Shown: positions 1-64,000 of the stretch, piece after piece
Layout: every line of letters begins with the position of its first letter
Position numbering within the stretch: position 1 is the first letter of the stretch
DNA from: Halichondria panicea
Lineage: Eukaryota; Porifera; Demospongiae; Suberitida; Halichondriidae
Assembly: GCF_963675165.1 (NCBI RefSeq)
Contig: NC_087384.1
Span: 4,767,182-4,831,181 of the forward strand
Reading direction: 5' to 3'
DNA length: 64,000 bases
The notes under the pieces: generated by a model
Database searches by the model: none
Told to the model about the DNA's origin: nothing
What the model saw: the letters and a program-made list of their open reading frames with translations, nothing else
Program-made: the position numbers and the translations under genes

Positions 1-3000
1 ACTCTGTCTGTGATGGACACCTGCTGCTGCACTTTGTCTCTCTTCTCCCCCTCCGTCTGACCAGACAACCAACTCACCACCCACGGGTAGAAATTGGCCG
101 TCACACCACTAAACCCGCTGCAAGGAGGTGATCAATGGGTCATACGTATGTAAAACACACAATCCTTAAAGAAGAGTGCAGAATGAATTAAGACAGGTAG
201 AAGTTTCACACTACAGTAGCTAATGCCCCCGTAAAAAAAACTAACAGCTAGCAATGAGGTCATTGTGTTGCTATTAAAGCAAACAATATGATTCAGCATG
301 ACACTATCAATTAATAGTGTGAGGAGACAATACTCCGTACAATACGAGTAGTGACTCACCCTCCTCCATTGTCTACACATGTACTGATAAACTGGGCCTT
401 GGCAGTGAAAAACCTGAGTGGAGAACAAATGTAATAAACTGCACACACATTGCTGGCCACGTAACAAATCTATATGCTTAAACTACAATGTAGTACTCAG
501 TACTTGAGAAAGTCGTACGTTCATGCAAAACGTTACTCAATGTGAGTACCTTGCATAAGAGCCATCCCATAAAATGATTAAGTAACTCTGGATTTTACGT
601 ACAGTACGTACTATTTTATACTCGAGTTTTTTCTTGCATGACAGTAAAAATAATCTGATAACCCACATAAACTAAACCTTTCCATCTTACATTAAAGTAT
701 CGATCAGTAACAAACCAGTTTTTGTTGGAGGGTTTATAATCACGTTATGTTGTCAAGGTTATAAGCGTGTAATAAAAGTCATACAGTGACAGTCCCTTCC
801 GTGTTAATTAAATGATCAGGGCATGATTTGGTAAGGGGTTGTCGTGATATAAAACACGTATATAATAGCATAATAATCCTTGTAATATACAGCCACAAGC
901 ACGAGGGCGAGTTGCTCTCATGCTATATCTATTACGTCTGAATGATTTTGGTAGAATGATGTGTTTTGAAAAGGATACACATGTGCATGTGGGAATAACT
1001 TCCACCAAGAGTCATTAACTTCCATACATTCCTTATTATAATAATAGTGGCTATACAATAATTATCAGAGCAGTATCAATGCAATAATGTGAGAAGTATT
1101 CGACAGAATGCCCGACCACTGATATACATACATGTACGTATAGCATCAGAGGGGTATGTACCGATTGAGTGTCAGAAAGAATTAATGTCCCTGACGGAAT
1201 ACTATCCCATGCCCAGCTAGAGAGTGGGCTATCAGATAAATTATAGACGTACAATGTACAGTATTAGGTTTCAGTGATTATTATGGAGCTAGTGACCCAC
1301 ACTAAATTTAGGATAAGGGGAAAAAACAATACACACAGTTAAAATGTGTGTCATATTGACTGGGAAAGAACCAATAGTACTACTGAATATGCTGATCAGA
1401 GGCTGCGGCTACAAATGTTTCATTTTCCTGAGAAGGCTACAATTCGACAGATTGAGGCCATTGTTCAAGAGAGGCATTTATTAAGCCCCAGCTAATTCAA
1501 CAACCTTTAGTTTGTCATCAAAAGTTATTTTCACCTGCACAAACTCGAACTCTACCATAAGAAAGTCTTTCATGTACATGTACATGTACCAGTATTGATA
1601 TGGTTGCCACGTGCAGAGACATAGCCACAAAGTTCACTGAGGCTACTATTTGAGAGCGGCTTCTATTGCACTAGCTGAAGATGGGCTGTAGGGAGGCTAC
1701 TATTTGAGTGTGACCTTCATACAAGAGCAGCCTCTGATCAAGCATATACGGTAGTTACTTTACATAAATGGTGTGTCACACAGGCTAACAATGTACACCC
1801 TATGTATAAGTGTTACTCACTTGAGTGGTGTGTTAGGCACAGACTGGGCAGCTCTGAGTTTCGAGAGCATAGTATCCACTTGGAGAGAGGTGTCTTTGTG
1901 GAACACAAACCTCCCAGTGCCTGCAACCCAGCGAATCATCTCCAGAGTAAGCCACCTGGAATAAACAATGACACAGTTCCATTGATACAGCATACCTACA
2001 TGTATGTATACATAACACTTTTGTGCACACACTAGTTTGAATTTGAAAAGTTAGGTCAGGTGATAAAAGTATGGGGTATAGACTCTAATGCACAAAACCC
2101 TTGCATGCTTCTAGAGCACCGCTTAAAAGAAGCCAGACAACAGGTGAGACACTACCTGTCAGCAAGCAGTTACTAGAGAAGGACTAGATTTACAAGAAGA
2201 GAAAGGGTTAGCTGTGAGAATGTAGAAGCGTTAAGACTCGGAAAAAGCCACCCACATAAGTTATACATAAAGAATAGCCGCTAATTTCATGGAACAAAAT
2301 TTCACGGTTTTCGCGGATTGACCTCTATCCTCGAAAATAATTTTGAGCAATCTATGAAATGTTTGCTCCTCAAAAATAAAACACTATACGGTATCCGTAT
2401 AACTACTGTAGTAGTGACATGCCTAAGAGGGATGAGTTTCGAAACAAACTAGCTGACACAAAGCTAACATTCTACAGGCTACAGCTTAGAGCTTACTTGA
2501 CGAGTGGCTCAAAATGACACATTGTAATTGTACATGCATGTACCTTGCTTGGGGTACTGGTGTCTCGTACAGTCCCAGTGGGAGGTCTCCAGTCACCTCC
2601 ATCAGCTTCTTGCAGTTTCCTAGCCACACTTCATCACTCTGTAAGGGTACACGCATGGGCAAATTAATAGCAAATGATTTTGACTAGAACCACAAGCAAT
2701 TTCTCATAAAACAATACCGACATCTGGAAAAAACTCTCACTGTCTACATGATCGACACTGTGTTTGCTGTTTAGAGCTACATGTGTACAATGGTAGATTT
2801 CACAATTCTTTCGTATATATATGTACTGTATTTACTTGATTAAACGCCCGGGTGTTTATTTCCTAGCAGCATCTGTAGAGGGGGCGTTTAAACGAGATGG
2901 GCGCTTATTCGAAAGGGGCGTTTATTGTTTTGTCTACTTCAAACTCTTGCTCATCAGCAGTTATTATGCTCTTTTTGGCTGCTACCACAGCTCTCAGCTT

Positions 3001-4154
3001 CAATCTTAAGTCGTAAGAGTGGTGTTTTTCCCTCTGTGTCCTCTCTGCCATCATAAATAGTATCTATTTATTCTATGCTGCCATTGTTTCAGCTGGTTCC
3101 ACGTGCTAATTCAGCTCCACCCATAGTGCCACGCCCCATACATGGGCGATTATTTAAGAGGGGCGTTTATTGATAGAGACAGCTTTTACCATGGGCGTTT
3201 AAACGAGATGGGCGTTTAATCAAGCAGGGCGTTTAATCAAGTAAATACAGTACATGTATACTAGTACACAAAGCTGACAAGCAATTTCTGTATTGTCTTT
3301 GAACCTAAAATGTACAGATTATCATGATACTCATAGTTGTGTTGTATTGATGCTGTACGTTCTGTACCTCATCCATTCGAGCAATCTGATTAGTGATTAT
3401 GACCACGACATCGACGAATTTCCCCATCTCATTCATCAGTCGAGCTTGTTCCTCCAGCCCACCCTCAAAGGTTGCCCCGGCCACCACAGGGACACGCCCA
3501 GCAGCCTTCTCAGCCACTCGCTTAGCTATTGCTACACGTTCTTCATTACTTAGCTGCAGGTGAGGTATAATTTTAATAAAATATGGGTAGTTACCATTAA
3601 TGCCCTACTTAAATCATGCAAGTGATTATTTAGTTTCTTGAAATTCTGAGACCATGGAGGCTAAAGAATTTTTAAATGTAACACACCCATAATTTTGATG
3701 CCTATTCGGTTTGTACCTCTCATGCACTCACTTGGAACATTTCACTGGAGAGACAGACGGAGAAGATACCACCGACTCCAGACCGTATGTACCACTCAGT
3801 CAGGACTGCACAGGGAGACAAAATATCATTTGGTGCATGCATGATATCCACTAGAATCTAAATAAAGTACTTGCAAGAATAATCAGCACTGCAAACATGA
3901 ACTTTTAAGAGGTCGCCGCGTTGCATACCTTAATTATAATACTCTCAATGCACATACTTTAATAGCTCAATACACAGTCGTGTCTTACTGTCCAAAGTGT
4001 CCCAATCTACAGACTTTTTTTCATCATCCAAGAAGGGGGTGATCATTGTGGGGTAGGCTCCACTCGGTAGCTGCTTGATACTCATGGCTCTGTATGCTAT
4101 TAGTGGAGCTCTGGCCGTGGGGAGAAGTCTTTTGCAGAGGAGAGGTAGCAGCAT
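1..4154 (-). CDS. DapA/HOGA/NPL-family class I aldolase (3' end outside window)
   Basis: Seven phase-consistent exons read on the minus strand: 4154-3989, 3805-3732, 3553-3368, 2638-2544, 1955-1821, 413-360 and 117-1, the last running off the window. They encode about 275 residues. The family is the (beta/alpha)8 pyruvate-type lyases that form a Schiff base (dihydrodipicolinate synthase, 4-hydroxy-2-oxoglutarate aldolase, N-acetylneuraminate lyase). Visible family features are PTMITPF near the N-terminus, GVGGIFSVCLSSE, VVAGATFEGG, the tyrosine segment PLGLYETPVP, and FVFHKDTS, whose Lys is the expected Schiff-base residue, followed by GFSGVTANFYP. The N-terminus (MLLPLLCKRLLPTARAPL) is basic and hydrophobic like a mitochondrial presequence, which fits HOGA1-type localisation, but the YETPVP wording is closer to bacterial-type DapA relatives than to vertebrate HOGA1. 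Substrate cannot be assigned. The gene is head-to-head with beta-adaptin. Confidence 0.85.
2822..3254. mobile_element. MITE with perfect 28-bp terminal inverted repeats
   Basis: A 433-bp element in the intron between aldolase exons 3 and 4. Its ends are perfect 28-bp inverted repeats (2822-2849 and 3227-3254), beginning TGTACTGTATTTACTTGATT. The subterminal word GGGCGTTTAAACGAGATGGG is repeated in both halves. No transposase is encoded, so this is a non-autonomous DNA transposon. Confidence 0.85.
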
Positions 4155-4411
4155 GACTTTAGTGATTGGTAAAGATCGCTAAAAGGAGCAACGCCCTCTT
4201 TCTGGAGAGAGGGCGTGGCTGTTCAAAATTTCGGTTAATTAGAACATTTAGGTTCTTTGCAAAGATTTATAAAGCAAGGGTCTTCAAAACTGAGCTTTCT
4301 TTGGACTTGACTGTTTTTCTGTAGCTGGTAAGTAAAAACAAATCATGTGCGAGAGAACCTATGCTACTATTTCTGTCTGCAGTTGACGACACAGACATTT
4401 GAGCAGCCAGT
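4155..4411. promoter_or_regulatory. Shared head-to-head promoter, aldolase / beta-adaptin
   Basis: Only 257 bp separate the two start codons, and this includes a beta-adaptin 5' UTR exon ending at 4327 (donor GTAAGT) with its acceptor ending at 4382. Any promoter must therefore be bidirectional or overlapping. A hairpin-forming inverted repeat, ACGCCCTCT...AGAGGGCGT, lies at 4191-4216. No TATA box is obvious. Confidence 0.5.
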
Positions 4412-7400
4412 ATGACTGATGCCAAGTACTTCACTACCACCAAGAAGGGTACTACCTCTAAGACTCACTATACTCATAATTAGCCCCACTGATCATTAGG
4501 CTAGAAATCATTAAAAGATTTTTACACAACCAGGTCACAATAGTCTCCCTATTGATCTGAGAAATATTATTAAGGGTTGTGACGTACGTACGTACAGATT
4601 AGCCTCGATTCCAGGCAAACGGCCTAGTATGCATATGTGTCTCAATACCAAAATTTGTAGTGTATTTGTCCGTATTCTTATTCTACATTTAGATTTGTAA
4701 TCGGTCTAGTGAGGGTACCAGCCTCTTTAGGCCAGAGATTGTTTTTCATAAACCACTTCCCAGGCGGTCATTATTATCCGTTTCACTCATAATGATGTCA
4801 TTATACAAAAATAGTGCTAAATCTATTTACCTAGCTGCTACGCACTTGTTTTATGCTTTCTCTGATGTTGAGATCCACCATTTATATGGTGATCAGAGGA
4901 ACTAGGTCATCAATAAACGTGGAGAGCCAATTGTCCCACACTACAGTCTGCAGAAATGCACTTAGAAATAATTGACCTTAGGTACATGACGATGTTGTTT
5001 TTTTATATTTCGTGTACTAGATTACCTCTTTCTTTATAACTAACCACCACCCTGTTGCATGCTCAAGTTCTACAGAGAGTTTTACTTTACTATTGAGTAC
5101 ACACGTGTACAAATAGTGAATACTGGTTCCTCTTTTCGGGGATTGGAATCGAGGCTATCTACAGGTGTACAATGTAGATAGCATATCTAATGCTAGACGA
5201 GATACGAGATAATTTACCAAGGCTTATATTAAACAGAAATGTTTCCGCTGATTATGGCTTGCAATAAATCTGAAGCGTCGCTAACTCCTTTAAAACTTCA
5301 GAATATTGTCACGTACCGTATAGCGCAACATTTTCGAGGCACTTATATTTCGTGGAATGGCCTCTAAAAGCATCGTTGCACAATGTTCGTGGATTGACTG
5401 CTTACCGGAAGCCACGCCTTTAATCTTTGCACGTTATAGCAGATAATTCTAAAAATTTTGTGGACTTATTGCTGACCCACGAAATCAGCAAAAATTAAGC
5501 CCCTCAAAAATTTTGCGCTATACGGTATACTATTAATATTTGTTATTTCAGGTGAGCTCGCTGAGATGAAGGCAGACCTTCAGAGTGACAAGAAAGAGAA
5601 GAAAAAAGAGGCAGTCAAGAAGATCATTGCCAGTATGACTGTTGGCAAAGATGTCAGGTGAGCTGCCACTGTCAATTTGTGGTGTATGTTTACATGAGGG
5701 GAACATTTATAGTACACACGTATGTACATGCATGTAGTTTGTTTTGTTAACTACATGTATTAGGCATGCGGCAGATTTTGTGTTTGGTCTGAAAAAGAGC
5801 GTGTTGTTTTCATTATGTACCACATGTACACTGCACATGTGGCATGCAGTGATGTCTAGTGTAACTCTATAGGCTCTCAATTCCACTCTGATTATCCATT
5901 ACGCCCACCACAGGTCATGTGAGGCCTTATATTCATCACACTAAGAGTTTATGAATGTCCCTACCCACAAACACACACACACACAGTTCTCTATTCGCCG
6001 ACGTAGTCAACTGCATGCAAACGGATAACCTCGAGTTGAAGAAACTGGTGTACCTATACCTGATGAACTATGCCAAGACTCAACCAGACCTTGCCATTCT
6101 GGCTGTGAACACCTTCTCCAAGGACTGCGAGGACCCGAACCCTCTCATTAGGGCTCTGGCTGTGCGAACCATGGGCTGCATTAGGGTGGACAAAATCACC
6201 GAGTATCTCTGTGAGCCCCTCAGGAAATGTCTCAAGGTGAAGCTACATGTAGTAGGTGGTTAGCTAGCTGTACATGTATGGAACTGGATGGTGGGAATAC
6301 ACGTGCATGTACTAATTAGTATCTATGTACGGTTGCTGTGCTTCTTGCCCACAATAATGTGACAAACCTCAAGATTTCCCCCTCAAACTGTACAGTTTCA
6401 CCTTACTGTGTACATGTAATCTGTGTATAGACTACCTTATGCAATTATTATACCATTCAATTTTGTATCAGAAGGCCAGTATGATTACATGTGATTACTT
6501 CTTCCATGCCACAGGATGATGACCCCTATGTGCGTAAGACTGCAGCTGTGTGTGTGGCCAAGTTGCACGACATCAACAACCAGCTGGTGGAGGACCAAGG
6601 CTTTCTAGACCTGCTCAAGGACCTCCTATCAGACTCCACCCCCATGGTTGTTGCCAATGCCGTCGCTGCCCTTGCTGAGATTGGGGAGGTCTCCCCCACT
6701 GGTGAGTGCCTAGTGTTTGTACTGTTCCATCGCACAAACGTTACATTGTGTTAGTGTGAGTAAGGTAGTAGTGTTTAGTTGACAGCAAACTGATTTGTTA
6801 TTCTGTCATTCTTGTGTTTATATAACGCTATAAATGCATAACTTGTACGTTAGTATAATGTACGTTTACAGGACATTCTACATACTTTCTACTGGACGTA
6901 TACATAGCTCTATTTCTTTAATACATGTATACTTTGTACCCTTATTTGCTACAAAATGTACATGTGCTACTACTACAAACTCACCTCCTCCAGCTGCTGC
7001 CCTGACTGACCTGGACATGCCCACCATCAACAAGCTGCTCACTGCCCTCAATGAGTGCACAGAGTGGGGCCAAGTGTTCATCCTCGACTCTCTCTCTAAC
7101 TACTCACCAGAGAGTGAGCAGGAGGCCCAAAACGTTTGTGAACGTGTCACACCTCGCCTCTCACACGCCAATGCAGCTGTTGTCCTCTCTGCTGTTAAGG
7201 TACATGTACATATAGCCACTGTGAATGCATACTGATAGTAATGTGATTTAGTACTTGAGCTCAAGACTGTAGAAAGAGAACCATCTCATTCATAATTATA
7301 AGAGTGGCTCGATGTCTGTATTTGAGGTCTAACGTGTGCCATGCCATGCAGGTGCTCATGAGGTTCATGGAGGTTCTCTCTTCTGATTCCTCTTACTTCA

Positions 7401-10400
7401 CCCAATTGACTAAGAAGCTGGCTCCCCCACTTGTGACACTGCTCTCTGCTGAACCTGAAATCCAATTTGTTGCTCTCAGGAACATCAATTTGATTGTCCA
7501 AAAGAGGTAACAAAACTTGAAAAAATTATAACACAATGTGTAAAAAAAATTAACTGTGGAGAATCCGGGTATCGATCCCGGTACCTCTCGCATGCTAAGC
7601 GAGCGCTCTACCATTTGAGCTAATCCCCCAGTCATGTCTAAATGATTGCATTCACTGCATTTATCTTGTGCTACTCACTGCAGACCTGACATTCTGAAGG
7701 AGGACATCAAGGTTTTCTTTGTCAAGTACAATGACCCTATCTACGTGAAACTGGAGAAGTTGGACATCATGATTCGCCTAGCCACTCCTGCAAACATTGG
7801 CAATGTTTTGGCAGAGCTGAAAGAGTGAGTAGTACTATAATCGTAGTGTATCATGCAGCAGTATAGTTGTACAAGGTGATACTAGAGTGGATTGTGCCAT
7901 TTAGGCCACTTTTTAAAATATTCTGTTGAGCTTGAGCAGTATATCCCTACTAGCTGTTGGTATACCTCATCATAAGAAAATATTTACATTTATACGACAC
8001 ACACTAGGTATGCGGCCGAGGTGGATGTGGACTTTGTGCGTAAATCAGTGCGTGCGATTGGTCGATGTGCCATCAAGGTGGAGTCAGCCTCTGAGCGTTG
8101 TGTCAGCACCCTGGTGGAACTTATCCAGACAAAGGTGGGCGAGTAAAACATACACGTCAGGTTACCTTCTTGAGAAGGAAAGTGAAGTAGTTTAGTGTCA
8201 TGTTGTAATCTGTGTTCTTTGTGTACTATTCAAGGTAGATATGTAGTACATCAGCCAGGTGCAAAAACATACATACAAGTGTATCACATGATGTACTATA
8301 CAATAGTAAAAGTTTAACTGCTTTGTGCATTAACATGGGGGGTGATATCTACACTGTTCTTTTCCGTTGATACTCTTTTCTGTGAGTAGGTGACATATGT
8401 GGTTCAAGAAGCTGTGGTGGTGATAAAGGATATCTTCAGAAAGTATCCCAACAAGTATGAGAGCATCATCTCCACACTCTGTGAGAATCTGGACTCCCTC
8501 GATGAACCAGAGGCCAGGTTAGAGTTATAATTAATATAAATTATCATCATTCTGTATACTGTGCTTCTTTGTAAAAGACAAGACAATGTTTTGAATGTAC
8601 ATGGCCATTGTGTTGTGCCTTGAAATTAAACCTGTTTGGTTTACGTCCTTGGGGGTATACATGTACACGTACGTGTATGTCGTTTCAATTCTATCAGTCT
8701 ACACAAAATTAATGGAGTGTCTGTACATTACTGATGTGTGTACATGTTTGTACAGCTTCTGCTTTTGACTGTGTTATTGCTTTCTGCACAGAGCCTCCAT
8801 GATCTGGATCCTGGGTGAGTACTGCGACCGTATTGACAATGTCGATGAACTACTCAGCTCCTTCGTGGAGAACTTCCACGACGAGAACGCACAAGTCCAA
8901 CTGCAACTCCTCACTTCAACCGTCAAGCTCTTCCTCAAACGACCAGCTGACACCCAGGAGCTGGTACAGAGCGTGCTCAGCCTGGCCACGCAGGACAGTG
9001 ACAACCCTGACCTGCGAGACAGGGGCTACATCTACTGGAGACTGCTCTCCACTGATCCGGCAGCCGCTAAAGACGTGGTGCTGGCTGAGAAACCGACCAT
9101 CTCTGAGGAAACTGACCTTCTCGAGCCTGGCCTGTTGGACGAGCTCATCTGCCATATATCGACCCTTGCTTCAGTGTATCATAAGCCGCCATCTGCGTTT
9201 GTGGAGGGCAAGGTGCCTGTCAAGAGAATGACCCTCCAACCAAGAGCTGAGCCGTAAGTTGGTTATGTGTAACTGTTGCAAGTTGATGTTTGTAGTATTT
9301 TCATGTACGCATATTGGTACAGTACACATGCTTTTCAATCTTACTGTGTTTCTTACTGTGTTGTATATCTTCGCCCTCATGTACAGTGTATACATGTACA
9401 GTGTTAAATGTATATACTAGTTGCTGTACTACTGAGTTGTTAATGCACCTCTTCTTACATGTACCTCACCCTTTCCTCCAGTTCGTCTTCCCAGTCTACT
9501 GAGGAGCAAGCTCCTGCTGCGATACAGCCGACGGTGATCCAGGCCGATCAGGGAGGGGACAATCTGCTCATAGGAGACCTTCTCTCTCTGGACATTGGCT
9601 CCAATCCAGCAGCTCCTGTTGACCTAGGTGAGTATTTATTACTGGCTTTAGTGGCAGTGTACGATGGTTTGTAGTGGTAGTGTACGGGGGTTTGTAGTGG
9701 CGAGGTGGTTTGAAGTACGTACAATGCATGTAATTACAATTTTGAAAACTGTGCCACGCCCAATTTCATGGTGCATAATTGCGTGTGCAAACATTGTACA
9801 TATACACGTAGATCTCTATCTGTCGATGTATAGTACCGTATTACTAGAATGTTTTGCGAGCATCAAACATTTGCGAATTTTGCGAGGGTTGATCAATTTG
9901 CAACAATAAAATCCACAAAACCTAATTAAGTAAATCCTTGCCAGAACGGAATAGTTAGATCGCAAAGGGTCAAATTTTCTGCTGATTTGGCTCATTCGCA
10001 AAGGTTTTTCACCAGCAAAATATTCTAGTAATATTTACGGTACTGATCTTCATGTTTTCAGGTGGAGGAAGTCTTGCTGATCTTCTAAGTTCTGACCTGT
10101 CTGGACTACAGGTGGGTTCAGTACCTACCCGTACAACTGTACACATACATGTACTGTTAGTGTAGTAATATAAACCACAAATATCACGGATTTTCTATCT
10201 CCCAGTTTGATCCAATGGCGTCCACTGGCCTTGGTTTCCAGCCTCCTATGAGTATGGCTGCGCCTGTATCTAGTGGTGGGGGGCTGGACTTCCTGGGAGG
10301 TCTGGGAGGATTTGGAGGAATGGGAGGAATGGGTGTCGGCAGTAGCAGCGGACCCACATTCTACACCCCACCTAAAGAGGTAAGCTGAGTGTTGATACTA

Positions 10401-12574
10401 GCTGAGGCACGTACACTGTACAGTAGAACAAATTGAGGTGGAGCACTCCATTAAAAGAGCTGCATTTTATAGTCCTTGGAGACGTGTGTGTTGATGTGAA
10501 ATTCTATGGGAGCCTAACATCCCAAAGACAATTAACAGATGCGCTACATTGTATATACGTTACAGTAGCATCTGTTGTCTTTAATTTTCTATAGAAATAA
10601 ACATAGCCGTTTCTCTAGAACCATTTTAACTGTTCTGAAATGGGTACTATAAACATATCCATCTGTCTGTTACATGTGTGTAGAAAAAGAATGAAACTGT
10701 ACATGTACATAATTGAAATTACTCAACTGTCTTCTCCAGGTGTGGATTAATGCTCAGACTGGCAAGGGCATGGAAATCAGTGGGACATTCCGTCGTGCTG
10801 CTGGTCAGATATTTGCCGACATGACATTCACCAACAGGGCCCTCATGCCAATGGGAGACTTTGCCATCCAGTTTAACAAGAACAGGTAAGTGAGTTATAT
10901 GGCAGTCCAGAGTCCAGTAACTCTATCGGGCCATTACTGAAACAACTTTTTTTCAAGGGAGCCCTTCCTCTTACGTGCATGTACAGTATTTAGCTTTTTT
11001 GTTGTTTGTGTGTGTGTACGTATAGTGCAGATTATGTAGTATGTATATGCATGTACATTGTATATCACACGTATATGCTATATATCACAGGTATGTGATA
11101 TGTAGCACAGGTGGATTGCAAATTTGCAATACACCTGTGCTACATACAAGACATTTATGTCTTGTATGTAGCTGTGGCCCAGTACAGGAGAAACGTTTTA
11201 GGGAATATCCTTCCAATTAAAGTTTTTAAATTTTCGGCATTTCTATAGATGCCTAATTCCTGATAGGCAGGCTGAACATTTAGTCAACCAGTCGTTTCTT
11301 TTTTAGCCTTGCCTTACCTGTTTCTAAAAGATTCTTATATACTGAATGTACATGTACATGTACTCATTCTCTGCAGTTTTGGGCTGATAAACGGTGCTCC
11401 GTTGGTAGTCCAGACTCCATTGCTGCCCAACCAGCCTGCCAACACCAGTCTACTTATCAACCCTGGAGGAGGGGTCCAGAGAATGAACCCACTCACTCTG
11501 CTACAAGTGGCCATCAAGAATAACATTGGAGTGCACTATTTGGCCATTACTATGAATATGAACGTGCTCCTTCAGGAAGATGGGAAAATGGGTGAGTGAT
11601 CAATACTGTAGAACCCCCCTTGGTCCAGAGCCACGCCTAATTCTGTACGTAGTCCACCCACCCACTTAACTGATATACAGCTCCACAAATATACATGTAG
11701 GGCCCGTGATCATCTGTGCATACATGTATGTACACGTATATACATGTATATGAGAAATTACCAATGGTACTGGTCAATTACAATGTAGTCCATGTTGTAG
11801 AGAAAAAATTTATTGAGGTTCCAACTGTTATAATTGTGTAGATTCGTGTACATGTAGGAAGAAGGGGTATAATTGTACAAAGCACTTGACAATTGTGTGT
11901 TGTACATGTAGGTGATTCTGTCAAGTTCAAGCTATTGCCTTGTCTTGCATTCATTGATTAACCTTTAAAATGTCTACACAACGTACATGTACATACAGTT
12001 TACGTACATGTATTCGATAATGCACCTGTACTACTTCAAGTTATTCATTTTGTTGTCCTTTCCCAGAGAAAATGGAGTTCCTTGCCACCTGGAAGAACAT
12101 TCCAGCTCAGAACGAGTACCAATCCACCATCAACGTCTCTGCCAGCCCTGATGAGGTGGAGAAGAAACTAGAGGCTAACAATATCTTTAAGATAGCCAAT
12201 CGCGCTGTTGGTGACCAACAGCTCCTCTACATGTCCGCTAGCTTCATCAACAACATCAAGGTGTTGGCTGAGCTCAAGATATCTCCTGAAAATAGCATTC
12301 AGGTGAGAGATAGATGATTGTATATATCCATGTTTTGTGTTTCCCAATAAACAGACTGTATACATTTTAGAATTATTATGTACTGTATGTTTATGAATAT
12401 TCCAGGCAATTAGGACGTAAATTGTATTAAAACTGAACCTACTGTAGAAGCTTATTGTAGTTTAATCACAATTATTATGTTGTGTCTCCCGATTTTCAGC
12501 TTTCCCTGAAGACGGTAGTTGCTGATGTTGTGCCCGGCTTCCAGAAGATCATCAGCGACATCCTTAGTCAATAG
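4412..12574 (+). CDS. AP-1/AP-2 complex subunit beta (beta-adaptin)
   Basis: Seventeen coding exons: 4412-4448, 5552-5657, 5987-6236, 6515-6701, 6994-7199, 7352-7506, 7684-7824, 8008-8134, 8390-8517, 8792-9253, 9482-9627, 10062-10111, 10206-10379, 10740-10885, 11377-11591, 12067-12302 and 12500-12574. All phases agree and give 946 aa (human AP2B1 has 937). The large beta subunit of the clathrin adaptor binds clathrin and dileucine cargo at the plasma membrane or TGN. The trunk is nearly vertebrate in wording ([54 protein letters not shown]). A hinge rich in Gly, Ser and Asp (about residues 600-725) includes [11 protein letters not shown], like a clathrin box. The C-terminal ear runs from [10 protein letters not shown] to the stop. 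AP-1 and AP-2 beta cannot be separated here; one ancestral beta1/2 serving both complexes is plausible for an early animal. Confidence 0.97.
5314..5527. mobile_element. MITE with TACCGTATAGCGCAA inverted termini
   Basis: A 214-bp element in the first coding intron of beta-adaptin. The left end TACCGTATAGCGCAACATTT and the right end (reverse complement TACCGTATAGCGCAAAATTT) form terminal inverted repeats of about 25 bp. There is no coding capacity. Degenerate relatives with the same terminal wording or TTTTCG-rich interior appear near 2270-2400, 15612-15805, 40480-40610 and 58180-58390, so this is a local repeat family. Confidence 0.7.
7557..7629 (-). tRNA. tRNA-Ala (anticodon AGC)
   Basis: A 73-nt cloverleaf on the minus strand. 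The 5' end GGGGGATTAGCTCAAATGG supplies the acceptor strand and A box, the anticodon loop is CTTAGCATG with anticodon AGC, and the T arm CCGGGATCGATACCCGG has a 5-bp stem. The seven acceptor pairs, including two G-U, close onto a discriminator A. A run of eight T follows within about 20 nt (minus strand, across 7540-7550), suitable as a Pol III terminator. The gene lies antisense within the beta-adaptin intron 7507-7683. Confidence 0.96.
9837..10032. mobile_element. MITE with ATTACTAGAAT inverted ends
   Basis: An element of about 195 bp in a beta-adaptin intron. It begins TTACTAGAATGTTTTGCGAG and ends with the inverse, CAAAATATTCTAGTAA. An inverted, near full-length copy lies at 54646-54842, and a truncated copy at about 35955-36050 shares the TTGGCTCATTCGCAAAGGTT block. 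It has no coding capacity. Confidence 0.75.
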
Positions 12575-12826
12575 TTAAGCTTGTGGACTATTAGACTGAA
12601 AGAAACAGTGTACGTACGGCTACTTAGTATGCGATTTTGTATAGGGTTAGAGTTCATTTTGGGTTATACCGCATAGGTGTGTATTACTTTTATTATGACT
12701 AACAATTTTCTTCATGCTAAAAAATGCTATATAGTGTACAGTACTATAGTGCACATAAAACGGTATAAACACAGAGATCAACAGAAATCAACACAAGGTT
12801 TGTTTTTTGCTAACACGCAATCAATG
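12575..12826. other. Tail-to-tail spacer
   Basis: 252 bp between the stop codons of beta-adaptin (+) and the PhyH-like gene (-). It is AT-rich and must contain both 3' UTRs. I see no canonical AATAAA that I would assign with confidence. Confidence 0.4.
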
Positions 12827-15800
12827 TTAAACGTATCCTTCACCAAAGTCACGGCCACTGATTAGGGTCTCCCCCTTCTTGTAGTAGTAGTACTTCTGCT
12901 CCTGGCATTCCGGATCACAGTCAAAGTACATCCCATGATCAGCTCCGCCCTCTTCCTTTGGGCATTTGATTCGTTGGCACTCAGAGGAGGCGTAGTGAAA
13001 CTGAACACTGCGTCTCCTGCAGTTGGTATACATACGTACAGTCATAATCATAATTGCACTAGGAATTAATACTGTACTAGATTAGATCTAGCTGCTATAC
13101 CTTCTCGTAAAAGAATTGCTGAAATAGCGTGTATTGGTCTACATTCTAAATCAAACCTTGTTTCAGAGTTGTTAGGAGGAGTGTAATGAGCGAGGTGACT
13201 ATGAAACATCAGAGCATCTCCAGGGTTGAGAATAATGGGGACAACCTGCAATGACATCGTAACATTTTATCATGAACGGTGGAACGTACATCGCTTGGAT
13301 TAGGTCTGTCCACCATACCATACTCTATGTGAAAGTCAACATTAGCAGCATGCTTGTAAAACTGACCGTCTTCAGTATATGGCTGGGGAAGGATGTGCAT
13401 ACTGTGTGCATGCATGTGTGTGGAGTAAGCGTGAATGTGAAAATAGATATTCATTGAGTTGCACATGCGCAGTAGCTCAGAACACGCCCACATTTTACAT
13501 TGGCAGTAAATAATTAGTTTTTTGTGCTAAAGTTGTTATTTCTCTGCTGAAATTAAAAAGGTATGCCCCATTCCATTTTTTGGTGCTATATAATTTATCT
13601 GTGTATGTTGAATAATAGGCTGATATCAAGTGCGAAAAAATAATTTGAATTAATTAATAGGTGAACAAATTTGAATATTTGGGAAATGCAAATATCTACT
13701 CTGCACATGTGCAATTTTATAGACCATGTGAACAGCTCTGCATGGTAAACAAATCAAGCGCTGAGGTGACAGACTGATTTAACAGAGACATGGCTACAGG
13801 TACAGGTAGTGGAGACAGAGACAGAGACAGAGACAGCACATCCCCTCTTATTGCAGAGCTACTCGGCATGTACTACGACGTTGACAGTGATAGATCATCA
13901 TACAGTGATGACCATGGATGGATGTACTGTCCCCATGATCTACCGACGCATTCTAGTTATCAGTACAGTGATAACTCCTATAATCCCTTTGTTTCTGATG
14001 ATGATGTGCCCCCTCCTCAAACTATAGCAAGTGTCGAGGATGAAGAGCCTGGATATGACTACAAATTTGTGTGCAATGTTCCGGGAGCACTTGTATGTTT
14101 GATATGCACGGGAGTAGCCAGAAATGCTCAGCAAGTAGACTGTTGCGGCAAAATCTTCTGCAGGGTGTGTCTGCATAAGCTCAAGCTATCTCAGAATAAA
14201 GTCTGCCCAAACTGTCGACAGAAGAGGTGGCAGAACTTCCCTGACAAGAAAAGTAAGTAATTGCTAGTTATAGCCCCCCTTCCCCCATAATTATATTTTT
14301 CTCTTATTATAATTTATAGGCGTATTAATAATTATAGACCCCTAAGGCGTGTTATTACATCTTTTTCGCCTACGCACACTGCAAGTACTGTGTGCCCGGA
14401 TGAACATTTTGTTGCATTAGCTGCATGCAAACTGAAAGAGTGGGTAATGATCGACCATGATTGTTCTTAAAAACGATCGATGCCAAAAGTTCTAGCCTAA
14501 AATCAATGGCTGCATCAGTAGAACCTTGCAGCTCTCTTCTCACTCTTGCAGCTATCAATAGCTAGCGTTCTAGTGCATCCAGAGCTAACTACAGTAGACT
14601 CTCGCTAATCCGGTCACCCTTGGGACCATGCAGCTTGGCCGGAATAGCGAGGTGGCTGTAGCTCAGGAAATAGCCACGGCTTAAAAACAACCTTACCTCG
14701 AATCTAATGACTACTTTTGCAGTTCTTGTCTCGAGGGATAATGAATCATTCTGTTCTCTATTTAAGTGTAATCCATTGCTAAACCACACCCAAACGTCAT
14801 ATCCGGCCGTAATAAATACGTATAAAATTACATTGAAAACCTTGTTTGGGACAGCCAGCACTGGCCGGTAAACGGAATAGCGAGTGGCCGTACTTCAGGG
14901 TAGTTTTGTGCAGTAAACATATAGCTAGCATTCCGTGCCAAGCCAAATGGCCGGTATATCGAGGTGGCCGTACTTCAGAGAGCCGGAGTAGCGAGAGTCT
15001 ACTGTACTAAGTAGAGTAGCAACACTCGGTGAACAGGTTTTTCTACGCACTCTTCTTAAAAGGCTGCAATGGCATTCCAAGTAAGCTAAACTAGGCATAA
15101 CTCGAGAACGAAGCATTATTTTGCAAATCCACGAATTAAAATCCAAGAAAACATGACTAGAAGCCTATAGAAACTCTTACTTACACTTCATTGATCCTTG
15201 AGCAGTTATAGCAGTCTACACAGACACAGACACACACACACTATACCGTATACCTCGCTTGCGCATGCGCACCGAGGCATAATTATATATAACTTCCTAG
15301 TACTATAAAGAAGTGGCTTGCCCCAGCCTTCCCGCTTGTTTTTGTGTTGTTGCAAGCAGGATGAGTCACGCAGCTCTAGACATCCTGTGTGGAATAGTGC
15401 TGCACTGGCTAAGCTAGCTGAATATGGTGCAGAAAGTAAGAAGGAGGTCATTGCCTGAGCCCCAGTGTGATTGATACGAAGGCAGATCTAAATAGTTCCC
15501 AGACTGGTGTATCGTGCCAATATGAAAACTCTCAATGAAGAAAACAAACTGATCTGTGACCTATACATGCAGCCAATCGACTTTTTGAATGGTTCAAAGA
15601 CATGGATATAGTGCATTATAGCGCGAAAGTTTCGCTGTTTTCGTAGGTTAACAATCCTCAATGAAAATTAGGTCAACGAAATGCTTAACTAACGGAAGAC
15701 ACAACGGCGTTTGACCAAATAGCGCGATATTATTTTATTCAATGGTTTTAGAGGCCGTTCCACGAAAATTTAAGTGCCATAAAAATTTCACTCAATACGA

Positions 15801-18633
15801 TATATGTACTCACAATAACATGATAGTGTGATTTTAGTATTCCAAAGAAATGTATACATGCACGAAGTGAAGGTCTATTTGTGCTGTTGTATGCAGTGGT
15901 ATTAATTATTGGATGTGTACACCAACATGGCATGGCAGTCACTTTAAGCCTCGCCTTTTGCAAGGAGTCTATATGTGTTCAACAAGAGATATGCGTGTGT
16001 GCACATGTCTCAGGTTGAGCTAAATGTTCTGTGTAACTGCATGTATTTGTACAGGTAATCGAGACATTGAGGCTCTAATTGTGAAGTGTAGCAACGAGGT
16101 ACATGGCTGCAAATGGGAGGGAGAACTTCGGAAGATAGGGGCCCATCTCAATGAATGCACCAATGGTGTGCTACTTTGCAAGTACTCGTCCATCGGTTGC
16201 AATATAAAGGCTTCAAGTGACGATATGAGTGCACACGAGAAAATCTGTGCTGAGGAGCATCTGAAAATGGCTGTCCAGAAGGTGAATTTGCTAGAACTAC
16301 AACTGGCTGAAATGAAAGCACAGCTTGGTACGAAATGAATCTCCCTCCAGTAGTGTTCAAGATGACTAGTTTTGAACTGTACCGTAGTTCTAGAAATGCT
16401 TGGTCGAGCCCTCCCTTCTACACTCATTCTAAAGGGTACAAGTTGTACATTAGGATTACTATCGTCAGTCGTTCTGGTGGGCACACCGTTTCTGTCAAAG
16501 CTTGCCTCTGTCACGGGGAGAATGATGACAACTTGGTATGGCCATTTGCTGGTATTGTGTACTTTAGCATTCTGAATCAGACGAGTGACATCAACCATGT
16601 CCCAGGATGTGCAAAGTTCCAGGAGAGAAGAGAAAGTGACAAAAATAAAAGAGTCAGCGCAGCTGAAGGAAAGAGCACTGTTGGATGGGGAGAGCCTTGT
16701 CTACTTCACTGTCATCAAAGTGACTTTGGAAATTTTGTGCAGAATGATCGTCTCTTCTTGATGGTCAACAAAGTGGAAATATCTGCCACCAACAAGCCGT
16801 GGTTGATTTAGACTCTGAACGTACATTTGCTGAACTGGATTATCAATTATCACTTACAATTGTATATACGTACACTCGTGTTATTACTGTTGGATCATGA
16901 ATACTATAATAATATACATATACTGGAATACGTAGCTAAGAATCCAAGACACTAACATTCCTTGGTGCAGAGGTGGTAATTACGAGCAAAATAATAATAA
17001 AAGATGTTGAACCATAGATATACATGTAAAGGAAAGATAAAGCATTTCCAAAGGAGATAATTATTGTCGTAGTCCTAGGATTGATCAGTGGAAGTAATGT
17101 TTGACTCTATCAGAGATAAGAAATCATGAGGCGAGTATGCAATTTAATGTACAAAACATAGGTCATTATAAATAATTATGTCTCTGTTGCAGGCTGCAAG
17201 GTGCATATGGCCAATAGCCGTCGATTACTATCCATTACTATTACTGTTGTAATTCGTGAACATTAAATTTTGGCACTCGAATATTACCTATTACCAGTGC
17301 TAGAAATAGGAGCATAAAATTACGCGTTTTGGGGCTACGAAAACATGTCATGCGATCAATTTATTTCATGCCGCGATTTCAATGGGGATTGTATACAGGC
17401 CTCGAATAAGTGCAAATGTATGCAACATTAAGTTAGTATCACCCAGAAAATGTTTAGCACTACACCGGGTACATTAAGTATAATAATTACTATTCTTGCA
17501 TCTATACATGTAAACCGGCAGCTTACCACCCGTTGGCACAGTTGGCAGGGTCCAGTGCTATCCACACTCCCTACAGTGCAGAGCATTGTAGAGTTTAATG
17601 TTGTCTTCGAAGTGCATACATTGTGCAAAAATAAATATAGGCCTGTATAATTCAATAATTATGGGTGCATGTACTGTGTAGGGTAATGTAACCCTCACCA
17701 TAATTCTTGATGGGTTCAAACGGAAATATCCATTATCCTGATGCCACATTTTCTCTGAAGCACCTGCATCATTTGTTACGCGTGTTCAAGAGCTTGAGGA
17801 CATTGTGTATGCCGTTACCTGGTGGCTTGAGCAAAGCCATGGATTGAAGCAACTTGATGTCATTTCCAATGAGTTTAGACACAGTTGAGACAATCTGCAA
17901 GTAATTAAAGGTACTAAACTATACATGTAGGTAATATATTTACAATAAGTCGTAATTGATATAGACTTGCGACTTTACATAAACTTTTTTTATATCTAAA
18001 ACTTGTGATTTAGATTCTTAACACTGAATAATGGAGCGATAATAAGAGACTGCATGTTTAGTACCAAATCACCTCCATATCGTACCTTCTCATGTTTCGC
18101 TATCCTATCAAAGAGCTGGCTTTCTAGGGTCATCCTATACAGTCTACGGAACCCGAGCTCAATGTCAGCAGGCTTATCAGATGCTGGCTGCCACCTGCCC
18201 TCCTTCCAGGCTGGCTCCCGATTGGCTGCTGTCTCCCAGTCGTTGCCGTCCATCCCAGTTTCCAGCCACTGTGTATACCATTTGGCCACGATCGCACTGA
18301 TCTCAGACTTGATGCTCTCCACTTCCTCAGATGTGAGTAGCTGCCTGTGTAAGTAAAATACATAATTCAAAATGATTTTAACTGCACACATAATTAAATG
18401 TAGATACCAAAAAGAGTAGTATTGATTATTATACGTAGACCACTGTAGTGTCGTTTCATTCCATTTTGACATAATAAATAGGACCACAGTTTTAGCAATT
18501 GCTTATTTGACCTCACAACAAAGTAGCCATGTTCTTGGAACAGTTTTACAGGGTCTCCTCCATCTTGCAGAGTTGGATAGCTTACAGGCAGACTGGAGTT
18601 GTCACTCTTCTGTTGGCAGATGCATTTAGCCAT
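12827..18633 (-). CDS. Phytanoyl-CoA dioxygenase (PhyH) family protein
   Basis: Eight minus-strand exons: 18633-18512, 18344-18086, 17894-17819, 17754-17699, 17570-17527, 13401-13290, 13245-13157 and 13016-12827. All phases agree and give 315 aa. The family is Fe(II)/2-oxoglutarate-dependent dioxygenases. Key features are DPVKLFQEHGYFVVR at the N-terminus, ALLKPPEKMWHQDNGYF with the HxD metal-binding pair, GVWIALDPANCANGC, and ILNPGDALMFHSHLAHYTPP with the distal His, followed by NNSETRRR, where Arg is expected to bind 2-oxoglutarate. All expected metal ligands are present, so the enzyme is probably active. I see no PTS1 (it ends GEGYV) and no clear PTS2, which argues against peroxisomal phytanoyl-CoA hydroxylation; the substrate is unknown. 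The first donor (GTCAAA) is non-consensus. A 4.1-kb intron (13402-17526) carries a nested gene on the other strand. Confidence 0.88.
13790..16811 (+). CDS. RING / TRAF-type zinc finger / MATH protein (TRAF-like), reading frame broken before MATH
   Basis: Exon 13790-14252 encodes an acidic, Ser-rich N-terminus with an Arg-Asp run and a RING finger (CLIC at residues 103-106, CCGKIFCRVCL, CPNCR). Exon 16055-16338 continues in phase with TRAF-type zinc fingers (VHGCKWEGELRKIGAHLNEC, SIGCNIKASSDDM) and a short coiled-coil segment, and stops at TGA 16336-16338. A second frame, from ATG 16335 to TAG 16811, encodes a full MATH/TRAF-C domain (LPPVVFKMTSFELYRSSRNA, FYTHSKGYKLYIRI). RING plus zf-TRAF plus MATH is the order of TRAF adaptors and E3 ligases. 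The two frames are joined either by a 23-nt intron (16328-16350, GT...CAG), which would give 398 aa, or by a real or sequencing frameshift. The gene is nested inside a PhyH intron on the opposite strand. Confidence 0.85.
14592..15004. mobile_element. Pogo/Tigger-like MITE with TA duplication
   Basis: A 413-bp element flanked by TA (14590-14591 and 15005-15006), with inverted ends CAGTAGACTCTCGCTAATCC and, on the right, CAGTAGACTCTCGCTACTCC. The TA target and CAGTAG termini are typical of Tc1/mariner-pogo non-autonomous elements. Partial relatives lie at about 37952-38031 (inside the GGT pseudo-exon) and 49006-49170. The copy sits in the intron of the nested TRAF-like gene. Confidence 0.8.
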
Positions 18634-18988
18634 GATAGAGCTAGTATATTATGTTTATAGTACTGCTGTCGACACGTACCTAATTGACCTAATTGTAGAT
18701 ATGACCACAAATACAAGAGCTGAACAAGATCAAAGGTGACTCTCTTGGAAGTATTGGGCGTGGCTAATCGCACGTGACCTCTTTAGCCTCATTTTGCATT
18801 TTGTGCCGGCGATTATGTTGAGGTTCCATAGCTCTATTTTCTACGCCTCTCTATAATACAATAGCCTATTTTATGTGTGAAGATTAAAGAGTGTGGTCGA
18901 GTGTTACTGAAGGAAGCGAGGAAACTGTTTTACCACTCATCAGTGTTGGGCATATCAAGCCACCCTACTGTGCTGAGGGAGTGTAAAT
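18634..18988. promoter_or_regulatory. Shared head-to-head promoter, PhyH-like / TAO kinase
   Basis: The start codons are divergent and 355 bp apart. The interval holds both 5' UTRs and any promoter elements. I see no strong individual motif. Confidence 0.45.
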
Positions 18989-19750
18989 ATGCCTACAAAC
19001 AAAAAAGACACTCTGAAGTTACCAGGGAAGCACTCTGAGTTAGCTCAATACTTTTCATTTGATGACCCAGAACCCTTGTTCCTGGACCAAAGAGAGATAG
19101 GTCATGGAAGCTTTGGTGCTGTTTTCTATGTGAGTGAACACACTTGTTATTTTAATCTGTGATGCACCCCATAATTATTGACTACTAAGACATTGTAGCT
19201 AGCTAGCTTGTACATAAGCCATCCCATTGAAGTACTTGTTCGTACACGTATCACCTTTGTTACGATTCTGTGTTAACTTGTAGCTGTGATTCAGGTTTTA
19301 AGAATGTGTTGGCCTCGTTCTCAATGCAATGTACTGTGTAGGTGCACCAAAGTAGCTAGTGCAAGTGGTTACCTCAGCTCTCTATACACAACATTGCTTT
19401 GATGTGGGTTTTAGTCACCTATTACAAAACCTCCTGTTCTGAAGGTCAGCGTCAACGATATAACTGTACAAAGGGTCCTTTAGAGGCGTACCACCAAAAG
19501 CTGGGTCGTTTTTAATGTTTCAAATTTTTCAAAGTTAGCTTGTTTTCATACACCCCAGAAGTTATGTTAGGAACTAAAACCATCAGCAGCGTCTGCCTCT
19601 TTGTAAACGTATGTACACTAGCTGTTCTACACCATTCCTGTTGTGTTGTATTCTTACCGCCGTCTTCTGTGTACAAATTGTATGTATTATCAGTTTAGTA
19701 GTCGAAAACCCAGCAGTATACAATAATGTTGTGTGCATAATTATGATGCC

Positions 19751-19824
<74 letters not shown>

Positions 19825-22800
19825 CACATGTGTGTCCTTAGGGGTGGTAGACTGACTGCCGTTGCTGTCCGGTGTTTAATACTCCCCCTGATTGATTTTA
19901 AATTCTATGGATGACAACCTGTACTCTGTACGTACATTTATACATACCCACTCTAGCTAGCCCATGGAGTCAGTATTATGATGGTCCTTGTACTGTCACA
20001 GTGTAAATTCCCTATAGTTTCCTGCATGTGTTATACGTGTAACTTCCACTTGCGTGAGCGTGTGTTGTGTACACATTTTTGGTTTTCAATGTGCTGTACT
20101 TTGTAGCTCTGTATGTATGTCTATATGCAGTACCTATTCTTGTTGGTATTCTTGTGGGCTGTGTGGCCCAAAACTTGCACCTAAGAAAAATGTGAGATTT
20201 TCCGTGTCAATCGTAATACTTTCTGTTTGTTTCACAGGCCAAGAACGCTGTCACTAACGAGGTGGTGGCTATAAAGAAGATGAATTTCTCTGGAAAACAG
20301 TCTACTGAGGTGACGACTCACTGGCTTGTCTGCTTATCATTGTACTGATAGTAAATATAGTCTGTCTATAAATAGACTTGCTGGAAGTATTGCATTGTTA
20401 TGGTCTTGCTGAGTGAGTATAGTGAAATCCTGTTTACTTACTCCAGAGTGCTAGTGTTTGTTTCCTACAGGTGTAGTAAAGCTATATATGAAGACATGAA
20501 CTGACAGTGCAGTGTGTGCATTGTGTAGGCAAATGTGATAATTGATTTTGTTTTGATGGTGCATTTTTGGTGTTTTCTAATTAGCTGTTCCTTATCAGTC
20601 TGGTTCAATGGTGTAGGTATTAATCAATCAGGGCGGCATGCATTGTACAGAAGTTTTTTATGCTACATGTAAACTCTAAAAGTATAGTTGGTGTAGGGTG
20701 TAGCTACTGTGTAAACCTTGTGCAATCGAATGTACTTCACTTGTATTTTGTGTGCCTTTTGTTAACTGTCTCCACACACATACACAATCAATTTAGAAAT
20801 GGCAAGACATTGTACGTGAGGTGAAATTCCTCAAATCCTGTGACCACGATCACTGTATACACTACAAAGGAGGCTATATCAAGGACCAGACAGTCTGGGT
20901 GAGTCTCAGTATTTGACCAATCTAGCTGTCAGTTTAGAAACCTTTCAAAGTTATAGTCTTCCTTTTTCACTATTGTACGCAAAACCTCAAGAATGTCATC
21001 TATTGGCTATGTGAACAGTATAATAATGTATACAAAGGATAAAGATCTCTACCATTCCTACTAACCTCAAGGTCCTAATATGTGTAGTGGGTCTTTGATG
21101 TCTGGGCAGGTAACAAGTAAGCCCTCGGAGTGAGTTTTGGAAACCATTTGCAAGTTTATTTACTCTTCTTTGCATTGAGAAGAAGTGAAACACACTGTCC
21201 TGCCCAAAACTATCTCTTGATACGTACTATTCAATACATGCGAGGTGTACCTAATATTACACTGTTATCTTTACAGCTGGTGATGGAGTACTGTCTTGGA
21301 TCAGCCTCTGACATTGTAGAAGGTATTTTCTACTTACCCTAAACTCTAATCTTGTTGCCAATTTAGACTTTCTATGTATATGCATGCTCTATGTGTGGCA
21401 CTTATGGTTAGTGTTTTTATAATATATGTAAGTGTGAGCAATCATGCATTTCAAATGTGTACATAGAGTGAAATCATTCCATTGGTCCATCGTGTAAAGC
21501 TTGTGTCTAACAGTGGCTCCCCTTTGCTACTACAGTGCACAAGTCATCGCTAGAGGAGGACGAGATACGGGCCATTGTCCAAGGTGCTGTAATGGTGAGT
21601 GGCTCGATCTCATTGCATGTTACACATATTAGGATTTTTATATATATACCTTTATTTCACTAGTGTAGTGTAATAGTTATGCCTCTACAGTACATTATTG
21701 CTAAACTGGGAAACTAGCGCTCTCTGTCAGGTGTGTTACTTACACAATAACTGTAAGCCTGGATAGTCCCTTTCAAGTCCTACACATTTGCTCATGATGT
21801 GTATTTATATTGATGGAATGTAGCTGTGTAGTTTGTCATTGTTGGCTCAGTGGGACAGCTGTCTAGTCACCCAAGGTCTTGATATGTGTGTGTATGGTAA
21901 GCTCAGTCTAGTCTGTTGCCAAGTTTAAAGCCTCTATGGTCTGTCTCTGTAGCTGAAACAGCAGTGAAGCTTGTGGTTGATTTCTTGTATAGTACTTCAT
22001 CACAAGTATGCGTAACATTGCCTTATACACTTACACTATTTCACTGTTGACTTGCAGGGGTTGGTATACCTTCACTCTCGAGGGAGAATCCATCGCGACA
22101 TCAAGGCGGGAAACATCCTGCTCACCTCCAAGGGACTCGTCAAATTGGCAGACTTTGGTTCAGCCTCTCTGCGCAGTCCCTGCAACTCATTCGTGGGAAC
22201 TCCTTTCTGGTGAGTTTGTTGGCACTCCTATTATAAGCATTCCCATTGTGTATATAGGGAATTGTTATTATAACTGTATGTTCACACAGTTGCTTGGCAG
22301 CCTACGTTTTAAAGGTGCCTACATGAACATGTAATATATCTTGAGATGTATTTGTGCATGTAGGTGGTAGAGGTGCTCATGAAGTAGCTACAGGGTGGGT
22401 ACGCCAGCAATAGACTGCATAAGATCACAGCATGAGATGCATGGTCAAATGCAGCTATTATGTGTACGCTATTACACAATCATGTAGGAAGCATCTTGTG
22501 CCTGTACAAAACAAACCATATGGCAGTACATGTGATTCAGTTTGTCCTCTCACAGCTTTAGCAACCTGCTTCGGGAAAACTGTACTTTCTATGATGAACT
22601 GATATATGTATGTGAATACATGTACATGTACATACTGTATGTGTCTAGTTGGCAGCAATATTTCCATGCTAGACTATTGGTCTTGTTTTCAACACACAGC
22701 ACACTAGTATTACAGTGTGATGTGTCACTCCCAGGCTACATGTGTATTCATACACTCACAGTCACTGTATGATGTCTGTTGAATAACTACACTGTGTGTG

Positions 22801-24871
22801 TTTTGTAGGATGGCTCCTGAAGTGATACTGGCCATGGATGAAGGCATGTACGATGGCAAGGTAAGCTGTAAAGGTGCTAAATCACCTGGATTAGGGACTG
22901 CAAAATTACTTGTAACAGTGCATACATGTAGGTGATAACAACAGTCACTATGCCTCAGTGTCTGCATGGGCAGCAAGGTATACAGTAGTGTGTTTGTGTG
23001 TCAGTCTGTCTGTGTGTATAGACTGCTATAGCTGCTCTATGCTGATGAAGTGCAAGCAAACTATAGGCTTCTAGTCATGGATTACAATTAATTTTGTGGA
23101 ATTGCAAAATAATGCTTTGTTCTCAAGTTATAAATATGTACTTAGAAAGGGTGTACTTGATTGAATGCCATTGCAGCCTTTTTAGAATAGTGCGTAGCAA
23201 AATTGTCCATGGAGCGTTGCTACTCTACGCATTTAGTACTAAGTAGTTAGCTCTGCACTAAACGCTAGCTATTGGTAGCTTCAGGAGCGAGGAAAGAGCT
23301 ACATAGCTGCACTGTTTCAGATCATGAGCCATTAATTAATACGTACTTCAAACTTTTGGCATCCTCTTAGCAACCATCATGGTCGATCATTTCCTTGAAC
23401 CATTGCATTCCTTTCATGCAAAGTATCAATTGTGATTCAGAATTCATATGTCATAAAGGCTTTGCGCCTCCACTGAGGCATCAGTACCGGCTGTGCTTTC
23501 CTTCTCTTCTGTCTTTTATATATTGCACAACTATGTACTGCCTGCCTTTTTTGTTAGCCTATGATTGCACCCAAGAATGTCGTTGTTGAATGGGTGCCAT
23601 GGTGACTAGTAATTGTGTGTGTGAAGTGAGTGTTTAGGTTTTGTCTGTGGGTCAGCTGGAATGTGCCAGTTGTAAGGACAGCTGCACTAGCCTCGCAGCG
23701 GCTTTAGTAAACTGGCAACTTTAGCATCTTTCAATAATTCAAAGACACACGCACTGTACAATTACAGTGTACATGTACATGTAGGAGAGATAGGTTTTGT
23801 TGACACTACTAACTAAACTGGTCACTTAATTACTGCCAGCCAGGTTATTCAATTGTCTATTATAAATTATGTGAATGATGTTTTACAAGTAAATTCTGTT
23901 GTCCCGAAATCAGTCACTTCATACCTGTAGTTTAAGTCCTTGTGATAACAGAGTAGATGAGGGGGAAGGGGTTGACATTGTATTCACCCTAGTTTCTGTT
24001 TGTGTGTGCTACAGGTGGATGTCTGGTCTATAGGAATCACTTCAATTGAGTTAGGTAAGCAATTACAGCAGCTTGTGCATGTACAACAATGGATTCTACT
24101 GTTGTCATTAATATTGTTTATGTCTGTGTGCAAGGACTGCTTCTGCCCCTACTGTGTGTGTGTGTGTGTGTGTGTGCGTGTGCGTGTGCGTGTGCGTGAA
24201 GGCTACATCGATCCTGTACAGTAGGAGGCATTTGTGCTCACTTTGATATGGTCACAGTTTAATGAGCTGTAATAATTAGATATTCTCTGCATGTACGTGT
24301 ACAGTGTACAGTGTATAATGTGCAAACACAGACAATTAACTCCTCCCTCCCCCCACACAGCCGAGAGAAAGCCTCCCCTCTTCCACATGAATGCCATGAG
24401 TGCCCTTTACCACATCGCTCAGAATGATCCCCCTAAACTCAAGTTCCCTGAGAAATGGTCGGAGACATTCCAACAGTTTGTCTCCCAGTGTCTTCATAAA
24501 GAACCTGAGGACAGACTCACTGCTGCCCAGTTACTAGAGGTGTGTGATGTGACTTGCTTGGTGTGAATAGGATGCCTGTGTACAAGGACTGCTTCTACCC
24601 CTACTGTGTGTGTGTGTGTGTGTGTAGTTGGCAGCAATATTTCCATGCTAGACTATTGGCCTTGTGTTGAACACACAGCACACTAGTATTACAGTGTGAT
24701 GTGTCACTCCCAAGGCTACATGTCACACTGTGCTGACAATTTAATAAGCATGAAGTCATGGGTACATTTAGTGCAATAAGTACATGCATACATTACAGCT
24801 GCAGTACAATAACAGAACTTTCAAGTAGAGAGTGTTGAAGTGTTGATCCTCTGACACTGTAATCAATACTC

Positions 24872-24931
<60 letters not shown>

Positions 24932-27900
24932 CACGATTTCCTCCGTACTACGTCACAGAGACATCACGAAATCCTAGTCCTACTGATTCAAAGGACACAG
25001 GAAGCTGTGCGTCGTCAAGACAACCAGAGCTTTGCTCGCAACCGTAAGATGCTCATGAACAACCTGGACGAGGATGAAGACAGTCAGAAGGACGAGACAG
25101 AGATAGAGTCTGAGCCTCCAAGGTGAGCGGGGGGGGGGTTCTCTGTGGTGGATCCATCATTGTGGAGGTTAGGTCTAGGCATTTAATATTTATGGCAGTT
25201 CCCTGTTTTCTGTTGATAGTGCACAATACTTACACTGAGTGTAGGTACACGCTTGTTATTTCATTATTTCAACCAGTAGGTTGCCGCTGGTTATATGTCA
25301 TGTAGTAGTCGCTAATAATGCTGATGTGATTCTGTACAATGATGATAATAATACATGTAATCTTATTATACTTGTAGTGTGCATACATGTAAGTGTACCC
25401 GTTATGTTCATGTACACCCCACTTGCAGTGATGCTGGCGACCTTGAGCCAAGTCCCCCGATCTCCTCCCCCTCTCCCACGAATGATAACACTCTCACGTC
25501 CCCCCTCGACATGCTCCTCCCCACTCTGACCTGTGCAGAAGACCCCGTCACAGGAGGCAAGAGCCCGGCACATTCACGGAAGAAGAGACCTAGCGATGTG
25601 AGTATTCCTCACATGTGTACAGTGCAACACATAATTATATTCACAATTTTGTAAGTACCCGACTTACATTCATCTACAGTACAGTGTTCATGCTGGACAT
25701 ACTTCATGTATACATGTACATGTACTTAACAATTTATCGTGTGTACATTACTCCCCTAACTCATACAGGCTATGCCGGTCTCCACTGGAGGTATCAACAA
25801 CCATCACATAGCACGGGGCAGTATAGGAACAGCAAAAGCATCTGTTAGTCCCGCTAGACTGCCTGTGAGTCGCACAAAAAGTGAAGGCTCTGCACTGCTC
25901 ATTGGGAGCACAGAGTCTGGTGACACCGCCCTCAGCCTGTCTGGTCGGGCCACAAAGTCTCCCCCAGCTACTGGGGTGAGAGGAGCCTCAAAGTCTTCCA
26001 AGGAGAAAGCTGAAGAGGTGGCTAGGAAAGTGGTAAGTCCCTACACTATACGTACACATGCAGGCATGCTATTCCTAGATGTACACGTACATCAGTGACA
26101 ATGTACATGTATATTCATGGATTAGTTTTAGTTTGCAGGGATTAAAGTTTGGGAGGAAAGGTTAGTGCGCCGCAAACCATACCCATTTTTATTGGCCACA
26201 CCCCTTATTACATCCTGAAGGCATCACAGTAGTTACACATCATAGACAGTAGATTCTACCCTATGATTGGTGGTTGTAGTTGAATGCGATGATGTCATGT
26301 AGTTCACCCCTGCCCCCCACCCCCCCCCCCTGGATAAAACCCTGGTTTGTAACACATACGTCGTGTATCATCACTCAGTTAGTTCTTACTCTCAGCTTGT
26401 GTCATGCTATGTTTTGAGTCTGTTGCTGTAACATTCTCATAATAGTATACACTCATTATCCCATTCCTCTCCCTTCAGGCTGGTAACAGTGACGGATTTT
26501 CCACTCTCCGCTCATCCAAGATGGTCTCCAAGCAGGCCGCAGAGTGGCAGATCCAGTCTGAGCTCAGGGAGCAGATGCAAGGCTACAAGAGAATGAGGCA
26601 ACAGCACAAAGCTCAGGTAGGCTGGACATTTTTGAAATTGTACAGTATTATATACATACTCAAATGTACTCAATACAAACTCTCACATACTGTACATGTA
26701 GAAAATGAATGTACAAAACATGTCTGGTGGTCCATGGTAATTCTGGAGTTTGTGTTCAGTGTGCATTACTGTAACAGTACATGCAAAGTGGTACGTGTAC
26801 ATATGTTACATGTATTTTATCCCCTCCTCCTGGTCACACAGATGCAACAACTGGAGTCCAAACACAAAAGTGATCTCGCTGCCCACTTCAAGAGTCAGGA
26901 GAAAGAGGTAGAGCAGCTATGGGCCATCTACGAGAGGGACCTGGAGAAACTCAGGTCCAGACACAAAACAGAGAACGATCAGAAGGTAAGCACAGTACTA
27001 GCAATCTGGTCCTTGGCTGTTGTCACACTGTATATACATTGTACTACAAAGCATACAAGTGTAGCATGTTAACACTTTACACTGTTTTGAAGTGCTACTG
27101 CCCACCTAGTTCAATTTGTACAACATTGAACCTATGTATATGCGGTGTACATTGCGCAATTGTAAATCTTTATAACAATCGCATGTTTTTGTAGGCTATC
27201 ACTCTACTACTGTTGTTTCCTTTACCTCTCAGAACAAGCAGCGTTCCAATGATGAAAAGAAGTTCCAGAAGGGTCTCAAAGAACACCAGGATTCAGACAT
27301 GAAGCAGTTCTTGGCCCAACAAAAGTCCGACCTTAAAACCACGAAAGCCACTTACAAACGAGTGCTAGATGAGGACCCGAATCTGACTAGTGCTCAGCGG
27401 AAACAGATGCTTGAGGAGAGGAAGAAAGAGGTGCAGGCACAACTGAAAGGGAATGAAGAGGAACACTTGGGGAACTTGAAGTCTGTTGCTGGAGAAGAGT
27501 TGGTGGGCTATCGGCAGTCTCTGATGCATGAGAGGCAGACCTTGGAGAAGGGCCTCCTGCAAGAGGTGAGCCGTGGTTGCAATGTGCTTATATGCTTGTG
27601 AATGTTTATGGTGCTATCAACTGAGTTCCAAAAATTCGGTGAAATGTTCTGTCACCCGCTTGTAGCAAGTAAATTTCCTACTTGCACCTTGTCAATTACC
27701 CAGCTTATAGTTGGAAGCCACATTTTCACCCACTTGTGTAAAATCCTGAAAGAAACCCTGCAAGTGCACTTGCATGCATGTACATGTATTATATAAAGTT
27801 CAAACACTTGTGTAAATAAACTGTAAAACATCACCGTTTCCATGCACCCACCCACACACACACACAGGACCTTAATCTAATGCAGACACATAAGGACCAA

Positions 27901-29406
27901 TCTCAAGACCTCCGACGCAAACATCTCTCCAACACGATTGAGCTTCAGTACTACCAGTTAAAGTCGTTGCACGAAGTGAGGAACGAACACCTGGCACGAC
28001 AGCACGCCTCTGAATGGGACAACCAGATCGCCTACAGCAAGAAAGCTGAGAGGGAGCTGAGGAAGAAACACGTTCTGGAGCTCAAGGAACACCCAAAGAG
28101 CATGAAAGTAAGTGTGGTTCGAGTACATGTACACTGTGCTGTTAATTACACTTATCAAAACTGCATGTACTGTATACATTGTACCTCTAGTTTTCCATTT
28201 TTCTTGTCCTTATCCCTCTCGATGTAGCATACAGTGTAAATCACACACAAACCATTCTGTTCACTCATTGTACTCTCTCTCTCTGGCTTTAGAGTAAAGA
28301 GACACAAATCAAGAAGCAGTACAATGATACAGTTCGTATCCAGACCCGACAGTACAAAGTCCTCCAGAAACAGATGATAGCCAGCCTCCCTAAGGAGAGA
28401 CGGAGGGAGATACTCAGACAGACCAAAGAGGAGCAGCTAAGGAAGACTCACATGCTCACTCTACAGTATGAGAAGACCATTTCCGACATGTCCCAGCATG
28501 AAGCTGTAAGTTATACACTTGTATGGAATTCACACACACCTATTGTACACATAATTTTGTATATTTACAGCATTTACTTACAAGCATAATTGTTACTTTG
28601 TGTGTACTTATAGTTTATGGCTCCTTCCAACCCCTCTCCAGGTGAGGCTGGACGAAGCACAAGAGTCTGAGCATGAGGCCCTGAGGAATCAGCTTACACA
28701 GGAGCAGGAACTACTCGACAAGTTCCAGGAAAGTCAGAAAGCCAAACTGACGGCCCAGCACGAGAGGGAAAAGCAGGCTCTCGATGAGAAGGTGGAGAGC
28801 ACCAAAAAAGAACTTGAGAAAGAGGTACACGTTGCTTGTGTGTGTGTGTGTGTGTGTGCTGCTAAGTAAAAAGCTTACGAATTGTAGGTAATGATCATCT
28901 TTGTTTGCGTAAGTTATATTCCACAATGAGTTGCTGGGGTACAAGGTACATACATCTGTAATTGTGTAGCATTATCACTTATGGACACTTGAATACATTG
29001 TGAGTAAACTGAATGTTGTTAAGTAGTAATTACTAGTTGTTGATTGAGTGTAGCTTCCGCTACATGTACACGTATAGGTATCGTTTCGTTCACTGCATGT
29101 ACAGTATATGATTGCTGGTATAGTTATTGTTTCTGTGTGTATAATTATCCTCACAGTGTCTGTTCTCAATGTTCACTTTTCCCCTCACTGCAGTTACTTG
29201 AGGAGAGCACCAGGTTGCAAACCATACGCCTGGAGAGACAACAAGAGCTACAGAAAAAACACCTCGCTGAGGTCAAAGAGTTCTCAGAGAAGTTTACCAA
29301 TCACAGAGTGAGGGATACATCAACCTCCTCTGACTATGGGTCGCTTAGCTCTCAGCAGAGTAACACTATAAACACTCCTATCGGTTTAAAAACATCCTCT
29401 GTATAG
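18989..29406 (+). CDS. TAO (thousand-and-one) STE20-family kinase
   Basis: Nineteen exons: 18989-19129, 20238-20309, 20797-20898, 21277-21322, 21536-21594, 22058-22209, 22809-22860, 24015-24054, 24361-24539, 24932-25122, 25429-25597, 25769-26032, 26479-26616, 26842-26985, 27233-27565, 27868-28107, 28293-28505, 28642-28824 and 29194-29406. All phases agree and give 976 aa (human TAOK1 has 1001). The kinase domain lies at about residues 35-290: [10 protein letters not shown] glycine loop, VVAIKKM lysine, [11 protein letters not shown] catalytic loop, DFGSAS, and [22 protein letters not shown], the TAO-type activation and P+1 segment. A Ser/Pro-rich linker follows, then a long coiled coil ([36 protein letters not shown]) matching the TAO regulatory C-terminus. 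TAO kinases act upstream of p38/JNK and Hippo signalling and of microtubules. It is tail-to-tail with the next gene. Confidence 0.97.
19753..19822. repeat. (TG)n microsatellite, about 70 bp
   Basis: An uninterrupted TG dinucleotide run in the first TAO kinase intron. The long Cys-Val open frame across it is a translation artefact. Confidence 0.95.
22646..22743 (+). repeat. Intronic duplicated block, copy 1
   Basis: This 98-bp block, beginning TAGTTGGCAGCAATATTTCC, recurs almost unchanged at 24625-24723 in another intron of the same TAO kinase gene, in the same orientation. The flanks differ. Confidence 0.85.
24625..24723 (+). repeat. Intronic duplicated block, copy 2
   Basis: Second copy of the block at 22646-22743, with a few substitutions and one added A. 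Immediately upstream, a 30-bp GACTGCTTC...CTACTGTGTG segment also duplicates a segment at about 24135-24165. Confidence 0.85.
24875..24930. repeat. (CA)n microsatellite serving as splice-acceptor tract
   Basis: 28 CA units run directly into the CAG acceptor of TAO kinase exon 24932-25122. The usual polypyrimidine tract is replaced by alternating CA. Confidence 0.9.
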
Positions 29407-29776
29407 ATTGATCACTATTTTTATGTATTAGAATAATTATGTATTTAGAAATTTACGTAGTTTTAAATCTTGGATGGCTTTAACATATAAAGTTTTGTGT
29501 GTAAAGGTGCGTACATGTTACATAAACAACAGTCTAACGTTGAGCTGTTGTGTTAGATTTTTTATTTCATTTTCCATACGTTCATCTTCAGATGTGGTTA
29601 ATAATGTCTAAGCACTTTTATTGTTCTCTGCAGGCTTTTAATATAATTATGAAATGGCCTCAAGTGAAATCTTTGCTTTCACACACAGACAAAAATGTAA
29701 TCTGTACATACATTATATATACATGGATTTTAAAAAAGTTTTGAGAGAAAGCGAAAATTAATTAAGCTATATACAG

Positions 29777-30516
29777 TCACTTTCCTCGGCTTGATGCACT
29801 GAAACTTTTACTGAGTGACGAGGAAGTTTTCTTTTTGCCCAAACCAGAAATCATAGATGGGTTCTTTGCTATTGATCGCACTCTCCTCATTTTTTCAGCT
29901 GCAGCAGCTTTTGGATTAGATAGAGAGTCTAACTTAACTGTAAACTCTTTGTCCACATTGTCCAGTAGCGGGTGGTACTTGGGTGGACCACTGTCTCGCT
30001 CTGCACAAATTGATAGTGGTTTTAATCTATACAGTTACTTATAGGTTGCTTAGCGTAATAATATAAAGCTACACCCCTTTTATCTATATATAGGTCTTTC
30101 GAAATGGTGGGTGTATTTAGCTAAAAAAAGTGGGTCATTAGACTTACTGATAATAGCTAGGAGTATGTACACTCCTCTTTTGGTAAACAGAGATACACAG
30201 GAACTCATTTCATTGCTCTGCTCAGAGAGGTTGATTATTGTGAACTTTTCTGCTTCTGCATCTGCAAGTCCTACGGAGGCTGCATGAATAAATAAACTCA
30301 TGCAGTCATCTAATTAATTAGTATGAAATAGTTCGAACCTCCATTGATGTTAGGGAAATTGCATCTCTTTTTGATACTGTCAACCAGAAGCTTCAAGCTA
30401 CAGTCAGGATTGAATAAGGCTTCTTCATCAGCTGCAGAATGTTCCTGAGAAACTAGATCTAACTGTACTATAGCTCTGTAATACTCACCTCCGTGTTTCA
30501 CTGTGAAAAACGTCAT
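29777..30516 (-). CDS. Small conserved protein resembling CXorf65/C22orf15
   Basis: Four minus-strand exons: 30516-30489, 30431-30339, 30279-30148 and 30000-29777. They are fully phase-consistent and give 158 aa. The N-terminal half reads MTFFTVKHGADEEALFNPDC, then SLKLLVDSIKKRCNF, INLSEQSNEMSSCVSLFTKR and GVYILLAIIKRD. The order (short beta strands, LLxxIKxxC segment, redefined end of a compact fold, then YxLL) matches my recollection of vertebrate CXorf65 and C22orf15, both uncharacterised. It could be ubiquitin-like. The C-terminal tail is basic and Ser/Lys-rich (GLGKKKTSSSLSKSFSASSR). There is no signal peptide or membrane segment. It is tail-to-tail with TAO kinase and head-to-head with site-2 protease. 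The family call is moderate; the exon model is strong because of phase. Confidence 0.7.
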
Positions 30517-30889
30517 ATTTGCATGCTAAAAGAGCTTGTTTACAAAAAAATAATAGGAGACGTGCCCCACCCCCCTTCTGTGCAGTGGGAGTGGTTTACA
30601 TAATGGTGCGCATTAAATTAAACCTATAATCTTGAAACTCGGCGAAGACTAATGAAAATGAATGCATGGACATCATTATTAGTGTGCACACTCCACACTC
30701 TTGACTGAAGTGGTGAGATCCTAGTATAGATAGATAGATATGGCACTGATGGAGCTGCCAGAGGTAGATCTAAAGCCTTCAGTTAGTGTTCCGGCTTTAT
30801 GATATTAAACAAGACAACCCATTATTCTGGACTTTTCGCCAATGCAATGTAATGTATGTCATTATTAAAAGCTTATTTTTCTTTTTTAG
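30517..30889. promoter_or_regulatory. Shared head-to-head promoter, CXorf65-like / site-2 protease
   Basis: 373 bp between divergent starts. The S2P start codon is immediately preceded by a pyrimidine run ending in TTTTTTAG (to 30889). This looks like a splice acceptor, so a non-coding 5' exon probably lies within the interval. Confidence 0.45.
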
Positions 30890-32368
30890 ATGACTTTGTT
30901 GATCACGATTGGTACTCTCTCTTCATTCTGGGCTGTTCTGTTCCTCCTAGACCAGCTCATAAGAAGATACAGACCATGGAAATCGGCCTACCTTCAACGT
31001 CTTGAAGATTGCGGTCTCAGTCTCTCCTTCGCTCATGTTAAGTGCTACACTACCAAGTTTAATAAATTCTTTCACACCATTGGGAACAGTAGCAGGACTG
31101 CTTGTCGTCTATGGTTTGGACTAGGCGTGCTGACGGGAGTGTTGCTCATGATAACGTCAGTTGCCGTCCTCATGTACACTCTGTTTCAATTCATATTCAG
31201 TAAAGTCTCAGAAGATGGAACTCACTCACATCAAGTCTTAACTCCTGTGATGCCCGGTGTTAATCTACCATGGAACGATATCGCTTACTACCTATTTACC
31301 CTGACTGTGTGCGGTGTGTTTCACGAGGCTGGCCATGCTTTGGCTGCTTCGACAGAACAAGTCACTGTGACTGGTTTTGGTGTGTTTGTGCTCTTCCTCT
31401 ACCCTGGTGCATTTGTGGATCTTCATTCCGATCATCTGAGTGTGATTTCACCTAAAAGGCAATTGAGAATCTACTGTGCAGGAGTTTGGCATAATACAAT
31501 ACTTGTACTGTGTGCACTCGGTTTGTTATGGTGTATGCCCTATATACTCTCTCCATTGTACATGTCTGGTATTGGAGCTGTTGTGACATCACTTCCCGAA
31601 GACAGTGTTTTGGCTGGGAAAATTCGACCGGGAAGCGTGATCACTCGAGTCAACTCATGTCTTGTTACTACTGATGAAGGTTGGTATAGTTGTATTATGG
31701 ATATTGCAAACAGACCACAAAGAGGATACTGTGTACCCAATGAAATGTTAACTGGCAGAGAAGCTTATGGGGTGAACGAGACAACGGTTGCTGACGATGG
31801 AACGATTGAATGTTGTAAAGAACATTTAGACTCTGATATCTGTTTTCACATATTCTACAGCAAAGGACGACATAGTCAATACAAGTGTTTAACAGCAAGG
31901 GCTGTATCAGCGAGAGAAATGTGTGGGAGTTCAAGAGACTGTCACGGTGTCTATGAATACGCCTGTGTCTTCCCAGCTATATCCTCTCCAAGTAAACTAA
32001 TAAGAATTTCACATACTGAGGACAAAGATGTATTATTCCTCGGAGATCCATCTGCTCTTCCTTACATTGTATCAACGAGCAGCTTTGTTCCAAGAGTATC
32101 TGTCGCTCCATTGTGGCTACCAGGACTCATGAAGACTCTTTGCACGTACTTTATTTCTCTCTCCAGTGCACTGGCGCTGTTGAACATGGTACCTGCCTAT
32201 TTCCTCGATGGGCAATGGACTCTCTCTGTGTTGATGGAACTTTACTTTGAAAAAAAAATACCAGATGCTCATAAACGACATTTTATTTTAAACTGTGTTT
32301 TAATATTTGGAAGTGTTTTGTTAGGGTTAAATATTTGCTTGGGAATTTGGACACTAATCAATTGGTAA
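30890..32368 (+). CDS. MBTPS2: Membrane-bound transcription factor site-2 protease (M50)
   Basis: A single 492-aa open frame (human S2P has 519). Site-2 protease performs intramembrane cleavage of SREBP and ATF6 in the Golgi after site-1 cleavage. The zinc motif is HEAGH (His145, Glu146, His149) inside a hydrophobic helix, and the third ligand is in NMVPAYFLDGQ (Asp440), the M50 NxxPxxxLDG motif. Several hydrophobic segments are visible, including residues 1-22, about 75-105, 185-225 and two at the C-terminus. A Cys-rich luminal loop with a PDZ-like stretch (LAGKIRPGSVITRVN) lies between the two halves, as in animal S2P. The start follows an AG acceptor, so the CDS may be intronless with a spliced leader exon. 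An extra N-terminal coding exon cannot be excluded, but length argues against it. Confidence 0.95.
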   Translation: MTLLITIGTLSSFWAVLFLLDQLIRRYRPWKSAYLQRLEDCGLSLSFAHVKCYTTKFNKFFHTIGNSSRTACRLWFGLGVLTGVLLMITSVAVLMYTLFQFIFSKVSEDGTHSHQVLTPVMPGVNLPWNDIAYYLFTLTVCGVFHEAGHALAASTEQVTVTGFGVFVLFLYPGAFVDLHSDHLSVISPKRQLRIYCAGVWHNTILVLCALGLLWCMPYILSPLYMSGIGAVVTSLPEDSVLAGKIRPGSVITRVNSCLVTTDEGWYSCIMDIANRPQRGYCVPNEMLTGREAYGVNETTVADDGTIECCKEHLDSDICFHIFYSKGRHSQYKCLTARAVSAREMCGSSRDCHGVYEYACVFPAISSPSKLIRISHTEDKDVLFLGDPSALPYIVSTSSFVPRVSVAPLWLPGLMKTLCTYFISLSSALALLNMVPAYFLDGQWTLSVLMELYFEKKIPDAHKRHFILNCVLIFGSVLLGLNICLGIWTLINW

Positions 32369-32669
32369 ATTATGTTTTAATTCTCTTTAACATGAATTGT
32401 GGACATAACTGAAAAACTGCAACTGACAACATTCACATGCAAAAAAGGTTATCACTTATATAGATTCACTATCGTTAAGAGTTCATTTGAACTCTTGCTA
32501 TCATGTAGCTATTACTTAGTTACTACTATCCACTATGATCCTAGTTACTATATTCACTATATCCGATATTGATCACTGTCTATATCCACTATCCTTTATT
32601 GTTCGCTAGATCTATTATAGGATCCACTATATCCTATCATCTTATTGTTTACTTAGTATTGTTTGCTGG
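32369..32669. other. Tail-to-tail spacer with degenerate CACTATATCC words
   Basis: 301 bp between the S2P and GGT copy A stop codons. It holds a loose series of CACTAT/ATCC words at about 32525-32640 and otherwise nothing recognisable. Confidence 0.5.
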
Positions 32670-35600
32670 TTAGTATCCATCTGGTATTCCGCCCTTTCTG
32701 GGATCACTAGTAGCATGCAGCAGACCATCCACCACGTTTATTCCCTGGACCACTGCAGAGGAAGTGCTCACTTGTACTATGTGCCCTCTCGACTCCAGAC
32801 TGCTGGTGATGTCTTCAGAGAAATCAGTCTCCACTGATACAGAGTTCGGGATTAGCCTATGATGTAGTCGCCTGCGATAGATGGCCTCGTTTAGAGGGAG
32901 AGAAAACCCGAGCACATTAAGGATTACCTGCAAAATAATAATTATGATAAAACTAAACCGTTTAGCTTTTAAGTTGATATCTAAAATTGCCTATACATGT
33001 TCACACTGTCGAAACATACTAGTTTCTTGCCACATAAGTTAAATATTTCATGCTCACAGAGTCACCTGTGCTACACTTGTAGTAATACGAGATCCTCCGG
33101 ATGCACCCACCACCATCTTAACTCCATCGTTAGTGAGTATCACCGTTGGCGTCATTGAAGAGAGAGGTCTCTTCTTTGGCTCAACATAGTTAACTGATAT
33201 CTCATTGAATGAATCACTTCTACCAGGAATATTGAAGTCTGTCATCTGGTTGTTAAACACTATTCCACTAGTGGAGGAGCGATCTTTGGAGCCAAAGCTG
33301 CAAGAGTACGTTGAATTGAGTTAGAGAAGATGGGAATTACACACATACGTGCGTCACGGCACCGTAGCAGACCACAATGCACCATGCACACGTATATATG
33401 CAGCACCTGCAACTGCTGCTAGAAATTGTCCAACTTACAAGTAGTTGACGGAATTTGTCATTGAAACAGCATCTCCATTCTCAGCAAGTACCGAAAGATG
33501 AGAGGTTCCACGATCATGAGCAACTTGCAGCGGACTAAACGGATCAATGTAATGATCAGAGGGATACGTCATGCTGTCATTGATTCTCCCCCTCAAATCC
33601 ACTGCGGTATTTTCATTCAGCATATACTGAACAGCCTGTAAATTTGTATTTAAAGTAGGTTTGTCTCAAAATTACGCCCACTCATAATCTGTCTGAGTCT
33701 GAGGCCTGCCAGCGCTTGAAATACAAGGAATACGTCAATATATACATTAACAATGCATGGGTAAAGTACCTACAGTGTAGGTACAAAAAAGTGAAGAGTC
33801 TGCAAGGTTGTTCCTTGTCAGGTATACAAGATGATAATATAATTTCACTCCGCAATATTTCAGTATATAGCTACCTCTATAACAAAACTAGTCTTGCAAC
33901 CATAATTTTTTAAACTGCGAGGAAACACAGACTAGATCTATATCACGAGGGTGCTCCCGTTTCCAATCCTGTTAAGGCTCACAGTAAAACAGTTTACAAA
34001 AAGTGTTTGTGACGTAGAGACAACAACGAATTTATATGGTGTGTATTGTAGTTGCTTACTCCCCTTCATGTTAGCCTCCTTCGCAGCCTTTCCTTTTTCT
34101 GTTCTTTGTCACAATACTTCAAAATACGGGACGAATAAATAAAGAAAAAGGAAAGCCTGCCTTGCTAAGTCGCATGACTATTGACAAGTAGTAGACAAGT
34201 GAAAATGAACGTGGGCAAACTAGCTGGGTGGAGCCTGACAGAGCAAAAGCCGGCTACAGCATGCCTACGCCGCGGCATTGCAAACTCTAACATAAAAGCT
34301 GTTAGCATCGATCCTAGACAGTACGCCAGAATCAAGTGTGGAGACATCGTAGACGAGGGCTTACCTAGTAAAGATTAGCTCAGTTTTTTTTCCTGAGTTC
34401 AGACTTACAGCAGTAGTCTACTTTCTAGTGTTTAATTTATACTTCCTCTACTGACTAAAGGTCTCACGAAGGCTGACTGTGCTGTTCATAAAAAGATAAT
34501 GATTATGTTCCTGGTAAATGCGCTCCAAGTACTATGTGGGAGGACAGTTATTGAGGTTTTCTCTCGCCCACACTCATTAAATTTTGTCTACATCAGTAGG
34601 GGATCACGCGACTTAGCAAGGCAGGCTCTCCTTTTTCTTTGTTGCTTCCTTCTTTTTTTATTTGTTCCTCCAATTTTTCTTTTGTGACAAAGAACAAAAA
34701 AAGGAGGGCCTGCGAAGGAGGCTACCTTCATGCACTGCTGCTCTCATGATCAGTGAGCCATGCACTTACTAGGTTAACTGTGTCATTAAAGGCAGGATCT
34801 CCCAGCTTTAGCCTCTGAGCGTAGGCGTACTTCATTGCTTCAACAATACGATGCGAGGATAAGCCATCCAATTCTCCCTCCTTGAAATCATAGCCTGCAG
34901 GTGATATAAGTGGATATTATAGCATTTGTAAGCTCTTAGTATAAGTTTGAAACCTTCCAGTGCGCATGCATGCATGCTCAGTATAAATATAAAACTAAAT
35001 CGGTAAATTATAGTGTAGAACAGTTACCATCGAGGATGTTTAGTATGAGCCCAAGGACAGGTCCGCCCCCGGGAGCCGAAATTCCCAGTACATCATATGC
35101 ATCGTAAGATGCCCTGGTGACAGGTCGCTCCTCCACACTGTATTCCTCAAAATCACGTGCAGTTATGATGGCACCAATTGCTTGTAGCTCACTGACCATC
35201 TGCTGCATAAATGCACCTTCGTAGAAGTAGTTGGCACCATTGTCGGCAATATTTCTGAGCGTTGAAGCCAGGAGGGGACGCTTCAGCATGTCACCTTCAA
35301 GTAGAATACTTCCTTCTGGAGCTAGCAACTCTCTGTAACAGTGGAATTCAACAGATTTGGAAAACGGTTTAATATATAAATTGTAAATTTAAAAAATCTA
35401 TTATGTTGCAGTTGCAAGTTAAGCAGTACTTACGCCAGTCCTGGAAACTTCCCAGAGAGGATACGCGGTTCTGAAGCTTTAATAGCTTTGGCCACAGCAT
35501 TGGAGATTAGAATGCCCTCAGTATAGCGATTCGAATAGCTGGCTCAAATAGCTCATTCCATTCTAATTTTCCAAATCTCTTCCAAGCAACATCATAGCCT

Positions 35601-37259
35601 CGAATCTCACCAGGAATAGCAATGGAGAGTCCACCTGTGTGTTCATAATTACTGATAACATTAATTTTGGGTAAACAGCTACATAATAATTATTAGAGGT
35701 GACCTCTGTTCAGTGGCTGTGTTGAACAATGTCATATATTATTATAGATCGTCCATTTGCTAGTATTTGCTGGATTTCTCCTTCCATGGTTATAATTATT
35801 ACAGTTGGTCTCTCTTTAAGATCATCCACTTCAGAAACTCAAAGAAGCATCCGTAACAGGAAGAACAAGGGATAGATATACACACCGTATTTCTGACTTT
35901 TCGAGTGCTAATCACTCCGTTAAAAGCGCAAAAACTTAAACTGGTACTGGTATGACACACAATCCTTGCCAGAACGCAATAGTTATATCACAAAGGTCTG
36001 CTAATTTGGCTCATTCGCAAAGGTTTCATCGCAAAATATTCAAGGTCGTATATATATAAAAGAGAAAAAGGGCATGCATGCAACAGCTTGTGAGCAGACT
36101 GTAAAATGCAAGTGGGCGGTAGAAAGTACAGCTGAGCCTCGATTATCCGATTATCTAAACACCTGCATGTCATATCCCCACCTTATTTGTATGGCTGAAA
36201 TATTCGAATAACAGAATGAGCCACGCCCCTCCAATAATTCAAGGGCATCAGCATGCTAACGATGCCCCAAAGCTCTTACAAATGTACTAGTCTTAGACAT
36301 AATGCAGTTGCCATGTTCAGTATATTATATAGACAGAACAAAATACCAAGTTATCTGCTAGGCTAAGCTAAAATGTTCAGCCGATCAGCAGAACATCAAA
36401 GCAGCTAAAACCATATAGCTTTCCACTTCAATGTGGGAGTAAGTGTTTTTGTTATCATTAACATTTGCTGAATCTGTGGGAGTAAGTGTTTTTGTTATCA
36501 TTAACATTTGCTGAATCGTTCACCCGGATAAGAGTGATCAGGGTTGAAACTCAACTCTACATAAACACATGCAATAGAATGTTGTGTAAAGTACATAGTA
36601 TAGCACTGTAAATAGATCTCACAATTTTAATATGTATATATAGCGGGTTATTTTCGTATGGTGGAAATTTTAGCATATTGAGCATCATATGAAAATTACC
36701 GCAATAGCTTCAACATCACTATCCTGAGCTGCATGTAGGAATACGAAATACTTAGTTTATGAAAAATTGCACCAACGAAAATTCCCCGCTGTATAGTACA
36801 TATATATATACCTCTTATGTGACTGTCAGAAGCAGTGTTGTTGTACATGTATGTACTCGCATTCAGAGGGGCAACCTCTCGAAAATCCAGAGCGAATGAC
36901 TCTCCACTGGTGTGATTGTAGTAGACCATGAAGCCTCCTCCTCCAATTCCAGCAGAGTGAAAATTGACAACCCCCACACAAAGCTGACCGGCTATCGCAG
37001 CATCCACAGCACTCCCTCCTTTCTTGAGCATTTCCACTCCTGCTTTAGAGCAAGCTTCAGCATCAGCAGCTACAGCTGCATTGCTGTAAGTAGCACTGTC
37101 TTCAGCACTTGCACTGTTGGCATTGGAGACTCCGACACCCACACCAACACCAATACCAACTGCAATCACAATCACCAAGACTACAGCAATGCCTACACCA
37201 ACCAGGGCAAGGGTTTTTGTTGAAAGTGGGCTTTTGGCAGACTTCTCTTCATTTGCCAT
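32670..37259 (-). CDS. Gamma-glutamyltransferase copy A, frameshifted in exon 2 (possible pseudogene)
   Basis: Seven minus-strand exons homologous one-for-one to copy B: 37259-36812, 35634-35434, 35332-35028, 34894-34770, 33635-33439, 33297-33066 and 32927-32670. GGT is a type II membrane, self-processing Thr hydrolase that cleaves glutathione. Exon 1 encodes a short cytosolic tail, one membrane helix and [19 protein letters not shown] and [12 protein letters not shown]. Exon 5 has the catalytic nucleophile context [11 protein letters not shown], and exon 6 has [13 protein letters not shown]. Exon 2 is 201 nt against 199 in copy B. An extra TA at about 35522-35527 (+ strand CAGTATAGCG against CAGTAGCG) throws the frame into TAA after [10 protein letters not shown]. 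Every other exon and splice site is intact, so this is either a young lesion, a polymorphism or a sequence error. Exon 4 ends in Leu where copy B has Gln. Confidence 0.85.
34050..34735. mobile_element. Foldback element in GGT copy A intron
   Basis: Two inverted arms of about 130 bp (about 34050-34186 and 34598-34735) share GACTTAGCAAGGCAGGCT, GTGACAAAGAACA and TGCGAAGGAGGCTA. They flank about 410 bp of unrelated sequence. Copy B has no counterpart in its intron 4, so insertion followed the gene duplication or was lost from B. No transposase is seen. The small open frames inside are not supported as genes. Confidence 0.7.
36432..36517 (+). repeat. 43-bp tandem duplication
   Basis: Two adjacent identical 43-bp units starting TGTGGGAGTAAGTGTTTTTG, in the first intron of GGT copy A. 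Copy B lacks it. Confidence 0.9.
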
Positions 37260-37360
37260 AGTTAGATCTATAGATTTACTCGAGTACTCTGTAGCTATAA
37301 AAAAAATTTTATGTAAATTATAGTGGGAGGCTTGATTTATATAATTATTAATTTTAGTGA

Positions 37361-37372
37361 TGCGCATGCGCA
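37361..37372. promoter_or_regulatory. NRF-1-type palindrome upstream of GGT copy A
   Basis: TGCGCATGCGCA matches the palindromic NRF-1 consensus and lies 102 bp upstream of the copy A start codon. Copy B has TGCGCATGCGC at 43455-43465, 76 bp upstream of its start. Confidence 0.45.
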
Positions 37373-37628
37373 TAACAGGACCGGAGAGTAACCATGACAC
37401 ATTCCACATCCTCCACCAAGAAGCATCTGTTTCATCGCCTGGCCATTGCACTTTGGAGAGGAAATGCCTGCCTGTGGCTTCATCGCCAACAAACTTTATC
37501 TCCTTCAGCGGATGGTATCCGCTAAACTGTATGCCCCCCCTCTTATCTTTTGGTCTGTTGCTTTTGTACATTTGTACTGTTTGATATTACATGATAAAAA
37601 AAAAGTTTGTCGTGTGTACGTGTAATTA

Positions 37629-38130
37629 TATACTCGCATTCAGAGGAGCAACCTCTCAGCGAATGACTCTCAGTTGGTTTCATTGTAGTAGACCATGAAG
37701 CCTCCTCAGTCCTCCAATTCCAGCAGAGTAAAAATTGACACCCCCATGCACACAAAGATGAGCAGCTATCGCAAGGTCCACAGCACTCCCTCCTTTCTTT
37801 CGTAATTCCACTCCTGCTTTAGAACAAGCTTCAGCATCAGCAACTAAAGCTGTAAGTAGCACTGTCTTCAGCACTTGCACTGTTGGCATTGGAGACTCCG
37901 ACACCCACACGTAGCCGGTCTACATACACTAATACCAACTGCAATCATATACAGTAGACTATATTCCGGCTCTCTGAAGAACGGCCACCTCGATATACCG
38001 GCCATTTGGCTTGGCACGGAATGCTAGCTAGAGTACATTTAATCACCAAGACTACAGCAACGCTTGCACCAACCATGCAGGGCAAGAGTTTTATTTGAGA
38101 GTGGGCTCTTGGCATATACTTAATTTCTCT
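37629..38130 (-). pseudogene. GGT exon-1 remnant (third copy), split by a MITE
   Basis: The minus strand here matches GGT exon 1. It still shows [27 protein letters not shown] and VNFYSAGIGG, and further 5' the stretch encoding the membrane segment. Several small indels change frame, part of the Gly-rich block is missing, and a piece of the CAGTAGACT MITE (about 37952-38035) is inserted in the membrane-segment coding part. No other GGT exons accompany it. It lies directly upstream of copy A, between copies A and B. Confidence 0.85.
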
Positions 38131-38139
38131 TGGTAATTT

Positions 38140-39330
38140 TCATTCCCCATATTTTAAAGCTAGATCTAGCTATATAGTATTTTGCAAAAATAAAGAGTGA
38201 TGTACTATTTAGTTATGGCATGCGCATGCATGCGCTGACAACTGTATACATGCATGTTTGTTTGTACATGTACTAGTCTCGTGATACCCTCATTATAGCG
38301 TAGGAGAAACAACCGGTTACTGGATGCAGAAAACGAATGCTTAATAAGCTTCCTCCCCCCCTTTAGGGCTGGGGACCAGAGGAGGTCCGACACATGTACC
38401 TCGATTAAATTTACTAGTGCAAAAATTCTACGGTAAAGTCATTGCAGTGTGACCAATTACTAGCCTAATCGAGGTACTCGTGTCGGGACTCTGGCTGTGG
38501 ACGCGCCATCCCATCTAGAGTAAATTACCAAAGATTGGCGACCACATACAATCGATCACTGCTACCAGCGTTGTTAAGGACAACTACGGACTCTTTTGCT
38601 TATCAAAATGTAGCTCTTTCCTAACTCTATATATGCTGTAAGTTGGATCAGTAACTAACTAACTGCGTCATGTTATGGGCGATAGTAGAGCGACTAAGAG
38701 TGACAACCGACGCTCACCTATGTGAGCGTCCAGGGTTGACCCGGACGATCCTCATCTGGTTCCATCAAGTGAAGTAATGCTGCTATTCAACACTGTCCAG
38801 ATATAGATCTAGTCTAGATTCAATAAAGTAAATTTGCCCAATATAATTATAGGCTAACAGAGTTAGTCAGGTCAAGCATTGTGAAAACAACAAACAACTG
38901 ATTTCCTCATTTGCTTCGACTAGCCCTGCAACAGGGGAGTTCGCGCCTCGCAAAATGACATTTGACACCTATAACATAGATAGTAAACTTTACTATCTAT
39001 GCCTATAATTTATAAGCATAATTTATCAGGGCCTATATACAAGACATGCAGACATAAAATCTACGTTGTGGAGAATTAAACGTACAAAATGACAAATCAT
39101 GCAAAATATAAACGCAACAAAGTTATTCCTTCTCAATTGTACATGCATATGTACGTACGTACTGTTGATCTACTGTATAATGGGTTTTGCACAAATTTAA
39201 ACGTATTCAATAAGTAAAAAAAACTGTAAGAGATGATGTTAACACAAATGTATCACAATAATATCCTATTCAGTGTTACTAAAAGGTTTATTGCTATATC
39301 TACTATCAAGACATAAGTATTGTTTGCTAG
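38140..39330. other. Intergenic region between GGT copies
   Basis: About 1.2 kb with no supportable coding exon. It holds a GC-rich hairpin, GACGCTCAC-CTAT-GTGAGCGTC (about 38711-38732), and a palindrome, CATAGATAGTAAA...TTTACTATCTATG, near 38975-39001. It is otherwise AT-rich unique-looking sequence. Confidence 0.5.
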
Positions 39331-42300
39331 TTAGTATCCATCTGGTTTTCCGCCCTTTCTGGGATCACTAGTAGCATGCAGCACACCATCCACCACGTTT
39401 ATTCCCTGGACCACTGCAGAGGAATTGCTCACTTGTACTATGTGCCCTCTCGACTCCAGACTGCTGGTGATGTCTTCAGGGAAATCAGTCTCCACTGATA
39501 CAGAGTTCGGGATCAGCTGGTGATGTAGTCGCCTGCGATAGATGGCCTCGTTTAGGGGAAGAGAAAATCCGAGCACATTAAGGATTACCTGCATGAAAAT
39601 TGAGGTAAATTATGCAACATTTAATTCTTTAGCTTTAAGAATTTAATCTATAGTTGTCTATAGGTCTAATGTCTTTTCCAAACATAATTTTAGCTTCTTG
39701 TAACCGTAAGTATCACCTGTGCTACACTTGTAGTAATACGAGATCCTCCGGATGCACCCACCACCATCTTAATTCCATCGTCACCGAGTAACACTGTCGG
39801 CGTCATTGAAGAGAGAGGTCTCTTTTTCGGCTCAATATAGTTAACGGTTTTCTCGTTGAATGAATCACTTCTACCAGGAATGTTGAAGTCTGTCATCTGG
39901 TTGTTAAACACTATTCCACTAGTGGAGGAGCGAACTTTGGAGCCAAAGCTGCAAGAGGTGAGTTAGAGTAGGGTGAATATTTTTACAGTATAAGGGTATA
40001 AAATATGTGAACGTATATAGCAGGCCACAATTCACCATGCATACACACATGCAGTATACCAAAAACACATGGCAACTGCCAATAGAAATTTTCCAACCTA
40101 CTAGTAGTTGATGGAATTTGTCATTGAAACAGCATCTCCATTCTCAGCAAGTACCGAAAGATGAGAGGTTCCATGATCATGAGCAACTTGTAGTGGACTA
40201 AACGGATCAATGTAATGATCAGGAGGATACGTCATGCTGTCATTGATTCTCCCCCTCATATCCTCTGCAGTACTTTCATTTAGCATATACTGAACAGCCT
40301 GCAATTGTTTGAACTTTATTAGCCTCGGTATACCACTCTAATTTTAACCAAGATAATGTTTATCGGCACGACATGAAACGGAAGCGAATCACGTAAATAA
40401 TTGCTCAAGATACCTAGCTGGTTATTTTCGAGGTTTTTGATGATTGGTTTACATCCGGTATATATTGAAACTTCTCTACTGTAGGGGTGTGGTGATTTGA
40501 ACCTCTATCCTCGATTTTTGGTTTGGACAATCCGCAAAAACTTAGTGCATCGAAAATAACTTGCTATACAGTATACCATGCATATATAGCGCTTTATTTT
40601 CGAGAAGCTTAAAATTAATGTCATGGTCTATAATTAATACAGCACAAAAGCACGTCTATAGCAATTACGCCACTCACCATGCACAGACACCACTGTACTG
40701 GTTCTACTTTTGCGCATGCTAGAACACATCCTCAATTAAACCGCGGGGAAATACGGACTGTATACCACAGGGCGCTTTGCTTTTAATCCTTTTTTCTGTT
40801 ATCTGACAATCAATGAGCCACGTACTTGGTTAACTGTGTCGTTAAAGGCAGGGTCTCCCAGCTTCAGCCTCTGAGCGTAGGCGTACTTCATTGCTTCAAC
40901 AATACGATGCGAGGATAAGCCATCCAATTCCCCCTCCTTGAAATCATAGCCTGCAGGTGATAAGTGGACAGGGGAATCGGTTAATTATCATGCATGTGTT
41001 TGTTTACTAGTCAATGCAACATTTATAAGTGCTTAGTATATCCAGTGCAGTACATGCACGTCACTTGCTCGGATATTATAGCAATATTGATTAACTCTGC
41101 ATTATGGACTGTTGGAGTTACCATCAAGAATATTTAGTATGAGCCCAAGGACAGATCCTCCCCCAGGAGCGGAAATTCCCAGTACATCGTACTTATCGTA
41201 AAATGCCCGGGTGACGAGTCGCTCCTCCACACTGTAATCCATGAAATCACTTGCATTTATGATGGCACCATTTGCTTGTAGCTCACTGACCATCTGCTCC
41301 ATAAATGTATCTTCATAGAAGTAATTGGCACCATTGTCGGCAATCTTACTGAGCGTTTCAGCCAGGAGGGGACGCTTCAGCATGTCACCTTCAAGTAGAA
41401 TACTTCCTTCTGGAGCTAGCAACTCTCTGTAGCAAAACAGTTCTTACACAAGCGCATGCATACTGCGGAAACAAACAGATTGAAATAACGCTTCGTATAG
41501 CTATTATAGTCTGCTGCAGTTGCGGTTTAATGCTACTTACTCCAGTCCTAAATAATTTCCAGAGAGGATGTACTCTTCTTCAAATGCAATGGCTTTAGCC
41601 ACAGCATTGGAGATTGCAATGCCATCAGTAGCGATTCGAATAGCTGGCTGAAATAGATCTTTCCATTCTAGCTTTCCAAATCTCTCCCAAGCAGCTTCAA
41701 AGCCTCGAATCTCACCAGGAATCGCAATAGAGAGACCACCTGTATATAGATGAGATTAATGACCCTGATATTCATGAGTATATTCTCTCTATACTCACAA
41801 AAATGCTGTGAATAATAATGTAAATGCCTCTAATGAAAGTCACATAGCTATAAAGCCTGGGAAAAGTACGTATTCATAATTACAGTGCAACCCTTTTTTT
41901 AAACATAATTGGAAACAATGTTTGGCATGCATAATAAAGCTCAGTTTAGAGGTAACTATATAGTGACGAGTTGTGTGTGTGTAGGGGGGGGGGACATAGT
42001 AAGGAGTACACAGAGACACATTAGAATTGTAGTTAGAATGATCTGAATGTGCACTCACTCATAATAATTATAAAGTGATACTTATACCATACTTAATGCA
42101 CCGTTTAGAGTTGGTCGAGTGGTGCATGAGCTTCTCGAACACTTCCGCTCGGTCAATAATATCCACAGAGTGTGCCATGTTAAAACGGTGCATACTGGCT
42201 TGTATATATAGTTTGCTGCTTCTTAGCTACCAATATATAGCTATTGCTCTAGTGTAGAGCTAACACCATCTGCTTCTAAGCTTTCAGAAAGCATAAAATC

Positions 42301-43379
42301 GTTGAAGTTGGACCACTATACTTGCTTGCTAGATATAACATTGCTGAGCAGCTCTTATGGAATCACTTAGCTGTATTCCATTGCAACCATGCATGGAGCA
42401 GTTGTATATAATTAAATTCGATGCTTCAAGAACTTCCGCAATAATGAATTATTTTGACCACCAACCGTGCTCTAACTACCCCGTGCAGCCATTCTCTAAA
42501 TACCAAGCCGTGCTTTTTATTCCAACCACAGAATAAGAGCACAGTAGTCTATGGAATTTGTTAGCATAGTTTTTCCCATGGCTTCCATACTATACAACTT
42601 TATCTGCAGGATTGTGATGTACCTCAAGGCTTAGAGAGAGACAACAGGCTTGACATTTAATTGCAATGGTGACAAACTAAATAATAATAATACTAAAAAT
42701 GGTGCGCTTCAGTTAACTTTCTCTGTGTTCCTGTCGGGGTTGTTACTTCTAAAGTGGCTGTTTTGAACATGCAATGTCATAAACCTATAGACTATACAAT
42801 TGTATAATTTCCCTATGGTCTTTATAATTACGAATCATGCAGTCAGCCTCTCTTTAAGCATGGCCATTTATACATAAGCAATGGATAAAGCTATTATGCT
42901 AGCTGTTATGTACCTCTTATGTGACTGTCAGAAGCAGTGTTATTGTACATGTTTGTACTCGCATTCATAGGGGCAACCTCTCTAAAGTCCAGAGCAAATG
43001 TCTCTCCGCTGGTGTCATTATAGTAGACCATGAAGCCTCCTCCTCCAATTCCAGTAGAGTGGAGATTGACAACCCCCACACAAAGATGAGCAGCTATCGC
43101 AGCATCCACAGCACTCCCTCCTTTCTTAAGCATTTCCACTCCTGCTTTAGAGCAAACCTCAGCATCAGCAGCTACAGCTGCATTGCTATAAGTGGCACTG
43201 TCTTCAGCACGGTTGGCATTTATTGAGACTCCCACACCAACACCAACTGCAATTACTAAAACTATAGCAACACTTGCACCAAGTAGGGCAAGGGTTTTTG
43301 TTGAGATTCGGCTCTTTGTAGACTTCTCTTGATGGATGAGAAGTTCACTCCTCTCATGTGTATCAGGTTGACTGGCCAT
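39331..43379 (-). CDS. Gamma-glutamyltransferase copy B (glutathione hydrolase), intact
   Basis: Seven minus-strand exons: 43379-42914, 41739-41541, 41426-41122, 40950-40826, 40298-40102, 39948-39717 and 39588-39331. All phases agree and give 593 aa (typical GGT is about 570). It is a type II membrane protein: cytosolic tail MASQPDTHERSELLIHQEKS, then the membrane helix LALLGASVAIVLVIAVGVGV (about residues 32-51), then the extracellular enzyme. Conserved features are [44 protein letters not shown], the autoprocessing/catalytic Thr in [11 protein letters not shown] (codon at 40167-40169), [16 protein letters not shown] and [18 protein letters not shown] hydrolyses extracellular glutathione and gamma-glutamyl conjugates. 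The exon 5 donor is GTAGGT. It is tandem with frameshifted copy A and head-to-head with the Ig receptor. Confidence 0.95.
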
Positions 43380-43714
43380 TATAGCTAGCTATTTAGTCTT
43401 GACTAAGCTTGTTGCAAAAATTAATAGAAGGGAGGGGCTGGTTATACATTTTAGTGCGCATGCGCTGATAACTAAGTGCAGAGCCAGAGAGCAACAACGG
43501 TGGAATGTGGTACTAACTGGTGCTGGATTTGAGCAAATTCCATTCCATCCCTGGCAACGTGGATAGAGAAGTGGCTGGAAACCACCTTCCTTGAGGTAAA
43601 CAACTCTTCAGTCAATTGCTGCATCCACCTACAATTGGCCAGTTAATCTATACATCTGAGTTTTAAGAACACCCTCATCTGTTGCAGTATCATTGGACAC
43701 TACATCTTACTATC
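43380..43714. promoter_or_regulatory. Shared head-to-head promoter, GGT copy B / Ig receptor
   Basis: 335 bp between divergent starts. It contains the NRF-1-like palindrome TGCGCATGCGC at 43455-43465, nearer the GGT side. Confidence 0.5.
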
Positions 43715-46700
43715 ATGTCTAACACAGCAGTTCTATCAGTCATCATTTTTTTTACAGCCTTCGTTAGCAGAGGTAAACCTTACAGACTAGATCTAGCCTA
43801 TACTAGTCTAGATTAATTCCTCCGTTGCGAGCAATACTAATTATAAACTTATCAAGTTTTTTAATCTTTACTGTAGGTATCAGTATACCGACGTCCCGAC
43901 CAAGAATCTGCTCTTCCTCAGAAACTCTCATCTTTAGACACGGGGAAACTCTTCGGCTCGAGTGTGGCAGTTATTGCTCCAGTCTCTCCGCTGATGACAG
44001 CTCTCTTCAATTCAACTGGACTAAGAAAGTGAGTTGCCTTCCTAGCATACCGCGAGTGTTTCATTTTCAGCCTTCTTTACAACTACAGCTATGACCAATT
44101 ATTATAACATTTCCCGCTTAGGTTCTACTTGGTGGTAACCCAATTAAGCTTGAAGCGACCACTGGACCGGTGTTCACTATGGAGAATGCCATGTTTCGTA
44201 ACGGGGGAGAGTATGGGTGTCAGTGTTCTGAGGGAGGACAAGAGTGCTCATACAATGTATCAGGTGAACTGCATGTAATGTACTGTAGTAGAACTACCTC
44301 GAATAAAAGCCATTTGGGGGCATTGGAACTTAATTGACCAGGCCGTTTGATGACAGAAAGAATACCTGGTTTCGGGGCTATGATATACAGTGGAATCTCC
44401 AAATGAAATACACTTCGGGAGCAGAGATACACTTTAGTCTATCCATAACTGAGAAGAAAAGACTTATGCATATCTAGTAATGTTTTGTGGCTTACCGACC
44501 TCAAGAAAGAAGATAATTGATTCTGCCAAGGAGGACTGGGATTCTCTCACACATGGGATGAGCACGCATGCAACCGTTGAGCAGTTACTACAGCGGAATA
44601 CACACACACACACACACACACATACAGTTAGCTTTACCGTATAACCCTCGTGCGGCTACGCCTCGAGGTATAATTACAATGGTTAACCTCCACACAATGA
44701 CAACAATTCATATTTTGACGTTGAGGCTTCGTTGTCCTGTAAAATAGAGCAAAAGCTAAGAAAATTGACTTGCACGTTGCTTAGCTAGTTGTAAGTGTAT
44801 GGTTTTGATTCGACACTTCATTATACACATGCGCATAAAGCATCGTTTTCTTCAGCCTTCTTTGCTGACTCCAGTGGCGCAGCTTACTTGCCAAGGATTG
44901 TTCACAGTTGATAATTACTTGTTATAGCCTTGTAACTTAGGTCCAGCAAGAAACAGTATTGTGATATTATCTCCTTCCTCCTAACCTTGCTCCTCCTGTT
45001 AGTTTGTCAGACACACCTTTCCCCATGCTGTGTAAAATGTTGGGCCATATTGATAACTTTCACTACGTTTCACTCTTAAGCTATCTCATTGTTGGATGCA
45101 AATTCGGGGTTAGAACAGTTCAAGAAAGGCTGCTTCGTTAAATGAGCCGGTCTTGCATGCTGATTTCTGGGCTGGAGCTATCACCATCGTAAAGCAAGCA
45201 ATAGCCTAAAAGTGCAACTGCGTAGACCATATTTATGGTGCAACTACACACTACGACTGAAATGCGTTCTCACATGTACTTGAGTCCAGAGTTGTTGCTT
45301 TTTGTGATAACCTTGTTCCTCCTGTTAAGCTGTACACCCAGTTCTTTTAGCATATCCTGTGCCATCTAGTGTCCTTTAATACAGAGATAAAATATGCTCG
45401 TTCTCTTAATTCTGTATAATGCAATTGTTTGCAATTGTTTGCAATTGTCAAAGTAGCTATATTCCTTTGTCTGTTACACCTTTACTGTGTGCACTTTCTT
45501 TCTCCAGTTCTTCCGTTAATGACATTCAAAGCCAGTGACGATTTTATTCACCATGGAGACACTTTTGACCTTACGTGCATCATATCTGGGTTCCCCTCCA
45601 ACTTTAGTCGTATCACGTCCAAACAGACAGGAAACCAGCTGTCCCACCATGTACACAAACGACTCAACGAGAGCACAACTCGGTCCTATGTACCCGTGTT
45701 TCATCCTGAGGGCAACGTCTATGTGTGTGAAGCCGAGAGCTACTTTGACGGGAAACTGGTGGCCCAGTTGAGAGAGGAAGTCACAGTCGATGTGTACGGT
45801 GAGTGTGTGTGTGTGTGTGTGATTATACAACATCAATCAAATAATTATGTATATACAACATCAATCAAATAATTATAGGAAGCACAGGGCCTGCATGGTT
45901 ACGCCCCTGGAGCAACTACATGCAATTAAGGTACAATTTATAAATGTCTCGCTACAAATCCCAAATGCTTAATGCCTTGATAGGAAGCATCGAAATGTAG
46001 ACATTGTACATTAATTTTGTACGTGTGTGAAGCTGAGACGTAGTTTAACGGGAAACTGCATGGTGGCCCGCATTGTGGCCCAGTTGAGAGAGGAAGAAAT
46101 TAAGGTTCACAATGGCTGCGCTGCTTCTGGCAGTGTACAGCTTTGCATCTCTTTTCTCATTCCTAACAAATTAACTAGCGCCGTTTAGTGTAAAATAGGC
46201 CCTGGTAAATTATACAATTATTTTTATTATCCTCTTTAGACATGCACCTATTTATGCTAAAATTATTTTGAGCATAATTTACCAGAGCCTATAGTGCAAG
46301 GCTAATAAACTCATAAGTTGAATAGAAACTTTGTGAGATCATAATTATGATGCTGCACATAATTTGCTGAAATAGCCATAACTCAAGAAAAAAGCTTTAG
46401 TTAGTAAATCCATGCACGGAATCAGAATCCAGGGGATCGAACCTGTTAATCATTGCATTGTAACCGTTGAGCAACTGTTATATAGCAGACACACAGACAG
46501 TCACATTCTTCATATAATGGCTATATGCCTCAAGGCATAATTTTGATTATACAGTAGAACCTCATAGAGCCGGACCAGACCCAATCCGAAATTTCCCGAT
46601 TAACGAGTGTCATTAATTGATTATGATTAACGAAGACACTGTGTATATGTAATAATATGATATTAATTACTGTGGCCAGAAGGGAAGCTGCTAGCTACAA

Positions 46701-47487
46701 TAGTCTTAGCTTTTATCTCGACTTTCTCTCCAATACAGGAGTCTTAATTGTGAGTTCTCTTCGTTTTCTTTCAGTGCAGTGGCCATTGTATAGAGCAGTT
46801 TATTATTGCTGATTCAGCAAAGAAAGTTAGAGTATGCATGCGCAGTAGTCTATTCTATTGACAGCCCCTCCTCTTTTTCAGTTTGCCATTTTGTCTGGAT
46901 TTGCGAGGTTTCAGACTAAAGGGGTCTGGATTAGCGAGGTTCTACGGTATATGGAGCCTTTTATATTTTGAATTTTGTAAACACGTAGAATGATGCTCTT
47001 TTTGTCTCTCTCTCTCACACACACACACTATAGATCCACCCTCCATCATCTATACCACTGAGTTCATCATTTCAAAGAAGGAGGAGTTTGGAAAGAGTGG
47101 ACAACTAACATGCACTGTCCAAAAGTCTTCAGATACAAGCAGCTTTGTCAGTTGGTTCGCTAAAGGCGTGGAGATAACTAACAACACAAAGTACTCTGCC
47201 ATCATTCTTCCTGTTGAAGAAGAGGACATTATCAGATATCAACTCACTGTTTCAGACTTGCAGGAGACTGATATTGGTTCGTATTTATGCCGTCTCAGCT
47301 CAACGTATGGTATTGAGGACATGCAAGAAGCTTGGATACAAGTGGATTACAGAAAAGGTGAGTTTTTGTAGGCTGTACCATGACCGCCATTTGTAATATA
47401 TTTATGCACAGACTCATGCACATGCACACGAACGCGCACATGCACACGAACGCGCACATGCACACACACACATACACACACGCGCGC

Positions 47488-47530
<43 letters not shown>

Positions 47531-47932
47531 TGCTCTCCTAAAGATGCCGAAGCTATTTCGGAACAGGGAAGTACACATTCCCATGGAATTACCCATGACA
47601 AGGTTTTTGGTAGGTTGACCATAATTTCCAGTAGCGAAATAATTCCTCCCTCGTTTTCACAGCTGGTCAAACATCAGGCCAAAACAACATCCTCTTCTTC
47701 GCATTTTGTGGGCTCTTGGTTCTAGTTGCCATGGTTATCCTCTGGAAGATGTCTACAGGTCAAGGGCATAAAGCTCTCAAGAAAAGACCAAGTCCACCTG
47801 GCAATCTGTAAGTTGGCTACTACAGCAGACCAGTATATTCAGTTTTTAACACGATGCAGGTATCGACATGGGAACGAGGATGCACTCAGCCCGACACAGA
47901 ATACAACTAGTTCGCCTAGGAAACATTGTTGA
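43715..47932 (+). CDS. Single-pass cell-surface receptor with three Ig-like domains
   Basis: Seven exons: 43715-43772, 43877-44028, 44122-44263, 45508-45798, 47034-47357, 47663-47807 and 47860-47932. They are phase-consistent and give 394 aa. Exon 1 is a signal peptide (MSNTAVLSVIIFFTAFVSRG). Ig1 spans exons 2-3 (HGETLRLECG, NWTKK, GGEYGCQCSEGG). Ig2 is exon 4 (HGDTFDLTCIISGFP, GNVYVCEAESYFDG). Ig3 is exon 5 (SGQLTCTVQKSS, VSWFAKGVEI, ETDIGSYLCRLSS). Exon 6 carries the membrane helix NILFFAFCGLLVLVAMVILW, and a Ser/Pro-rich tail of about 40 aa ends PRKHC with no ITAM/ITIM or kinase. Phase-1 boundaries flank every Ig domain, the usual shuffling arrangement. No orthologue is recognised. A CA-rich compound microsatellite sits in the intron before the membrane exon. 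Confidence 0.85.
45824..45877 (+). repeat. Tandem duplication of about 26 bp
   Basis: The unit ACAACATCAATCAAATAATT with its short flanks occurs twice in a row in the intron after the Ig2 exon. Confidence 0.85.
46021..46100 (+). pseudogene. Relic of a duplicated Ig2 exon end
   Basis: GTGTGTGAAGCTGAGACGTA, then GGGAAACTG and GGCCCAGTTGAGAGAGGAAG, repeat the 3' part of the Ig2 exon (45722-45786) with indels. There is no intact frame and no donor. Confidence 0.75.
46552..46947. mobile_element. Pogo/Tigger-like MITE
   Basis: An element of about 396 bp with TA at both edges. The left end is CAGTAGAACCTCATAGAGCC and the right end reads inward as CCGTAGAACCTCGCTAATCC. The interior has a second imperfect inversion (GGTCTGGATT words). 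It is non-coding and lies in the Ig receptor intron. Confidence 0.75.
47416..47525. repeat. Compound CA/CACG microsatellite
   Basis: GCACATGCACACGAACGC is repeated, then grades into (CACG) and pure (CA)n, in the intron before the receptor membrane exon. Confidence 0.9.
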
Positions 47933-48175
47933 TGTACTTGCATGTACATATTTATATCTAGTCATATCACCGAGTCTTATATGCAATACTCAGAAGGTGC
48001 GATAAATTTTTTACTTGAGTCTTGGTGTTCACGAGAACTAGTGAAAGGATGACAACGGCATGAATGTATTATTATAGTGCTAGTATATAACTTATGACAA
48101 TAATGATATACATGTAGACTATCTGCTGATTTGGAGGTGGCCAAACCCGTTACTGCGTATAAAAAAATTTCTATT

Positions 48176-48625
48176 TCATGTCACTTTCCTACGTTGGCGG
48201 CCACTCCCTTTAGATCTAACTTTTGGCGAATCTGTTTCAGTATCCCCATCATCAATTGGTTTCAAGCGCTTCTCCCTTCGACAGCATTTGCAAACTACAC
48301 ATGCGACAAAAACAATTGTCACGGCAACGATAAGTGCTGTAACGATTGTAGCTAGTAGTATGGAGTTGGAGGGACCATCAACCGCTTCTTCTACAGGAGA
48401 TCTCAAATCTGGGTAAGTGGATCTTTAATAACGACACAACTAGAGGTGGATCAGCTAGACACCCTATAAGCGTATTTACAAAAATAACGGATAGATATAC
48501 AGATTTATTAGTAATACCAGCACTCCTATAACATTCTCACCAGGATCATTGTAAGCTTCTAAGGGTAACAGAGCAGGTATGATTACCAGAAGTCCCAAAC
48601 AAACTGTCCATGGTGTTTTTCTCAT
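48176..48625 (-). CDS. Small type I single-pass membrane protein, 105 aa
   Basis: Two minus-strand exons, 48625-48541 and 48408-48176, join in phase. Exon 1 encodes a signal peptide (MRKTPWTVCLGLLVIIPALL) ending near PLEAYNDP. Exon 2 gives a short acidic ectodomain (about 20 aa), the membrane helix SILLATIVTALIVAVTIVFV, a juxtamembrane Cys cluster (CVVCKCC, a likely palmitoylation site) with the basic stretch RREKR, and a Ser/Lys/Arg tail. There is no recognisable domain. It resembles the stalk, membrane and tail of a receptor without the ectodomain, so it could be a remnant or a small co-receptor. It is tail-to-tail with the Ig receptor and only 176 bp from the divergent ATG at 48802. Confidence 0.7.
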
Positions 48626-48801
48626 GCTGATCGATCATAGACTGGCAGGACACACCTATTGAGGTCCTCCCCCATTAAATGGGGGAGGGATGCACCAATG
48701 CGAGAGGCGGGGCTCACAAAGTTCAGTATATAATCTGCAGTGATGTGAGATTCTTTGTACAACAGTACTGTAGCGTTACGGTAGGTGAGCTGAAGCTTAA
48801 G
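48626..48801. promoter_or_regulatory. Short head-to-head promoter
   Basis: 176 bp separate the small membrane-protein start (-) from the ATG at 48802 (+). This is the shortest divergent interval in the window. Confidence 0.4.
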
Positions 48802-48904
48802 ATGGCTACTCCTGATCCTTTGACTCCGCCTGTCCAGCAGATTCCTGCGGAAGTTGCAGCCATTAGTACTGGAGAAAATGAGCAAGAAGAAAGGCAGCAA
48901 GAAG
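48802..48904 (+). CDS. Candidate first exon: CARD-metalloprotease gene or a 59-aa peptide
   Basis: ATG at 48802 opens MATPDPLTPPVQQIPAEVAA and continues to an acidic QEERQQE, then a donor GTAATA at 48905, phase 1. Two continuations fit. (a) Exon 57632 has a phase-1 acceptor (CTTTTTAG) and reads APVAKVMDCEEESK, which makes this the N-terminus of the CARD-like gene across an 8.7-kb intron. (b) Exon 49352-49428 after TCTCTGCAG also fits in phase and gives a 59-aa peptide ending in a hydrophobic tail (QIVYLAFSLFVSLIS, stop). Both could be real as alternative transcripts. No known motif is present. Confidence 0.45.
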
Positions 48905-50063
48905 GTAATAATACATGTGCATTTTATACATGCATGATTATACTATTTTGACATGCAGAATTTACTGAATGTTATTAAACGCCAACATTAAAGCTATACA
49001 TGTACAGTCTATTCCGGCTCTCTAGCTGAAGTACGGCCACCTGGATATACCGTATTATTTTGGCTTTGCACGGATTGCTAGCTATTATAATTAAGTTACT
49101 GTAGAAAACTCGCCCTGAAATGCGGCCACTCGCTATTCCGTATACTGGCCAGTACTGGCTGAGGGGTGGATCTATAGGGAAAATCACAAAACATTTTTTA
49201 AAAAAAAGGTCAACTGTTTTTCAATGCTCTGTACGTGTAGCTAGCTATTAGTAAAACCAGTAGGTTTTACATAGGATTGGCAGTGGGTTTGCCCGTGTTT
49301 AGCAATATTTCAATTATTTTGACTCATGTTCAAACTGTTCTATCTCTGCAGGGAAAGGTCACATCAAGGAACTGGCTAGACAGATAGTTTATTTAGCCTT
49401 TTCTCTCTTTGTATCTCTCATTTCATAATCCATGAACATTTTAATGAATGAATATTGTCATTTTAAAAATTGCACTATTTCTACGTTTCACCGCTCTTTG
49501 TCTGACTGACTAAGTAAGTAAGTAAGTAAGTAAGTAAGTTTCTTGCCCAGCATTTGCTCCAAGTACAGCCATCTCCAGGACATTCTGCACAGGGTTTCCA
49601 AACGACTACAACCTGGATTACAAAGCGCTTCTTCAGATTTGCGATTGCTTCCACGAGGCAGATGACCTCTCAGTCTCTATTTCTCTTATACCTAGACAAT
49701 TCCGCCATCTTTGTGGCCAATTAATAATAGATAGGCGTGGCTAATAAACCGTGCGCCTAAAATCAGTGCAGCAGTGCTTTTCCAGAGCCTGAGGTGTTGC
49801 TTTTCTTCACACTGTTCCTCTAGCTCCCTTTCTCTGACAGGCATGCTATATGCACTGGCTAGATATCATGCTCTTAAAATGGCTGTCATTTAATTAATAC
49901 TGATTCGCAAATTCAACATATCAAGCAATAATATTATTACTCATTACTATATTCGAGAAGATATCTGATTAGTCCTGTCTTCTCTTCTTGAACTTCTGTA
50001 CTGCCTCTTGACGTTCCACTTATGCATGTCATGATACGTAAACTGTACTGAAAAAGAAAGGGA

Positions 50064-50611
50064 ATCCGACTAGAAAAACATTTGCAATGTGAAAAATTGC
50101 TAGGATTGGCCAGGGGAACCACAAAAAAGCGTGGGAACAAGAAATCAGACGAGAGCATAACTCCAATCCGTTACAACGTCATGAACATGTACAATACATA
50201 GTATATTAAATAATAGACTGTGTTCCAGATCCATCTATCAGCTTCCATCCACCACATCATTCCATGCAGGTCACCAGTACGGTCCGTGCATGTTACTATA
50301 TACGCATGGATGGACTGTGTGTATACATGTGCTCAACACTGCATGTATTAGGAACATCAATTCATCACAAATCGCCCCACATTCCAAAATGGATGTATAA
50401 TAAATATATATAGGGATTGGTCATCACTCCACCAGTAAAAATTGCGTGGCATATTGGCTGGGAAAACATGGGAAAACTACCAGTACATGTGATTGACGTT
50501 GTAACGGATTGGAGTTATGCTCTCGTCTGATTTCTTGTTCCCACGCTTTTTTGTGGTTCCCCTGGCCAATCCTAGCAATTTTTCACATTGCAAATGTTTT
50601 TCTAGTCGGAT
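50064..50611. mobile_element. 548-bp element with perfect 118-bp inverted arms
   Basis: Left arm 50064-50181 (ATCCGACTAGAAAAACATTT...) and right arm 50494-50611 are exact reverse complements by my reading. They flank 312 bp of unrelated sequence. A diverged copy of one arm lies at about 57466-57575. It has no coding capacity and is a MITE or foldback element. Confidence 0.85.
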
Positions 50612-51609
50612 ATTTTTAAGTTCTGAGGTGATATGTATATGTATATAGATCTATTTTTGTGTTTCCTGCATGCATGACTCATTGAGAATTCTCAGTCATG
50701 CTCCAGAGGAGGTTCGACAGGGTCAAAATATCAAGGATAATGACACTAGAAAATTATTGCGTACTGCTTCCTGACCTTTGGAGCACTTAACACACATAAC
50801 ACTATTTTTTTATCCGTTTGAAGAAATTAAACAAGTTGCACTTGTTGCACTCGGAAATCTGTCTCCAAAATCAACTTTAACCCATTAGGCACCCATTACC
50901 AGTAAAAACAATGTACTTAAAAATTAATAACTAAGAGGCATTGGAGCATAGCCCCAATAAAAAATCAAAACAATGTATGGAAACTAAAGTCTGCACGCAC
51001 CTTGTATAAGAAGCTTTTTTTTATGTAAAAGATCTAAGCAACGTCTTTGAAGGCTGTTAATGCTTGTAAGCACTGCTATACTTCATGCGTTTCCTGAAAG
51101 CGTTGGTGAAAGGTGTAGAGTTCAAAAGAATTTTTTGCTTCCTACTGATTACGATTAGCCTCGATCCCAGGCCGAGTTTTCGCTTTTATAACAGTTAGGC
51201 GAACAACTAGGCCTGGTACTAGTGTCTACATGCGCATGCGTCAAATTTTCATTGTGTTTGTGGTCGGAAAAAATATCAATAATTGACACAGAATGAGTAC
51301 ACAAAAGATGCACATAGGGAGCTGCTTCACAAGGACCTGGGGAGTTGCCAGTTGTGCTGCAGCACGATTACAGTGACCCAGGGAAACTTCAGGATGATAG
51401 AACGCCTTTAAATTACGTTTTAAGAAGGTTTAGCATGCTGTTGGACCTCTCTGATTCTAGGTCCCAACTCGTAACTCAGGTAAATTTTGCTTGAGAAAAC
51501 ATAGATTCTTTTGATGGCTCTGAGCTACCCAGCAACACTCGAACGAGCAGATCATACTCCAGTCCTGTGAGTATAGGACAAGATTAAAAAGAAACCGAAG
51601 ACGGTTAAA

Positions 51610-52440
51610 CCATAGATTGAGTAGAGAGGGATTGGAAACGAGGTACCCTCGAAGTACCATCCGTGTTTCCACACGGTTTTAATCAAGGCTTACCCAACGT
51701 GGGGTCTAAACATGAATAATTCATGAGAATTGTTTTTGCTGTCTGCAAAAAGTCCACGAGCAGTTCTGCTGCTAAACGTCAACTTTATCAAATACTTGTG
51801 GCCATTTGGGACACAGCATACTACTTAGTGACACAACCTTAGCTATATCATAGTAGCTAAACTAACACAAGCATGAAAAATTGTTCTGTGTTAGACTAGC
51901 TACTTCACGACAATCAAGATTGTATTTTCACATGAACGAAGCCAACAACGAACTACTAGCTGGTTTTCTTTTTACTTGTGAGCTAGTTTTAATCATAGAT
52001 AGAGTAGAAAGGGATTGGAAACGGAAGTGATTCACGTGATGTTTTACAATGAAGTCTATACGTAGTGGTCTGGGACCATCCGTGTATCTCCTCATAACTC
52101 CCGCAAAAGCCCGAGAAACTTATTGTGTCCAATGCATACATCTCAGAGCTACCCCAGTACTGAATCACATACCCCCTGATAGTAGGTATCAATTGGAAAT
52201 ATAATCTCGATTGTTGGGAAGTAGCTATAGAGGTACACAGAGCTAGCTTTTTCATGTTCGTGTTCCTATAGAACCTACGATATAGCTAAGGCTGTGTAAC
52301 TAAAATAGTGTCCTGTGTCCCAAATGGCCTCAAGTATGAGATGAAAGTTGATGTTTAGCAGCAGAACTGCTCGTGGACTTCTTACAGAGAACAAAACAAT
52401 TCTCATGAATAATTCATGTTTAGCCCTCGTGTTAAAAAGT
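51610..52440. repeat. Two broken, inverted copies of the 490-bp TIR element
   Basis: 51610-51890 and about 51993-52437 both begin with a form of TAGA...AGGGATTGGAAACG and carry blocks such as CATGAATAATTCATG, AGCAGAACTGCTCGTGGA, TGTCCCAAATGG and ATATAGCTAAGG. They are opposite in orientation, so the common blocks form a large inverted repeat. The intact relative is at 55623-56109. Confidence 0.7.
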
Positions 52441-52680
52441 AAAACCTCGATGGTTTAATAGACCTAGCAAACAAACAAGAGCAAATTGCAGCTGCATACA
52501 GTGGTGGGCGGGTCTGGTCAAAGTTCATGGCTTCCAGCTAGCTCATGTAACTCTACAGTACTACTGCTAGTTCTATACCTCTGTAACTGTTCTAACTGCA
52601 TAGTCTAAGGCTGTGAGAGCAAGCTAACTGTCTCCACTGAAGTTCAAATGACTGTTTTGCTGTTTTTGCAGTAAATAATT

Positions 52681-52799
52681 CAGTTGTTGACTGGTTGCCT
52701 AGTAATTATGGCTTATTAATAAACAACCTCAGCCTCGGGCTGCGCCCTCGGTATTGGTTGTTTATAAGCCATAATTATTAGTCAACCAGTCAATAACTG
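52681..52799. repeat. 119-bp near-palindrome
   Basis: The left arm CAGTTGTTGACTGGTTGCCT and the right arm, inverted, CAGTTATTGACTGGTTGACT continue through TAATTATGGCTTAT and AACAACC to a centre at about GCCTCGGGCTGCGCCCTCGG. The whole would fold into one hairpin. Confidence 0.85.
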
Positions 52800-53506
52800 T
52801 AACTTATATTATTATTATACTGGTCAAATATTATTGTTGTAAATTGTAAATTGTACAACAACAAGCTAGCTATGAGGGCCAGAGCGTGCTATCACTTATC
52901 GATATTGATATTGGATTCTGTGGTAGATCGGATATAGTGTCATGAATGTGATTATCCTTTAACCATTAATATTACCTGCCGAGTTATTCTTACACAAAAT
53001 TTCAATCTCTGCATGCTACCTAGCCACAGATTTTCTCAACAAGCTCGCACCCAATTTTGGCCTTTTTTCCACATTGGTAACCCAACCCAGACACACCCAG
53101 AACCCTAGTCAAACTCCTCCTCTTTTGCAAACAATGGTTGGGACGTGCTGAGAATCCTTGATGGTTTTCGACAACCTCAAAGTAGTTGTGGAACTGCAGG
53201 ACACTTATATCAGAAAATGATGAGGTTGGACCAAATTTAGTGTATACATCAGCTACTCACCAAACGACGTCTCGATCGGGGGTACGGAAACCTTAACAGT
53301 GCCGTACAGGGTTAATATTTCCCATACACGTTTCGGTGTTGGTACACGCTAAAACACAGGTGAAAAATCGCTTTACTATACATGCGTCGATTTTAGCAAT
53401 AATTTTTTGTACGCTGTCTGTGACCTTTCTGATGGACCAGTGCTTGTCCACGCGTTTATGACTCAAAATCGAGTCAATGCGTTGTGGGGTTAACAATAAT
53501 TATATT

Positions 53507-53793
53507 GAGCAGATGGTCAAATCTCCACTATATATTATATAGGAATGGAGTGTATGCATGCAAGTATGGTGTGTCGTGTGAAGCCATCAAAGGACACCAT
53601 GCTTGCATGCATGCATATACAGAGAGAGAGTGCATCCATGCCTGCAGCAAATTGATGCATGCATGCATTGTTTTAAATATATGGCACACCTGTTGTTTGT
53701 GCCACTGCATGAATATCAACACAATAATCATATCTGATCCACCCCTTTTGAAGCTGAGCCGTCACCAGTATGGGGTGATTATCATGCATTGAC
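53507..53793 (+). repeat. Dispersed 290-bp repeat, copy 1
   Basis: Starts GAGCAGATGGTCAAATCTCC and contains TGGCACACCTGTTGTTTGTG and GATCCACCCCTTTT. It is repeated in the same orientation at 55030-55318 with divergence in the middle. Confidence 0.8.
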
Positions 53794-53918
53794 ACACTTG
53801 GTATGAATAGTAAAAAAAATGTTCCCCCCTTTAAATAGTGGAGTTGCAGAAGTTGAGAGTACATGTACATGCATGCATGTTATTACTATATACGTCTATA
53901 CCGGTATGTGTCACTACA

Positions 53919-53976
53919 CGTATATATGTCACTATATATAAAGCTGCCGTATATATGTCACTATATATAAAGCTGC
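53919..53976 (+). repeat. 29-bp tandem duplication
   Basis: CGTATATATGTCACTATATA plus AAGCTGC occurs twice in direct succession. Confidence 0.9.
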
Positions 53977-54645
53977 ATGGGGCTGCATACTATAATTATA
54001 ATGCTATATATAATAATTATGCCTCGAGGCGTAGCCGCACGAGGACTGTCTGTGTGCATGTTGTCTGTCTTTGCAGATCCACCCCTTTTTTTATTTATTG
54101 ACAGGAAATGCAAAATATTTATTTTAAACTTCGATCTACATTGTTCATTGTCAACAATTGCAAACAACATAACATTATACAAAGCAAACTAATTACCTAC
54201 ATCTACAACACTCTTGAGCGAAAGCAAAACATGGCGAGAGGCATTATCACTCGTCATGCCTCAATTCCAGGTCACTCTTAATTAGGGGCTGAAATCGAGG
54301 GTGAAACCCATACATACATACTTACTGGTATTGCATGGCATCAGGAATATATATGCATGAAGGGGAGTATGATTTATACACACCATAATCATACACACCA
54401 TTATACACACCATATAAATTTGTTGTTGTCTCTCTAGCTATAGGTCACAAACACTTGTATAGTATTAACGTAAACTGTGTGGTTTGACATGACAATGTAT
54501 GGCTAAGGTAGGCTATACAATCAGAAACATGTGCTTGCGCAATACATATAAATTAACCACACTGTTTTGATTGCGGTTGTACAACAGCCACTTGAGATGT
54601 GGGCATTTTACACACAAGTATGACAGAGTCAGATACCATGCATAT

Positions 54646-54842
54646 TACTAGAATATTTTGCGGGTGAAAAACCTTTGCGAATGAGCCAAATCAGCAGAAA
54701 ATTTGACCCTTTGCGATCTAACTATTGCGTTCTGGAAAGGATCATGTGTATTTACTAGTAATATTTTAGGTTTTGCGGATTTTATTGTTGCGAATTGATC
54801 AACCCTCGCAAAGTTTGATGCTCTTAAAAACATTCTACAGTA
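54646..54842. mobile_element. Inverted copy of the ATTACTAGAAT MITE
   Basis: Reverse-complement homologue of 9837-10032, with the same terminal TTACTAGAAT and the shared TTTGCGAATGAGCCAAATCA block. Confidence 0.75.
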
Positions 54843-55029
54843 ACAACACATTTGTATGGGCTGTATAATATTATAGTAGTTGCTTTACTCCCCTTCATGT
54901 ACTCCTGATGGCATGCATGCATGGTTATATACTTGTCCGCGTGCCAGCCATGAACTCATGACTTGCATTGCAATAGCTTGATGGCAATGAACACTATTGT
55001 CACGTGTCAGAGTTTATAACTTGAATAAT

Positions 55030-55318
55030 GAGCAGACGGTCAAATCTCCACTATAATTATATAGAACTGAGTGCATGCATGCATGGTCTGTGGTGTGCTA
55101 AAGCCCATTAAAGCACACGCATGCACACAAACATCTGAAAACTGTTCCATGCATGCAGAGGGAGTGCAGCTAATTTTGATGGTTATAAGATTATGGCACA
55201 CCTGTTGTTTGTGCCACTGCATGAATATCAACACATTCACTATAACGTTTGATCCACCCCTTTTTGAAGCTGAACTGTCACCATAATATGGGGATGAATT
55301 GATTATCATTGCACTTGC
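55030..55318 (+). repeat. Dispersed 290-bp repeat, copy 2
   Basis: Direct homologue of 53507-53793. The first 40 bp and last 120 bp are well conserved, and the middle is rich in GCATGC words. Confidence 0.8.
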
Positions 55319-55532
55319 AGGGCCTTAGCCACCAGTCTGGTCAGACCACTTTTTTGAGACAAATAGGCAATGGTGGTGGTCACTATACTGTAAACACATA
55401 ATGGACAAAAGGGGCGGGGCTGCCCACATGCCACACTCACACTCTCATCACTGGCATCACTCTCATTACTGGCGTTACTCTCATCGCTGGCGTCAAGCAC
55501 CGACAATCCCACATGTATACACGTGATTATAA

Positions 55533-55609
55533 TAATGCCTCATGTAATGTGGATCCAAGAAAGTAATATATTATATTACTTTCTTGAATCCACTTTTCAT
55601 GAGGCATTA
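55533..55609. repeat. 77-bp palindrome
   Basis: TAATGCCTCATG...AAGAAAGTAATATA is followed directly by its near-perfect inverse ending CATGAGGCATTA. The arms are about 37 bp with almost no loop. Confidence 0.9.
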
Positions 55610-55622
55610 ATCATGCATATAT

Positions 55623-56109
55623 ATAGATTGAAGGGAGAGGGATTGGCAACGGAGGCAGTTCACGTGATGCTTTTACGTTGAGTGTACACAGATGGGCCTG
55701 AAACCTCTAAAACTCCCGCGAAAACCCGGTAAACTTATGCATGCTTCTCAAAGACCCCTCCAAAACTTAAACAAATGCCCCCGATGGTAGGCACGGTATC
55801 ATTTGGAAAACATAATCATGATTGTCGTGAATTAAGTAGCTAGAGGTACACAAAGCACGTTTTCATGCTATACCACCTATGATATAGCTAAGGTTGTGTT
55901 GCTAAGTAGTGTGCTGTGTCCCAAATGGCCATAAGCATGCGATTAAGTTTAACAGCAAAACTGCTCGTAGACTTTTTACAGACAGCAATGTTCATGAATT
56001 TTTATGTTTAGACTCCCACGTTAGGAGTACGCCTAGATTAAAACCGCGGGGGAAACACGGATGGCACCGGTAGTGCACCCCGCTGCCAATCCCTCTCTCT
56101 TCAATCTAT
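55623..56109. mobile_element. 487-bp TIR element (complete copy)
   Basis: Left end ATAGATTGAAGGGAGAGGGA and right end, inverted, ATAGATTGAAGAGAGAGGGA form inverted repeats of about 30 bp, continuing into TTGGCAACGG / TTGGCAGCGG. The interior is non-coding. Fragmentary relatives lie at 51610-52440. Confidence 0.85.
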
Positions 56110-56119
56110 GCATTAACCA

Positions 56120-56531
56120 TGTACCTGAGTATATTGCTCATCTTTTGAGCTTCAATGGAAGTCTGGGCTACTAGTAAGTTCTGAGAAATACTGCATTTTA
56201 TTGTTTTTTGGTGGCAAATATGCTAGGAATACAACTTTCGATTTTATGCTAGTTAAGGTCTGATTTTTGAGAAGGATGTACTACAATAGTCATTTGAACT
56301 AACTTACAGGAGCTAAACAAGCCCCAAAAGTCATAAAAAGCACTGTTTTTGACAAGATGCTAGATTGCTAGATAAGATGCTAGATTGCTCTAGCAAAGAA
56401 GAGGCTAGCCTAACTCCTGTAAGTTAGTACAGATGAAAACAAAAAACAACAAAAATGCAGTATTTCTCAGAACTTACTAGTAGCCCAGACTTCCGTTGAA
56501 GCTCAAAAGATGAGCAATATACTCAGGTACA
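56120..56531. repeat. Foldback element, arms of about 90 bp
   Basis: The arm at 56120-56210 (TGTACCTGAGTATATTGCTC) is inverted at about 56440-56531. Inside is a second inversion, AACTAACTTACAGGAG / CTCCTGTAAGTTAG. The nested inversions suggest one large hairpin. Confidence 0.85.
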
Positions 56532-56854
56532 TACACAACAAATTTCAGATCTTAACTCAAACAAATAAGCTACTTCTATTCCTAACATATTTTCGGAAGT
56601 ACACATCTTCAGACAGCAATTTTATACTGATGATGTCATGTGATGTAACAGGTGGTGGTCCAATGGAAGCGCCAATAGTTGAACTTTCAGTACCTACACT
56701 CAAATAGATCATATCACTTTTACTTTAGAAGATATGCCACAAAATGTAAAAAATGTGTACCAAAAAAATTCTACTCTCTTTGGTTGTTGCACTGTAGTAT
56801 TCCGTTGTCAAGTAATTGTAGTGTAGTCAAGCGGTTTGCGCATGCACACTAGTC

Positions 56855-56985
56855 TAGACACTGTTTTGTCAGTGTCCATGTGATTTAGAAGCCTCAGGTA
56901 CTACCCTCGCTACACTCGGGATACTAAATCAGTGCCTTTGGGCTTCTAAATCCCATAGACACCCTCCAAAACAGTGTCTAACTCT
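56855..56985. repeat. Palindromic repeat around CTAGACACTGTTTT
   Basis: TAGACACTGTTTT near 56857 is mirrored by AAAACAGTGTCTA near 56970, with GATTTAGAAGCC / GGCTTCTAAATC inside. The arms are imperfect, about 50 bp each. Confidence 0.75.
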
Positions 56986-57631
56986 ATTGTATAGAACATT
57001 GAAGTGCAAACCCTCGGTGTTAATTTGAGGTTTGCGAGTCTACAGCCTCGAGTCAAAGCCGTGTGTACATCTAGGCCAATGCAGGTTCGAGCTTTTTAGC
57101 TTCTTAGCTTTTGCTCGCTTTTACTCGAAAACGAAGCTTTAATCAAAATATGCCAAATTTAAAACTACTACCACAGTATAAACACAGACAGGTGAGTAGA
57201 CTCAGAATACACAGACACACTATAACCCGTGGCGCCACGTGTTAATTAATGGTTCTGCATGCATGTTCTGTAACATGGGGCAATCGTTTTAATGTTAACT
57301 TGAAGTTGTTTAACTAGCTTTATGCTCACAGCATTGTAGTTGCTCTGCAACATATACTGTAATCGACTGTATATACATGCATGTGTATAGGGAAGAGAAC
57401 ATCACCCTATACCAGCAATGTGTTAATGAAAAAACTACCAGCGAAAAAATTTTAACGTACATATGAATGACGTTGTAACAGACCTATACTCTTGTCCGCT
57501 TTCTTGTTTCTACGCTTTTTAGTGTTTCCCCCGGCCAATCCTAGTAATTTTTCACATTGTAAAGGTTTTTGTGGGTTAACTAATACATTGTATAACATTA
57601 ATGTGATAACATATAATTTTCTGCTTTTTAG

Positions 57632-60600
57632 CACCTGTAGCCAAGGTAATGGATTGTGAGGAGGAAAGCAAAAGTAACGAGGTACTCACCACTACTAGCA
57701 CACATCCCCATCATAACAGTGCAGATTTAGGAGAGTCTACCGAGTACCGCACTTTACGTAATTGCTACCCAGAATTGGTAGAGCATGTCAAGCTGCAGCT
57801 AACAACAATTTCTTCTGCCCTTTTTTCGAAAAGCTACATACCAAATAATATCCATGAGGACTCAACCAGTGATGGAGTATCAGATGAAAAGAAAGCTAAA
57901 AAATTACTGGATGCAGTGCTAGCGAAAGTAAAGCTCAACCCTGATACTTATCATGGCTTTGTTGATATTCTTGGGAGAGAGGGACCCTGGGCAGATGATA
58001 TCATCAAGCATTTAAAGGACCATTTTCACTCTATCAAATCCGAGATGAAGCAAACCCAACACAAAGGTGAGTATAGACATGCACCTCTGTAAGTGTATGC
58101 TCTAAACTTTATCTCTTAGCGAAAACAGAGTTACAGTTTTATGTAATTGGGGAAGCATGCCACAGTGTAATGCGGGGTAGATTTTCGTGGAAGAGGTTTT
58201 CGTGGAGGTTAGCTTACCCACAAAAGTAACGAATATTTACTCGATGAAAATTATGACCACACCCATACAGTAGAGAGTTTCAATACCGAATGTAAACCAA
58301 TTTCCGAGGCACTAAATTTTCGTGTTTTACGGTCAATCCTCGAAAAACTCAAAAATGTCGTGCCTCGAAAATAACCAGCTACACGGGGGGAAATTCAAAA
58401 TTGTTGGTAACTTTCACAATCTTGCACAGCAAGAACGTGAAAGTGGGCTACGTGTTATGTGCAAGCCATAAACGTGCGTATGCGTTAGTCCCTTTATATA
58501 GAACATAATTATCTTCTTCCCAAATTTTTTGGCTATACCACATTATATACTTTATACTCCTGAAGCCATGCAGGAAAATATTTATACACAATAAATCACA
58601 CGTATCTTACAATTGTCCACAAAAACAATCTCATCATGGCTCGTATGAGCGATTATACGCCCTTGCATGTAAACATAGATTGCTTATTACAGAGGCGCAC
58701 ATGATCATGTGATGCGTGTTCTACCTCTTCTGGTCCCAGCTAAACCAGATTTTTAATGTACTTTGATACGTATCTGGCCGGATATCATATATATAGAATA
58801 TGAAAGAAAAAAATGGATTCAGAAAGCATAATGTGAAATGTAGCCACTTTATATACCATTGCATGGGGCCAAATTCGGCACTGTCCCAATTTAGGGTGAT
58901 CGGATTACTGTATATAGTACTTTCTCCCATGTATAGGCCTGGTTGAGAGAGCAAGTGACACTAAACGAGTGCTTGTCACTGTTGACAATCGTGAAGATAG
59001 CAAAGAAAGACTGTACATCACTGAAAACATTCAAACTCTCCAAAATCTCACCGAAGAAATTCGTCAGATGTTTCAGCTGGACGGGCACTGTATCATCACA
59101 CTTCAAATATGGGATGCCAGCTTCAATGACTTTGTGTCTATCAAAGACATGAATGAGATACAGGACTGTTGCAAGATCAATGTAAGTTTAGTCTTCAGAT
59201 ATTCTTGCATAATTATATAATTTACCATAATTATTGTACAGATCAAACGAGAGTTAAAAAAGTTAAACGCTATAATAACAAGTCGCTCGCGAGGACCTCG
59301 TGTACCAGCAGGCGTTTTTAGAACTTGCAGCAGGGGGGTTCTCAAATTCCTAAAAAATGTCAATTGAGACTCCGTCTGTGTATAAACTGCTGATTGCGCA
59401 TGCTCAATGGGACGTGGTCATGACTAGTAACACGAGCCAATGTACTTTCATTTGCTTAATTAAGAGAATTCGAGACAATTGCTCAGCTAGCTAGACCAGT
59501 ACTAATAGCTAGATTGCATAGTTGCCTGGAAGGGCAGGGGGTGGTGCTCAAGCTCCCAAAGTCTCTCGTTAGACACGCCACTGGGTCATGAGTGGTCAGT
59601 GAAGCACACCCGAGTACTGACAGAGGTCTCCAGAGTATCTATACACCATGCACAATGACATACTCGATTTATCATATAATGCAGTGGTATATAGGTAAGT
59701 CAGTTTTGATAGTTGTACTAGCTGTATTATACATTAAAACTCATATCAGTGCAGCTATGATGCAAACAGAGCTAAAAACACTCTTCAGTCTACAGCATGC
59801 AGTATCATAAAGAGAAACAGAGCTATAGAGAGACACAAAATCTCCAGGGCTTTAGAGAACTACACAGCCTTGCACAAAGAAGAGCTATATATAATTCTGA
59901 CCTCTACCTATAGAGGATGGCCTCATTGACTTATGTCTTTGCAGTTAAGACTTATACACTCGTAACTATATATAGTTAGGTACTACTCACATGATCGTGG
60001 GCAATATACCGTGACCTCGCGAGCACAAAAACTTCAATCGTGAGTATAATAACCTCGATTACCGAGCGACTCGTCACTCGCATTTAACTGTCGTCTGATC
60101 TGTACTGTACTCTCATAATTTGTAAGATGCCTGCATGTGACATCAATATGTTTTGAATGTATAGGCTGCCACCAGGAAGCAAGCACAGACACCTCAGATT
60201 CAGACTCAAGTACGTAATTATCCGAGCTATATCTAAGCGGGGGTTATTAATTATCATCAAATAAACCTTTTTGACTAAATGATTACATCAGTGTTGTGTG
60301 AATCCTGTTCCAATCAATGTCACAGCAAGCTTATAATTTCTTTTCAGGTGGTCTACTGTGGTACTAATATATTCTTGGGCCAATCCAACATGCCTGCGAA
60401 TGTAAATCCTCGTAGGCAAAGCAACACATTTCCTCGTAGCCGAGGAGCTCTTGGTGCTTACATTGTTTATAACAAACTTTGGAAGGAAAGAGAGGTACTG
60501 AAAGTGTTCTTCAAGAATCCCGAAGTAATTCGAAAGTGGAAGTGCAGAAACGAGCCGATGACAACTACCAACATCCTTGCTTGGGCAGCTGTTTGGAATC

Positions 60601-63600
60601 ATCCTTTCCACAGCAATATTATTCCGACGCTCGAAATAACAGAAAATATTGAAAATTCTGACATAAGAGTGCAGTTTCTTGGTATGTAGATTTGACGAGC
60701 ATATAGCGAGTCTATAATAATTATATTTAGTGCTCAACATTGCATTTTGTCTGTAATAGTATATATATATATATATGTATGCATGGACCGGCACAATATT
60801 TTAGAGAGTTTGAGTGTTCTTTATGCTTGTGCTTGGTTCCAGCAGGAGCCGTAATTATTATAGTCAGGAGCCCACAAATAAGAGAAGGAGCGGCTAACTT
60901 CAATGTATACTCGGGGATCATGTTTCGTAATTGCCGGTGAAACTGCATTTCTTTTTATATGGAAGCGACTATAAGTGCTTGCAAACCACAGCCATTGCGT
61001 ATAACACGTGTATAGGGATTCAACTACTTAAGTGACTCGGAAATTAAATGCGGTCATAGTCACTTACGAAATGTGATCCCCATAGTCAGCCGCTCTTTTT
61101 TTTTTTATGGGCTCCTTTTGTAGTCTTGTAATCTTTAAGCAGTGCACTCAAGACCTTCAGAAGTCAGCATTAGGCAAATGGCAGCCCCAGAGCTTAAACG
61201 AGACACAGACACTCCTGAGGCCAGGCAGGCACGTATTTAGCTTACTAATAGATCTACGAGACGCAGACACTGTCATTTAAAATTAATTTTAACTCATAAT
61301 TATCATAGAACAGGGACCTGATATGAATGAACAACTATTATCGTAATAAACGCGGTAACGTACTCTCGCACCCCATGTTATAAATTCTCTGCTAAAATAT
61401 ATGGAACAGTGGTATGGCATCCAACAGTACACGATATCTATTTTACCATGAGCTTCAGTTTTCCCTTTTAAAACAGAGGAATCGAGTGGTTGCTGGTCGA
61501 TGGTGGGCACAAATGCTTCGGGGAAGGACATTACTATGGTACTGGATCTCAGCCGTCACCCTCCTAATGTGCAAAGAAGTCTGGTCATCCACGAGTTTGG
61601 ACATGCCCTGGGGCTCGAGCACGAACACCAGCGCTCAGATTTTTGGGATATTGTCGGAAAGCACATTGATCTTGAGAAAATGAGGAAAGATGCACCGGTG
61701 CAGAGAGCTCCTGAATCTGACGATGAGCAGGGGGGGGTAGGTTTTGAGAAAGACTGGGAGGCAAAAATAGGAGGGGGTGAAGAGGAGTACACCGCTGTCA
61801 AGTCTGAGTATGATTCGAAAAGTATTATGCATTACCGGTGAGTTTAGTTCACCGTTATTTCATGTTAAATTGAAGTACGTATTCTATAGCTTTGATGTCA
61901 AATGGCTCAAAGATGGTGTTTCTACATTGGCTGACATTGAGACACACCCGGATCTGTCTAACAAAGAAAAGAAGTACCTCAAAGCAATCCTCCAGCGAAG
62001 TGGTATTGGGCCACTACCAAAGGAACCATCAAAATTGGACATTCAGGAATTGGTGAAAGCATATGGTATGTTTTTGTAAAAATTATACGGATCTCTTTGT
62101 GCCGGACCAGTTTACACATACTTTTATTTTCAGAGACAACTGGACGTCGTCAGAAACCCCCTCTAGAAATGACAAAAACTTTTCAGAATCCCACTAGCAA
62201 CGAACACGTCACATTGGATGATGCTCACATGGAGGAGAAAGACACTCAAGAGCCCAAAATCTGGACGGGGAGGTCTGTACTGAAAGTATACTTCATGAAT
62301 CCCGAAATTCTTGAGGAGTGGGCAAATGGGACGAGAATCGACAACATCATGACGTGGGCATCTTCTTGGAATTCTCCCTTATACGATCAAATTCCAAGGT
62401 TTGAGGAAACCAAAGACGATTTAACTGCCGACATCCGTGTCAGGTTTTCAGGTGTGCGTGCATGAATGCATTTAGCACTGTTAGTGTAAAATTGTTTCAA
62501 TTTTGATTTTCTGGATGGATCTCATCCAGTGGCGGATCCAGAGGGGGTTCTTTGGTTCAATTGAACCCCCTTTGAGAAAGAAGTGAGTGGGAGGCTCAAG
62601 CAACTAGTTAGCAAGTTGTTCCTTTCTTACTAGCTTTCACATGCACTTCTCACTAACCTTTAGTCCTTGTTAGCCTTGCGAAGCTTTGTCTGTGCAGTTT
62701 CAGTGACTATGAAGGCTAAAAACTCTCCAGCGTAGTGCATGCAGATTGCTTATGAAAAGTGATAACCTTTTTTTTAGGAAAAAATTCGGTGTTTAATGCG
62801 CATGCTCACTGTTTCGAAGAAGTGACGACCTTTTTTTGTAAAATAACAGTCCTTGACCCGCTCAGAGCCCTGGAACCCCGGCCCCCTTTCAAGAATCCTA
62901 GATCCGCCACTGTCATCTATATATTTTCTTTCATGCAGATTCATCTGGTAGCTGGTCTGCAGTGGGTACTGATGTCCAAAAAGTAAAAAAGATGAAGCCG
63001 ACTATGATGTTGGATCTAAAAAGCTATAATCGCTACTTTCAGAGGTACCTTGTCATTCACCAGTTTGGACATGCCCTGGGACTCGAGCATGAACACCAGC
63101 GCATGGACTTTTGGGATGGTATCAGGAAGCACATTGATACAGAGAAGATGGGAAACGACAAAAGCACAGGGAACTACAGTTCGGTGTCATCGAAGGCTTT
63201 CAAAAGAGATTGGCTGGAATTGGGGGTGAAAGCACACAGGGAAAGTGTTATTCCCTATGACCCACAGAGCATCATGCACTGGTGGTAAGACTAATAAATT
63301 CACTTTTGGTTGTTGTGATAATTATATATGCGACTCATGTGAGCATCATACACTTAATTAAAAGTGTCTCGTAAAATGTAAAAAGACTTAATGTAATATT
63401 ATTATACTTGCCATTTTTCTAATCTGTGCGAAATGCCTAAATTATGCATGCATGCATAGGTTTGCCGTCGAATGGCTCAAAGACCCTAAATATCATAAGC
63501 TAGAGAATATCAAGAGTGACTCAAGCCTAACAGATGATGAGAAGAGGTTTCTGGAGGCTATTCATGCAAGGAACAGGAAGTATGTACTAGCCCCCTCGAA

Positions 63601-63644
63601 AAGCGACTTTGAGTACCTTGGAGAGGTTTACAGCCGACTCGGAG
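57632..63644 (+). CDS. CARD-like protein with two tandem metzincin domains, the second inactive-type (3' end open)
   Basis: Nine phase-consistent exons: 57632-58066, 58937-59181, 60165-60209, 60348-60681, 61477-61837, 61890-62065, 62134-62451, 62939-63284 and 63460-63644. The gene probably continues past the window. The first ATG in this series is at 57649; exon 48802-48904 may precede it. Order: a CARD-like helical domain (ELVEHVKLQL ... DEKKAKKLLDAVLAKVKLNP ... WADDIIKHLKDHF); an unrecognised domain that may be beta-grasp (KRVLVTVDNREDSKERLYIT ... LQIWDASFNDFVSIKDM); then metzincin domain 1 with HEFGHALGLEHEHQR (codons 61590-61634) and Met-turn SIMHY; then domain 2 with HQFGHALGLEHEHQR and SIMHW. 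HExxHxxGxxHE plus SxMHY is astacin-type. Domain 2 lacks the catalytic Glu (CAG at 63061-63063) but keeps the three zinc His. I see no signal peptide, so the protein is probably intracellular, which is unusual for astacin-like enzymes. Confidence 0.85.
60866..61128. repeat. Foldback repeat
   Basis: CAGGAGCCCACAAATAAG...GGAGCGGCTAAC...GGGGATCATGTTTCGTAA at 60866-60930 is mirrored by TTACGAAATGTGATCCCC...CAGCCGCTC...GGGCTCCTTTTG at 61056-61128. It lies in the intron inside metzincin domain 1. Confidence 0.75.
62527..62912. mobile_element. hAT-like MITE, CAGTGGCGGATCC ends
   Basis: A 386-bp element beginning CAGTGGCGGATCCAG and ending in the inverse of CAGTGGCGGATCTAG. This terminus is typical of non-autonomous hAT-type elements. 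I could not confirm an 8-bp target duplication. It lies in the intron within metzincin domain 2. Confidence 0.75.
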
Positions 63645-64000
63645 GTATATATTTGGGCCTCATAATCAGCGAATCAGCTCAGTTATATAGATGCATGCCC
63701 CAGTATTATACATTATGACTTCATGCATGCATGTTGCTTTTAAAAATTGCCAAAATATGAGGCTATAATTATTAATTGATTTAAGGCGACACTTTATATA
63801 CAATTATTGGTTGAAGTGGTGTCACATGCATTTAATTGCGGGACGCACTTAAATACTTTTTTGTGACATGGAATCGAGGCCAGGTGTGACTACAACTGAC
63901 GTCCAGCTTTAGGACGCGGCACACTATTAGAACTCGAAGGTGTTGCATATTTAGAGGCTCGCCTTATATCAATTATTCTATATAGGTATATTATACGGTA
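63645..64000. other. Right-edge sequence, nothing assigned
   Basis: Begins with donor GTATAT after the last recognised exon in phase 1. I see no further acceptor-plus-coding stretch before the window ends, so this is probably intron. Confidence 0.5.

Follow-up and report, generated by a model that had tools for sequence, protein, structure and literature searches.

We find that a single gene in the sponge Halichondria panicea encodes a predicted CARD, a small alpha/beta domain, and two astacin-like metzincin domains in tandem, the first with an active-type zinc site and the second with the features of a pseudo-protease. In the spliced frame, domain 1 reads HEFGHALGLEHEHQRSDFWD (HEFGH at residue 386) with SIMHYR at residue 463, and domain 2 reads HQFGHALGLEHEHQRMDFWD (HQFGH at residue 673) with SIMHWW at residue 743. 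The original prediction, which placed HEFGH with SIMHY and then HQFGH with SIMHW in one gene, is borne out, since both pairs of motifs fall in one spliced open frame.

The gene lies on the + strand of the window, by which we mean the whole 64,000-nucleotide stretch of DNA that was analyzed; the window falls within contig C8 of the genome searched (131 Mb, 39 contigs). The model has 11 exons from 57649 to approximately 64430 and encodes 879 aa followed by a stop. All ten introns are GT-AG with matching phases, and the frame is open throughout. Two further exons lie outside the window, and the 849 residues and the end at 63644 given originally must be extended accordingly. The earlier list of parts also missed the exon-2 domain, these last two exons, and the setting of the gene in a family of about 50 such protease domains. 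An AG at 57630–57631 and an open frame directly before the ATG make an upstream exon possible, and the C-terminal exons have no Pfam match. The features of the locus, with the evidence for each, are as follows.

57649..58066, +: exon 1, start codon and predicted CARD, residues 1–139 (gene model, AlphaFold, PDB matches)
58937..59181, +: exon 2, small alpha/beta domain (AlphaFold model, search of the sponge's own genome)
60165..60209, +: exon 3, 15-residue linker (phase-0 exon, GT-AG borders)
60348..60681, +: exon 4, metzincin domain 1, N-terminal half (gene model; family N-half profile match at 60456–60683)
61477..61837, +: exon 5, metzincin domain 1, C-terminal half, HEFGHALGLEHEHQR and SIMHY, active type (Pfam Astacin, 29.7 bits)
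61890..62065, +: exon 6, metzincin domain 1, C-terminal tail (gene model and profile match)
62134..62451, +: exon 7, metzincin domain 2, N-terminal half (gene model and profile match)
62939..63284, +: exon 8, metzincin domain 2, C-terminal half, HQFGHALGLEHEHQR and SIMHW (Pfam Astacin, 25.9 bits)
63460..63644, +: exon 9, metzincin domain 2, C-terminal tail (gene model)
64107–64187 by extrapolation (L009:207–287), +: exon 10, outside the window (gene model)
64300–64430 by extrapolation (L009:400–530), +: exon 11, outside the window (gene model)
65236–66512 by extrapolation (L009:1336–2612): third metzincin copy, HQFGH, outside the window, starting about 0.8 kb past the last exon and broken by two frameshifts

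The assignment of exon 1 as a CARD is supported by its modeled fold and by homology to a relative that passes the Pfam threshold. The AlphaFold model of exon 1, made from 23 sequences, has six helices (mean pLDDT 90.2), and its best PDB match in Foldseek is the APAF-1 CARD 1cy5 (probability 1.00, E = 0.016), in keeping with the CARD-like domain first proposed from the sequence. Ranks 1–3 are APAF-1 CARDs and rank 4 comes from the Apaf-1-caspase-9 holoenzyme, all with probability 1.00 and E values between 0.016 and 0.052; rank 5 is a designed protein, and the next 35 matches are mostly CARDs; no Foldseek match of the CARD model falls under E = 0.001. The expectation that Pfam would recognize a CARD and two zinc-metalloprotease domains in this protein held for the latter, as both match Astacin, but not for the former, as the window's exon 1 itself has no Pfam CARD match. 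Among the aligned exon-1 members, 7/23 match Pfam CARD at E ≤ 0.1 (best 9.7e-6), and one relative (C1:5338259), located 1.4 kb upstream of a metzincin, scores above the cut-off (24.5 vs. 23.9 bits). Four longer frames containing other CARD relatives have no Pfam match at E ≤ 0.01. In a search of the sponge's own genome, with 150 of 208 candidates scored, the CARD family occupies at least 121 places. One CARD relative lies in a 384-residue frame (L155:379–1530) with Kelch repeats about 0.8 kb further on (2374–3000), and frames similar to this one recur along C1:15.5–17.4 Mb.

The domain encoded by exon 2 is modeled as strand-strand-helix-strand-strand, a ubiquitin-like order, at moderate confidence (AlphaFold pLDDT 72.5), with no confident match in the PDB. 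A single-sequence search of the genome places it at six sites, the window and five others, and in 6/6 cases a metzincin of this family follows shortly after it; a profile search finds ten in the examined loci, most of which were chosen for their metzincins. Its order of elements may set it apart from TRADD-N, which is characterized as RRM-like in the relevant section of PMC8195603.

Both protease-like domains are, by sequence, M12A/astacin-like metzincins. Each C-half exon alone passes the Pfam Astacin cut-off of 22.5 bits, and a profile built from 32 family C-halves matches myroilysin, the closest solved structure, over the whole profile (E = 2e-14); NCBIfam yields only weak matches, far below cut-off. 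Domain 1 agrees with the zinc motif HExxHxxGxxHExxR and with the Met-turn SxMHY. Domain 2 departs from them at the catalytic Glu of HExxH and at the Met-turn Tyr, where it has Gln and Trp, and keeps the three His, the Met, and the remainder of the 15-residue motif. In metzincins, this Glu is the general base. Loss of the catalytic residue in a domain whose fold and frame appear to have been constrained marks domain 2 as a probable pseudo-protease, and the proposal of a metzincin pair with one active-type and one pseudo-type member agrees with both the Astacin scores and the motifs. The same Glu is called catalytically essential in the part of PMC9848320 that treats it. From these residues we infer catalysis by domain 1, catalytic inactivity and zinc binding of domain 2, and, from the wider architecture, an immune role. 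The 879 aa contain no F.GDI (FXGDI) prodomain motif and no signal peptide or hydrophobic segment (best 19-residue hydropathy 0.59 for segments starting in the first 42 residues and 0.82 for the whole protein); a signal peptide might still be encoded by an upstream exon outside the model.

The gene belongs to a sizeable family. Two largely overlapping searches, each returning 50 places with fragments included, indicate about 50 such metzincin domains in the genome. Zinc motifs in the examined loci comprise 43 HEFGH and 6 HQFGH (49 in total, of which the motif pattern found 48, 42 Glu and 6 Gln, and one HEFGH, in L048, was added by eye). Gln is found in domain 2, in the third copy beyond the window, in L012, L013, and L019:7335, and in the second domain of L022. 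A Met-turn Tyr is present in 40/40 Glu-type motifs that have a Met-turn in the same open piece. Among Gln-type motifs with the Met-turn in the same open piece, Tyr is found in three (L012, L013, and L022) and Trp in domain 2; in the two whose Met-turn lies in another frame, the residue is Ser (third copy) or Tyr (L019). Family members cluster at C3:1.36–1.47 Mb and C1:5.3–5.5 Mb. Identity with classical astacins was rejected, as an array at C3:4.78–5.01 Mb with many matches of 120–151 bits forms a separate group; this dense classical array spans C3:4783703–5010224, apart from the CARD-associated family.

Death-fold neighbors recur in the family. At least six family metzincins are preceded, on their own strand and at no more than 5.1 kb, by a CARD, compared with 0.11 expected for unlinked positions. 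The expectation was calculated from 48 metzincins and 121 CARD matches, a lower bound since 150 of 208 candidates were scored, and the six pairs were taken by eye from search listings and include tandem copies that are not independent. L029 and L030 each show a CARD, a Death-like stretch, and a metzincin, with Death scores of 16.8 and 16.0 bits that fall below the 22.6 cut-off, and L017 has two Death exons after metzincin tails that score above it (44.2 and 40 bits). At L022, two metzincins, possibly of one gene, follow one another on one strand, Glu then Gln, in the same order as in the window gene, with no CARD or exon-2 domain upstream within the stretch examined. L012, which has a CARD, and L013, both Gln-type, have no second family match within 17 kb, so that pairing in cis is not required. 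The idea of an enzyme paired with a decoy does not extend to a rule for the family.

The Gln of domain 2 is shared by domain 3, the third copy, and the two domains differ by dN 0.075 and dS 0.53 (dN/dS 0.14 over 157 codons). The simplest reading is that Gln is older than the split of these two domains and that constraint preserved the sequence through most of the period that followed. The ratio averages both branches and is no proof of present-day constraint. A local error or young mutation, a concern attached to the original prediction, was rejected because the diverged third copy has Gln too. For other pairs, considering the ratio alone, dN/dS is 1.97 for the Gln pair L012–L013, 1.70 for the Glu pair L025–L026 of the same clade, and 0.34 for the Glu pair in L017. 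Since Glu and Gln pairs behave similarly there, the L012/L013 clade appears to evolve fast whatever the residue. Gln also occurs in decaying copies, as frameshifts break both L019:7335 and the third copy.

Gln appears to have arisen independently at least three times as a safe count, and four times in the best tree. Four Gln copies use the codon CAG and the other two, L012 and L013, use CAA; this pair differs at two bases from its closest Glu relatives, which have GAG. The AU test rejects a single origin of all Gln copies in a 53-row tree in which the trait residue was masked (six Gln rows, P = 9e-5) and in a 26-row tree built from whole domains (four Gln rows, P = 1.7e-35); the groups were defined by the trait after an initial tree had been seen. 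Five changes are required on the 53-row tree, presumably including one at a bacterial Gln row, and three on the 26-row tree. A clade uniting domain 2 with the second L022 domain is not rejected (P = 0.10, 26-row tree), which is why three rather than four is the safe count. One of these origins concerns L019:7335, a broken copy whose position in the tree was set by 33 residues. The first tree left out the fragments L019:7335, L031, L041, and L050, of which the 53-row tree restored L019:7335, and the 26-domain tree is without domain 3 and L019:7335. Eight bacterial rows are scattered in the 53-row tree, some inside the family on very long branches, and since they do not form one side its root is unsure. 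Were replacements free among the seven single-base non-stop outcomes, the chance of 3/3 going to Gln would be 0.003, a figure that overstates the case because Gln is already the commonest replacement of the catalytic Glu in zincins in general, according to a survey of zincins (PMC3650047). Among the bacterial relatives, 1 of 86 motifs has Gln in the matches listed (78 of 80 loci kept of 136), as counted with a motif pattern that itself required Glu or Gln and leaves other residues unseen. One bacterial relative that reads HQFGH is L132:1516 (uncultured Bacteroidetes).

Caspases are among the effectors that death-fold domains are known to recruit. The reading we favor, with a probability of roughly 0.45, is that the protein works in the cytosol as a zinc protease recruited through its CARD and carries, in cis, a regulatory pseudo-protease that binds zinc. 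Infection or damage would activate an upstream CARD protein, which would nucleate the CARD; CARD clustering would bring the protease domains together, and domain 1 would then cut a substrate. Domain 2 would bind the same kind of peptide, or pack on domain 1, without cutting. It could thereby direct substrate choice, keep the enzyme latent as the absent prodomain would, or do both. The gene model, the CARD fold, the CARD and Death-domain neighbors, the Glu-Gln order at L022, the Trp in domain 2, the dN/dS of 0.14, and the lack of a prodomain motif are consistent with this proposal. The missing Pfam match of the window's CARD exon, the Foldseek E values of 0.001 or more, the Gln copies without a nearby partner, the Gln in broken copies, the possible upstream exon with a signal peptide, and the fast evolution of the L012/L013 clade count against it. 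If zinc proteases of the astacin type are indeed recruited by death folds inside the cell, they would constitute an extra effector class in early animal immunity. The several Gln copies within one genome also offer a ready test of whether loss of the base alone, with the zinc site kept, is selected.

Among caspases and their relatives, a death-fold prodomain is joined to a protease, and c-FLIP is a catalytically dead relative that acts as a regulator. By analogy, and more tentatively, animals, or at least this sponge, may have a family of death-fold-gated cytosolic metzincins that parallels the caspases with zinc-based enzymes; its dead copies would have arisen repeatedly as regulators in cis or in trans, as c-FLIP did for caspase-8. 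Unlike the metzincins, caspases and c-FLIP have a cysteine protease fold and carry live and dead copies on separate chains. Less likely, deamidation, for example by a microbial deamidase, could convert Gln into the catalytic Glu and so turn the copy on, with L012, L013, and L022, which keep the Met-turn Tyr, as candidates; for domain 2 such a switch is disfavored because this domain has Trp at the Met-turn Tyr.

Several other explanations would account for part of these observations. Domain 2 may merely be decaying, its catalytic Glu and Tyr lost by drift after duplication with no role, as the frameshifts in the third copy and in L019:7335 and the general preference for Gln among zincin replacements noted in PMC3650047 would allow. 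We consider this unlikely given the ratio of 0.14 between two domains that are both Gln, the intact zinc His, Met, and rest of the 15-residue motif, the open frame, and the recurrence of the same order at L022. Integrated decoys of plant NLRs provide the model for another and rather less probable explanation, in which domain 2 would be a bait mimicking the cleft of its active sister, and binding of a microbial inhibitor or effector would trigger the CARD. A kept zinc site, a lost catalytic base, and a fused CARD would all fit, as would the clustered family and its two fast-evolving pairs (1.70 and 1.97, by ratio alone), but domains 2 and 3 give 0.14, where an interface of that kind would be expected to evolve fast.

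It is less probable again that neither domain is a protease and that both are peptide-binding modules on a CARD scaffold. The description of animal astacins in PMC9848320 as extracellular enzymes with a prodomain points that way, as neither its motif nor a signal peptide is seen here, but domain 1 and 40/40 readable Glu-type motifs keep the Glu, three His, Met, and Tyr. Finally, two genes could have been misjoined, a CARD gene beside a metzincin gene, and the introns of 870 and 983 bases that part the first three exons leave some room for this. We regard a misjoin as very improbable, since all introns are in phase, the exon-2 domain adjoins this metzincin family at all six of its places, and CARD-metzincin neighbors were found six times, with the judgment between one gene and two based solely on splice phase and recurrence of neighbors.

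Individual elements of the favored arrangement, a CARD-recruited protease with a pseudo-protease in cis, have counterparts in known systems. Domain 1 shares HExxHxxGxxHExxR and SIMHY with astacins and myroilysin (M12A), and both domains pass Pfam Astacin. Here, unlike in astacins, there is an N-terminal CARD and there are two copies, the second without Glu and Tyr, and neither a signal peptide nor FXGDI is seen; astacins are extracellular, with signal peptide and prodomain, as outlined in PMC9848320. Death-fold and effector proteins are expanded in the sponge Amphimedon, and sponge proteins that combine Death-like, TRADD-N, and variable effector domains resemble the present protein in their N-terminal death fold, small alpha/beta domain, and variable C terminus, in both cases according to the sponge section of PMC8195603. 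The enzymatic effectors that this section lists for Amphimedon are caspase, PNPase, and HD, with no metalloprotease among them. In bacterial iSTAND2 systems, a predicted immune effector likewise carries a zincin-like metalloprotease domain that is inactive, but there the fusion partners are a PUA domain and a STAND NTPase, with no CARD and no active partner domain as described in the same source (PMC8195603).

Catalytically dead metallopeptidase domains are also found elsewhere. ADAM7 has HQLGH, the same Glu-to-Gln change with the His kept, as stated in part of PMC11266112, but it has an ADAM architecture and a transmembrane segment, with no death fold and no active copy in the chain. Carboxypeptidase D resembles the sponge protein in having tandem metallopeptidase domains in one chain, the third inactive beside two active ones, as also given in PMC11266112; it differs in belonging to family M14, with another fold, a signal peptide, and a transmembrane segment. 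CLCA metalloproteases have lost the proper active site repeatedly and independently, probably five times, and the passages of PMC3650047 on them mention no CARD or tandem pair. Death-fold effectors in a sponge, HQ metzincins, and chains with active and inactive copies are thus known already; within the portions of the open-access literature that were searched, no CARD-metzincin protein is named and the combination was not found.

The window contains other features apart from this gene. An intronless 492-residue frame at 30890–32365 (+) matches Peptidase_M50 (67.8 bits) and is site-2-protease-like. Similar gamma-glutamyltranspeptidase 5′ exons at 36699–37586 (−) and 42909–43388 (−) score 90 and 94.2 bits and point to a tandem pair. 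An exon of an adaptin-like protein lies at 8769–9254 (+; Adaptin_N, 86.7 bits), and a tRNA-Ala with anticodon agc lies at 7556–7629 (−).
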